The notes under the pieces were generated by a model. It was given only the letters and a program-made list of their open reading frames with translations. It had not been told where the DNA came from and did not search any database. A stretch of 37,926 nucleotides of DNA from Pseudanabaena mucicola FACHB-723 (GTDB lineage Bacteria > Cyanobacteriota > Cyanobacteriia > Pseudanabaenales > Pseudanabaenaceae), in the NCBI RefSeq assembly GCF_014696385.1, contig NZ_JACJQB010000034.1:1-37926 (forward strand), read 5' to 3'. The position numbers were made by a program, and so were the translations under genes. Numbering within the stretch: the stretch's first letter is position 1; each line of letters begins with the position of its first letter. Below, in pieces: positions 1-37,926 of the stretch.

Positions 1-114
<114 letters not shown>

Positions 115-140
115 TCGACTGCTCTAGTCTTCTCGTAATA

Positions 141-170
141 AAAAAGCCTCTCCTTGCGGAGAGGCTTTTT
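141..170 (+). terminator. Rho-independent terminator of psbA, probably bidirectional
   Basis: A 13-bp stem (AAAAAGCCTCTCC paired with GGAGAGGCTTTTT) encloses a 4-nt TTGC loop and ends in a T run. It lies 27 bp after the psbA stop and just downstream of the convergent S4 gene at 183-422, so it can serve both strands. Confidence 0.9.
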
Positions 171-182
171 TATTGGTGATTA

Positions 183-422
183 TTAATCTTCGCTATTGGC
201 AACCACTGCGATCGCAAATCCATAGCCACTTACTATCTGACCCGCTCGAATTTTGCAGCCTTTACGTAACTCTATTTGTCCATCCACTTCAACTTCGCCA
301 TCAATAATCATTAATTTAGCGACCCCACCAGTATCTGCAACACCGCAAACCTTCAGCAGATTCGATAAGGTTATATACTCTCCAGTTAGTTCAAAAGTTG
401 CTTCGACAGTTTCTTCTTGCAT
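183..422 (-). CDS. Small S4-domain RNA-binding protein (YbcJ/YaaA-like)
   Basis: This 79-residue protein consists almost entirely of one S4 RNA-binding fold. It shows the typical pattern YITLSNLLKVCGVADTGG, then KLMIIDGEVEVDG, then RKGCKIRAGQIV, as in the stand-alone S4 proteins YbcJ (E. coli) and YaaA/RlbA (Bacillus). These small cytoplasmic proteins bind structured RNA or ribosomal RNA; a precise role cannot be read from sequence. The usual start is ATG at 422. It is convergent with psbA, and the two share a bidirectional terminator. The last residues (ANSED) are acidic and outside the fold. Family assignment is good; the biological role is unknown. Confidence 0.85.
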   Translation of the reverse strand: MQEETVEATFELTGEYITLSNLLKVCGVADTGGVAKLMIIDGEVEVDGQIELRKGCKIRAGQIVSGYGFAIAVVANSED

Positions 423-591
423 TGATTTTCACTCTAGCTATCTCCAGACATATTAGGGCAAAATCTAAATCCCAAAGGGATCTGTAAACTTTAGCCTCAT
501 AACTTTCTTTAGAGCTAAATAATTAGGCTTATTACTTTGTCACAATTTTTGAATGTGTAACCAGAGACATTAGAATAAAGCATACAAAAGT

Positions 592-621
592 CTTATTTGT
601 GATTTACTTATTTGTGATTTA
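592..621 (+). repeat. Two perfect 15-bp tandem repeats upstream of the Coq4-like gene
   Basis: The unit CTTATTTGTGATTTA occurs twice head to tail, ending 21 bp before the ATG at 643. It lies in the 5' leader or promoter of the Coq4-like gene. It could be a simple duplication or a pair of protein-binding sites; nothing in the sequence decides. Confidence 0.8.
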
Positions 622-642
622 TTAGAATCAGGAAAGCAAACT

Positions 643-1299
643 ATGTCCGCCCTATTACAGGACGAGATGCCAAGGGATGAATTGCTATTATCCGCATTCC
701 TAAGAATGTTACGAGCGTCCGATGGAGATTTTGCGGCAATTGATGAGCTTGGCAAAGCATCTGGTGATCTGGAAAGTTTACAGATAATTATTAATGGGCT
801 ACGTCGTGAGCCACAGTGTAAATCTGCTTTCGACAACTACACTCGACTAGGAGAAGTTGATTTAGAATCGCTGGCAATTTTACCTCAGAATACTCTGGGC
901 TATGTCTACGCGAATTACATGATGCAGAATAATCTAAAACCCCTTCAACATAAACCTAGCAGTAATGACTATGAGTTTCTGAGTGCACATCTGTCAGAAA
1001 CCCATGATATTTGGCACATTGTCACAGGATGTAATACTGATATTCTTGGAGAAATTCAGCTAGAGTCTTTCTATCTATATCAATTACCTGCAAGCCGATT
1101 TTGGTTAGCCTTAATTACCAAAAATCTTTTGAAAACGGTTCTCTATGATATTGAAAAATCGACTGAATATATGAATGCGATCGCAACAGGGTGGATGATG
1201 GCAAAACAAGCTAAGCCTCTATTTGGCGTAGATTGGAAGACAATGTGGCAGACCCCTCTTAATGAAATTCGAGCAAATTTCAATATTCAAATTACATAA
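643..1299 (+). CDS. Coq4 family protein
   Basis: This 218-residue protein has the diagnostic Coq4 metal motif HDxxH-x11-E: H121, D122, H125 and E137 in HDIWHIVTGCNTDILGE. In eukaryotes and many bacteria Coq4 acts in ubiquinone synthesis and is reported to act on C1 of the quinone head-group precursor (oxidative decarboxylation). Cyanobacteria make plastoquinone, not ubiquinone, so the protein may act in plastoquinone synthesis; this is inference. The N-terminal 60 residues are helical and acidic; the middle part resembles the GYVYANYM helix of the family. The start is supported by AGGAAAG about 7 nt upstream. It is monocistronic, preceded by a 15-bp tandem repeat, and convergent with the porin gene. 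Confidence 0.82.
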   Translation: MSALLQDEMPRDELLLSAFLRMLRASDGDFAAIDELGKASGDLESLQIIINGLRREPQCKSAFDNYTRLGEVDLESLAILPQNTLGYVYANYMMQNNLKPLQHKPSSNDYEFLSAHLSETHDIWHIVTGCNTDILGEIQLESFYLYQLPASRFWLALITKNLLKTVLYDIEKSTEYMNAIATGWMMAKQAKPLFGVDWKTMWQTPLNEIRANFNIQIT

Positions 1300-1323
1300 T
1301 GCCAAATATAGAAATCCTAAATG

Positions 1324-1359
1324 GTTTGTGGAAGCGAACCCTAAATCGATTCCACAAAC
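1324..1359. terminator. Hairpin between convergent Coq4-like and porin genes
   Basis: A 10-bp perfect inverted repeat (GTTTGTGGAA / TTCCACAAAC) with a 16-nt loop lies between the two convergent genes. It lacks a clear T run, so terminator function is only likely from position. Confidence 0.45.
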
Positions 1360-1410
1360 TCAAAAATCTACAAATAATTTAGGACTGCTATATGTCTAAT
1401 TTACTTTCTT

Positions 1411-3018
1411 TTAGAAAGTAAAAACAGTTCTGACTGTGCCAACGGTAATAGTGCTATTACTACTGTTGTTATTGGGATTGAAGATCATCTGCAAGTTGGG
1501 AGTAATACTGATATTGTCAGAAATGGGGAAACGATAAAACAATTCCAAATTAGTTTGCGTGGCGTTACCGACATTGCTCTCAATGAAAGGTTGCCCAACT
1601 GCGATCGCAGCCATTGCACCTTCCTTAAATAGATCAGGAAAAGCAAAACCCGCAGACCAAGTTTGGGGACTTAGAGAGTCGTTGGCTGTGTTGGTATAGG
1701 TAGGAAGTGCCGCGGAAATTGCAGTGCCGCGATTGCTGATATTACCGAATCCATAGCGACCAAAAACTGCGATCGCATTATTAAAAGCCCATTCAAAATT
1801 CAGTCCGCCTGTGTTGTAGTCGAGATTACCCACAGAGGCGCGGGTATATTGCAAACGGAGCGAAAAAGGTTGCGATTCATCTTCACCCAACTTAGGCGAA
1901 AACTCTAGCTCGACTGTACCTTGGTAAGGATCACCAAATAGCCCTTGATTAATAGTTCCATCAGAGTTTGGGCTGTTTGCATTTGCCGCTACATATCCCG
2001 CTCTCAAAGTAAATGCACTCTCTCCAATATTCCATGCGATCGCTGCACCTGCTCCATCATTGACAGGCAGAATCAATGGATTATTGATGAACATACCACT
2101 GGAAAAATCAGCGGACTCATCATTAGCAAAGCTATTCGCATCAAGATGATCGTTCAGCGACATATTTGTGCCAATCGAAGCTTGGATATCCTTGCCGATG
2201 GGAAAATCGTAACGTAAGCGATTGAGTGTCGCAATTGTACCAACATCGCTGTAATCAAATTTCGAGCTATTGCCAAAGCCCGTAAAACCTAAGAAATCTG
2301 CACCCTCTAGTCCATTGCTAAGATTAGTCCCGCCATTGCCCAGTTCAATACGAGTTAGCAATAGATCTTCGCCCGTGAAACTCGTATTAAAATTTAGCCT
2401 TACTCGACTGATTACTGTTGTGTTCACCTTGCCCGCATTGCCTGACAACAAGTCAGTGGGCGTTAACAACTCATCGGTTCCAGAAGTCCCCGCAGATACC
2501 GCCGCAATCACTTGACCCGAAAGTTTAGTTGTCGTTGAAAATTGTTGGGCTTCAAGTTTGGCAATTTTTGCCTCAAGAGCATCAACTCTACCACGCAGTA
2601 TCGATAGTTCTGCGGCAAATTCTTCTTGCAATTTTTGTAACGTGGCGAGATCCTCTTGACTAACTTTATCGGCTAGCCCTGCGGAAATAATTTCATTGAT
2701 CTTGTCAAGGCAAGCATTTAACCCTGCGGCAAATTCATAGCGGCTAGTGGCTTGATTGCCGCGAAAAGTGCTGTCAGGATAACCCGCAATGCAGCCATAG
2801 CGTTCAACGAGAGACTGTAATGCGGTAAAAGCCCAATCAGTTGGACGCACATCACTCAGTTGAGATACAGATGTGACATTTTGCGACAGAATATTTTGAT
2901 TGAGTGGTAACGATTGTGCTGATGCACCAGACATTGCATTAGAGAACATTCCGATCGCAGAAATTGCGATCGCACCGCCAAGGGATTTTTGTACTTGTTC
3001 AAAACAAATCTTCGACAT
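1411..3018 (-). CDS. Outer-membrane porin, iron-uptake type (SLH + OprB-like barrel)
   Basis: The protein is about 535 residues. It begins with a signal peptide (n-region MSKICFEQVQKS, hydrophobic core, AxA-type site near GASAQS), then an S-layer homology domain (VRPTDWAFTALQSLVERYG ... RYEFAAGLNACLD), a coiled-coil stretch of about 50 residues, and a long beta-rich C-terminal barrel ending in a Phe (VRTVFTF). This architecture is that of the major cyanobacterial porins; the SLH domain anchors the barrel to peptidoglycan-linked polymer. Family members are annotated as iron uptake porins, and a Fur box sits directly upstream. I chose ATG at 3018 because GAGAAG lies 7 nt upstream; an in-frame ATG at 3033 would add five residues and has no clear ribosome site. 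Confidence 0.9.
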   Translation of the reverse strand: MSKICFEQVQKSLGGAIAISAIGMFSNAMSGASAQSLPLNQNILSQNVTSVSQLSDVRPTDWAFTALQSLVERYGCIAGYPDSTFRGNQATSRYEFAAGLNACLDKINEIISAGLADKVSQEDLATLQKLQEEFAAELSILRGRVDALEAKIAKLEAQQFSTTTKLSGQVIAAVSAGTSGTDELLTPTDLLSGNAGKVNTTVISRVRLNFNTSFTGEDLLLTRIELGNGGTNLSNGLEGADFLGFTGFGNSSKFDYSDVGTIATLNRLRYDFPIGKDIQASIGTNMSLNDHLDANSFANDESADFSSGMFINNPLILPVNDGAGAAIAWNIGESAFTLRAGYVAANANSPNSDGTINQGLFGDPYQGTVELEFSPKLGEDESQPFSLRLQYTRASVGNLDYNTGGLNFEWAFNNAIAVFGRYGFGNISNRGTAISAALPTYTNTANDSLSPQTWSAGFAFPDLFKEGAMAAIAVGQPFIESNVGNATQTNLELFYRFPISDNISITPNLQMIFNPNNNSSNSTITVGTVRTVFTF

Positions 3019-3051
3019 GATCCAACTTCTCATTAACAGCCTTTTATTTTA

Positions 3052-3070
3052 TAGAATGATTATCATTATC
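3052..3070 (-). promoter_or_regulatory. Fur box upstream of the porin
   Basis: The 19-bp site TAGAATGATTATCATTATC matches the palindromic Fur consensus GATAATGATWATCATTATC at 17 of 19 positions. It lies 34 bp upstream of the porin start at 3018, where repressor binding would block transcription. The divergent zwf start is 170 bp away, so the porin is the natural target. This predicts derepression in low iron. Confidence 0.8.
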
Positions 3071-3240
3071 ATACACAATATGACAACTGTAACGAAATTA
3101 TTGTGAAGTATATATTGGCTCTGGCAAGTTTTAGTTATGTGATTTCAAATAACTGGCATGATCCTAAAGGAAAACAGACGATATTGATTGAAAACTCAAT
3201 GTATTGGCTAGAATCTAGCTAGCGTTCAACAACCGAGCCT

Positions 3241-4770
3241 GTGGTACAAATACTCGAAAATCCCTTACGGGTTGGTTTACAGCAAGAAAGGACACCAGAA
3301 CCATTGATCCTTGTGATTTTTGGGGCATCAGGTGATTTGACAATCCGCAAGCTTGTTCCAGCGATCTATCATCTCAAACAGCAGCGTCGCTTACCACCCG
3401 AACTCACCATCGTGGGTGTAGCCAGAAGACCTTGGAGCCATGACTACTTTCGTGAGCAAATGCGTGAGGGCGTGGAGAAGTTCTCGGTAGGTATTGGCGC
3501 AGAGGCGCTTTGGCAAGACTTTGCCGAAGGTTTATACTATCAATCCCTTGATATGGGCAATCTTGATGATTATCACAAGCTTGATCAATTTCTCAACCAG
3601 CTCGACCAAGAAAGAGGAACTCGTGGTAATCGTGTCTTTTATTTAGCGGTTTCCCCAAATTACTTTACCGATGCGATCGAAAAGTTGGGGCAAGCAGGCA
3701 TGATCAAAAATGCCCAAAAAACTCGACTAGTTATTGAAAAACCCTTCGGTCGTGATTTGTCTTCCTGCCAAGATCTCAACCGTGTTGTGCAAAAAGCTTG
3801 TGATGAAAAACAGATCTATCGCATTGATCATTACTTAGGCAAAGAAACAGTCCAAAACCTTTTGGTGCTTCGCTTTGCCAACGCAATTTTTGAGCCACTC
3901 TGGAACCGTCAGTTTATCGATCATATTCAGATTACGGTTGCCGAAACCGTTGGCGTTGAAGATCGGGCGGGCTATTACGAAAATTCGGGTGCGCTCAGGG
4001 ATATGTTGCAGAATCACTTAATGCAACTATTCTGCCTCACCGCCATGGAGCCGCCCAATTCGATGGATGCGGACTCACTACGAAATGAAAAAGTTAAGGT
4101 GATTCAGGCAACTCGTCTCGCTGACACTAGGCGATTAGAACGCTCCTGCGTGAGAGCGCAGTATAGTGAAGGTTGGATGAAGGGTAAGCCAGTAGATGGC
4201 TATCGCAATGAGCCAAATGTTAACCCTGAGTCCCTTGTGCCGACCTATGTTGCCATGAAGTTTGAGGTCAATAATTGGCGCTGGCAAGGTGTTCCTTTCT
4301 ATTTGCGAACTGCAAAGCGGATGCCCAAAAAAGTCAGCGAAATTGCGATTCAATTCCGTGATGTCCCCTATCTTTTGTTCCAGTCAGCCGCTAAACAGGT
4401 ATCACCCAATGTATTGACATTGCGGATTCAGCCTAATGAAGGTGTTGCTTTGAAGTTTGAGGCAAAGATGCCGGGGGCAGATTTGCGATCGCGATCGGTG
4501 GAAATGGACTTTGGTTATGGCAAAACCTTTGGTATCGAAGGCTCCGATGCTTACGATCGACTGTTGTTAGACTGTATGTTAGGCGATCAGACCCTATTTA
4601 CTCGTGGTGATGAAGTAGAAGCAGCATGGAAAGTCGTGACACCTGCCCTAACCGCTTGGGAACTGCCGACCGATCCCAAGAGCATCCCTCAATACGAAGC
4701 AGGAACATGGGGGCCGACCGAAGCTGACCAACTGCTAGAACGTGACGGTCGCCAGTGGCGACGATTATAA
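3241..4770 (+). CDS. zwf: Glucose-6-phosphate 1-dehydrogenase
   Basis: This 509-residue protein oxidises glucose 6-phosphate to 6-phosphogluconolactone with NADP+, the entry step of the oxidative pentose phosphate pathway that supplies NADPH in the dark. It has the Rossmann motif GASGDL (residues 28-33), the substrate-binding signature RIDHYLGKE (194-202) and EKPFGRDL before it. Length and ends match cyanobacterial Zwf. The start is GTG at 3241 (reading [17 protein letters not shown], the family N-terminus); no clear Shine-Dalgarno precedes it. opcA follows in the same direction after 82 bp. This pairing is standard in cyanobacteria, where OpcA activates and redox-tunes Zwf. Confidence 0.97.
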
Positions 4771-4773
4771 CTA

Positions 4774-4810
4774 TTAGCGACCAATTTGGCTTAGCTAAAT
4801 TGGTCGCTAA
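4774..4810 (+). other. Perfect stem-loop between zwf and opcA
   Basis: A 14-bp perfect stem (TTAGCGACCAATTT / AAATTGGTCGCTAA) with a 9-nt loop starts 4 bp after the zwf stop and ends 42 bp before opcA. There is no T run after it, so it is more likely an mRNA-stabilising or partial-termination element that sets the zwf:opcA ratio than a full terminator. Confidence 0.7.
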
Positions 4811-4852
4811 AACAAATGTAAACGGTGTTGATTTAGGGTTGATATATTTCCT

Positions 4853-5974
4853 ATGAATACGCAAACAACTTCCGTTGTATCTTTGCAAGCTCCCAAAGAT
4901 GTCTCGGTTTCTCAAGTCGAAGCAGAGTTAAGCAAAATTTGGCAGTCCTATGGTGAAAACTCGGCTGCCCGTGCTACGACTTTTAACCTTTTGGTCTACG
5001 AACCAGAAACAATGGGTGCAGCATCACGGATGGCTTCTGTGGATGCAATTGCCTCGCAAAGTCCCTGTCGCGTCATCGATTTAGTGACTCTTAATGAAGA
5101 GGATCAAGGGATATCGGCACAGGTTGCTGCCTATTGCCCAATTCAAAAAAGCCGTAGCTCTCTAATTTGTGGTGAGTACATTACATTAAGTGGTGCAAAG
5201 CTGGCTTTTAATAGGGTGCATAGTATTCTTCCTGAATTATTGATTCCCGACCTACCCGTATTTTTGTGGTGGAAAGATAGCCCAGAGCCAAATACCCGCA
5301 TGTTTGACAATTTGGTGAGTCTGAGTCATCGCTTGATTATGGATTCAGCAACATTTTGTAATTCTGAAGCAGATTTACTCAAAGTCCAAGGGATGATCAA
5401 ATCAGGCAAACAAATTGCCGATCTCAATTGGCAGAGGCTTTCTCCTTGGCAAGAACTCACTGCTCAAGCCTTTGACCAACCCGATCGCCGTGCGGCGGTT
5501 TGGGAAATTGATGGAATTACAATCGACTATGAAAAGGGTAATAGCACTCAAGCTCTCATGTTTTTGGGCTGGATCGCTAGTCGTCTAGATTGGGAACCCA
5601 TCGAGCGCAGTACAGAGGGTGGTGATTATGATATTCAGCATATTATTTTTGAAGGTCGTAACCATCTCAAAATCAAAGCTGAGCTAGCCTCAATCCCCAT
5701 TGGCGATCCTGGAGAAGTTATTGGCGATCTAATTGGTTTGCGACTAACTGCATCGAGTCAAAACACTGATGCTTGCAACGTATTCTGTTCTGAGTCTACG
5801 GGCTGTATGCGAATGGAAGCAGGTGGTGGAGCGCAAAACTATCGGGTGCATCAGGTTTCTCCATTATCTGATCAAAGTGCGGATACTCTCTTGGGGCAGC
5901 AGCTCCAACGTTGGGGACGTGAAGTTCTTTACGAGGAGAGCCTAGCACTAGTCGCAAAAATCTTAGCGCTATAA
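4853..5974 (+). CDS. opcA: Glucose-6-phosphate dehydrogenase assembly protein OpcA
   Basis: This 373-residue protein matches the cyanobacterial OpcA family from the N-terminal AELSKIWQSYGENSAARATTFN through LPDLPVFLWWKDSP to the C-terminus GREVLYEESLALVAKIL. OpcA allosterically activates Zwf and helps its oligomerisation. It contains several cysteines (for example in CRVIDL, YCPIQK, LICGEY, CNVFCSESTGCM), in line with the known thioredoxin control of the complex in other species. It is the second gene of the zwf-opcA unit and is closed by a strong terminator overlapping its stop codon. Confidence 0.96.
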   Translation: MNTQTTSVVSLQAPKDVSVSQVEAELSKIWQSYGENSAARATTFNLLVYEPETMGAASRMASVDAIASQSPCRVIDLVTLNEEDQGISAQVAAYCPIQKSRSSLICGEYITLSGAKLAFNRVHSILPELLIPDLPVFLWWKDSPEPNTRMFDNLVSLSHRLIMDSATFCNSEADLLKVQGMIKSGKQIADLNWQRLSPWQELTAQAFDQPDRRAAVWEIDGITIDYEKGNSTQALMFLGWIASRLDWEPIERSTEGGDYDIQHIIFEGRNHLKIKAELASIPIGDPGEVIGDLIGLRLTASSQNTDACNVFCSESTGCMRMEAGGGAQNYRVHQVSPLSDQSADTLLGQQLQRWGREVLYEESLALVAKILAL

Positions 5975-6004
5975 ATAAAGGCTCGCTAATGCGAGCCTTT
6001 ATTT
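5973..6004 (+). terminator. Terminator of opcA, probably bidirectional
   Basis: A 14-bp stem (AAATAAAGGCTCGC / GCGAGCCTTTATTT) with a TAAT loop starts inside the opcA stop codon and continues into a T-rich stretch. The convergent gene at 6044-6364 can use it on the other strand. Confidence 0.85.
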
Positions 6005-6043
6005 ATTTATATTTATAGGAGAGAAGCGTAAACAATATTTGCC

Positions 6044-6364
6044 TTAAAATTCTTCGATTTCTAGCTGTCCAACAATAAAGGCAACACAACCAAAGGCGCA
6101 GGTAATTGGTAGTGGATTTTTGAGGATAAAGCAAAAAATGGAGGCTAGACATGATATTGCGATCGCAGCAAATGTCCAAGACTTTTCATCGTCGCTCATG
6201 CCCTTGGCATTTTTGATTTCGCGGAGCGTGTCATTGGGAATTGGCAATGGCATCACGGAGCTGGGGGGAAATGCCCAGTAATTGCAACAGCGTTCAACAA
6301 ATAGGTCAGTCCAACCATTTTCCTGACACCATTCATCAACCCATTCATCCCGAAAACGCTTCAT
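6044..6364 (-). CDS. Small conserved-type membrane protein of unknown function
   Basis: I do not recognise a named family. The 106-residue protein has an N-terminal soluble part rich in Trp, Glu and Cys (DEWVDEWCQENGWTDLFVE), a Pro-rich linker (YWAFPPSSVMPLPIP), and a C-terminal pair of hydrophobic segments (about 65-80 and 85-100) ending in acidic LEIEEF. The layout suggests a two-helix hairpin in the cytoplasmic or thylakoid membrane with a soluble N-domain. I placed the start at ATG 6364; an in-frame TTG at 6370 adds two residues. It is convergent with opcA and has its own upstream region. Confidence 0.6.
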   Translation of the reverse strand: MKRFRDEWVDEWCQENGWTDLFVERCCNYWAFPPSSVMPLPIPNDTLREIKNAKGMSDDEKSWTFAAIAISCLASIFCFILKNPLPITCAFGCVAFIVGQLEIEEF

Positions 6365-6504
6365 ATGCAAAGTTATCAGTATTTCTCTAAAAGAGAAACA
6401 TGAGTTGCCTTTGAGTGCTATTCATGTTTCTTTTACTTAGATTAACAGCAGATTCAACGATTGGGGCATAAGTTACAAAAACTTAAAGATGCATTTAGTA
6501 ACTT

Positions 6505-7599
6505 TTACGGTTGTTTGATTGAAGCCTCAATAGCTACTTCATTCGTTGATTCAACTGCTAAGGGATTATTAACACCACGAATGGTGTCGAAAGTACCTTT
6601 GATGAAACCAGCAATTGGTACGGCGACTAATAAACCCAATACACCATTTAACTTAAAGCCAATATCGAGAGAAATCAGCATCCATACAGGATTTAGTCCT
6701 GTTAGCTCACCAACAATCCGAGGGCCTAATACATTTTCGACAACTTGAATCACGGCTACGGCAGTCAATAAAACTTTTACCCCCAACCAGAAATTTTGAA
6801 GGGCAATCAATAGGCTGATTGTAATAATTGAACTAGAGCCACCAAGGGGAATTAAACTCGCCAATCCAATCCCAAAACCAAACAATTGGGCAAAGGGGAC
6901 ACCTAAAATCAATAGAGCTGTGGTTTGGGACACACCAAGGATCGTAGCTAGAGTTACTTGCCCAACAATGAAACGCTCGAAGTTTCGTGGTAATAGGTTA
7001 CGCACTTGCTCATTCCATTTAGGAGGGAGCCAACTGAGCAAGCCATTCCATAAAGACTGACCCCGCAACACTAGAAATATCGAAAAGACTAGGGTTAAAA
7101 ATATATTGACAATACTGCCGATCGCACCAAAGACAATGCCAAAAAGTTGACTAGTTAGCGATCGCAAAACTCCCGTTAATTTCTCAATTAGTTGATTAAA
7201 AGTGCTGCTGAAGTCAATCGGCAATTGCTGCGCTAGCGCCCAACTCTCAAGGGACTGTAGTTGTTGTTGCCCTGACTTAATCCACTCAGGTAAACGCACT
7301 AGCAGCTCGTTAGCTTGGGTCAAAATTAATGGCACAAGAAAAATTGCTAATGTCCCCAGCAACATAAAAAATATCAGTATGACTAATCCTGCGGCAATCC
7401 CACGATTGACCTTAAGTTTAGTAAGAAAGCGAATCGGATAATCTAGCAAAAAGGAAATCACCGTCGCCGTGATGAGGATGCTGACTAGTGGTTGCAGTTC
7501 TCGACCAAGCAATAGCAATAACCACCCATTCAGAAAAATTAATGGGAAGGTCAAGCCCAGTGAAAACCAACGAGGCAACTTATTGAGGGTCTCAATCAT
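6505..7599 (-). CDS. AI-2E family transporter (PerM/UPF0118)
   Basis: This roughly 364-residue membrane protein has the typical plan of the family: two N-terminal helix pairs, a soluble amphipathic segment (about residues 90-150), then four or more helices, with the conserved LGVPFAQLFGFGIGLASLIPLGG and GLNPVWMLISLDIGFKLNGVLGLLVAVPIAG regions. Family members include TqsA (AI-2 export in E. coli) and Na+/H+ antiporter-like proteins, so the substrate cannot be assigned. ATG at 7599 is preferred over an in-frame TTG at 7608. It stands alone, with a palindromic repeat in the gap separating it from livF upstream. Confidence 0.88.
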   Translation of the reverse strand: MIETLNKLPRWFSLGLTFPLIFLNGWLLLLLGRELQPLVSILITATVISFLLDYPIRFLTKLKVNRGIAAGLVILIFFMLLGTLAIFLVPLILTQANELLVRLPEWIKSGQQQLQSLESWALAQQLPIDFSSTFNQLIEKLTGVLRSLTSQLFGIVFGAIGSIVNIFLTLVFSIFLVLRGQSLWNGLLSWLPPKWNEQVRNLLPRNFERFIVGQVTLATILGVSQTTALLILGVPFAQLFGFGIGLASLIPLGGSSSIITISLLIALQNFWLGVKVLLTAVAVIQVVENVLGPRIVGELTGLNPVWMLISLDIGFKLNGVLGLLVAVPIAGFIKGTFDTIRGVNNPLAVESTNEVAIEASIKQP

Positions 7600-7688
7600 A
7601 CGAACCAATGTGATGCGCTAGGTATCTATCTATAAAGTGTAAGTTAAAACACAACTTTTCATGAGTGCCATCTATAGCTATAGCTCAG

Positions 7689-7745
7689 TAAAAACCCAAA
7701 AGATAGTTGCGGCGCGAAGTGCCGCAACTATCTTTTGGGTTTTTA
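7689..7745. repeat. Palindromic repeat, family 1, copy A
   Basis: A perfect 25-bp inverted repeat (outer arm TAAAAACCC, inner arm AGTTGCGGC) surrounds the loop GCGAAGT. It lies downstream of livF, so its transcript could act as a terminator. The inner core GTTGCGGCGCGAAGTGCC recurs at 10542-10594. The flank GCTATAGCTATAGC just outside also recurs near other copies. Confidence 0.9.
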
Positions 7746-7783
7746 TGTTACCTGAATTTTGATGATGAACTCAATTTTTATAA

Positions 7784-8485
7784 TTATCCGAGATAAGCTT
7801 GACGAACTCTTTCGTCTATCAATAGTTCTGAGGCTTTGCCCTCAATGGTAATGACACCAGACTCCATCACATAGCCACGGTTGGCATGTTGCAAAGCTAA
7901 CGTTGCATTTTGTTCCACTAATAAAATCGTGACCCCATCTTGATTGAGATTTACAATCGTTTTAAAAATTTCCCGCACGATTTGGGGGGCTAGTCCTAAA
8001 CTGGGTTCATCTAGTAACAGCAATTTTGGGCGACTCATCACTGCTCTTGCGATCGCAAGCATTTGTTGTTCTCCACCACTTAATGTTCCTGCTAGTTGAT
8101 CACGACGTTCGCCAAGGCGTGGGAAAATCTGAAACTGTTTCTCAATATCAGCTTTAATTCCCCATCGGTCGTTTCTCAAAAAGGCTCCTAATTCTAAATT
8201 ATCTAAGACAGTCTGCCTTGCTAATACTCTGCGTCCCTCTGGACTATGGGCAATACCAGCTTTAACTATTTGATCTGGTCGAAGATTGGTAATGTTTATG
8301 CTGTTATAAATAATCTGTCCCGATCGCGGCGAAACTAGGCGAGAAATCGTGCGTAAAGTTGTAGTTTTTCCAGCGCCATTAGCTCCAATCAAGGTGACAA
8401 TTTCGCCTTCATTGATACTCAAATTCACATCCTGTAGAGCCTGAATACCACCATAGTTAACGCTAAGGTTGTTGATTTCTAACAC
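7784..8485 (-). CDS. livF: Branched-chain amino-acid ABC transporter ATPase (LivF-type)
   Basis: This 233-residue ABC ATPase has Walker A GANGAGKTT (34-42), a Q-loop, the signature LSGGEQQ, Walker B LLLLDEPSLGLAP and the switch H in the ILLVEQN region. The SLGLAP and EGRRVLARQTVLDNLELGAF segments are diagnostic for LivF, one of two ATPases energising the hydrophobic/branched-chain amino-acid importer (Liv, or Nat-type in cyanobacteria). The other subunits (LivG, H, M and the binding protein) are not in the window, so it is an orphan locus, which is common in cyanobacteria. The start is GTG at 8485 with GGAG about 11 nt upstream. Confidence 0.93.
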   Translation of the reverse strand: MLEINNLSVNYGGIQALQDVNLSINEGEIVTLIGANGAGKTTTLRTISRLVSPRSGQIIYNSINITNLRPDQIVKAGIAHSPEGRRVLARQTVLDNLELGAFLRNDRWGIKADIEKQFQIFPRLGERRDQLAGTLSGGEQQMLAIARAVMSRPKLLLLDEPSLGLAPQIVREIFKTIVNLNQDGVTILLVEQNATLALQHANRGYVMESGVITIEGKASELLIDERVRQAYLG

Positions 8486-8599
8486 AGATTCTTAATCTCC
8501 CAAGTTGCTACATAGTCAGCGTATCGCGTCGCCTATGCTTACCTTTCTAGTACGACGGCCTAAGTTATACTAAATCAAATATTGCTGTGGAGACTTGCA

Positions 8600-9319
8600 A
8601 TGGTTCTTTTGAATGTCAACCCACCATCAGTTAGCGAAAATCTGGTCAGTGAGATTGAGGAAGAGCTAATTGAGGAAATTGAATTTCCCCCCACAAATTT
8701 ATATAGTGATGAGCCACCCTTGGAAACAGATTTTCACCGCGAACAGATTGATCTCTTAATTCGACTCTTAAAGTATTTCTGGCGCGATCGCCATGATTTC
8801 TATATTTCTGGTAACTTAACTGTTTATTACAACCAAAAACAACTCAAATCAAGGGACTTTGCTGGGCCTGATGTCTTTGTGGTGTTAGGTACGGAAAAAC
8901 GCGATCGCCGTAGTTGGGTGGTTTGGGATGAAGATGGCAAGTATCCAAATGTGGTCATTGAATTACTATCTAATTCAACAGCAAAGGTAGATCGCGGTGC
9001 AAAAAAGCAACTCTACCAAGATGTTTGGCGCGTACCTAATTATTTCTGGTTTCATCCTGAAACCCTAGAATTTGAAGGATTTCATTTGGTTGATGGTAAT
9101 TATGAGGCGCTCATCCCCAATGCTCACGGTCACTTGTGCAGTGAACAATTAGGGCTATATTTAGGCATTCATGAAAATCAACTGCGCTATTTTGAATGTA
9201 ATGGTGAGCTTGTGCCATTACCAGAGGAACAAGAAAGACTTGAGAAAGAACAGGCTATACAAAGGGCTAAGCGATTGGAGGCAATTTTGCGATCGCAAGG
9301 CATCGACCCCGATCAATAA
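8600..9319 (+). CDS. Uma2 family (DUF820) restriction-endonuclease-like protein
   Basis: This roughly 239-residue protein belongs to the large cyanobacterial Uma2 family, which has a PD-(D/E)XK nuclease fold. The visible core is GPDVFVVLG (about 89-97), the strand with the catalytic Glu in NVVIELLSNST, then the Lys-bearing helix RGAKKQLYQDVW and NYFWFHPETLEFEGFHL. The N-terminus is acidic (EIEEELIEEIEFPP); the C-terminus is a charged helix rich in Glu, Arg and Gln. Cellular function is unknown; copies are numerous in cyanobacterial genomes. ATG at 8600 has GGAG 8 nt upstream and is preferred to the TTG at 8582. It is convergent with hemF. Confidence 0.88.
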   Translation: MVLLNVNPPSVSENLVSEIEEELIEEIEFPPTNLYSDEPPLETDFHREQIDLLIRLLKYFWRDRHDFYISGNLTVYYNQKQLKSRDFAGPDVFVVLGTEKRDRRSWVVWDEDGKYPNVVIELLSNSTAKVDRGAKKQLYQDVWRVPNYFWFHPETLEFEGFHLVDGNYEALIPNAHGHLCSEQLGLYLGIHENQLRYFECNGELVPLPEEQERLEKEQAIQRAKRLEAILRSQGIDPDQ

Positions 9320-9344
9320 AAAAGCACCTCTTGCGAGGTGCTTT
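9319..9344. terminator. Bidirectional terminator between Uma2 gene and hemF
   Basis: A 10-bp perfect stem (AAAGCACCTC / GAGGTGCTTT) with a TTGC loop sits between the two convergent stop codons, only about 30 bp apart, so it must serve both strands. Confidence 0.85.
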
Positions 9345-9348
9345 CTAG

Positions 9349-10371
9349 TTAAGCTTGCCAGTTAACCCAATCTTGAGGCTTCAAGAAGGTTTCATGTAAC
9401 TCCGATTCAGGAGTATTTGGTTCGGGTTTGTAGTCATAATCCCAACGGACTAGAGGAGGTAGCGACATCAAGATCGACTCAGTACGTCCATTGGTTTGGA
9501 GACCAAAAATTGTGCCGCGATCGTAGACGAGGTTAAACTCGACATAGCGTCCACGACGGTATAACTGCCATTGCTTTTCGCGATCGCCAAATTCCATATT
9601 GCGACGACGATTGGCGATCGGGGTATAGGCAGGTAAGAAAGCATTACCGCAGTCTTGGACAAAGGCAAAAATCTCTTCCCAAGTGCGAGGCACATCACCG
9701 ATCTCGTCACTCATGACCTGAGCCGTTGTTGAGTCATTACTATTTTTGTAAAGCCCTTCTTCACCATTTTGGTAATCAAAGAAAATACCGCCGACCCCAC
9801 GGGTTTCACCACGATGCTTGAGAAAGAAGTAATCATCACACCATTGTTTGAACACAGGATAGTAATGCGGATTGTGGCGATCGCAAGCTTCCTTAAGCAC
9901 AGTGTGTAAATGTTTTGCATCTTCAGCAAAGCCATAGTAAGGAGTGAGATCTAGCCCACCGCCAAACCACCAAATTGGACCTGCTTCAAAATAGCGATAG
10001 TTAAGGTGAACTGTTGGGGCATAGGGATTCTTGGGATGCAACACCATCGAAGTACCCGTTGCATAAAATGTTTCACCTGCAACTTCTGGGTGATGGCGCA
10101 AAATAGTTGGGGGTAACTGTGAGCCAAATACCTCAGAGAAATTTACACCACCCTTATCAAAATAGTCCCCGTCAGTGATAACACGAGATCGACCACCGCC
10201 GCCTTCAGGTCGTTCCCACTGATCTTGCTTAAACTTAGCTTTGCCGTCTAGTTCTTCTAAACCTTGGCAAATGTTGTCTTGCAAATTTTGCATGAACTGC
10301 TTCACGCGAGTCTTAGAGTCAACAGGAACTTTGGGTAAAACCTTACTAGGAGCGACAGGGGCGATAGTCAT
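9349..10371 (-). CDS. hemF: Oxygen-dependent coproporphyrinogen III oxidase
   Basis: This 340-residue enzyme converts coproporphyrinogen III to protoporphyrinogen IX using O2, a step shared by haem and chlorophyll synthesis. The sequence matches HemF along its whole length: WERPEGGGGRSRVI, GVNFSEVFG, VHLNYRYFE, WWFGGGLDLTPYYGF, CDRHNPHYYPVFKQWCDDYFFLKHR, GGIFFDY and EFNLVYDRGTIFGLQTNGR with the substrate-binding Asp/Arg region. The N-terminal 25 residues are a variable lead. The start is ATG at 10371. It is a single gene, facing the Uma2 gene tail to tail. Oxygen-independent HemN may exist elsewhere; it is not in the window. Confidence 0.97.
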   Translation of the reverse strand: MTIAPVAPSKVLPKVPVDSKTRVKQFMQNLQDNICQGLEELDGKAKFKQDQWERPEGGGGRSRVITDGDYFDKGGVNFSEVFGSQLPPTILRHHPEVAGETFYATGTSMVLHPKNPYAPTVHLNYRYFEAGPIWWFGGGLDLTPYYGFAEDAKHLHTVLKEACDRHNPHYYPVFKQWCDDYFFLKHRGETRGVGGIFFDYQNGEEGLYKNSNDSTTAQVMSDEIGDVPRTWEEIFAFVQDCGNAFLPAYTPIANRRRNMEFGDREKQWQLYRRGRYVEFNLVYDRGTIFGLQTNGRTESILMSLPPLVRWDYDYKPEPNTPESELHETFLKPQDWVNWQA

Positions 10372-10541
10372 AATCGTTTTGTATTAGTGTTCAGAAGTTG
10401 GACTTAGAATTTTTATAAGCATTTATCACTGTTAAATACTCTACCGTCTGTCTGGGATGACTGGGGCAAATGTAAAGCATTGTGTAGTAATTTATCGCGA
10501 TCGCCAACCTATAGCTACAGCCAACTCCATTAGAAAAAAAC

Positions 10542-10594
10542 TAAAACCAAAATAGAGTTGCGGCGCGAAGTGCCACAATTCTATTTTGGTTTTA
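10542..10594. repeat. Palindromic repeat, family 1, copy B
   Basis: Arms of 23 bp (TAAAACCAAAATAGAGTTGC... ) pair with the right arm with only two G-T wobbles; the core GTTGCGGCGCGAAGTGCC is identical to copy A at 7689-7745 while the outer arms differ. It lies downstream of the TPR gene. The motif GCTATAG lies about 22 bp to the right. Confidence 0.88.
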
Positions 10595-10649
10595 TGTCTT
10601 AACTTACTTTGCTATAGAGTTGAGAAAGTTGCCGTTGATTGTGAGAAAT

Positions 10650-11381
10650 CTAAGTGCTAGCCAAAACCTGTTTAGCCATTTGGATCTGTTCAGGACTAAA
10701 TCCTGCCTCTTCGAGAAAGTTTAAAAATTCAGGACTGCGATAGCGAGGATCAACGGCGATTGCCTCACGAAAAGTTTTTTTTGCGCTAGTTTGATCGCCC
10801 GATGACCATTTTGCGATCGCAGATGCCACTAACGGATGTGGATTGCTCGGCTCAAGGACAATTGCAGTTTGGGCATAGGCGATCGCCAGATCATATTGCT
10901 GGAGACGTTGGTAAGCCAAGCTGAGATTGTAATGGGCAATTTCGTTATCAGGTTTGAGCAATGCTGCCCAACTATGCAATACCACCGACTGCGGTAAGTC
11001 GCCACGCACTAGATACACAATCCCGATCGCATTAAATGCTTGCAAGGATGTTGGTGAACGATAGATGGCATCCCATAGCGAAAGTGCGGCGGCATCGTTC
11101 TGTTTAGCACGATGTTGTGTCCAACCGAGAATAATTCTGCCATCAACATTGTCAGGGTCAAGACTAACTGACTTTTGTAGGGCTGCGATCGCATCGTCAA
11201 ATTTTTCTTGCTGACGGTAGCTCAGTCCTAGTTGTCGATACTCATCGGCGGCGCGTTTGTCGGCAGATGTAATTGTGGTGTTAGCTGCGATCGCAGGTAA
11301 GGTAACGATTGCACTGCTAAATAGACCCAGCAAAGTGGCTCGACTAAAGATTTTAGGCAACTTAATAAAGTGAATTGGCAT
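10650..11381 (-). CDS. Exported tetratricopeptide-repeat protein
   Basis: The 243-residue protein starts with a signal peptide (n-region with Lys/Arg, core LLGLFSSAIVTLP, cleavage near AIAA). It then has about five TPR units: AADEYRQLGLSYRQQEKFDD, VDGRIILGWTQHRAKQNDAA, LQAFNAIGIVYLVRGDLPQS, EIAHYNLSLAYQRLQQYDLA and PHPLVASAIAKWSSGDQTSA. TPR arrays are protein-interaction scaffolds, so this is likely a periplasmic or lumenal adaptor. The stop-to-start gap to the gene upstream (11401-12441) is only 19 bp on the same strand, so the two are probably co-transcribed. No specific partner can be named. Confidence 0.85.
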   Translation of the reverse strand: MPIHFIKLPKIFSRATLLGLFSSAIVTLPAIAANTTITSADKRAADEYRQLGLSYRQQEKFDDAIAALQKSVSLDPDNVDGRIILGWTQHRAKQNDAAALSLWDAIYRSPTSLQAFNAIGIVYLVRGDLPQSVVLHSWAALLKPDNEIAHYNLSLAYQRLQQYDLAIAYAQTAIVLEPSNPHPLVASAIAKWSSGDQTSAKKTFREAIAVDPRYRSPEFLNFLEEAGFSPEQIQMAKQVLAST

Positions 11382-11400
11382 TCGTGTAATCGTAACGATA

Positions 11401-12441
11401 TTACTTGCTAGCAGTCAGTTGGCGATATGCCCTTGCCACTAGCTTATCGTTTACAAAAGTAGCATTCATGCTTAGTTCAGGGGTTGACCAACTAACGATT
11501 ACAGCACGATCGCCATATTTAGGATCAAATCCTAATGGTTTACCTTCTGCACCTAAAATACTTGCCACTTGGTCATAGCGCATTCCTTGGCTTAAGCAAA
11601 CATAGTTTTTGAGAGAAACAGCAGGGTTGCCACAACGATATTGAGCGCTGGTCATGTTGGTATCGTAGTGCTGCTTGGGCAGGAGTGCCAAGTTGAAACT
11701 AGGTGGTGATAGCGACTCAATCAACCAGAAGGCGGCGATTGCCATAACTAGCAAGATCAACACATCTTCAATCAATGCTCTCACCAAATTACGTTGGTGG
11801 CGACGTTTGACCTGTTGATATTTTTCCTTTGTCCAATCTTCCCAAGGGAAAGTATCAACCCATTGGATGGTGTCATTAAATTTTGCGATCGCACCCAGAC
11901 GCACCGCATTTAAAGCGCCTTTAGGATCGCGGATGGTAATTCTACTAACGGTTTGGGCAGCTTGAATTGTTTTAGGATCGGTTAGCCAACTTTTCAAACC
12001 CTTGACGAGGTTGCCGACCTTCGATTTGCCCTTAGAAATCGCACTCTCTTTGGAGTTAGGCGCTAACGATCGCTTGTCATGGCGGGCAAGGGCATTTTGA
12101 GGCAGGGGTGCAGGGGCAGCAACTAAGGCAATATCACGACCTTGAGCTAGTACAGGTGCAGATTCCCCAATCAAATAGAATTCCCATTCAATTCTTTGCA
12201 CACCAACTAGTTGCAGACGATTAAAGTAGCGATCGATGGTTTGAGTAAAATCGTTGAGTCGCTCGCGATCGGGATGAGAAGATATGAAGGTAAAAGCAAT
12301 AGATAGAACTTGCTGCTCAAACTTAAAGGTTGTCTGTTCCGCCGCAACAAGATCCATATAGTCAGAAGCAAGACTAGTCAGAACATGCTGCAACTTTTGC
12401 CAAGCCTGTCTATCTTCAAGATTTAATCGCACTGCTTTCAT
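11401..12441 (-). CDS. Single-pass membrane protein with BamE/SmpA-like C-terminal domain
   Basis: I do not recognise this 346-residue protein as a named family. Residues 1-200 look soluble and cytoplasmic, with a basic Ser/Lys linker around 120-150. One hydrophobic helix spans about 221-243 (IEDVLILLVMAIAAFWLIES). The C-terminal part (about 275-345) has two Cys residues and the pattern GMRYDQVASILGAEGKPL ... VISWS-like, resembling the SmpA/OmlA (BamE-like) or DUF3862 fold, where a 'GMt..eV..iLG' motif is diagnostic. ATG at 12441 has GAGG about 7 nt upstream. It is the first gene of a likely two-gene unit with the exported TPR protein, suggesting an envelope role; this is inference. Confidence 0.7.
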   Translation of the reverse strand: MKAVRLNLEDRQAWQKLQHVLTSLASDYMDLVAAEQTTFKFEQQVLSIAFTFISSHPDRERLNDFTQTIDRYFNRLQLVGVQRIEWEFYLIGESAPVLAQGRDIALVAAPAPLPQNALARHDKRSLAPNSKESAISKGKSKVGNLVKGLKSWLTDPKTIQAAQTVSRITIRDPKGALNAVRLGAIAKFNDTIQWVDTFPWEDWTKEKYQQVKRRHQRNLVRALIEDVLILLVMAIAAFWLIESLSPPSFNLALLPKQHYDTNMTSAQYRCGNPAVSLKNYVCLSQGMRYDQVASILGAEGKPLGFDPKYGDRAVIVSWSTPELSMNATFVNDKLVARAYRQLTASK

Positions 12442-12582
12442 GGTTTATCCTCTGCTTAGACCATTGCTAGGTCCCATCGTCTGGGGCAACTTTTTGGTTA
12501 TAGTTGCACGGTTTCTAACTAAGCAGGATGTTACCCAAATCCTGTAATTTTTTTAACATGTCAACAAAATTCATCGGCTCTA

Positions 12583-12617
12583 TAAGGATAGGCGGCGCTA
12601 AGCACTATCTATCCTTA
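12583..12617 (-). terminator. Hairpin downstream of the SPFH gene
   Basis: A 9-bp inverted repeat (TAAGGATAG / CTATCCTTA) with a 17-nt loop lies 6 bp past the SPFH stop. The loop is long and there is no good T run, so terminator function is uncertain. Confidence 0.5.
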
Positions 12618-12622
12618 CCTAA

Positions 12623-13618
12623 TCAATTTTTCTGACTATCCGATGGTGGATCGAAAGGCTTGATTTCGGGCAAATTGCGTAAAGATGGCGAGATATTTGA
12701 AGCAGCACCATAGGGATGTTTGGCAATCGCCTCCGTAATCTTGCTGTCGGTCATTGCCAAGAGTGATTGAATTGCCCCCGGCACCGATTTAGGATCCATA
12801 AATAGCACTTTACTGCTAGGACTCTCGCCAATTGCTTGCCCCATTTCTAAATACTTCTGGGCTAATAAATACTGCACAGCTTCCTGACCATGGGGATTAT
12901 TTGCGATCGCATTGGCAATTCGCTCAATTGATAGCGCCATAGCTTCAGTTTGTTGTAATTGCACTTGACGCTCAGATTCAGCCAATACCTTATTGGACTT
13001 TGCCTCTGCCTCCGCCTTAGTGATTTCCGAAGTTTTCTGCCCTTCAGACAAAGAAATCATCGCTTTTTTCTCGATTTCCGCCGCCTTCTGCTTTTCCATC
13101 GATTGCAGCACTGAAGAGGGAATTGTAATTTCACCAAGTCTGACCCTAAGAATATTAATCCCCCAATCCCTCGTATCACTAGATATACCCGTCAAAATCT
13201 CATCATTGATTTTTTCTTGTCCACCAATAATAAAATCTAATTCGCGTCTTCCAATCTGCGTTTGAATCTGGGTGGAGAGCGAAATTTGCAGAGACTGATC
13301 AACATCTTCGATGTTGTAACGAGCTTTTTGAAGATCGACAATTTGCCAATACATTGCCCCACTGACATTGAGGCTGACGTTATCAGAGGTCATGCAAGGT
13401 TGAGGAGGCATTTCTAAGACTTGTTCACGAGAGCTTTTGACCAAGGCAACGCGATCTATAAATGGTAGAACGATGTTAATGCCTGGTTCCATCGTCTTTT
13501 GATATTTACCAAATCTCTCGACCAGTGCGATCTGTCCTTGATCAATAATGCGAAAGGATCGATAGATATAAGTACCACTCAAAAGTCCGAAAACAATACT
13601 AAAAATCGTTGCTTCCAT
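12623..13618 (-). CDS. SPFH/Band 7 (stomatin/prohibitin-like) membrane protein
   Basis: This 331-residue protein has one N-terminal membrane helix (about 3-20), then an SPFH domain (IIDQGQIALVERFGKY ... VLPFIDRV ... MTSDNVSLNVSGAMYWQIVD ... GRRELDFII), then a long charged coiled coil (about 188-240, EKQKAAEIEKKA and AEAEAKSNKVLAESERQ) and a C-terminal tail. It is like the stomatin homologues of cyanobacteria (slr1106/slr1128 type) that form large membrane rings and help membrane-protein quality control. The tail ending in PEIKPFDPPSDSQKN is probably disordered. A hairpin in the upstream gap separates it from ftrV, so it is probably transcribed on its own. Confidence 0.92.
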   Translation of the reverse strand: MEATIFSIVFGLLSGTYIYRSFRIIDQGQIALVERFGKYQKTMEPGINIVLPFIDRVALVKSSREQVLEMPPQPCMTSDNVSLNVSGAMYWQIVDLQKARYNIEDVDQSLQISLSTQIQTQIGRRELDFIIGGQEKINDEILTGISSDTRDWGINILRVRLGEITIPSSVLQSMEKQKAAEIEKKAMISLSEGQKTSEITKAEAEAKSNKVLAESERQVQLQQTEAMALSIERIANAIANNPHGQEAVQYLLAQKYLEMGQAIGESPSSKVLFMDPKSVPGAIQSLLAMTDSKITEAIAKHPYGAASNISPSLRNLPEIKPFDPPSDSQKN

Positions 13619-13646
13619 ACGTTTTTACCAATGGTAGCGGGCTTTA

Positions 13647-13685
13647 AAACAACAAAAGACTAGTTTAGCTAGTCTCTTGTTGTTT
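13647..13685 (-). terminator. Terminator downstream of ftrV
   Basis: A 17-bp stem with one mismatch (AAACAACAAAAGACTAG / CTAGTCTCTTGTTGTTT) and a 5-nt loop sits 10 bp after the ftrV stop on the minus strand and ends in a T-rich arm. Confidence 0.75.
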
Positions 13686-13694
13686 CCCTGCATT

Positions 13695-13919
13695 TTAGCT
13701 GACGGGTTCTATTTCATGATCGCCAAGATGCGAGGCAAATTTTGGGGTAAAGCGGACTTCATAGGGATAGTTAGGACTAATCGGACGACCTTTCCATTCC
13801 GTATGCACACGGATGATTTCACCCTCTAGACCTGCAATATCAAAAGCTTTACCTTTATGTTCAGGATGATGAAAGACATTTAATGATGCCTTGACACGAA
13901 CACGATCGCCAATCTTCAT
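13695..13919 (-). CDS. ftrV: Ferredoxin-thioredoxin reductase, variable chain
   Basis: This 74-residue protein matches the variable (alpha) subunit of FTR: MKIGDRVRVKASLNVFHHPEH, then FDIAGLEGEI, then TEWKGRPISPNYPYEVRF. It is an SH3-like barrel that packs against the catalytic 4Fe-4S subunit FtrC and passes light-derived electrons from ferredoxin to thioredoxin. The start at ATG 13919 gives the family N-terminus; an in-frame TTG at 13937 would add six residues. FtrC is not in the window, as is usual. A terminator hairpin separates it from the SPFH gene. Confidence 0.9.
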   Translation of the reverse strand: MKIGDRVRVKASLNVFHHPEHKGKAFDIAGLEGEIIRVHTEWKGRPISPNYPYEVRFTPKFASHLGDHEIEPVS

Positions 13920-14000
13920 AAACTCTGATATATCCAAATATAAATAAGATTTGTTAATTATCGCTTGTCTGATGTGCCAATGAACATCAAACGCAAAAAG

Positions 14001-14021
14001 AAAAGGAGCGCCGCTCCTTTT
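14001..14021 (-). terminator. Terminator downstream of rsfS
   Basis: A 9-bp GC-rich stem with A/T ends (AAAAGGAGC / GCTCCTTTT, loop GCC) lies 28 bp after the rsfS stop and runs into T residues on the minus strand. Confidence 0.75.
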
Positions 14022-14048
14022 CTTGCAAATGCTTGCAGGACAAGCTAC

Positions 14049-14492
14049 TTAGTCCTCAGGTGCAGTTGGGACTTCTGGCAAAAACACTTCCAGCTTTGGT
14101 GCATGTCCCCAAAATGCTTCCAAGTCATAATATTCACGCTCTTGCGCCATCATGGCATGGACGATTACATCGCCATAATCTAACAAAACCCATGTACCAT
14201 CTTGCTCACCTGCAATATTTCTAGGCTTGCGTCCAAACTTCTTTGACAGTTCTTCTTCGACATTGACCGAGATAGCGCGTACTTGAGCCTTAGAAAATCC
14301 TGATGCAATTACAAAATATTCTGCCAGAGATGATACTTCCCCGATCGCCAGCAAAACGATATTCTCCCCCTTACGATCATCCGCAGCGACTGCGGCGGCC
14401 TGCGCCATTTGGTAGCTTTGATCATTTTCTCTTTCACTGAGAGTTAACTCTGTGGGGGTGTCGATATCGGTTGCGATGGTCATAGTTGACAA
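14049..14492 (-). CDS. rsfS: Ribosomal silencing factor RsfS (Iojap)
   Basis: This 147-residue protein contains the RsfS/Iojap domain (about 30-130): ENIVLLAIGEVSSLAEYFVIASG, then VEEELSKKFGRKP, then GEQDGTWVLLDYGDVIVHAMM and YYDLEAFWGHAP. It binds ribosomal protein uL14 and blocks subunit joining when nutrients or energy are low. The N-terminal 28 residues and the C-terminal PEVPTAPED tail are variable. The TTG at 14492 has AAGGA 6 nt upstream, whereas the ATG at 14483 is about 15 nt from it, so I kept TTG; the ATG start remains possible. Confidence 0.94.
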   Translation of the reverse strand: MSTMTIATDIDTPTELTLSERENDQSYQMAQAAAVAADDRKGENIVLLAIGEVSSLAEYFVIASGFSKAQVRAISVNVEEELSKKFGRKPRNIAGEQDGTWVLLDYGDVIVHAMMAQEREYYDLEAFWGHAPKLEVFLPEVPTAPED

Positions 14493-14595
14493 ATGTATTC
14501 CTTGTTGATGATCTGACGTTAATTTAGATCTAAATTACTGCATCAGATCAACATTGTAACTTGATCTCAATTTTTAAGTGACTAGGTGAAATTAA

Positions 14596-14644
14596 ATATA
14601 AAACCAGAAGCGAGTTGCGGCGCAATTCGCTTCTGGTTTTATAT
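14596..14644. repeat. Palindromic repeat, family 1, copy C
   Basis: Arms of 24 bp (ATATAAAACCAGAAGCGAGT... ) pair with a single G-T wobble around a short GTTGCGG-CGCAA centre. The outer arms differ from copies A and B yet remain complementary. GGCTATAGC lies about 20 bp to the right. It is downstream of the GNAT gene. Confidence 0.85.
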
Positions 14645-14692
14645 CCTAAGTAAAACTTGCGTGGCTATAGCGCTGGGAAAAATACGATGCCA

Positions 14693-15283
14693 TCAAAATC
14701 TCTTCTGGAGCAATAGTCGTCTGGGCTGCCCCAATAACCAATAATTGACAATACCTTCATGACTATGCAGGCGATAGCCAATCCGATGATACAAACTGCG
14801 GGCGGGGTGATTGTCTTCTAATACATGCATATATAAGCGACCAAATCCCCACTGTCGTACAGTTTGCTCGGCAGATAGCAATAGTTGCTGTGCCACACCC
14901 TGTCGTCGCCATTGTGGATGTACAGCTAAATTGTAAATATAAGGATGTTGCTGCATATCCCGACCAGACCAAAAGTCTCGTTTTGTTTTGACAGGGACAT
15001 AACGCATACAGATTTCTAGGGTGGCAATCGCTTGGGATTTATTGACGGGATTAGTTGCCACTAGACAGGCATAGCAAGGCACTTTATCACCAAGACGACT
15101 ATTGAGGTCGAGCATAATCCCATAGCGCAAGAGCGGATAGGCTAAGTCAACAAAACAACGCTGCAAGAAATTGATGGGGCGATCGCTATTGCGGTAAAAG
15201 CTCTCAGTCAAGATGTAGGACACATGGCTGACATCTCCAGAGTTAGCTTGGCGGATCGGAAACAAAGAAGATGGGCTTGGCAC
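14693..15283 (-). CDS. GNAT family N-acetyltransferase
   Basis: This 196-residue protein has the GNAT fold. Motif A with the acetyl-CoA pyrophosphate loop reads IYNLAVHPQWRRQGVAQQLL (about 115-134, pattern R-R-x-G-x-A), followed by the beta5 region LYMHVLEDNHPARSLYHRIGY typical of RimI-like enzymes. The N-terminal half contains the long insert FLQRCFVDLAYPLLRYGIML, seen in cyanobacterial and plastid GNATs. The substrate, protein or small molecule, cannot be read from sequence. The start is GTG at 15283 (an ATG at 15285 is out of frame). It is divergent from rsmA. Confidence 0.88.
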   Translation of the reverse strand: MPSPSSLFPIRQANSGDVSHVSYILTESFYRNSDRPINFLQRCFVDLAYPLLRYGIMLDLNSRLGDKVPCYACLVATNPVNKSQAIATLEICMRYVPVKTKRDFWSGRDMQQHPYIYNLAVHPQWRRQGVAQQLLLSAEQTVRQWGFGRLYMHVLEDNHPARSLYHRIGYRLHSHEGIVNYWLLGQPRRLLLQKRF

Positions 15284-15407
15284 ATGCAGCGCTAACTACT
15301 TAGCAAAAATAATTTTGGCAATCTCAAGTTATTATCGCTATCTAGGGATAATAACCTATGTAATTAGCCCAGATAAATTGACTCCGTTATTCTAGCAAGC
15401 GATCGCA

Positions 15408-16235
15408 ATGCCCAACTCTGACCAACCGATTTATGTTCCCAGTAAAGCTATCCGTCCACGCAAACAATTTGGACAACATTGGTTGCGGAGTGATGATGTC
15501 CTCAAAAAAATTGTGCGGGCAGGACAGTTACAACCTTGCGATCGCATTTTAGAGATTGGGCCGGGGACTGCCAATCTGACTCGGTTGCTGCTGCCCTTGG
15601 TAGAGTCACTGACGGCTGTGGAGATTGACCGCGATCTTTGCGAAAAGCTGCGTAAAAACATGACTCAGAAAAACTTTGAACTGATTGAAGGTAGTATTCT
15701 CGATATCCCCCTGCCGCCAAACACGAACAAAGTTATTGCCAATATTCCCTACAACATCACAGGGGAAATTCTCAAAAAACTATTGGGAACTCTGGCTGAA
15801 CCTGTACAGCAATTTGAGCAGATTGTTTTGCTTGTGCAGAAGGAAATCGGCGATCGCCTTGCAGCCAAAGCGGGACACAAGGCCTACAGCGCTCTCAGTG
15901 TCAGAATCCAATATTTGGCAGAATGTCAATTTATCTGTGATGTTCCTGCTACTGCCTTTTATCCACCACCGAAGGTAAACTCGGCGGTAGTGAGAATTAT
16001 TCCACGTCCACCAGTTAAAACTGCGAGTGATCCTAAATTTTTAGAACGTCTGATTACTCTTGGATTTGCCACCAAGCGCAAGATGTTACGCAATAACTTA
16101 GTCTCAGAGATCGATCGTGATCAATTGGTGCAAATTTTAGAGTCTATGGGCATCAATGGTCAGGTACGAGCTGAAGATCTCGATGTTGCCCAGTGGGTTG
16201 CGCTTAGTGAAGCGATCATCAAGTCCAAATCATAA
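15408..16235 (+). CDS. rsmA: 16S rRNA (adenine1518/1519-N6) dimethyltransferase
   Basis: This 275-residue enzyme dimethylates two adjacent adenines in the 3' hairpin of 16S rRNA. It shows KQFGQHWLRSD, SAM motif I ILEIGPGTANLT, motif II VEIDRDL, the catalytic NIPYNIT (NxPY) and the C-terminal helical domain ending in GFATKRKMLRNNL. Length matches the KsgA/RsmA family. The ATG directly follows a HIP1 octamer, with no clear Shine-Dalgarno. In many cyanobacteria ispE follows; here tRNA-Tyr on the opposite strand follows after a shared terminator. Confidence 0.96.
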   Translation: MPNSDQPIYVPSKAIRPRKQFGQHWLRSDDVLKKIVRAGQLQPCDRILEIGPGTANLTRLLLPLVESLTAVEIDRDLCEKLRKNMTQKNFELIEGSILDIPLPPNTNKVIANIPYNITGEILKKLLGTLAEPVQQFEQIVLLVQKEIGDRLAAKAGHKAYSALSVRIQYLAECQFICDVPATAFYPPPKVNSAVVRIIPRPPVKTASDPKFLERLITLGFATKRKMLRNNLVSEIDRDQLVQILESMGINGQVRAEDLDVAQWVALSEAIIKSKS

Positions 16236-16266
16236 AAAAGCAACCGTCAATGGCGGTTGCTTTTTT
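16234..16266. terminator. Bidirectional terminator between rsmA and tRNA-Tyr
   Basis: A 13-bp stem (AAAAAAGCAACCG / CGGTTGCTTTTTT) with a 7-nt loop begins inside the rsmA stop codon. It is 14 bp from the 3' end of the convergent tRNA and has T runs on both strands. Confidence 0.9.
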
Positions 16267-16280
16267 ATTTCTTATTGAGA

Positions 16281-16362
16281 TGGGCCGAGCTGGATTTGAA
16301 CCAGCGTAGGCGTAGCCAGCGGATTTACAGTCCGCCCCCATTAACCACTCGGGCATCGACCC
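16281..16362 (-). tRNA. trnY: tRNA-Tyr (GTA)
   Basis: The minus strand folds as an 82-nt class II tRNA. The acceptor stem GGGTCGA pairs with TCGGCCC (one G-T) with discriminator A. The D arm CCCGAGTGGTTAATGGGG follows, then an anticodon stem GCGGA/TCCGC with loop CTGTAAA (anticodon GTA, Tyr), a long variable arm and a T arm GCTGG-TTCAAAT-CCAGC. The 3' CCA is not encoded (CCCA then TCTC). Confidence 0.97.
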
Positions 16363-16453
16363 TTTGCTTGTTTTTCCAAGCGAATCTAACTATATACACT
16401 TATTGCGCCACTTGCAATACTTATTTCCAAGAAAGTCAAAAAAGATTGATAAC

Positions 16454-17320
16454 TCATGATTTGGTCTGGCGGGGATTGCGAAAACCAATTGCGATCGCAA
16501 TTAAAAAGATAATGCCAATTACACCTGCGATCGGATTACCATGGATGCCCGTCACCCACTCAGGCACTGCGCCTGTGGGCTTGAGCCAGTGGGTAGTATT
16601 AACGATGTAGTAGCACCAAACTAAGCCTCCATGCAAACCAATCGAAATACCTAGTCGGTCATGACATCGACGGCGGGCTAGTACCAAAGTCATACTCATA
16701 ATGAATAGCCCCAAAAATTGACTCCATGTTGCCAAGATCGCATCTAAAGGCTTGATGAAATGTAGAATCGCAAATACAAAACTACAAATGATTAAAGAGT
16801 TTTTTTGAGAATAATCACGCTCTAGCTCCGATAGCACCCAACCCCGAAACAATAGTTCTTCCGCAAATCCAATTCCAATCGAAGTTAATAATCCTGGTAG
16901 GATTGCACCTTGCCAATCGACAAAATACACACCAACTGCTGGTAAGAGGTCATCGGGCAAAGGTTGCTGCCAAGTTACGGTTTGGATCGCTAGCCAACCG
17001 AGAATCACTTGCAAGCCAAAGAAAATGATCAGGGTGAGGCAACCTAAACCCAATCCCAATAAGAAATCTAGCCCATTTCTACGGGTAAAAGATAATCCGT
17101 AATAACGGTAAGGATGTGAGTATTTAGCAATTTTGCGCCCCCAAAACCAAATCAAACCTAAAAATCCGCAATACAACAAAATTGTCAGAGCTACGCCCAC
17201 CAATTCCCCCCAAATCAGATACATGGGCGCTGCGATTGGTAGCCACAATGCAAGGAGGGTTAACAGAAATAGAATGATCCGAATTGGGGCAGGGTAAGAA
17301 TTTAATCGATCGAGATTCAC
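16454..17320 (-). CDS. CPBP family intramembrane metalloprotease
   Basis: This 288-residue polytopic membrane protein (about eight helices) has the CPBP/Abi (CAAX protease-like) motifs: E154-E155-xxx-R159 in EELLFRGW, FxxxH with H187 in FAILHF, and a third His (H230) in LHGGLVWC. These residues form the metal site in the Rce1-like family. Cyanobacterial and plastid members are thought to process membrane proteins or lipidated substrates; the target is unknown. The start is GTG at 17320, directly behind the clpS terminator, with no visible ribosome site. The gene therefore appears to be transcribed separately or by read-through from clpS. Confidence 0.9.
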   Translation of the reverse strand: MNLDRLNSYPAPIRIILFLLTLLALWLPIAAPMYLIWGELVGVALTILLYCGFLGLIWFWGRKIAKYSHPYRYYGLSFTRRNGLDFLLGLGLGCLTLIIFFGLQVILGWLAIQTVTWQQPLPDDLLPAVGVYFVDWQGAILPGLLTSIGIGFAEELLFRGWVLSELERDYSQKNSLIICSFVFAILHFIKPLDAILATWSQFLGLFIMSMTLVLARRRCHDRLGISIGLHGGLVWCYYIVNTTHWLKPTGAVPEWVTGIHGNPIAGVIGIIFLIAIAIGFRNPRQTKS

Positions 17321-17325
17321 AATAA

Positions 17326-17372
17326 AAAAGAACAGGTAGGATTTGCTAACAACAATCCTACCTGTTCTTATT
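17326..17372 (-). terminator. Terminator of clpS
   Basis: A stem of at least 16 bp (AAGAACAGGTAGGATT / AATCCTACCTGTTCTT, 10-nt loop) is followed on the minus strand by a run of six T. It ends only a few bases before the GTG start of the CPBP gene, which is unusually tight. Confidence 0.85.
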
Positions 17373-17428
17373 AATTCAAGGAGTAGGGCGTTATCACGCT
17401 TTGCACGACAATGCCTTTACTGCCTAGA

Positions 17429-17710
17429 TTATGATTCTGGTTCGATCGTGCTAGTTAATCCCTTGCTTTGTAACCCTTCACAATAGAATTCGGCATGTTC
17501 TTGGACACAGGTAATTACGAGCGCACATCCACTAGCATGGGCAGCCATCATAATATCCACTGCCTGTGGTTGCGTAAGACCATTTACGACTTGCATTAAG
17601 CTTTCAACGACATACTCCATAGAGTTGTAGTCATCGTTATGTAATAAAACTCGATATCTTGGTGCAATTTTGCGTATGACTTCAGGACGACTTATTGTTT
17701 CAGTAGACAT
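17429..17710 (-). CDS. clpS: ATP-dependent Clp protease adaptor ClpS
   Basis: This 93-residue adaptor binds the N-domain of ClpC/ClpA and delivers N-degron substrates. The fold is clear: RYRVLLHNDDYNSMEYVVESL (with the N-degron pocket residues N and D), then QPQAVDIMMAAHASGCALV, then EHAEFYCEGLQSKGLTSTIEPE. In canonical ClpS, MMxxH with G-x-A lines the pocket, as here. It is closest to the standard cyanobacterial ClpS1 pattern, but I cannot separate ClpS1 from ClpS2 with certainty. GGAGG lies about 13 nt upstream of the ATG at 17710. Confidence 0.95.
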   Translation of the reverse strand: MSTETISRPEVIRKIAPRYRVLLHNDDYNSMEYVVESLMQVVNGLTQPQAVDIMMAAHASGCALVITCVQEHAEFYCEGLQSKGLTSTIEPES

Positions 17711-17841
17711 ATGTGTAGTTTGCCTCCAGCAAAGTTTTTTAATCTAAGATTAATTTCAAAACCAAGACAGTAATAATACTTAGTTGTCACTTACATTATA
17801 ATTACGAACCCAAAAAATGTGAAGCAGACAGATCGCTCACA

Positions 17842-17872
17842 AAAAAAGAAGCCTACACCAAGCTTCTTTTTT
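17842..17872. terminator. Terminator downstream of desB
   Basis: An 11-bp stem (AAAAAAGAAGC / GCTTCTTTTTT) with an 8-9 nt loop is flanked by A and T runs, so it can act on either strand. It lies about 50 bp past the desB stop (minus strand). Confidence 0.75.
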
Positions 17873-17880
17873 ATGACCTA

Positions 17881-17920
17881 TTTCCCAAAAGAGAGTTGCG
17901 CCGCAACCCTCTTTTAGAAA
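17881..17920. repeat. Palindromic repeat, family 1, copy D (short)
   Basis: The inverted repeat AAAAGAGAGTTGCG / CCGCAACCCTCTTTT, with partial outer arms, lies immediately after the desB stop. It keeps the AGTTGCG core but has lost the GCGAAGTGCC loop of copies A and B. Confidence 0.75.
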
Positions 17921-17922
17921 TA

Positions 17923-19005
17923 TTAAATGCTATTCCCTTCGGTGTAATATACACCAGTTCCAGAATCGGGGACGAACTTACAGGCTTTTTGAGAAGTAAA
18001 AAATGCTTTCCAGATTGGAACATTGGAAACGCGATAATAGCTACCTAAAACTGGCTTAATAGCTTCTGTTGCCGTTTTGAGATGGTAGTGAGGGATTCCA
18101 ATAAAGATGTGATGGGCGACATGAGTACCGATATTGTGATGAATATCGTTGAAGATGCCATAGTCACGATCAATTGTGGAAAGCGCTCCCTTTAAGAAAT
18201 ACCAGTCTTTGCCACGATACCAAGGAATATCAGCCTCGGTGTGGTGTAGATAAGTGACGAGATCGAGCCATACTACAAAGATGAGGTAGGGAACGATATA
18301 AAGCTTAAATAGAAACAGAAATCCGTAGGTAAAACCAAGCCAACCTAAGAAGGCAACCATGGCAGTCCAGAGAATACTACTAGTCAGAATATCGGTTGTT
18401 TCCGATTCGCGGAAAAGATCGTTATTGGGAACGAAGTGCGAAGCTGTGGGACGGGCAGGAGAACGCTTAAATAGATAAAGGGGATAAGCAAATAATAGTG
18501 CGTCAAAGCGAATGAATTTCCCAAGCCAATCCATTGCTTTGTATTGGCTTTCGGTGACAGGATACCAACTTTCGTCGGTGTCGATGTTGCCTGTGTTTTG
18601 GTGATGGGTGCGGTGGCTGATTCTCCAGCCATGATAGGGAACAAGAATCGGAATATGGGTGAGGTGTCCGATTAAGTTATTAAGCCATTTGATGCGTGAG
18701 AAAGAACCATGTCCGCAGTCGTGACCAACTACGAAGAAAGCCCAAAACATTGTCCCCGTTGCAAACCAAAAAATTGGGTAAAACCACCATGCATCAAGAT
18801 AAACGGCGGCGGCGTAGAGTCCGACAATAATCGCGGCATCGGCAAAAAAATAGGCGAGCGAGCGCCATACACTAGGAACGAAACATTCAGCAGGAATAGC
18901 TCCTTTGATATCTTGAAAAGTAAACGGAAGTTCAGTTTGTGATATTGAAGAGTTATCAGTCAGAGGGTTATCAAGATTGATCCGATGGATAGTCGTAGAC
19001 GACAC
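17923..19005 (-). CDS. desB: Acyl-lipid omega-3 (delta-15) fatty acid desaturase
   Basis: This 360-residue membrane di-iron enzyme introduces the omega-3 double bond into lipid-bound C18 chains. The three histidine boxes are HDCGH (95-99), HRTHH (131-135) and HVAHH (295-299). The segments YLHHTEADIPWYRGKDWYF and STIDRDYGIFNDIHHNIGTH are specific to DesB/FAD3-type omega-3 enzymes and differ from DesA (delta-12). Four to five hydrophobic spans surround the boxes. In cyanobacteria desB is typically cold-induced. The start is GTG at 19005 with AGGGA about 9 nt upstream. recQ lies 32 bp upstream on the same strand, so read-through is possible. Confidence 0.93.
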   Translation of the reverse strand: MSSTTIHRINLDNPLTDNSSISQTELPFTFQDIKGAIPAECFVPSVWRSLAYFFADAAIIVGLYAAAVYLDAWWFYPIFWFATGTMFWAFFVVGHDCGHGSFSRIKWLNNLIGHLTHIPILVPYHGWRISHRTHHQNTGNIDTDESWYPVTESQYKAMDWLGKFIRFDALLFAYPLYLFKRSPARPTASHFVPNNDLFRESETTDILTSSILWTAMVAFLGWLGFTYGFLFLFKLYIVPYLIFVVWLDLVTYLHHTEADIPWYRGKDWYFLKGALSTIDRDYGIFNDIHHNIGTHVAHHIFIGIPHYHLKTATEAIKPVLGSYYRVSNVPIWKAFFTSQKACKFVPDSGTGVYYTEGNSI

Positions 19006-19037
19006 GTATTATTTCCCTGTTGTTAAGAAAAATTAAG

Positions 19038-20477
19038 TTAACTTCTAGATTCTAGCAGTAACTTGGATTCTTCCTCAAAACCAAAGTTATCAAGTAAAAA
19101 AGCCCAGCGATTACCTTTTAGTCGAGTATAAGCTTGCATTTTTGCGATCGCAGTTTGATCTTCGCATTTTATTTTTAGATCAGACAATTGCTTCGGCAAG
19201 TTATGGATTTCATAGTCAAAGGGTGTATGCCATGTGAGGTAGCCCACTCTGTGCATTAGCCCTAAAGCGATTGCAGCATCGGGATGTAATCGCGAAATTT
19301 CGGCAAATTTACCTTGGCGAGGTAATTTGGACAGGATGGTGAAAGCTTGTTGTTGGATTTTTTGTTGTTGCTGAAGGAAAAAATTTACCCTTTGACGATC
19401 GCTATCATCGAGTAAACCTGTCGGCTCACTGACTAGCATCAAGGCTTCGGCGGGTTTATCGTCTCGTCCTGCTCGCCCAATTTCTTGAATATATTCGGAA
19501 AGAGTTAGAGGAGGATGAAAATGGCATACCCAACGAGTGTCGGGCTTGTTAATACCGAGACCAAATGCCGATGTGCAGATCACAAAAGGATATTGATTGG
19601 TCAGCCATTGCTGCTCCATATAGCGACGTTCTTGGGGTGGCAAACCTGCATGATAGGCGGCGGTTTTAAACGAATTTTCTTGTAACCAAGTGGCTAACAT
19701 CTCCGCATCACGACGGCTACGCACATAAATTAAACCTGATTGACCTTGACGATCGCCAATAAATTTTAACAGTCGTGATTTGCGTCCTGCGGGTGTCCAT
19801 GCGATCGCAATTTGTAAATTTAAATTAGGGCGATGGGGACTAGTTCTGACTATTTGGGGATTTTCTAACTGTAAACAGGTTTGTAATTCTACCGTTGTTT
19901 GGCGATCGGCAGTGGCGGTAAAGGCAGCAAGGGCAATATGCGGATGATCCGATGGTTTGTGTGCCATTAGTGCCGAGCGGACTGCCCCTAAGCGGCGATA
20001 GCTAGGACGAAATGAATCACCCCACTGCACTAAACAATGGGCTTCATCAAGCATTAGTCCTGTAATTTTTAAATTGCGATCGCAAAGCCTTTCCCACACG
20101 GGCGGACTCAAAAGAGTTTCTGGCGAAATATATAGCAAGCGGATCTTGGCTAAATTTTGCAAGATGCACCGACGTTCTGTTTGAGATTGATTGCTATGTA
20201 AACAGGCGGCAGGCAAATTTCGCGATCGTAAATCCTGCACCTGATCCTCCATTAACGCTAACAAAGGCGATATAACGAGGGTTAAGCCTGTATCAAGTAG
20301 CGCAGGCAACTGAAAACAGATTGACTTGCCACCACCCGTCGCCATGATGGCGAGACTATCTTGCCCTCGCAACAAGTTAAAAACAACTTCACGCTGAGAT
20401 GGTCGCAGATCTTCATATCCCCAAATTTTCTGAAACGTCTGTTTTGCAATTGCCCATTCCTTGGGGATTTCTGCCAT
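19038..20477 (-). CDS. recQ: RecQ family ATP-dependent DNA helicase (short form)
   Basis: This 479-residue superfamily 2 helicase has motif 0 (YEDLRPSQREVV), Walker A TGGGKS (47-52), DEAH box LMLDEAHC, motif III AFTATAD, motif V CTSAFGLGINKPD and motif VI QEIGRAGRD, all typical of RecQ. It is shorter than E. coli RecQ (about 610). The zinc-binding Cys cluster is not evident after the helicase core and there is no HRDC domain; the remaining tail (about 350-479) is a reduced RQC-like region. It would unwind DNA during recombination and fork repair. ATG at 20477. The upstream 425-bp gap separates it from the divergent signalling gene. Confidence 0.92.
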   Translation of the reverse strand: MAEIPKEWAIAKQTFQKIWGYEDLRPSQREVVFNLLRGQDSLAIMATGGGKSICFQLPALLDTGLTLVISPLLALMEDQVQDLRSRNLPAACLHSNQSQTERRCILQNLAKIRLLYISPETLLSPPVWERLCDRNLKITGLMLDEAHCLVQWGDSFRPSYRRLGAVRSALMAHKPSDHPHIALAAFTATADRQTTVELQTCLQLENPQIVRTSPHRPNLNLQIAIAWTPAGRKSRLLKFIGDRQGQSGLIYVRSRRDAEMLATWLQENSFKTAAYHAGLPPQERRYMEQQWLTNQYPFVICTSAFGLGINKPDTRWVCHFHPPLTLSEYIQEIGRAGRDDKPAEALMLVSEPTGLLDDSDRQRVNFFLQQQQKIQQQAFTILSKLPRQGKFAEISRLHPDAAIALGLMHRVGYLTWHTPFDYEIHNLPKQLSDLKIKCEDQTAIAKMQAYTRLKGNRWAFLLDNFGFEEESKLLLESRS

Positions 20478-20902
20478 TGGACTTAAAAAATTGTTAAACT
20501 AGCGAGCATATTAATTATGTACATAAATCTCAGCTACTTTTGACTTTTTATTCTTAAATTGTGATTTGACTGGCAATATGGTAATGATTTTTAGTTCTAG
20601 ACTTAAAAAGTAATGAAATAGATCTTAAAAAATCACTACACAATGCCCACAGTTCTAGAAATGTGAGCCAGATGACGATAGTCATAAAGCTATTTTGTAT
20701 AATTAAATAATTAATACTAGTGTAGTAATTTTCAAATTGAGAAAATACGCTCTCCCATCAAGCTCTTATAAAAATTGCATTAATTAATAGCACAAAACCC
20801 TGTCAGAATATCCATAGTGATGTCTGAGGCTTTGAACAAAGGTGCTAGTTTAAATAAGGGCGGGTCACTGTCACGTCAAATTGTTAAAGGGAAATCATTC
20901 AG
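20478..20902. other. Divergent intergenic region between recQ and the FHA-GGDEF-EAL gene
   Basis: This AT-rich 425-bp stretch holds the promoters of two divergent genes. A perfect TATAAT is at 20698-20703 on the plus strand but has no convincing -35 box. From 20820 an ATG opens a 28-codon frame that ends with TGA at 20904-20906, overlapping the GTG start of the next gene by 'GTGA'. It could be a translated leader peptide; support is only positional. I see no RNA gene or repeat element here. Confidence 0.5.
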
Positions 20903-23092
20903 GTGAGCCAAGAAGAGTCCTCCACTCTTGATATTAAACAGATCCTTCATCACGTACTCACGGTTGAAGATCCCCAAGGGTTTCGCAATTTTCTTCTTCA
21001 CAATAATATGACCTATTCTCTGGGGCGTAGCCTAGAGAATATGATTGTCCTGCGTTCTAATTTCGTGTCTCGCAAACATGCAACTCTATTAGCAATTACT
21101 TCTAAAAATACATCCTGCTTCTTTAGGATCATCGACGGCTTAATTGATGGACATCGTAGTACCAATGGAATATTAGTAAATGGTAAAAAACGATATTCGC
21201 ACATCTTATCCCATGGCGATGAAATTACTTTTAGCAAAGATACTAAAGCGACATATCAAGTAATTAGTAATATTAGCAATATTGCTACAATTGATAATGT
21301 TAAGAATAACGTTTATGCAATAAATGCTGCACCTAAGAATATATCAGCAATCACACTAAGTAATGACGATCAGACTACTTGCCAGATTTCTCCATTAATA
21401 AATGTTCTCGATCAAGACTTACCGCCGCATATTTATAAAAATGTTAATCAATTTGTCTCCTCACCAGAGTTAAGCTTACAAGCAATCATTGATGTAAATT
21501 TGGTGGGAGAAATTTTATATCTTAATCCTACGGCATTACGACAATTTCCTGAGATAGAAAATTTACGCGCCAATCATTATTTATTAAAAGATTTATTATT
21601 ACAACTAGTTCCATTGCTAGACTTAAGCGCCAAGTTTTTTATTCGCGAGGTAAATTTCAATGCCAGAGTATTTGAAGAAGTTATTTACTTTATGCCTTGG
21701 AATCGATTAATTCGTTTACATATTTCTGATGTCACCAAACAAAAACAAGCCGAAGCAGTTATTTCCTATCAAATCCACCATGATACATTAACGGGACTTC
21801 CCAATCGGAAATATCTTTACGAACATTTAATTGATTTCATTGATAAATTAGTTGATAAGACTCAACAGTTTGCAATTTTATTTCTTGATATTGATCGCTT
21901 TAAATTAATCAATGATTCTCTAGGTCATAATGTGGGCGATCTGTTGCTTAAAGCTGTGAGTGACCGATTAAAGGCAATTTTAAGGCAAGAAGAGCTGATT
22001 GTGCGTTGGGGAGCCGATGAATTTGCGATTATTGCGAAGGAAATAGATTCCACTGATGCCGTTATCCAATTTGTCGAATTAATGATTCAGTCTTTGACAA
22101 TGCCTTTTAATTGTGATGGTCATGAATTACATATCACTACCTGTATTGGTGTTAGCATCTATCCCGATCATAGTACCGACGTGGATAAATTAATTCATAG
22201 TGCAGATATGGCAATGTATAGGGCAAAAGCTTCAGGACAAAACAGCTTTCAGTTCTATGTTCCAAATATGCAAGAGCAAAGTTTCAAAAAGCTATCGATG
22301 GAGAATAACCTCCGTCGAGCAATTGAAAATAATGAGTTAGTTACCTATTATCAGCCGCAAATTGCGCTCAATACAGGATTGATTGTCGGCATGGAGGTAT
22401 TACTGCGTTGGAAGCATGTCTCTCTTGGTTCAATTCCTCCTAGCAAATTTATTCCCCTTGCTGAAGAAACAGGACTAATTATCACAATTGGTAATTGGGT
22501 ACTGCGTCAGACCTGTCTACAGTCGGTTGAGTGGCAAAAAATGGGATTGCCGCCGATTAAGATTGGGGTAAATTTATCGATTAAGCAACTTCAGCAAAAA
22601 GATTTTTTAGCCTATCTAAAGCAGTTGTTAGAAGAAACACAGATCGATCCACATTATCTAGAGTTAGAAATTACTGAAGGCATCATGATGGATAATGTGG
22701 CGGAGAAAGTTGCGTTACTACATCAATTCCGAGAGATGGGAATTCAACTATCAATTGATGATTTTGGTACTGGTTATTCATCCCTTGGATATCTCAAGAA
22801 TTTGCCTGTGCAAACATTGAAAATTGATCGGATGTTTATTGAAAATATCACGCACAATGAGCAAGATCGTGCCATCGTATCTTCAATTATCAATTTGTCC
22901 CATAGCTTAAAGCTGAAGGTCGTTGCCGAGGGTGTGGAAACACAGGAACAGGTCGATCTGCTGCGGGTACTAGGTTGCGATCATATTCAGGGCTATTTTT
23001 ATCACAAGGCTTTGCCTAAGGATGATATTGAGGCATTGTTGAGATCTCAAGGGGAGACCAAACCCAGTAAACCTAGAAAAAACACCGAATAA
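20903..23092 (+). CDS. FHA - (PAS-like) - GGDEF - EAL c-di-GMP signalling protein
   Basis: The 729-residue protein has an N-terminal FHA domain (about 30-125: SLGRS, VSRKHA, STNGILVNG), which reads phosphothreonine. A PAS-like segment follows (about 195-290: AIIDVNLVGEILYLNPTA). Then comes a GGDEF domain (about 290-460) with HDTLTGLPNR and signature RWGADEF in place of RGGDEF, and RQEE where the RxxD inhibitory site is expected. Last is an EAL domain (about 475-720) reading EVLLRW, with GVNLS, LEITEG, IDDFGTGYSS, LKIDR and VAEGVET, so the phosphodiesterase site looks intact. It may hydrolyse c-di-GMP, with the GGDEF degraded or regulatory. It appears cytoplasmic (no membrane helix). GTG start at 20903. 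Confidence 0.9.
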   Translation: MSQEESSTLDIKQILHHVLTVEDPQGFRNFLLHNNMTYSLGRSLENMIVLRSNFVSRKHATLLAITSKNTSCFFRIIDGLIDGHRSTNGILVNGKKRYSHILSHGDEITFSKDTKATYQVISNISNIATIDNVKNNVYAINAAPKNISAITLSNDDQTTCQISPLINVLDQDLPPHIYKNVNQFVSSPELSLQAIIDVNLVGEILYLNPTALRQFPEIENLRANHYLLKDLLLQLVPLLDLSAKFFIREVNFNARVFEEVIYFMPWNRLIRLHISDVTKQKQAEAVISYQIHHDTLTGLPNRKYLYEHLIDFIDKLVDKTQQFAILFLDIDRFKLINDSLGHNVGDLLLKAVSDRLKAILRQEELIVRWGADEFAIIAKEIDSTDAVIQFVELMIQSLTMPFNCDGHELHITTCIGVSIYPDHSTDVDKLIHSADMAMYRAKASGQNSFQFYVPNMQEQSFKKLSMENNLRRAIENNELVTYYQPQIALNTGLIVGMEVLLRWKHVSLGSIPPSKFIPLAEETGLIITIGNWVLRQTCLQSVEWQKMGLPPIKIGVNLSIKQLQQKDFLAYLKQLLEETQIDPHYLELEITEGIMMDNVAEKVALLHQFREMGIQLSIDDFGTGYSSLGYLKNLPVQTLKIDRMFIENITHNEQDRAIVSSIINLSHSLKLKVVAEGVETQEQVDLLRVLGCDHIQGYFYHKALPKDDIEALLRSQGETKPSKPRKNTE

Positions 23093-23154
23093 ATTTGTGG
23101 CGCTGCGGTACGAAGCTCTAAAGTATTGCGGTTTTCAGTTGAGCATGGCACAAA

Positions 23155-23188
23155 AAAGTAGGAGTAATTCATGAATTGCCCCTACTTT
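23155..23188. repeat. Palindromic repeat, family 2, copy 1
   Basis: Outer arms AAAGTAGG / CCTACTTT flank a near-palindromic core AGTAATTCATGAATTGCC. The core (GGCAATTCATGAATT type) recurs at 36882-36929 with different but complementary arms. It lies between the convergent signalling and M61 genes. Confidence 0.8.
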
Positions 23189-23211
23189 CTGTAATGCATT
23201 CATTTGGAAAC

Positions 23212-23241
23212 AAAACCTGTGGCGCACGCGCCATAGGTTTT
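23212..23241. repeat. Palindromic repeat, family 1-like, copy G; likely M61 terminator
   Basis: AAAACCTGTGGCGC and GCGCCATAGGTTTT pair (one mismatch) around a two-base loop, one base after the M61 stop codon on the minus strand, followed by A/T-rich DNA. The TGTGGCGCACG core is shared with the truncated copy at 37898-37926. Confidence 0.75.
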
Positions 23242-23242
23242 A

Positions 23243-25000
23243 TTACTTGATGTTTAGCCACGATCGTAAATTTACGTCTTGATTCGGTGAGGCATTAGCG
23301 ATCTGGATTAGTTCAAATTGGCTAGCCACTGGCTCTTGCAAAGTTAGCTCAACGGTGCGTAACAAGTCCTGATGGAAGATGGTCACAGCGATCGTATCGC
23401 CTACAGCAAAATCACGGAGCCGCTCATTCAAGGTTTCAGCAGTGACCCGAATATCTGCGATCGCAAGAATGATATCCCCTGTGCTAATACCTGCTTTTTG
23501 CGCTGGTGAGGCAAATTCAATCTTTTCCACTTCTGCCAACCCATTTTTGGACTTGAGAGCCATACCCGTAAATGGAACATCTGAGCAAGCAATGCGTAAT
23601 TCCAGACCGAAGGGTTCTAAATAATAGTTATAGTCCAGTTCTTTGGTTCCATACAGATAGTCATTCCAGAATTGTGACAGATCAATACCTGCCACACTAG
23701 CAATCACTTCATGGAGTTCGGCTTCGCTAAAGCCAATTTCATTTTTACCAAACCGCTCCCACATGATTTGCATAACTCGATCTAGCGATCGCAAATTATT
23801 AGTCTGCGCTCGAATTAGTAAATCCAAGAGCATTGAGACTAATTCGCCCTTGAGATAGTAGGAAATTTGGCTATTGTGGGTGTTTGGATCAGGCCGATAG
23901 AGTTTAATCCATGTGTCAAAACTTGATTCATAGAGGGACTGGACATGACGACCAAAGCTAGTTTGCAATCGCGTAATGCTCTTATTAACCAGTTTCAAAT
24001 AATGCTTAGCATCATACAGCCCCGCGCGGAGTGGGAAAATTTGGTCATAGTAACTGGTTGTGCCTTCGCTAAACCATAGGGAGCTGGTGTAATTTTCCTG
24101 ATCATAATCAAATTTTTCGAGGGCTTGAGGACGAATGCGTTTTACATTCCATGTATGGAAGAACTCATGAGCAACCAGATTCATAAATTGGAGATAGCTT
24201 TCTTGTTTATGAAACCCTAGACGGTTATACAGCAGCACCGTACAGTCCTTATGCTCTAGACCTCCATATCCATTACTACTGTGCAAAATGAAGTCGTAAT
24301 GATCGTAAGGCAGTCCACCAAACATTTGCGCTTCTGTTGCCACGATGGCAGCAGTATCCTTAATCATGCGCTGCATGTCAGCATTGTGTTGTCCCCAAAC
24401 AATCAAACGGTGCTGCTTATCAAGTACCGTAAATTCATATTGTTGATGTACCCCAATCTCGAAGGGACTATCAACTAAAGTGTCAAAATCCTTGGCATAG
24501 AAAGTATTGGCAGCTAGCTTGGGCAGAGCCGTCGCCACTTGCCAATCTTCTTTTAAATCAATAATTTCGACTTGATAGGGTTGCTGCTGATGTTCAGGAA
24601 TATACATAAATACCGCCGCACCTGTGAAGAAAGCATGGGTACTGTCGATATGATTGGTTCTGACTGTTAGTTCATTACAAAAAATGCGATAGCGAACCGT
24701 AATTACAGAACCTTTGGAATTACTTGATTGCTCGCCACAGTTGATTTGCCAATGGTTTTTACTAACCTTTTGCCATGGGATACTTTTTCCCGTCGCATCT
24801 GTCACCGCTAAGTCTTGGAGATGTTTGGCATATTCACGAACTAGGTAAGAGCCGGGAGTCCAGACGGGTAACTTGAGGTCAAGGGTTGCATTTTGCCAAT
24901 CTGCGATCGCAAGTTCGACATGTAATAAATGATTTTCTGGCTCAGGAATTGATATGCGGTAGATAAACTGGCTATTAGGAGGATTTTCTACACTACTCAT
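23243..25000 (-). CDS. M61 family metallopeptidase with PDZ domain
   Basis: This 585-residue protein has the glycyl-aminopeptidase-like M61 layout: an N-terminal beta domain (about 10-170, ending in VDSPFEIG), the gluzincin catalytic domain with HEFFH (about 278-282) plus WFSEGTTSYYD (third ligand Glu), and a C-terminal PDZ domain (about 475-560, FTGMALKSKNGLAEVEKIEFASPAQKAGISTGDIILAI). No signal peptide is visible, so a cytoplasmic location is likely. M61 enzymes trim peptides from the N-terminus; the biological substrate is unknown. It is a single gene, about 55 bp downstream of mutL on the same strand, possibly the last gene of a mutL unit. Confidence 0.92.
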   Translation of the reverse strand: MSSVENPPNSQFIYRISIPEPENHLLHVELAIADWQNATLDLKLPVWTPGSYLVREYAKHLQDLAVTDATGKSIPWQKVSKNHWQINCGEQSSNSKGSVITVRYRIFCNELTVRTNHIDSTHAFFTGAAVFMYIPEHQQQPYQVEIIDLKEDWQVATALPKLAANTFYAKDFDTLVDSPFEIGVHQQYEFTVLDKQHRLIVWGQHNADMQRMIKDTAAIVATEAQMFGGLPYDHYDFILHSSNGYGGLEHKDCTVLLYNRLGFHKQESYLQFMNLVAHEFFHTWNVKRIRPQALEKFDYDQENYTSSLWFSEGTTSYYDQIFPLRAGLYDAKHYLKLVNKSITRLQTSFGRHVQSLYESSFDTWIKLYRPDPNTHNSQISYYLKGELVSMLLDLLIRAQTNNLRSLDRVMQIMWERFGKNEIGFSEAELHEVIASVAGIDLSQFWNDYLYGTKELDYNYYLEPFGLELRIACSDVPFTGMALKSKNGLAEVEKIEFASPAQKAGISTGDIILAIADIRVTAETLNERLRDFAVGDTIAVTIFHQDLLRTVELTLQEPVASQFELIQIANASPNQDVNLRSWLNIK

Positions 25001-25055
25001 CTTTGGCTAAACCTGCGATCGCAAAACTTCTGTAATTATAGCGATCACCACGCTT

Positions 25056-26765
25056 TTATTTGCCAACAATCCAATTGCGGCGAAAGAAACGGGCGAGATC
25101 TGATTCATCTATCGCCAAACAGATGGGGCGACCATGAGGGCAAGTATGGGGATTACGAGTTTGTTGCCATTGCCAGAGCAAATCGCGAATTGTATTTAAA
25201 TCTAATTTTGTACCGTTACGAATCGCAGTCCGACAGGCAGCAGTAGCTCTCGCCATAGTCGGATCATCCTGTTGACTCATCTCTTGCAAAATCACCGCAC
25301 AATCTTCATATCCAATTAAAAGTTCTGGGAGCGATCGCACTGCCCAAAGTCCATGCCCAAAGGCTTCTATATCTAGCCCCAATGCTTGCAAACGCTCTAC
25401 TCCATCCTGAGCAATATTCTTTAATAAAATTGGCTGCTTAATCGCAACAATCTGCCACTGCATTTCAATTTTTTCAAAGAGAACCCGCTCATGGGCAACA
25501 TGCTGTTCGACCAACCACAAACCGCCAGCATGTTCCGCCAAAATATAAGTGTCTAAAACCTGTGCGATCGCCTTTAATGAAGCATTAGTCTGATTAAAAT
25601 TTTCGCGCTTTGCAGGAATTAAATAGGAGGTTTTCCGTTCCGCCGCTCTCAATAAATCATTGGTGACGCTCGTATAAACGCCAGCACTGGGTTCAGGGAT
25701 TTTTAAAGCTGCTGTAATGCTATCTTTGATTATTGTTTGGATTTCCCCAAGATCCTGAATATAGGCTTCAGCCTTGGCAGGGTGACGATTCCAATCAATG
25801 CGATCGCAGCGCAAGTTCAAATTCACAATACATACAGGAAAGCGATTACGCGGTAAAGTTCTCTCTAGACTCGTCAGAATCGTCTGCTCTAATTCAGGGA
25901 AATTAATCATTCTGCCATTGAGAACTATTTTCACCCAATCAGGACGACGACGGGATAGGTGATCGGGCAGCCCCAGAGTGATGGATATCCCCTCACCCCC
26001 AGCCTCTCTCCCTGACTGGGAGAGGGGAGTAATAGTCTTGCCCCCCTTCTCCCCTAATGGGAGAAGGGGTTGGGAGATGAGGGCAAATTCTTTAAACACC
26101 AAATCATAAGGCTGAATTGCACTAACAATCTGCGGCAAAATTTCACTAGCATTTTCCCCAGCCCAAATCGTCATCCATTCCTTCCCATCCAGATGCACCT
26201 GCCAATTAACTTGCGGATTTGCGATCGCAATTTGGTGAATCTGTAACTGCACCTTGCGAACCTGCTGCGAAATGCTCGGCAAGGATTGCAAACGATTGGG
26301 ATAGCGTGCAAATAAATTGCGAACTGAGACAATCGTTCCCACTGCAATCGCCACAACTTTAGGACTGTTAGGTAAATTGCCATGCTGATCATAGTTAGCC
26401 TGATAGCCCACTGGCTCTAACCTTGGGCGGCTACAAATACTCAAATCAGCAAGCTGGGCAAGACTATAGAGCGCTTCCCCCCGAAAGCCTAAACTCTGAA
26501 TCTGCTGTAAATCTGCAGCATCATTAATTTTACTGGTTGTGTGCGGTGTCGCAGACTGCGCCAAATCGTCGATCGCCATGCCGCTGCCATTATCACTCAC
26601 CTGTACAGATAGCGTATCTGTCGAGATTGTTATGACAATTCTATTTGCCTTCGCATCAATGGCATTTTCGGACAGCTCTCGCACCACTGCCGCCAAGGAG
26701 TCAATCACCTCACCTGCGGCGATGAGATGCACAACTTCAATAGGCAATGTGTGGATATTTTGCAT
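25056..26765 (-). CDS. mutL: DNA mismatch repair protein MutL, with an in-frame repeat insertion
   Basis: This 569-residue MutL has the GHKL ATPase motifs LIAAGEV, ELSENAIDA, DNGSGM, TTSKI and GFRGEAL. The C-terminal dimerisation/endonuclease part carries EQHVAHERVLFE (a DQHAxxExxxxE variant with Asp to Glu and Ala to Val), ACRTAIRNG and CPHGRP. It couples mismatch recognition by MutS to strand excision. Between the S5-fold strands, before LGLPDHLSRRRPDWVKI, about 30 extra residues (PLLPLGEKGGKTITPLSQSG...) are encoded by a double-hairpin DNA repeat. ATG at 26765 gives the family N-terminus (MQNIHTLP); the longer frame to 26825 adds an unrelated 20 residues. The pseudo-ATPase gene lies 35 bp upstream. 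Confidence 0.92.
   Translation of the reverse strand: MQNIHTLPIEVVHLIAAGEVIDSLAAVVRELSENAIDAKANRIVITISTDTLSVQVSDNGSGMAIDDLAQSATPHTTSKINDAADLQQIQSLGFRGEALYSLAQLADLSICSRPRLEPVGYQANYDQHGNLPNSPKVVAIAVGTIVSVRNLFARYPNRLQSLPSISQQVRKVQLQIHQIAIANPQVNWQVHLDGKEWMTIWAGENASEILPQIVSAIQPYDLVFKEFALISQPLLPLGEKGGKTITPLSQSGREAGGEGISITLGLPDHLSRRRPDWVKIVLNGRMINFPELEQTILTSLERTLPRNRFPVCIVNLNLRCDRIDWNRHPAKAEAYIQDLGEIQTIIKDSITAALKIPEPSAGVYTSVTNDLLRAAERKTSYLIPAKRENFNQTNASLKAIAQVLDTYILAEHAGGLWLVEQHVAHERVLFEKIEMQWQIVAIKQPILLKNIAQDGVERLQALGLDIEAFGHGLWAVRSLPELLIGYEDCAVILQEMSQQDDPTMARATAACRTAIRNGTKLDLNTIRDLLWQWQQTRNPHTCPHGRPICLAIDESDLARFFRRNWIVGK
25989..26083. repeat. Double-hairpin interspersed repeat inside mutL
   Basis: This 95-bp, C/G-skewed segment has outer imperfect inverted repeats (CCCCTCACCCCC on the left; GGTTGGGAGATGAGGG on the right) and two inner hairpins: CTCTCCC-TGACT-GGGAGAG and CTTCTCCC-CTAAT-GGGAGAAG. 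Its composition contrasts with the AT-leaning gene. Elements of this 'CCCTCACCCC...GGGAGAGGGG' type are known as intergenic repeats in cyanobacterial genomes; here it is open in the mutL frame. Confidence 0.85.
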
Positions 26766-26800
26766 AGTACGATCGCGATTGAATCGAGCTTTAATCCAGC

Positions 26801-27895
26801 TTAGCCCAAGCGCTGCTTTAACCAAAATTGCAATGTCGGTAAGGCAATCCGATAGCCATACTTTGCGCCATAGACCAACCCTTTCTGCTCTAAACTATCC
26901 AGTGCTCCCTGCAAACTCCCTCCCTTAGAAAGCTGATGCTTCTGGATATATTCCCGACTATGGGGGCTAACAGTCGGATCGATCGCTAAACTTTCCAAGA
27001 CCCTCACCTGTGTTGGGGGCAATAGCATAATCAAAGATTCAAAAGTCGGAGCAAGATCTTCAATCAGAGCTAACATGCTTTGATGCACATGCTGTGCCTG
27101 AATTATAAATTCACAATCTTCTTTGTTTTTACAGGTTAAATAATCCAGCCAAATTCGTCGAATTAAGGCGATCGCATCGCTCAAATTTCCTTGAATATAT
27201 TCCGTAAATAGCTTTAAAGCCATGGTGGGCACATCAAATCTTAAACCTTTTGCTTGCATCATCGGTTCCATCCACTCGCATAGCTCATCGTTACCGAGGG
27301 GAGGCAACTCCACCACATGTAAACTCAGTTTATGCATCCAAGGCTCAGGCACAGTGGCGATCAAGATATAACTAACCCGACTTTGCATCCTAATTTCTCG
27401 CCGCAAATATTCTTCCCATTCCCCCTTACGATCCCATGAGCGAATATGCGTGAAATTATGTAGAACGATGGCAACTCGACAGTCTAGCCATTCGGCAAGC
27501 TGTTGCGGCAACCCCAATAGCTTCCCAAATAAATTCCAAATTCCTGCGGAAGATAACTTCCAAGTCATCCGAGGTTTAGACTTGAGATCAAAAGTAATCG
27601 GCTGATCGATGAGTAAATCCTGCAGTTTTAATAACTCTTCCTCCCGATCAAAAGTATTGAGCAGACTTTCTGCAAGCAACTGTAAAAAACGATTCCCATC
27701 GGTTGCCCTTAGACAATCGAGAGTAATCACCTTTGCCCCCGCCTTTTGAGCCGCCCATTTCACTAAAGTTCTCCTTCCACTTCTCGCCACCCCTGCGATT
27801 AGTAAATCGCCATCTGCCGACAAAATTTGACTAATTTGCGTTAATTCTGTTTGTCTGCCCACTAATCGTTGGGGCAAAAAGGGATTGTTGCTCAT
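26801..27895 (-). CDS. AAA-like ATPase-family protein with degenerate Walker motifs
   Basis: This roughly 364-residue protein resembles the STAND/archaeal-type ATPase_2 group. It has an N-terminal [11 protein letters not shown], a P-loop position reading [11 protein letters not shown] (about 34-44), a hydrophobic Walker B strand RVAIVLHNF, a sensor-like YILIATVPE, helices, and a C-terminal winged-helix segment (about 295-364, [11 protein letters not shown] ... [34 protein letters not shown]). The invariant Walker A Lys is Arg and the next Thr/Ser is Arg; the Walker B Asp-Glu pair reads His-Asn. It is therefore probably unable to hydrolyse ATP. ATG at 27895 gives the natural start. mutL follows after 35 bp. 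Function is unknown. Confidence 0.72.
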
Positions 27896-28000
27896 GGCGA
27901 AATTGTATCGCAAATCGCGATGGTGAGACTTCAAGATTCTTTAAAGAAGCTAGCACTATTTTTTAGTATTATAGTTTTAACCGTTTACCTGCAAAAATTC

Positions 28001-30805
28001 ATGGCAATTGAGACAAAAGATGTTACTCCTGCCTCATCGATCGCCCGTTGGCATACCTTTAGTGCTGAGGAGGTGCTGGACTTACTAGAAAGTGATCCCA
28101 ATCAAGGCATTACGAACCAAGAAGTATCAGCAAGATTTGAACGCTATGGCGCTAATGAGCTAATCGAAAAAGCAGGCAGATCTTCACTGCGAATCTTTAT
28201 CGACCAGTTTACTAACATCATGCTAGTCATGTTGATGGCAGTAGCAGTTGTCTCAGCAATTCTCGCGCTCACCAAACCAATCCCCGAATTTCCTAAAGAT
28301 GCTGTCGCAATTTTTTCGATTGTGTTGCTCAATGGCATTTTGGGTTACATGCAGGAAACCAATGCGGAAAAAGCTCTTGCAGCCCTCAAGCGCATGTCTT
28401 CGCCAAAAGTACGGGTAATTCGTAATGGCAACATTAGCGAAATTAATGGCAAAGAGCTTGTACCGGGAGACATCATGTTGCTAGAGGCAGGGGTGCAGGT
28501 TGCCGCCGATGGCAGATTGCTCGAAGAACAGAACTTGCAAGTGCGGGAATCGGCATTAACAGGGGAAGCCGAGGCTGTCAGTAAGGATGCCAAGTTGCTC
28601 TTAGAAGAAGATGCCAGTCTTGGCGATCGCCTTAATTGCGTATATCAGGGTACGGAAGTGGTGCAGGGACGTGCCAAGGTGGTAGTCACTAAAACAGGGA
28701 TGCTGACCGAATTAGGAAAAATCGCCACCCTCTTGCAAGATGTCGAAAATGAAGATACGCCCCTACAACAAAGAATGACGCAGCTAGGGAATGTGTTGGT
28801 AAGCGGTTCTTTAGTCTTGGTAGCTCTAGTCGTGATTGTTGGCGTAATCAGCAAAGGCACAGGTGCTTTTGGTGAGCTGCTTGAGACTTCCCTGAGTATG
28901 GCAGTGGCGGTAGTACCTGAGGGCTTACCTGCGGTGGTTACCGTTACCCTTGCACTCGGAACGCAAAGGATGGTCAAACGCAATGCCCTGATTCGTCGTT
29001 TACCCGCTGTCGAGACCCTTGGTTCTGTAACCACAATCTGCTCTGACAAAACAGGCACGCTTACCCAAAATAAAATGGTAGTGCAGGGTATTCGGACTGG
29101 ATTGCACTCCCTGCAAGTGACAGGTCATGGCTATGCGCCGACTGGTGAATTTAGTATTTTGGGAAGCTCAAATACTGATCCTGCATTTGCCGTTAACAAC
29201 ATTCCTGAAGTTCAACAATTGTTAATGGCTTGCGTATTTTGCAACGACGCGATCTTGCAGCAAAAAAATGGTGAATGGATCATCATCGGCGACCCCACAG
29301 AAGGGGCATTGCTAGTTCTCGCCGCCAAAGGTGGTTGTGAAGCCTCAGAATGGCAGCATCGGATGCCACGTATCTTTGAGGTTCCTTTCTCCTCAGAACG
29401 CAAACGCATGAGCGTCTTGGTTCAAGGTGAATATGGCGGACATGTGTTGTTCTGTAAAGGTTCACCCGAACTAACCCTAGAATGCTGTACTCACATTCAA
29501 ATTGGAGACCAAATCCATGAGCTATCTGGTGAACAGCGTCAACATGTACTCGCGCAAAACAATGAGCTTGCCAGTAGAGGTTTGCGGGTGTTGGGATTTG
29601 CTTATCGCAATCTCAATGAACTTCCTGAGGATGGAATTACGATCAATGACGAAAGTAATCTTACTTGGGTGGGGCTAGTTGGCATGTTTGACGCGCCACG
29701 TCCCGAAGTCCGCGAAGCTGTGAAGAGGTGCCGTGAAGCTGGCATCCGTCCTGTGATGATTACAGGTGATCATCAGCTTACGGCTAAAGCGATCGCTGTA
29801 GATTTAGGTATTGCCAGAGAAGGCGATCATGTTCTCACAGGACGTGAACTAGAGAAAATGAGTGCGGCTGACCTAGACCATGAAGTTAATCAGGTAAACG
29901 TCTATGCTCGCGTCTCTCCTGAACATAAACTGCGAATCGTCCAATCTTTGCAAAGGCAGCATCAATTTGTGGCAATGACAGGCGATGGCGTGAATGATGC
30001 CCCTGCGCTCAAGCAAGCGGATATCGGGATTGCGATGGGCATCACTGGTACTGATGTCTCTAAAGAAGCCAGTGACATGATTCTGCTGGATGATAACTTC
30101 GCGACCATTGTCGCGGCAACTGAGGAAGGTCGGGTGGTATACACCAATATCCGCCGCTTCATCAAGTATATTCTCGGTAGTAATATCGGCGAAGTAATAA
30201 CTATCGCGGCTGCCCCCTTAATGGGACTGACCGTACCTCTACTGCCGCTGCAAATTTTGTGGATGAATTTGGTCACCGATGGTTTGCCAGCGCTCGCACT
30301 GGCAGTCGAACCAGCCGAACCTAATGTCATGCAAACTCCACCTGTTGATCCCCGCGAAAATATTTTTGCTAGAGGGATGGGCATGTACATGGTCAGAATC
30401 GGGATCATGTTGGCCATCATCACGATCGCAATGATGGTTTGGGCGGAGGGTTACACAACAACCCATACCTTTGGTGGTACGTATGCTCCTGAACGCTGGA
30501 CAACGATGGTGTTTACAACTCTCTGTATCGCCCAAATGGGTCATGCGATCGCAATTCGTTCTAACACGCAGCTAACCATCGAATTAAACCCAATGACTAA
30601 CCTCTATGTTTGGGGATCGGTGATTATGACTACGGTTTTGCAAATGGTGCTGATTTATGTCGAACCCTTCCGTGTTTTCTTCGGCACACATTTGCTCACT
30701 GCCACCGAATTAGCAGTTTGTTTTGGATTCAGCACATTGATGTTTGTTTGGATAGAATTGGAGAAATTGGTAATTCGTTGGTGGATGTGGCAACGTCAAT
30801 CCTAG
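28001..30805 (+). CDS. Type II Ca2+-transporting P-type ATPase
   Basis: The roughly 934-residue pump has cation ATPase N-domain [10 protein letters not shown], actuator TGEAEAVSK, phosphorylation motif SDKTGTLT (Asp about 349), KGSPE, MITGDH and [21 protein letters not shown], with ten predicted helices. Metal-site segments match SERCA: VPEGLPA in M4, SNIGEVITI in M5 and [14 protein letters not shown] in M6. A Ca2+ pump (PacL/Pma1-like) exporting Ca2+ from the cytoplasm is the best call; a related cation is possible. ATG at 28001 is preferred because the frame upstream (to 27869) shows unrelated residues and runs into the divergent gene. No obvious ribosome site precedes it. Confidence 0.92.
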
Positions 30806-30832
30806 TACCAAACTGAATGACAATCCTAAAAA

Positions 30833-30846
30833 GTATGCTAGGCTAC
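30833..30846 (+). promoter_or_regulatory. NtcA-binding site of glnB
   Basis: GTA-N8-TAC (GTATGCTAGGCTAC) is a perfect match to the NtcA core. A TATTAA -10-like box starts 23 bp after the TAC (30870), the usual spacing of an NtcA-activated promoter. It lies 57 bp upstream of the glnB start, predicting nitrogen-limitation control. Confidence 0.78.
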
Positions 30847-30875
30847 AAATTTGGGTAGCGAATCAAGTGTATTAA

Positions 30876-31241
<366 letters not shown>

Positions 31242-31258
31242 ATCCTCTGTAATCACTA

Positions 31259-31313
31259 CACAGCCATATTAAAAGAGTCAGCACTATGTGCTGACTCTTT
31301 TAATATGGCTGTG
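31259..31313 (+). terminator. 26-bp perfect hairpin terminator of glnB
   Basis: The stem CACAGCCATATTAAAAGAGT... pairs perfectly over 26 bp with a 3-nt TAT loop, starting 18 bp after the glnB stop. It has an inner T run (CTCTTTTAA). The exceptional length resembles the palindromic elements elsewhere in the window. Confidence 0.85.
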
Positions 31314-31344
31314 CTGCCTTGCAGCATTTTCATTGTCGTAATAC

Positions 31345-31370
31345 GAGTGGCGGCCTTTGCGCCGTCACTC
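31345..31370. repeat. Palindromic repeat, family 1-like, copy E
   Basis: GAGTGGCGGC / GCCGTCACTC pairs with one mismatch around a short TTTGC loop. The same GAGTGGCGG...CCGTCACTC sequence occurs at 34886-34918. It lies downstream of the small gene at 31383-31577 on the minus strand. Confidence 0.75.
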
Positions 31371-31382
31371 ATATTCTGTAGT

Positions 31383-31577
31383 TTAAGATGCCGACAAAAT
31401 AGCCTCTACAACTTGGGCAATCATTGCCCCTAAGAGTGCGACGGTTACATACTTGCCCATCATCGGATTTTTACCCAGTGAATCATCTTTTTTACAACCT
31501 GTGAGAAACAAAGACCAAGCTTGAGTGGAATTAATAATCTGAAATTGATTAAAACTTGGCGTAAAAATTAAACGCAT
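31383..31577 (-). CDS. Small single-pass membrane protein, unknown
   Basis: I do not recognise this 64-residue protein. The N-terminal half is polar (RLIFTPSFNQFQIINSTQ) with a short aromatic segment (AWSLFLTGC), then KKDDSLGKNPMMGKY, then one strong hydrophobic helix (VTVALLGAMIAQVVEAILSA) at the C-terminus. That suggests a tail-anchored membrane protein. The C-terminal helix lacks the ExxNGR signature of high-light-inducible (HLIP) proteins. It has its own flanks, with hairpin E downstream and an intergenic region upstream. Coding status rests on codon pattern and the clean membrane helix. Confidence 0.5.
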   Translation of the reverse strand: MRLIFTPSFNQFQIINSTQAWSLFLTGCKKDDSLGKNPMMGKYVTVALLGAMIAQVVEAILSAS

Positions 31578-31689
31578 ACATTCTCCCTAATCTGGTCTCA
31601 AAATTAGGATGAACATTGCTCGTTTTTTATTACTTTTACTCATCCTTGCTGTTGAACATAACACAAAAGTTAACAATTACTGGCGATAG

Positions 31690-32442
31690 CTACAAACCTG
31701 CATACCATTCATAGCCAAGATCTTCCCAATAGCCGCGTTTCTGCCCCAACACACTCGTGAGCTGGATGCGCGTCACCCACTTACTTAATTTGTAGCCAAG
31801 TTTGATCGGTGATGCTAATCGCAAAGGAGCACCATATTCTGGGGTTAAAGCTTCACCATTTTTTTGATATGCCATCAAAGTTTGTGGGTGCATCACAGAA
31901 TCAAGATCCCAACTTTCGTAATAGCCATCTGCTGAATAAAAGTAGACATATTTAACTTGCTCTAATGGCTCGGCAATCGCCAGCAAATCCCGCAGTCGCA
32001 CTCCACCCCACTGCACAATCGCTGCCCATCCCTCCACACAAACATGACGAATCACCATCTCTGTAAAGGGTAATTTTTGTAAATCTTTCATGCTCAGACT
32101 GAGAGGATTATTTACTTCCCCATCGATGGTGAGATGATAGTTTTCATTTGCGATCGCAGGCGTACCTCGGAAACTATTCACAATCAACTTATCTGGCTCA
32201 ATCGCACTAGTCGGAAATTCTGGTACTGGTTGCTGAGGCTTAAAGATCAATGACTCGACCCGTTGGTTGAGTGGCTCCGACAAACCACCGACGACACTCT
32301 CTGCGAGACTCCCAAACCCAATCGTCAGTAGCCCCGCACCTGCCAAATTGAGAAAGCGCCGCCGTGGTAGTTGTTCAGTCTCATCAAGTTCAACCGTTGA
32401 TTCAAGATTTGATTGATGCTGTGGGTCAGGTTCTTGTGACAT
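31690..32442 (-). CDS. Tat-exported molybdopterin-dependent oxidoreductase (SUOX/YedY-like)
   Basis: This 250-residue protein has a twin-arginine signal (RRRFLNLAG, about 27-35, then a hydrophobic stretch) and the sulfite-oxidase-type molybdopterin domain: LTIDGEVNNPLSLSMKDLQKLP, the Mo-ligating Cys135 in RHVCVEGWA, WGGVRLRDLL, YVYFYSADGYYESWDL and EYGAPLRLASPIKLGYKLSKWV. It is compact and lacks the C-terminal dimerisation domain of plant sulfite oxidase, like MsrP/YedY. The partner membrane cytochrome b gene lies 33 bp upstream in the same direction. The pair probably transfers electrons from the membrane to a periplasmic or lumenal substrate; the substrate is unknown. Confidence 0.9.
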   Translation of the reverse strand: MSQEPDPQHQSNLESTVELDETEQLPRRRFLNLAGAGLLTIGFGSLAESVVGGLSEPLNQRVESLIFKPQQPVPEFPTSAIEPDKLIVNSFRGTPAIANENYHLTIDGEVNNPLSLSMKDLQKLPFTEMVIRHVCVEGWAAIVQWGGVRLRDLLAIAEPLEQVKYVYFYSADGYYESWDLDSVMHPQTLMAYQKNGEALTPEYGAPLRLASPIKLGYKLSKWVTRIQLTSVLGQKRGYWEDLGYEWYAGL

Positions 32443-32475
32443 GAATTAAATTTATAGAGGTGTCCAGAGGTGAAA

Positions 32476-33051
32476 TTATTGCCAAAACATTGAATCTAGC
32501 AAGCGATCATCGCCCACTTTGCGCCCCAACTGCGAATGAATCGCCGCTAAGACTAATGTGATTGGCACTGCCATAAAGTGCGTAATTCGTAGTGCATCCC
32601 AACCACCAAAGCTATCAACAATCCAATAAAACTGAGCAGGCTTATACATGCCTAGCCCCGAATAAATCGACAACAGCAAAATCGGAATTAGCAATGTATA
32701 AACGAGGCGATGCCAAGCATAGTTTTTGCGTTTTTGATTGTGGCTAGTCGCCAAGGCTTTGATATCTTTGCCACTAACATATCGATGTTGCCATCGTCGC
32801 GTCAGCAACACATACACACCATACCAACCTAAATTCAGCGTAAAAATCCACATTGAGGCAAAGTGCCAATGCCTTCCCCCTGCCAACCAGCCCCCTAGTC
32901 CCAAAATTGCGGGAATATGAATACCTGCACGCCCCCCAAACACAGGATTGGCATTGTAAATCTGTAAACCACTGGTAATCATCAAAAATAGGCTGACTAA
33001 GCTAACCCAGTGAAAAATTTTGGCGGTTCGGGTTTGAGTGGGCAATCGCAT
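32476..33051 (-). CDS. Cytochrome b561-like membrane haem protein, partner of the Mo enzyme
   Basis: This 191-residue protein has four membrane helices and His residues placed as haem ligands: H14 (FHWVS), H61/H63 (RHWHFASMW), H113 (AWHRL), H158 (ITHFM) and H172 (AIHSQ). It fits the cytochrome b/b6 domain family used as membrane electron donor for periplasmic molybdoenzymes. The gene precedes the Tat-exported Mo oxidoreductase by 33 bp, so the two form a unit analogous to MsrPQ/YedYZ, although the cytochrome is of the b561 type rather than ferric-reductase-like MsrQ. ATG at 33051. Confidence 0.88.
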   Translation of the reverse strand: MRLPTQTRTAKIFHWVSLVSLFLMITSGLQIYNANPVFGGRAGIHIPAILGLGGWLAGGRHWHFASMWIFTLNLGWYGVYVLLTRRWQHRYVSGKDIKALATSHNQKRKNYAWHRLVYTLLIPILLLSIYSGLGMYKPAQFYWIVDSFGGWDALRITHFMAVPITLVLAAIHSQLGRKVGDDRLLDSMFWQ

Positions 33052-33110
33052 AGCTTTTATTTGGCAATATTTGCCTCGATTCTAGCCGAATAAATTAAAT
33101 AAAAAAGCAT

Positions 33111-33145
33111 AAAAAAGAGGCGATGCAATGCATCGCCTCTTTTTT
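33111..33145 (-). terminator. Terminator of the Ala/Thr-rich lipoprotein gene
   Basis: A 16-bp perfect stem (AAAAAAGAGGCGATGC / GCATCGCCTCTTTTTT) with a 3-nt loop lies 19 bp after the stop codon at 33165, with A and T runs on both sides. Confidence 0.92.
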
Positions 33146-33164
33146 GAAAGTTTAATTCAAAAGA

Positions 33165-33557
33165 CTACTGAGCCTTTTTGGTAGCATCAGCAGGGGTAGC
33201 CGCAGGAGTTGCAGCAGCATCAGGAGTTGCAGCAGGAGTTGCGGTTGTGTCAGCAGGCTTGGTGGCATCAGCAGGCTTAGCATCGGTTGCAGCCTTGTCC
33301 TTAGCAGCATCAGGAGTTGCAGCAGGGGTTGCGGTTGTGTCAGCAGGCTTGGTGGCATCAGCAGGCTTAGCATCGGTTGCAGCCTTGTCCTTAGCAGCAT
33401 CAGGAGTTGCAGCAGGGGTTACAGCAGGCGCAGAAGTTGCGGCAGGAGTAGAAGTTGCGGCGGGAGTAGATTTAGGAGTAGTTGTTTCAGTAGCGCAGGA
33501 AACTAGTCCAGCAGATAAACTAAGGCCGGCAACGATCAAAAGAGCTTTCAAGTTCAT
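33165..33557 (-). CDS. Repetitive Ala/Thr/Pro/Lys/Asp-rich lipoprotein
   Basis: The 130-residue protein has a lipoprotein signal with lipobox LVSC (Cys21), after which nearly all residues are Ala, Thr, Pro, Asp, Lys or Ser. It has no fold that I recognise and is expected to be disordered, perhaps a spacer or envelope-associated polymer. Two near-identical 30-residue units (AATPDAAKDKAATDAKPADA and following KPADTTAT) are encoded by a 90-bp tandem repeat. A strong terminator follows. The long opposite-strand frame over the same DNA is explained by the repetitive codons, not by a second gene. The divergent neighbour is glyK. Confidence 0.8.
   Translation of the reverse strand: MNLKALLIVAGLSLSAGLVSCATETTTPKSTPAATSTPAATSAPAVTPAATPDAAKDKAATDAKPADATKPADTTATPAATPDAAKDKAATDAKPADATKPADTTATPAATPDAAATPAATPADATKKAQ
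33217..33418. repeat. 90-bp direct tandem repeat within the lipoprotein gene
   Basis: Matching units begin at 33217 and 33307, and a partial third begins at 33397. The units differ at very few positions (for example GCAGGAGTT versus GCAGGGGTT), indicating recent duplication. Copy number is likely variable between strains. Confidence 0.88.
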
Positions 33558-33752
33558 ATGTAGCTTTGTCTGTTTGGTAATGGATTTGACTAGTTTGATT
33601 GTCAGCAGTTATACGCAGTTTTTGTGGAGGAGCTTGCGTATAATTACTCACGTCGTTAATTCTAGGTTAAGTAATGATTAATTAATAGCTAAATTTTTGT
33701 AAATTTGTAATCTGTATATCTAAATTATGGCTCAAATCATGTATAACCCTGA

Positions 33753-34847
33753 TTGGACAAGGAAATGCTTAAAAGTGTACCTATAAGAATTTTTGAACTA
33801 ATCGTTGGAGGTTTTGGGGTGTCCGCCAATGATAGTGAATTATTAGCGACAATAGAACGAAAAAATAAATTTTATTCATATTTCATTAGCAGCAAAATTG
33901 ATGTTGAACAAATAATTGAGCAGCGATCGCAATTACTACGATCGCTATATCCAGAAATTTCGCAAAGTCTCATTGAGCACAATATCTGCATTGATCCTCC
34001 CGATCTAGTTATGCCAATGCTTTGGCACTATTGGCTCCCACTTGCCCAAAGCCTTGCCGCGCAGCAACAAGCCCTCGGACGAACCTTTATCCAAGGTTTG
34101 CTAGGCGGACAAGGTACTGGAAAAACCACCTTGGGCATTGTCCTGAAGATCTTGTTACGACACCTTGGCAAAACTTTTTTGAGTATTTCCCTTGATGATT
34201 TTTATAAAACCTATGCCGAGCGTCAAAAATTGCGCGAACGCCAACCTGAAATGATTTGGCGTGGCCCCCCCAGTACCCATGACCTCGATTTAGGTATACA
34301 GACCTTAAGACATTTACGCGATCGCAATATCGCTCAAACTCAGCCCATTGCCATCCCGCGCTTTGATAAGTCACTACATAACGGCGCGGGTGATCGCATC
34401 GAACCCGAAATTTCCGACGGTGCAGATATTGTCCTCTTTGAAGGTTGGTTTGTCGGGATGCGTCCTCTGCCAATTTCGGCGTTTCGTACTTTTGTGCCAC
34501 CAATTTTGACAGAGTGCGATCGCGAATTTGCCCTTGAATGTAACGCTAATCTCGATAATTATCTACCTCTCTGGGAATATATCGATAGCCTGATCGTAAT
34601 TGTTCCCGAAGATTACACTTACAGTTTAGAGTGGCGAATCGAAGCTGAACATAAATTAATTGCATCAGGCAAATCAGGGATGAATGACCAAGAAATCACC
34701 CAATTTGTTGAATATTGTTGGAAAGCGCTCCATCCTGAATTATTTATGCCTCGTATGATTGATCGCTATGCCCCTAGCTCTTGCGCTGATTTAGTCATCG
34801 AAATATCGCGATCGCATTTACCGATCAGGATTTACGGCAAAAAATAA
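33753..34847 (+). CDS. glyK: D-glycerate 3-kinase (plant/cyanobacterial GLYK type)
   Basis: This roughly 364-residue kinase phosphorylates D-glycerate to 3-phosphoglycerate, the last step of photorespiration. It has P-loop GGQGTGKTT (118-126), SISLDDFYKTYAERQKL, GPPSTHDLDLG, IPRFDKSLHNGAGDR, FEGWFVGMRPLP and DSLIVIVPEDY...WRIEAEHKL, matching plant plastid GLYK. The first 90 residues form a variable helical part. The start is unsettled: TTG at 33753 or ATG at 33765, and AAGGA lies just before the latter but too close (1 nt). It is divergent from the lipoprotein gene. Confidence 0.9.
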   Translation: MDKEMLKSVPIRIFELIVGGFGVSANDSELLATIERKNKFYSYFISSKIDVEQIIEQRSQLLRSLYPEISQSLIEHNICIDPPDLVMPMLWHYWLPLAQSLAAQQQALGRTFIQGLLGGQGTGKTTLGIVLKILLRHLGKTFLSISLDDFYKTYAERQKLRERQPEMIWRGPPSTHDLDLGIQTLRHLRDRNIAQTQPIAIPRFDKSLHNGAGDRIEPEISDGADIVLFEGWFVGMRPLPISAFRTFVPPILTECDREFALECNANLDNYLPLWEYIDSLIVIVPEDYTYSLEWRIEAEHKLIASGKSGMNDQEITQFVEYCWKALHPELFMPRMIDRYAPSSCADLVIEISRSHLPIRIYGKK

Positions 34848-34885
34848 TTGCCCCTTAAATCGCCTCTAGCTATAGCTAGCTAAAT

Positions 34886-34918
34886 ATAGAGTGGCGGCGC
34901 TTCGCGCCGTCACTCTAT
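34886..34918. repeat. Palindromic repeat, family 1-like, copy F
   Basis: ATAGAGTGGCGGCGC / GCGCCGTCACTCTAT pairs with one mismatch around a TTC loop. It shares the GAGTGGCGG...CCGTCACTC sequence with copy E (31345-31370), and GCTATAGCTAGC lies just to its left. Confidence 0.85.
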
Positions 34919-34929
34919 TGCGTTTTTAT

Positions 34930-34986
34930 CCAAAATCTGTTTTTTGAAAGCCCACCAACGGCGGGCTTTCAAAAAACAGATTTTGG
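34930..34986. repeat. 57-bp near-perfect hairpin upstream of psbB
   Basis: Arms of 27 bp (outer CCAAAATCTGTTTTTT, inner GAAAGCCC) pair with a single A-C mismatch around a 3-nt AAC loop. It lies 12 bp after copy F and about 205 bp upstream of psbB. It could terminate glyK transcription. Confidence 0.9.
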
Positions 34987-35191
34987 GGTTTTATCGCCAT
35001 CAATCGGAAGGAATAGTTTATTATGATGTTACAAATAAAATAACTAGACTGATTTGGCAATTCTGAATCAGGTATGTACTCATACTACTTTCAGTATTTT
35101 GAGTAGCGACCTAACTCAGGATCAATTATCATAAATTAAAATTAAGAATCGTTAAGATCTTACTCACTACATAGATTAAGGAACATTTGCA

Positions 35192-36718
35192 ATGGGATTA
35201 CCCTGGTATCGAGTGCATACAGTTCTCCTGAACGACCCAGGAAGATTAATCGCCACTCACCTGATGCACACTGCTCTCGTAGCAGGGTGGGCAGGCTCGA
35301 TGGCACTTTATGAGCTAGCAATTTTTGACCCCAGTGACCCCGTACTTAACCCCATGTGGCGGCAAGGTATGTTTGTCATGCCCTTTATGACCCGACTAGG
35401 AATCACAAACTCTTGGAGCGGCTGGACAATCACTGGCGAACAAGTAGCTGACCCCGGATTCTGGTCATTTGAAGGTGTTGCACTAGCGCACATCGTTCTC
35501 TCTGGTTTACTCTTCCTTGCTGCGATTTGGCACTGGGTAAACTGGGATCTTGAGCTATTCAGAGATCCTCGCACAGGTGAGCCAGCTTTGGACTTGCCTA
35601 AAATGTTCGGTATTCACCTATTTCTCTCTGGTTTACTCTGCTTTGGTTTCGGTGCATTCCACCAAACAGGGCTTTTCGGCCCTGGCATGTGGGTATCCGA
35701 CGCTTACGGATTGACTGGTCACGTTGCCCCCGTTGCACCTGAATGGGGTCCCAATGGATTTAACCCCTTCAATGCTGGTGGTATTGTGGCTCACCACATC
35801 GCCGCAGGTATCGTCGGTATCATTGCTGGTCTATTCCACTTGACCGTGCGTCCCCCAGAGCGTCTATACAAGGCTCTGCGTATGGGTAACATCGAAACCG
35901 TACTATCTAGCAGTATTGCTGCTGTATTCTTCGCTGCCTTCGTTGTCGCTGGAACCATGTGGTACGGCTCCGCAGCAACTCCGATCGAGTTGTTTGGCCC
36001 TACCCGTTATCAATGGGATAGCAACTCTTTCCAACAAGAAATTTCTCGCCGTGTCCAAACTGGCTTGAATGCTGGATTGAGTGCTGAAGAAGCTTGGTCA
36101 AAGATTCCTGACAAATTAGCTTTCTATGACTACGTTGGTAACAGCCCTGCTAAAGGTGGTTTGTTCCGCGTTGGACCAATGAACAATGGTGATGGTATTG
36201 CCCAAGGTTGGCAAGGACATCCAATTTTCAAAGATGGTGATGGTCGTGAACTTAGCGTTCGTCGCTTGCCTAACTTCTTTGAAACTTTCCCTGTCGTTCT
36301 CCAAGACCAAGATGGCGTAGTTCGCGCTGATATTCCTTTCCGTCGCGCTGAATCTAAGTACAGTGTTGAGCAAACAGGCGTAACTGTATCCTTCGTTGGC
36401 GGTGCGTTGAATGGTAAAACCTTCACTGATGCGCCTAACGTTAAGAAGTATGCTCGTCAAGCTCAGCTCGGCGAAATCTTTGAATTCGATCAAGAAAAGA
36501 ATAATTCTGACGGTGTATTCCGTACTAGCCCTCGTGGTTGGTTCACCTTTGGACATGCAGTATTTGCACTGTTCTTCTTCTTCGGTCATATTTGGCATGG
36601 CGCTCGTACCTTGTTCCGTGATGTGTTTGCTGGTGTTGACCCAGAACTCAGCGAAGAGCAAGTTGAATGGGGTGCTTTCCAAAAGCTTGGCGATAAAACT
36701 ACCCGTGTTGAGGCATAA
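35192..36718 (+). CDS. psbB: Photosystem II CP47 chlorophyll apoprotein
   Basis: This 508-residue inner antenna protein of photosystem II has six membrane helices and the large lumenal loop E (about 265-450). N-terminus [19 protein letters not shown] and chlorophyll-binding His pairs (for example [64 protein letters not shown] and [18 protein letters not shown]) match the family. The start is supported by AAGGA about 9 nt upstream. psbT follows after 6 bp, forming the common psbB-psbT unit. Confidence 0.98.
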
Positions 36719-36724
36719 GATCCA

Positions 36725-36832
36725 ATGGAAGCTATTACTTACACTTTAATTTTCGCTTGTTTGATTGGTTTGTTCTTCTTTGCAATCTTCTTCCGTGAAC
36801 CTCCTAAGGTCATCACCAAAGACAAGAAGTAA
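36725..36832 (+). CDS. psbT: Photosystem II reaction-centre protein T
   Basis: The 35-residue protein begins [20 protein letters not shown] and continues [15 protein letters not shown], the expected PsbT: one membrane helix with a basic stromal/cytoplasmic tail. PsbT sits at the photosystem II dimer interface near D1 and CP47. It starts 6 bp after psbB and is co-transcribed with it. It is easily missed because it is so short. A strong terminator follows. Confidence 0.97.
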
Positions 36833-36843
36833 GTCCTAACAAT

Positions 36844-36871
36844 AAAAAAGCCCGCCTAGGCGGGCTTTTTT
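36844..36871 (+). terminator. Terminator of psbB-psbT
   Basis: A 13-bp palindromic stem (AAAAAAGCCCGCC / GGCGGGCTTTTTT) with a minimal TA centre lies 12 bp after the psbT stop and ends in a T run. Confidence 0.92.
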
Positions 36872-36881
36872 ATTTATTCTT

Positions 36882-36929
36882 CCCAAAATAAGAAGTGGCA
36901 ATTCATAAATTGCCCCTTCTTATTTTGGG
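36882..36929. repeat. Palindromic repeat, family 2, copy 2
   Basis: Arms CCCAAAATAAGAAG / CTTCTTATTTTGGG enclose the near-palindrome GGCAATTCATAAATTGCC. The core matches 23155-23188; the arms are unrelated to those of copy 1 but pair perfectly. It lies between psbT and rca, just after the terminator. Confidence 0.85.
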
Positions 36930-36981
36930 TATTTCTAAGACTTGTAGTGTAAATTGCTAATAGTCATCAAAGTTATTCTGT

Positions 36982-37872
36982 ATGTCTTATTACATTTCGC
37001 CTCGCTTTTTGGATAAACTTGCGGTACATTTAGCTAAGAATTTCATGAAGCTGCCCAATGTAAATGTGCCACTTATTCTGGGTATTCATGGCGGTAAAGG
37101 GGAAGGTAAGTCATTTCAGTGTGAATTGGCTTTTCAGAAATTAGGTATTGATCCGATCAGAATGTCAGGTGGTGAATTAGAAAGCCCTGATGCTGGTGAT
37201 CCTGCGCGATTAATTAGAATGCGCTATCGTGAGGCATCAGAATTGGTCAAAGTGCGGGGCAAGATGTGTGCTTTATTAATTAACGATCTCGATGCGGGGG
37301 CAGGGCGAGTTGATAGCACGACGCAATATACGGTGAATACACAGTTAGTCAATGCTACTTTGATGAATATTGCGGATAACCCCACGAATGTGCAGCTTCC
37401 CGGAAGCTATGACAGCAATCCGATCAGGCGCGTACCGATCATTGTGACGGGAAATGACTTTTCAACTTTATATGCACCATTGGTACGTGATGGACGCATG
37501 GAAAAATTTTATTGGCAACCCGATCGCAGTGACCGCATTGGTATTGTCAGTGGTATTTTTGCGCCCGATAATGTTCCGCAATGGGAAATTGAGCGGCTGG
37601 TGGATATGTATCCCGATCGCTCGATTGATTTCTTTGGTTCTCTGCGATCGAGTTTGTATGATGAGCAAGTGCGGAAGTTTGTCTATGAAATTGGTTTAGA
37701 TCGTTTGTCGTTACGGTTGGTGAATAGCACTGAGTCTTTACCCGAATTTCGTCCACCCAGTTTTGATTTGAGAACTCTCAAGGAGGCTGGCGATCGCCTA
37801 TTAGCCGAAGGCGATCGTGTCAGTCAGCGCAATCTCATCCAAGAATATATGCCTGTGGGAAATATGCATTAA
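36982..37872 (+). CDS. rca: Rubisco activase (green-type Rca, AAA+), without SSUL domain
   Basis: The 296-residue AAA+ protein matches green-type Rca: Walker A GGKGEGKS (37-44), then MSGGELESPDAGDPARLIRM, Walker B ALLINDLDAGAGR (Asp about 102), NIADNPTNVQLPG, the sensor region VPIIVTGNDFSTLYAPLVRD and arginine-finger region GRMEKFYWQPDR. It removes inhibitory sugar phosphates from Rubisco and may aid its condensation. Many cyanobacterial Rca proteins carry a C-terminal Rubisco small-subunit-like (SSUL) domain of about 100 residues; here the frame ends soon after the AAA+ alpha domain (LIQEYMPVGNMH). ATG at 36982. A repeat copy follows at the window end. Confidence 0.93.
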   Translation: MSYYISPRFLDKLAVHLAKNFMKLPNVNVPLILGIHGGKGEGKSFQCELAFQKLGIDPIRMSGGELESPDAGDPARLIRMRYREASELVKVRGKMCALLINDLDAGAGRVDSTTQYTVNTQLVNATLMNIADNPTNVQLPGSYDSNPIRRVPIIVTGNDFSTLYAPLVRDGRMEKFYWQPDRSDRIGIVSGIFAPDNVPQWEIERLVDMYPDRSIDFFGSLRSSLYDEQVRKFVYEIGLDRLSLRLVNSTESLPEFRPPSFDLRTLKEAGDRLLAEGDRVSQRNLIQEYMPVGNMH

Positions 37873-37897
37873 GTAGACATAATTAAAACCCAAGAAG

Positions 37898-37926
37898 CTG
37901 TGGCGCACGCTGCGCGTGCGCCACAG
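37898..37926. repeat. Palindromic repeat at window end (cut off)
   Basis: CTGTGGCGCACGC / GCGTGCGCCACAG pairs perfectly over 13 bp around a TGC loop, and the left flank AAAACCCAAGAAG predicts a complementary right arm beyond the window. The TGTGGCGCACG core is shared with 23212-23241. Confidence 0.8.

Follow-up and report, generated by a model that had tools for sequence, protein, structure and literature searches.

A double-hairpin interspersed repeat in frame within mutL of Pseudanabaena mucicola, and the association of its units with embedded DUF559 nuclease domains

Introduction

Palindromic repeats within protein-coding genes are already known from the Rickettsia palindromic elements (RPEs) and from REPs, and small dispersed repeats of Nostoc were described previously. 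The mutL gene of Pseudanabaena mucicola FACHB-723 contains a repeat of this general kind, which raises the questions of how a hairpin-forming stretch of DNA came to lie in an open coding frame, whether the peptide that it encodes matters, and what moves its relatives about the genome. The window, the whole stretch of 37,926 nucleotides that was analysed, is one contig (C28) of a draft genome of 3.96 Mb, which consists of 94 contigs and is 99.57% complete. A sequence-only reading of the window had placed an interspersed double hairpin in frame in mutL at 25989-26083 and had likened it to the Rickettsia elements. The explanation that we favour, with a probability of about 0.8, is that an interspersed, non-autonomous hairpin element entered mutL in frame within Pseudanabaena and is predicted to form a loop of about 30 residues in the transducer domain.

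The mutL gene and its insert

The mutL gene occupies positions 25056..26765 of the minus strand, with its ATG at 26765; the list of open reading frames places the start upstream of this, at TTG 26825. The in-frame interruption leaves a full-length MutL, which scores 724 bits against a cut-off of 391 with the NCBIfam model NF000951 and has ATPase, transducer-type and C-terminal domains (Pfam). It contains the motif QHVAHERVLFE, which we take to be part of the MutL endonuclease site. Close MutL sequences are found on nine named contigs, eight from Pseudanabaena and one from an uncultured cyanobacterium.

The element (25990..26083) is an inverted dimer of palindromic units of 45 and 48 bp, with the ends CCCTCA.../...TGAGGG. 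The first, A-type unit (25990..26034, plus strand) consists of CCCTCACCCCCAGCC followed by a hairpin and scores 58.7 bits with the covariance model described below, of which it is itself a member. The second, B-type unit (26036..26083, minus strand) consists of CCCTCATC followed by the CCCCTTCTCCC hairpin and, standing outside the model, scores 31.8 bits. The window otherwise holds only weaker matches to the model, on the opposite strands of these same two units. The earlier description of a hairpin repeat in frame inside mutL is borne out by the two units, by an outer inverted repeat that is indeed imperfect (16 nt, 75% complementary) and by a frame that is free of stops across the whole insert; the element lies where that description put it, with the span of the two units corrected to 25990-26083.

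Compared with the empty site of three congeners, the gene has gained a net 30 codons (25989..26078, minus strand; boundaries ambiguous by a few bases), in agreement with the roughly 30 added residues that had been proposed. One end of the insert is ambiguous because the native codons GCC CTC (26079..26084, minus strand, in the sense direction) at the junction are identical to the element's own outer end, an identity that suits either target choice or microhomology. By inspection, the mutL copy ends with its hairpins, outside which there are no terminal inverted repeats; a possible target-site duplication amounts to three bases, ATC, at most. In Rfam the element's best match reached 22.9 bits, well short of the gathering score of 44.

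On the mutL-sense strand the element is predicted to fold into two hairpins with a closing outer stem (-58.5 kcal/mol, z -3.89) and on the plus strand into a single long rod (-61.2 kcal/mol, z -5.09), both for a 104-base stretch compared with shuffles. In the protein, the insert would form a loop of about 30 residues that joins two strands of the transducer domain; the strands predicted on either side of it are 224-229 and 258-264 (AlphaFold, 10 close sequences; at a mean pLDDT of 37 a hint only). That the model is too poor to place the loop reliably counts against the favoured explanation. The loop itself has the look of a tolerant one.

The repeat family in the genome

A covariance model was built from 16 A-type units of the same genome, the first mutL unit included; B-type halves were excluded from it and from the corresponding profile because they aligned out of register. 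The model finds at least 77 unit matches at at least 55 sites, the unit being a palindrome of about 43 bp. A search with a 151-bp query gave 22 further matches at 20 further sites of the genome, a single site being matched on both strands in one case (L008/L013) and as two halves in another (L006/L021). Both searches confirm the interspersed nature that had been ascribed to the element.

Among paired sites, 21 have the order '+-', none '-+' and one '++', with one of the '+-' sites (on contig C42) being a palindrome scored on both strands. The two units of a pair are mostly 1 to 21 bp apart, and in one case 79. A polarity as fixed as this points to the inverted dimer as a unit of dispersal. The family has the build of REPs and REPINs, that is, a short palindromic unit in many copies, as singles and as inverted dimers. 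The unit consensus is CCCTCACCCC...AAGA, with a few bases of uncertainty at its ends. Sixty stretches of a viral collection (L345-L404) also contain the hairpin core, CCCCTCTCCC-N5-GGGAGAGGGG, as an exact match.

Copies inside other genes

A site was counted as intragenic when an open frame extended for at least 100 codons on either side of the unit. Seventeen of the 55 listed sites are intragenic by this rule, which the other 38 fail; such elements had been described as usually intergenic, and many copies in this genome are not. The hosts, assigned with Pfam and NCBIfam, include MutL, MnmE, LeuS, CobN, PriA and CobB, a UvrD-type helicase, a GH94 enzyme, a hydantoinase and a group-1 glycosyltransferase; restriction genes host five of the 17 sites (two on contig C11 and three on C9), and one host frame has only a weak kinase match, below the cut-off. 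The CobN host (L005) had been a candidate for a magnesium chelatase (ChlH), which was ruled out by its NCBIfam assignment. In the GH94 and CobB genes the unit lies between two Pfam domains, as expected for tolerated inserts. By inspection, eight of the 17 in-gene copies are read in the same frame as in mutL (A/V/T-L-T/I), and several frames are used.

One further frame among the 17 (L020; G000:C34, about 108562-110703) is no clean case and is not put down as a recJ insertion: its N-terminus is HsdR-like, its C-terminus belongs to RecJ, and the repeats lie in between. It may represent a repeat-mediated rearrangement or an assembly chimera.

Across the genus the same loops are variable. The CobN loop, for which 20 of 25 loci gave an alignment row, holds the family in 11 rows, of which two show an additional unit in tandem, and by inspection other hairpin-like or other sequence in nine. 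The other hairpin-like sequences, with peptides like PPTPLAKGGE, occur in other species (L294-L296, L300-L302, L306, L307). The MnmE loop (rows from 14 of 24 loci) contains dimers, units in tandem, one unit alone or no unit at all. In LeuS the unit is present, in part decayed, in 15 of 25 genes and a different loop sequence in 10, the 26th genome having yielded no full gene. Two LeuS proteins (L237, G005:C25; L238, G020:C1) are longer than that of P. mucicola by 133 and 145 residues, the extra length being an in-frame insert near residue 685 in which no hairpin peptide is visible.

Neither a transposition event nor a clear duplication of the target site is seen at the in-gene copies, which counts against the favoured explanation. 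In-frame copies in several unrelated genes, for which insert-free genes are known, are the pattern that characterizes RPEs, and the parallel drawn with them is apt.

The mutL site across Pseudanabaena

MutL was obtained from all 26 genomes of the genus, and the forms of the site were classed by inspection. The long form is present in five (L024-L028), a decayed long form in two (L033, L034), a short single-hairpin form in seven (L029-L032, L036, L037 and the slightly shorter L039), a degenerate form in three (L035, L038, L040) and a segment without visible similarity in six (L041-L043, L044, L045, L053). The site is empty in three (L047-L049; genomes G006, G017 and G014). The idea of an insertion, for which relatives all sharing a segment of similar length unrelated to genomic repeats would have been damaging, withstands this comparison, since three of the 26 are empty and the insert matches repeats of its own genome. 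The supposition that MutL of relatives runs through this point without interruption is true of these three; in the remaining 23 the point is occupied by a segment that is long, short, decayed or unrelated.

On a MutL tree built without the insert columns, with nine weak branches among its 24 inner ones and a long outgroup, the empty state requires three changes, all of them forced by starred branches, the long state four, three of them forced, and the short state six, four of them forced. Taken jointly, all labels are clustered on this tree (14 changes against 18.4; as low in one of 200 shuffles). Taken singly, the empty, long and short labels are not clustered beyond shuffles, values as low being reached in 500, 137 and 257 of 500, respectively. 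For L031, the nearest sequence in the right 50-codon flank is L030 (0.027), but over the whole left and whole right flanks it is L027. Allele exchange thus accounts for part of the patchiness of the site, and the number of true mutL insertions is therefore uncertain.

A reading compatible with the favoured one is that there were one or two old insertions, and that the patchwork arose by deletion and interspecies recombination of mutL rather than by repeated insertion. We hold this to be a serious possibility, at somewhat less than even odds. The local recombination seen in L031 and the lack of clustering of the single labels speak for it, as does the fact that the inserts of L024-L027 share the same layout and have diverged about as much as their flanks or less. 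Against it, the short form opens with an A-type unit and four of the five long forms with a B-type unit, so the short form is not a simple deletion of those; an L028-like ancestor of the short form is possible. The other hairpin-like sequences in the CobN loop of other species also argue against it. Under the favoured explanation, form and presence of the insert would shift through both gain or loss of units and exchange of alleles between species.

Selection on the insert

In the six pairs that can be formed from L024-L027, the insert differs at codon positions 1, 2 and 3 by 23, 15 and 21 changes (168 codon comparisons), whereas the flanks differ by 355, 179 and 1188 (3249 codon comparisons). 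The pairs are non-independent, and the contrast between insert and flanks is still large. On account of its far more divergent insert (0.28-0.34), L028 does not enter the count. The codon positions indicate that the flanks evolve as protein under purifying selection and that the insert does not. The pattern fits a tolerated passenger, so that the mutL insert would be tolerated DNA rather than a selected peptide, retained where a unit happens to land in a tolerant loop with an open frame. Adaptation of the unit to translation was considered and rejected: the numbers of stop-free frames are about those of dinucleotide shuffles (3.5 against 3.6 for singles and 2.1 against 1.8 for pairs).

Two results count against the favoured explanation. 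One is this ordinary number of stop-free frames. The other is that the divergence of the insert (0.117; 59 of 504 bases) is lower than that of the third positions of the flanks (0.366; 1188 of 3249), and something must therefore slow its change, be it constraint at the DNA level, gene conversion or allele exchange. This slow divergence and the strong predicted mRNA hairpins are what one would expect if the peptide or the hairpins were useful, tuned MutL function or mutL expression and were selected. Such a function is nevertheless highly improbable, considering that the insert has no excess of third-position changes and that close relatives hold empty, short and unrelated forms. With natural empty, short and long alleles among the 26 genomes, the cost of the inserts is directly testable.

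What moves the units

What moves the units is something that we infer. REPINs are said to be inverted pairs of palindromic units in their dispersed form, and reportedly depend on RAYTs and are mostly extragenic. The mutL element could be a true REP or REPIN mobilised in trans by a RAYT (a Y1/HUH transposase), which would cut single-stranded hairpins and insert them beside a short target, GCCCTC in the case of mutL. The unit and inverted-dimer build and the native GCCCTC at the junction agree with this, Y1_Tnp has matches in 44 of 58 genomes, and the mean number of units is 37.8 in genomes with Y1 and 20.8 in those without (p=0.07). We nevertheless consider it unlikely. The draft genome of P. 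mucicola has no match to Y1_Tnp (PF01797) in a search that was positive in five of 14 control genomes; three genomes without Y1 (G007, G021 and G024) have at least 55, 76 and 52 units; and the numbers of units and of Y1 matches are uncorrelated, with Spearman coefficients of -0.15 in the genus (p=0.46) and 0.19 in the 58 genomes (p=0.16). By inspection, neither a GTAG nor a CGTC tag stands at the unit ends, as far as ends uncertain by a few bases can tell. With no Y1 matches and a unit number that does not follow the Y1 number, a RAYT is not supported as mobiliser in this genome, and the mutL element is not filed as a REP because tag and RAYT were looked for and not found.

Ordinary DDE-type MITEs might instead have carried the double hairpin as cargo, the MITE in mutL having later lost its termini. 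In genome G023, 18 of the best 20 of at least 85 copies lie inside a MITE with the termini CTGATGTTACGTGGAA...TTCCACGTAACATCAG, and a target duplication, TTATATCA, is visible in one of them (L255); in P. mucicola itself, one copy (L002) has other outer termini, AGGACTTACGCA...TGTGTAAGTCCT. At least some of the spread has therefore been via other transposases. As the origin of the mutL insert this is quite improbable: by inspection, the mutL, mnmE, cobN and leuS copies in congeners lack such termini, and the differences between the outer termini make it more likely that hairpins have entered MITEs than that they are part of one. G023 contains many near-identical copies of this MITE (L245-L261, L264), with the termini CTGATGTTACGTGGAA and the double hairpin as interior.

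DUF559 nuclease domains bracketed by units

DUF559 domains occur in 47 of the 58 genomes. The loci studied are the best 71 of 96 listed matches (E <=3.1e-27; the weaker 25 have E >=2.7e-9), one locus (L134) having been dropped as a longer copy of L065. A domain was called embedded when at least 60 codons followed on each side in one frame, which is the case in 41 of the 71 and not in the other 30. All three DUF559 domains of P. mucicola lie within longer frames, of an HsdR-like (L064), a Type ISP (L063) and an MmeI-type gene (L065); L064 is among the 30 because only 36 codons follow the domain in frame. One P. mucicola domain matches a solved endonuclease-like protein, 3hrl (E 1.5e-21).

With the unit profile, one of whose 16 sequences (L016) itself flanks a DUF559 domain, 216 unit matches were found in the 71 loci and one in reversed sequences. 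Unit density per 100 bp is 0.83 at the edge of the domain and falls to 0.22, 0.10 and 0.05 in the next 100-bp bins; it is 0 to 0.081 beyond 400 bp and zero within the domain. Among the 41 embedded loci, which are non-independent since many are orthologues, both flanks carry units within 150 bp in 27, one flank does so in seven and neither in seven; for the non-embedded loci the numbers are three, two and 25 of 30. A strict hairpin finder gives hairpins on both sides in 18 of the 41, fewer than the profile, with 0.87 hairpins in a near flank of 300 bp compared with 0.065 in the 154 windows farther away. The nuclease on contig C11 is flanked by units of 60.3 and 62.4 bits, one of the two being in the 16-sequence model. 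Three embedded loci (L123, L125, L127) are without any unit.

The embedding hosts are mostly restriction-modification genes. In five genomes the orthologue of the MmeI-type gene is empty (L143-L147), with 27 residues where the P. mucicola gene has 242. In Pseudanabaena galeata, a large unit-bearing gene of plasmid pPg_02 (NZ_CP112876.1, L405), annotated as a DUF559 domain protein, shares the interval between brxC and pglZ of a BREX locus with three small genes. Nuclease domains thus stand in frame within restriction and methyltransferase genes and once inside a BREX locus. One methyltransferase (L123; G057:C1, about 51753-52067) has an intein-like insertion, with DUF559 as the likely nuclease and hairpin-type peptides near it; it alone among seven embedded proteins gave an intein splicing match, below the cut-off (19.6 against 35.8 bits; Pfam).

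A strong association is the new part of this work: in these sequences, units bracket Vsr-like DUF559 domains embedded in other genes. It supplies a concrete suspect for the hairpin mover in this genome, in which the search for a RAYT was negative. A DUF559 nuclease (Vsr-like, of the EDxHD homing type) may help the units to spread, its gene, bounded by units, being the autonomous partner; we regard this as doubtful, at well under even odds. Across the 58 genomes, in which unit counts are for some genomes lower bounds and DUF559 counts include weak matches, the two numbers are correlated (Spearman 0.49, p 1e-4). Six of the seven genomes without units (E 1e-4) lack DUF559, as do five of the 51 with units (Fisher p 7e-5); both tests ignore kinship and genome size. 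Against such a role stand the weak correlation within the genus (Spearman 0.21, n=26, p=0.30) and genome G007, with at least 55 units and no DUF559 match. At similarly low odds, hairpin units and DUF559 nuclease might form a new class of selfish element, copied in a homing-like way into open frames without splicing, chiefly of restriction-modification genes, with the mutL double hairpin as a nuclease-less derivative and the loops of repair and housekeeping genes as by-catch.

Comparison with known systems

DUF559 is described as a member of the EDxHD homing family in an intein context in PMC9403480, and a Caulobacter DUF559 protein as Vsr-like in PMC12907096; the passages considered of PMC12306157 contain nothing on DUF559. 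The inteins of PMC9403480 resemble the present loci in having the nuclease within cyanobacterial host genes, and differ in that 27 of the 41 embedded domains here have a hairpin unit on either side. Titles and abstract openings of 14 papers on DUF559 name no interspersed repeats, and one names CRISPR; subscription literature was outside the scope, and we claim no priority.

Intragenic REPs of the GTAG and CGTC super-families, according to PMC3733652, occur as singles and dimers that add 20-30 amino acids, many of them in genes of DNA synthesis and repair and some in tRNA synthetases. The Pseudanabaena units likewise lie as singles and dimers inside the open frames of such genes. They differ in that neither a GTAG nor a CGTC tag is seen and in belonging to a genome in which no Y1 was found, and the passages considered of that source make no mention of DUF559.

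RPEs, according to PMC10969869, are of about 150 bp and form ten families. The likeness to them lies in dispersed palindromes that stand in frame in unrelated genes and add peptide; the Pseudanabaena unit differs in its length of about 43 bp, its richness in C and G, its occurrence as a single or an inverted dimer, its reading in several frames and its bracketing of DUF559 domains. The mutL element behaves like the protein-coding palindromes, both RPEs and intragenic REPs, and in mutL, leuS, mnmE, priA and cobN such palindromes are now documented in a free-living cyanobacterium.
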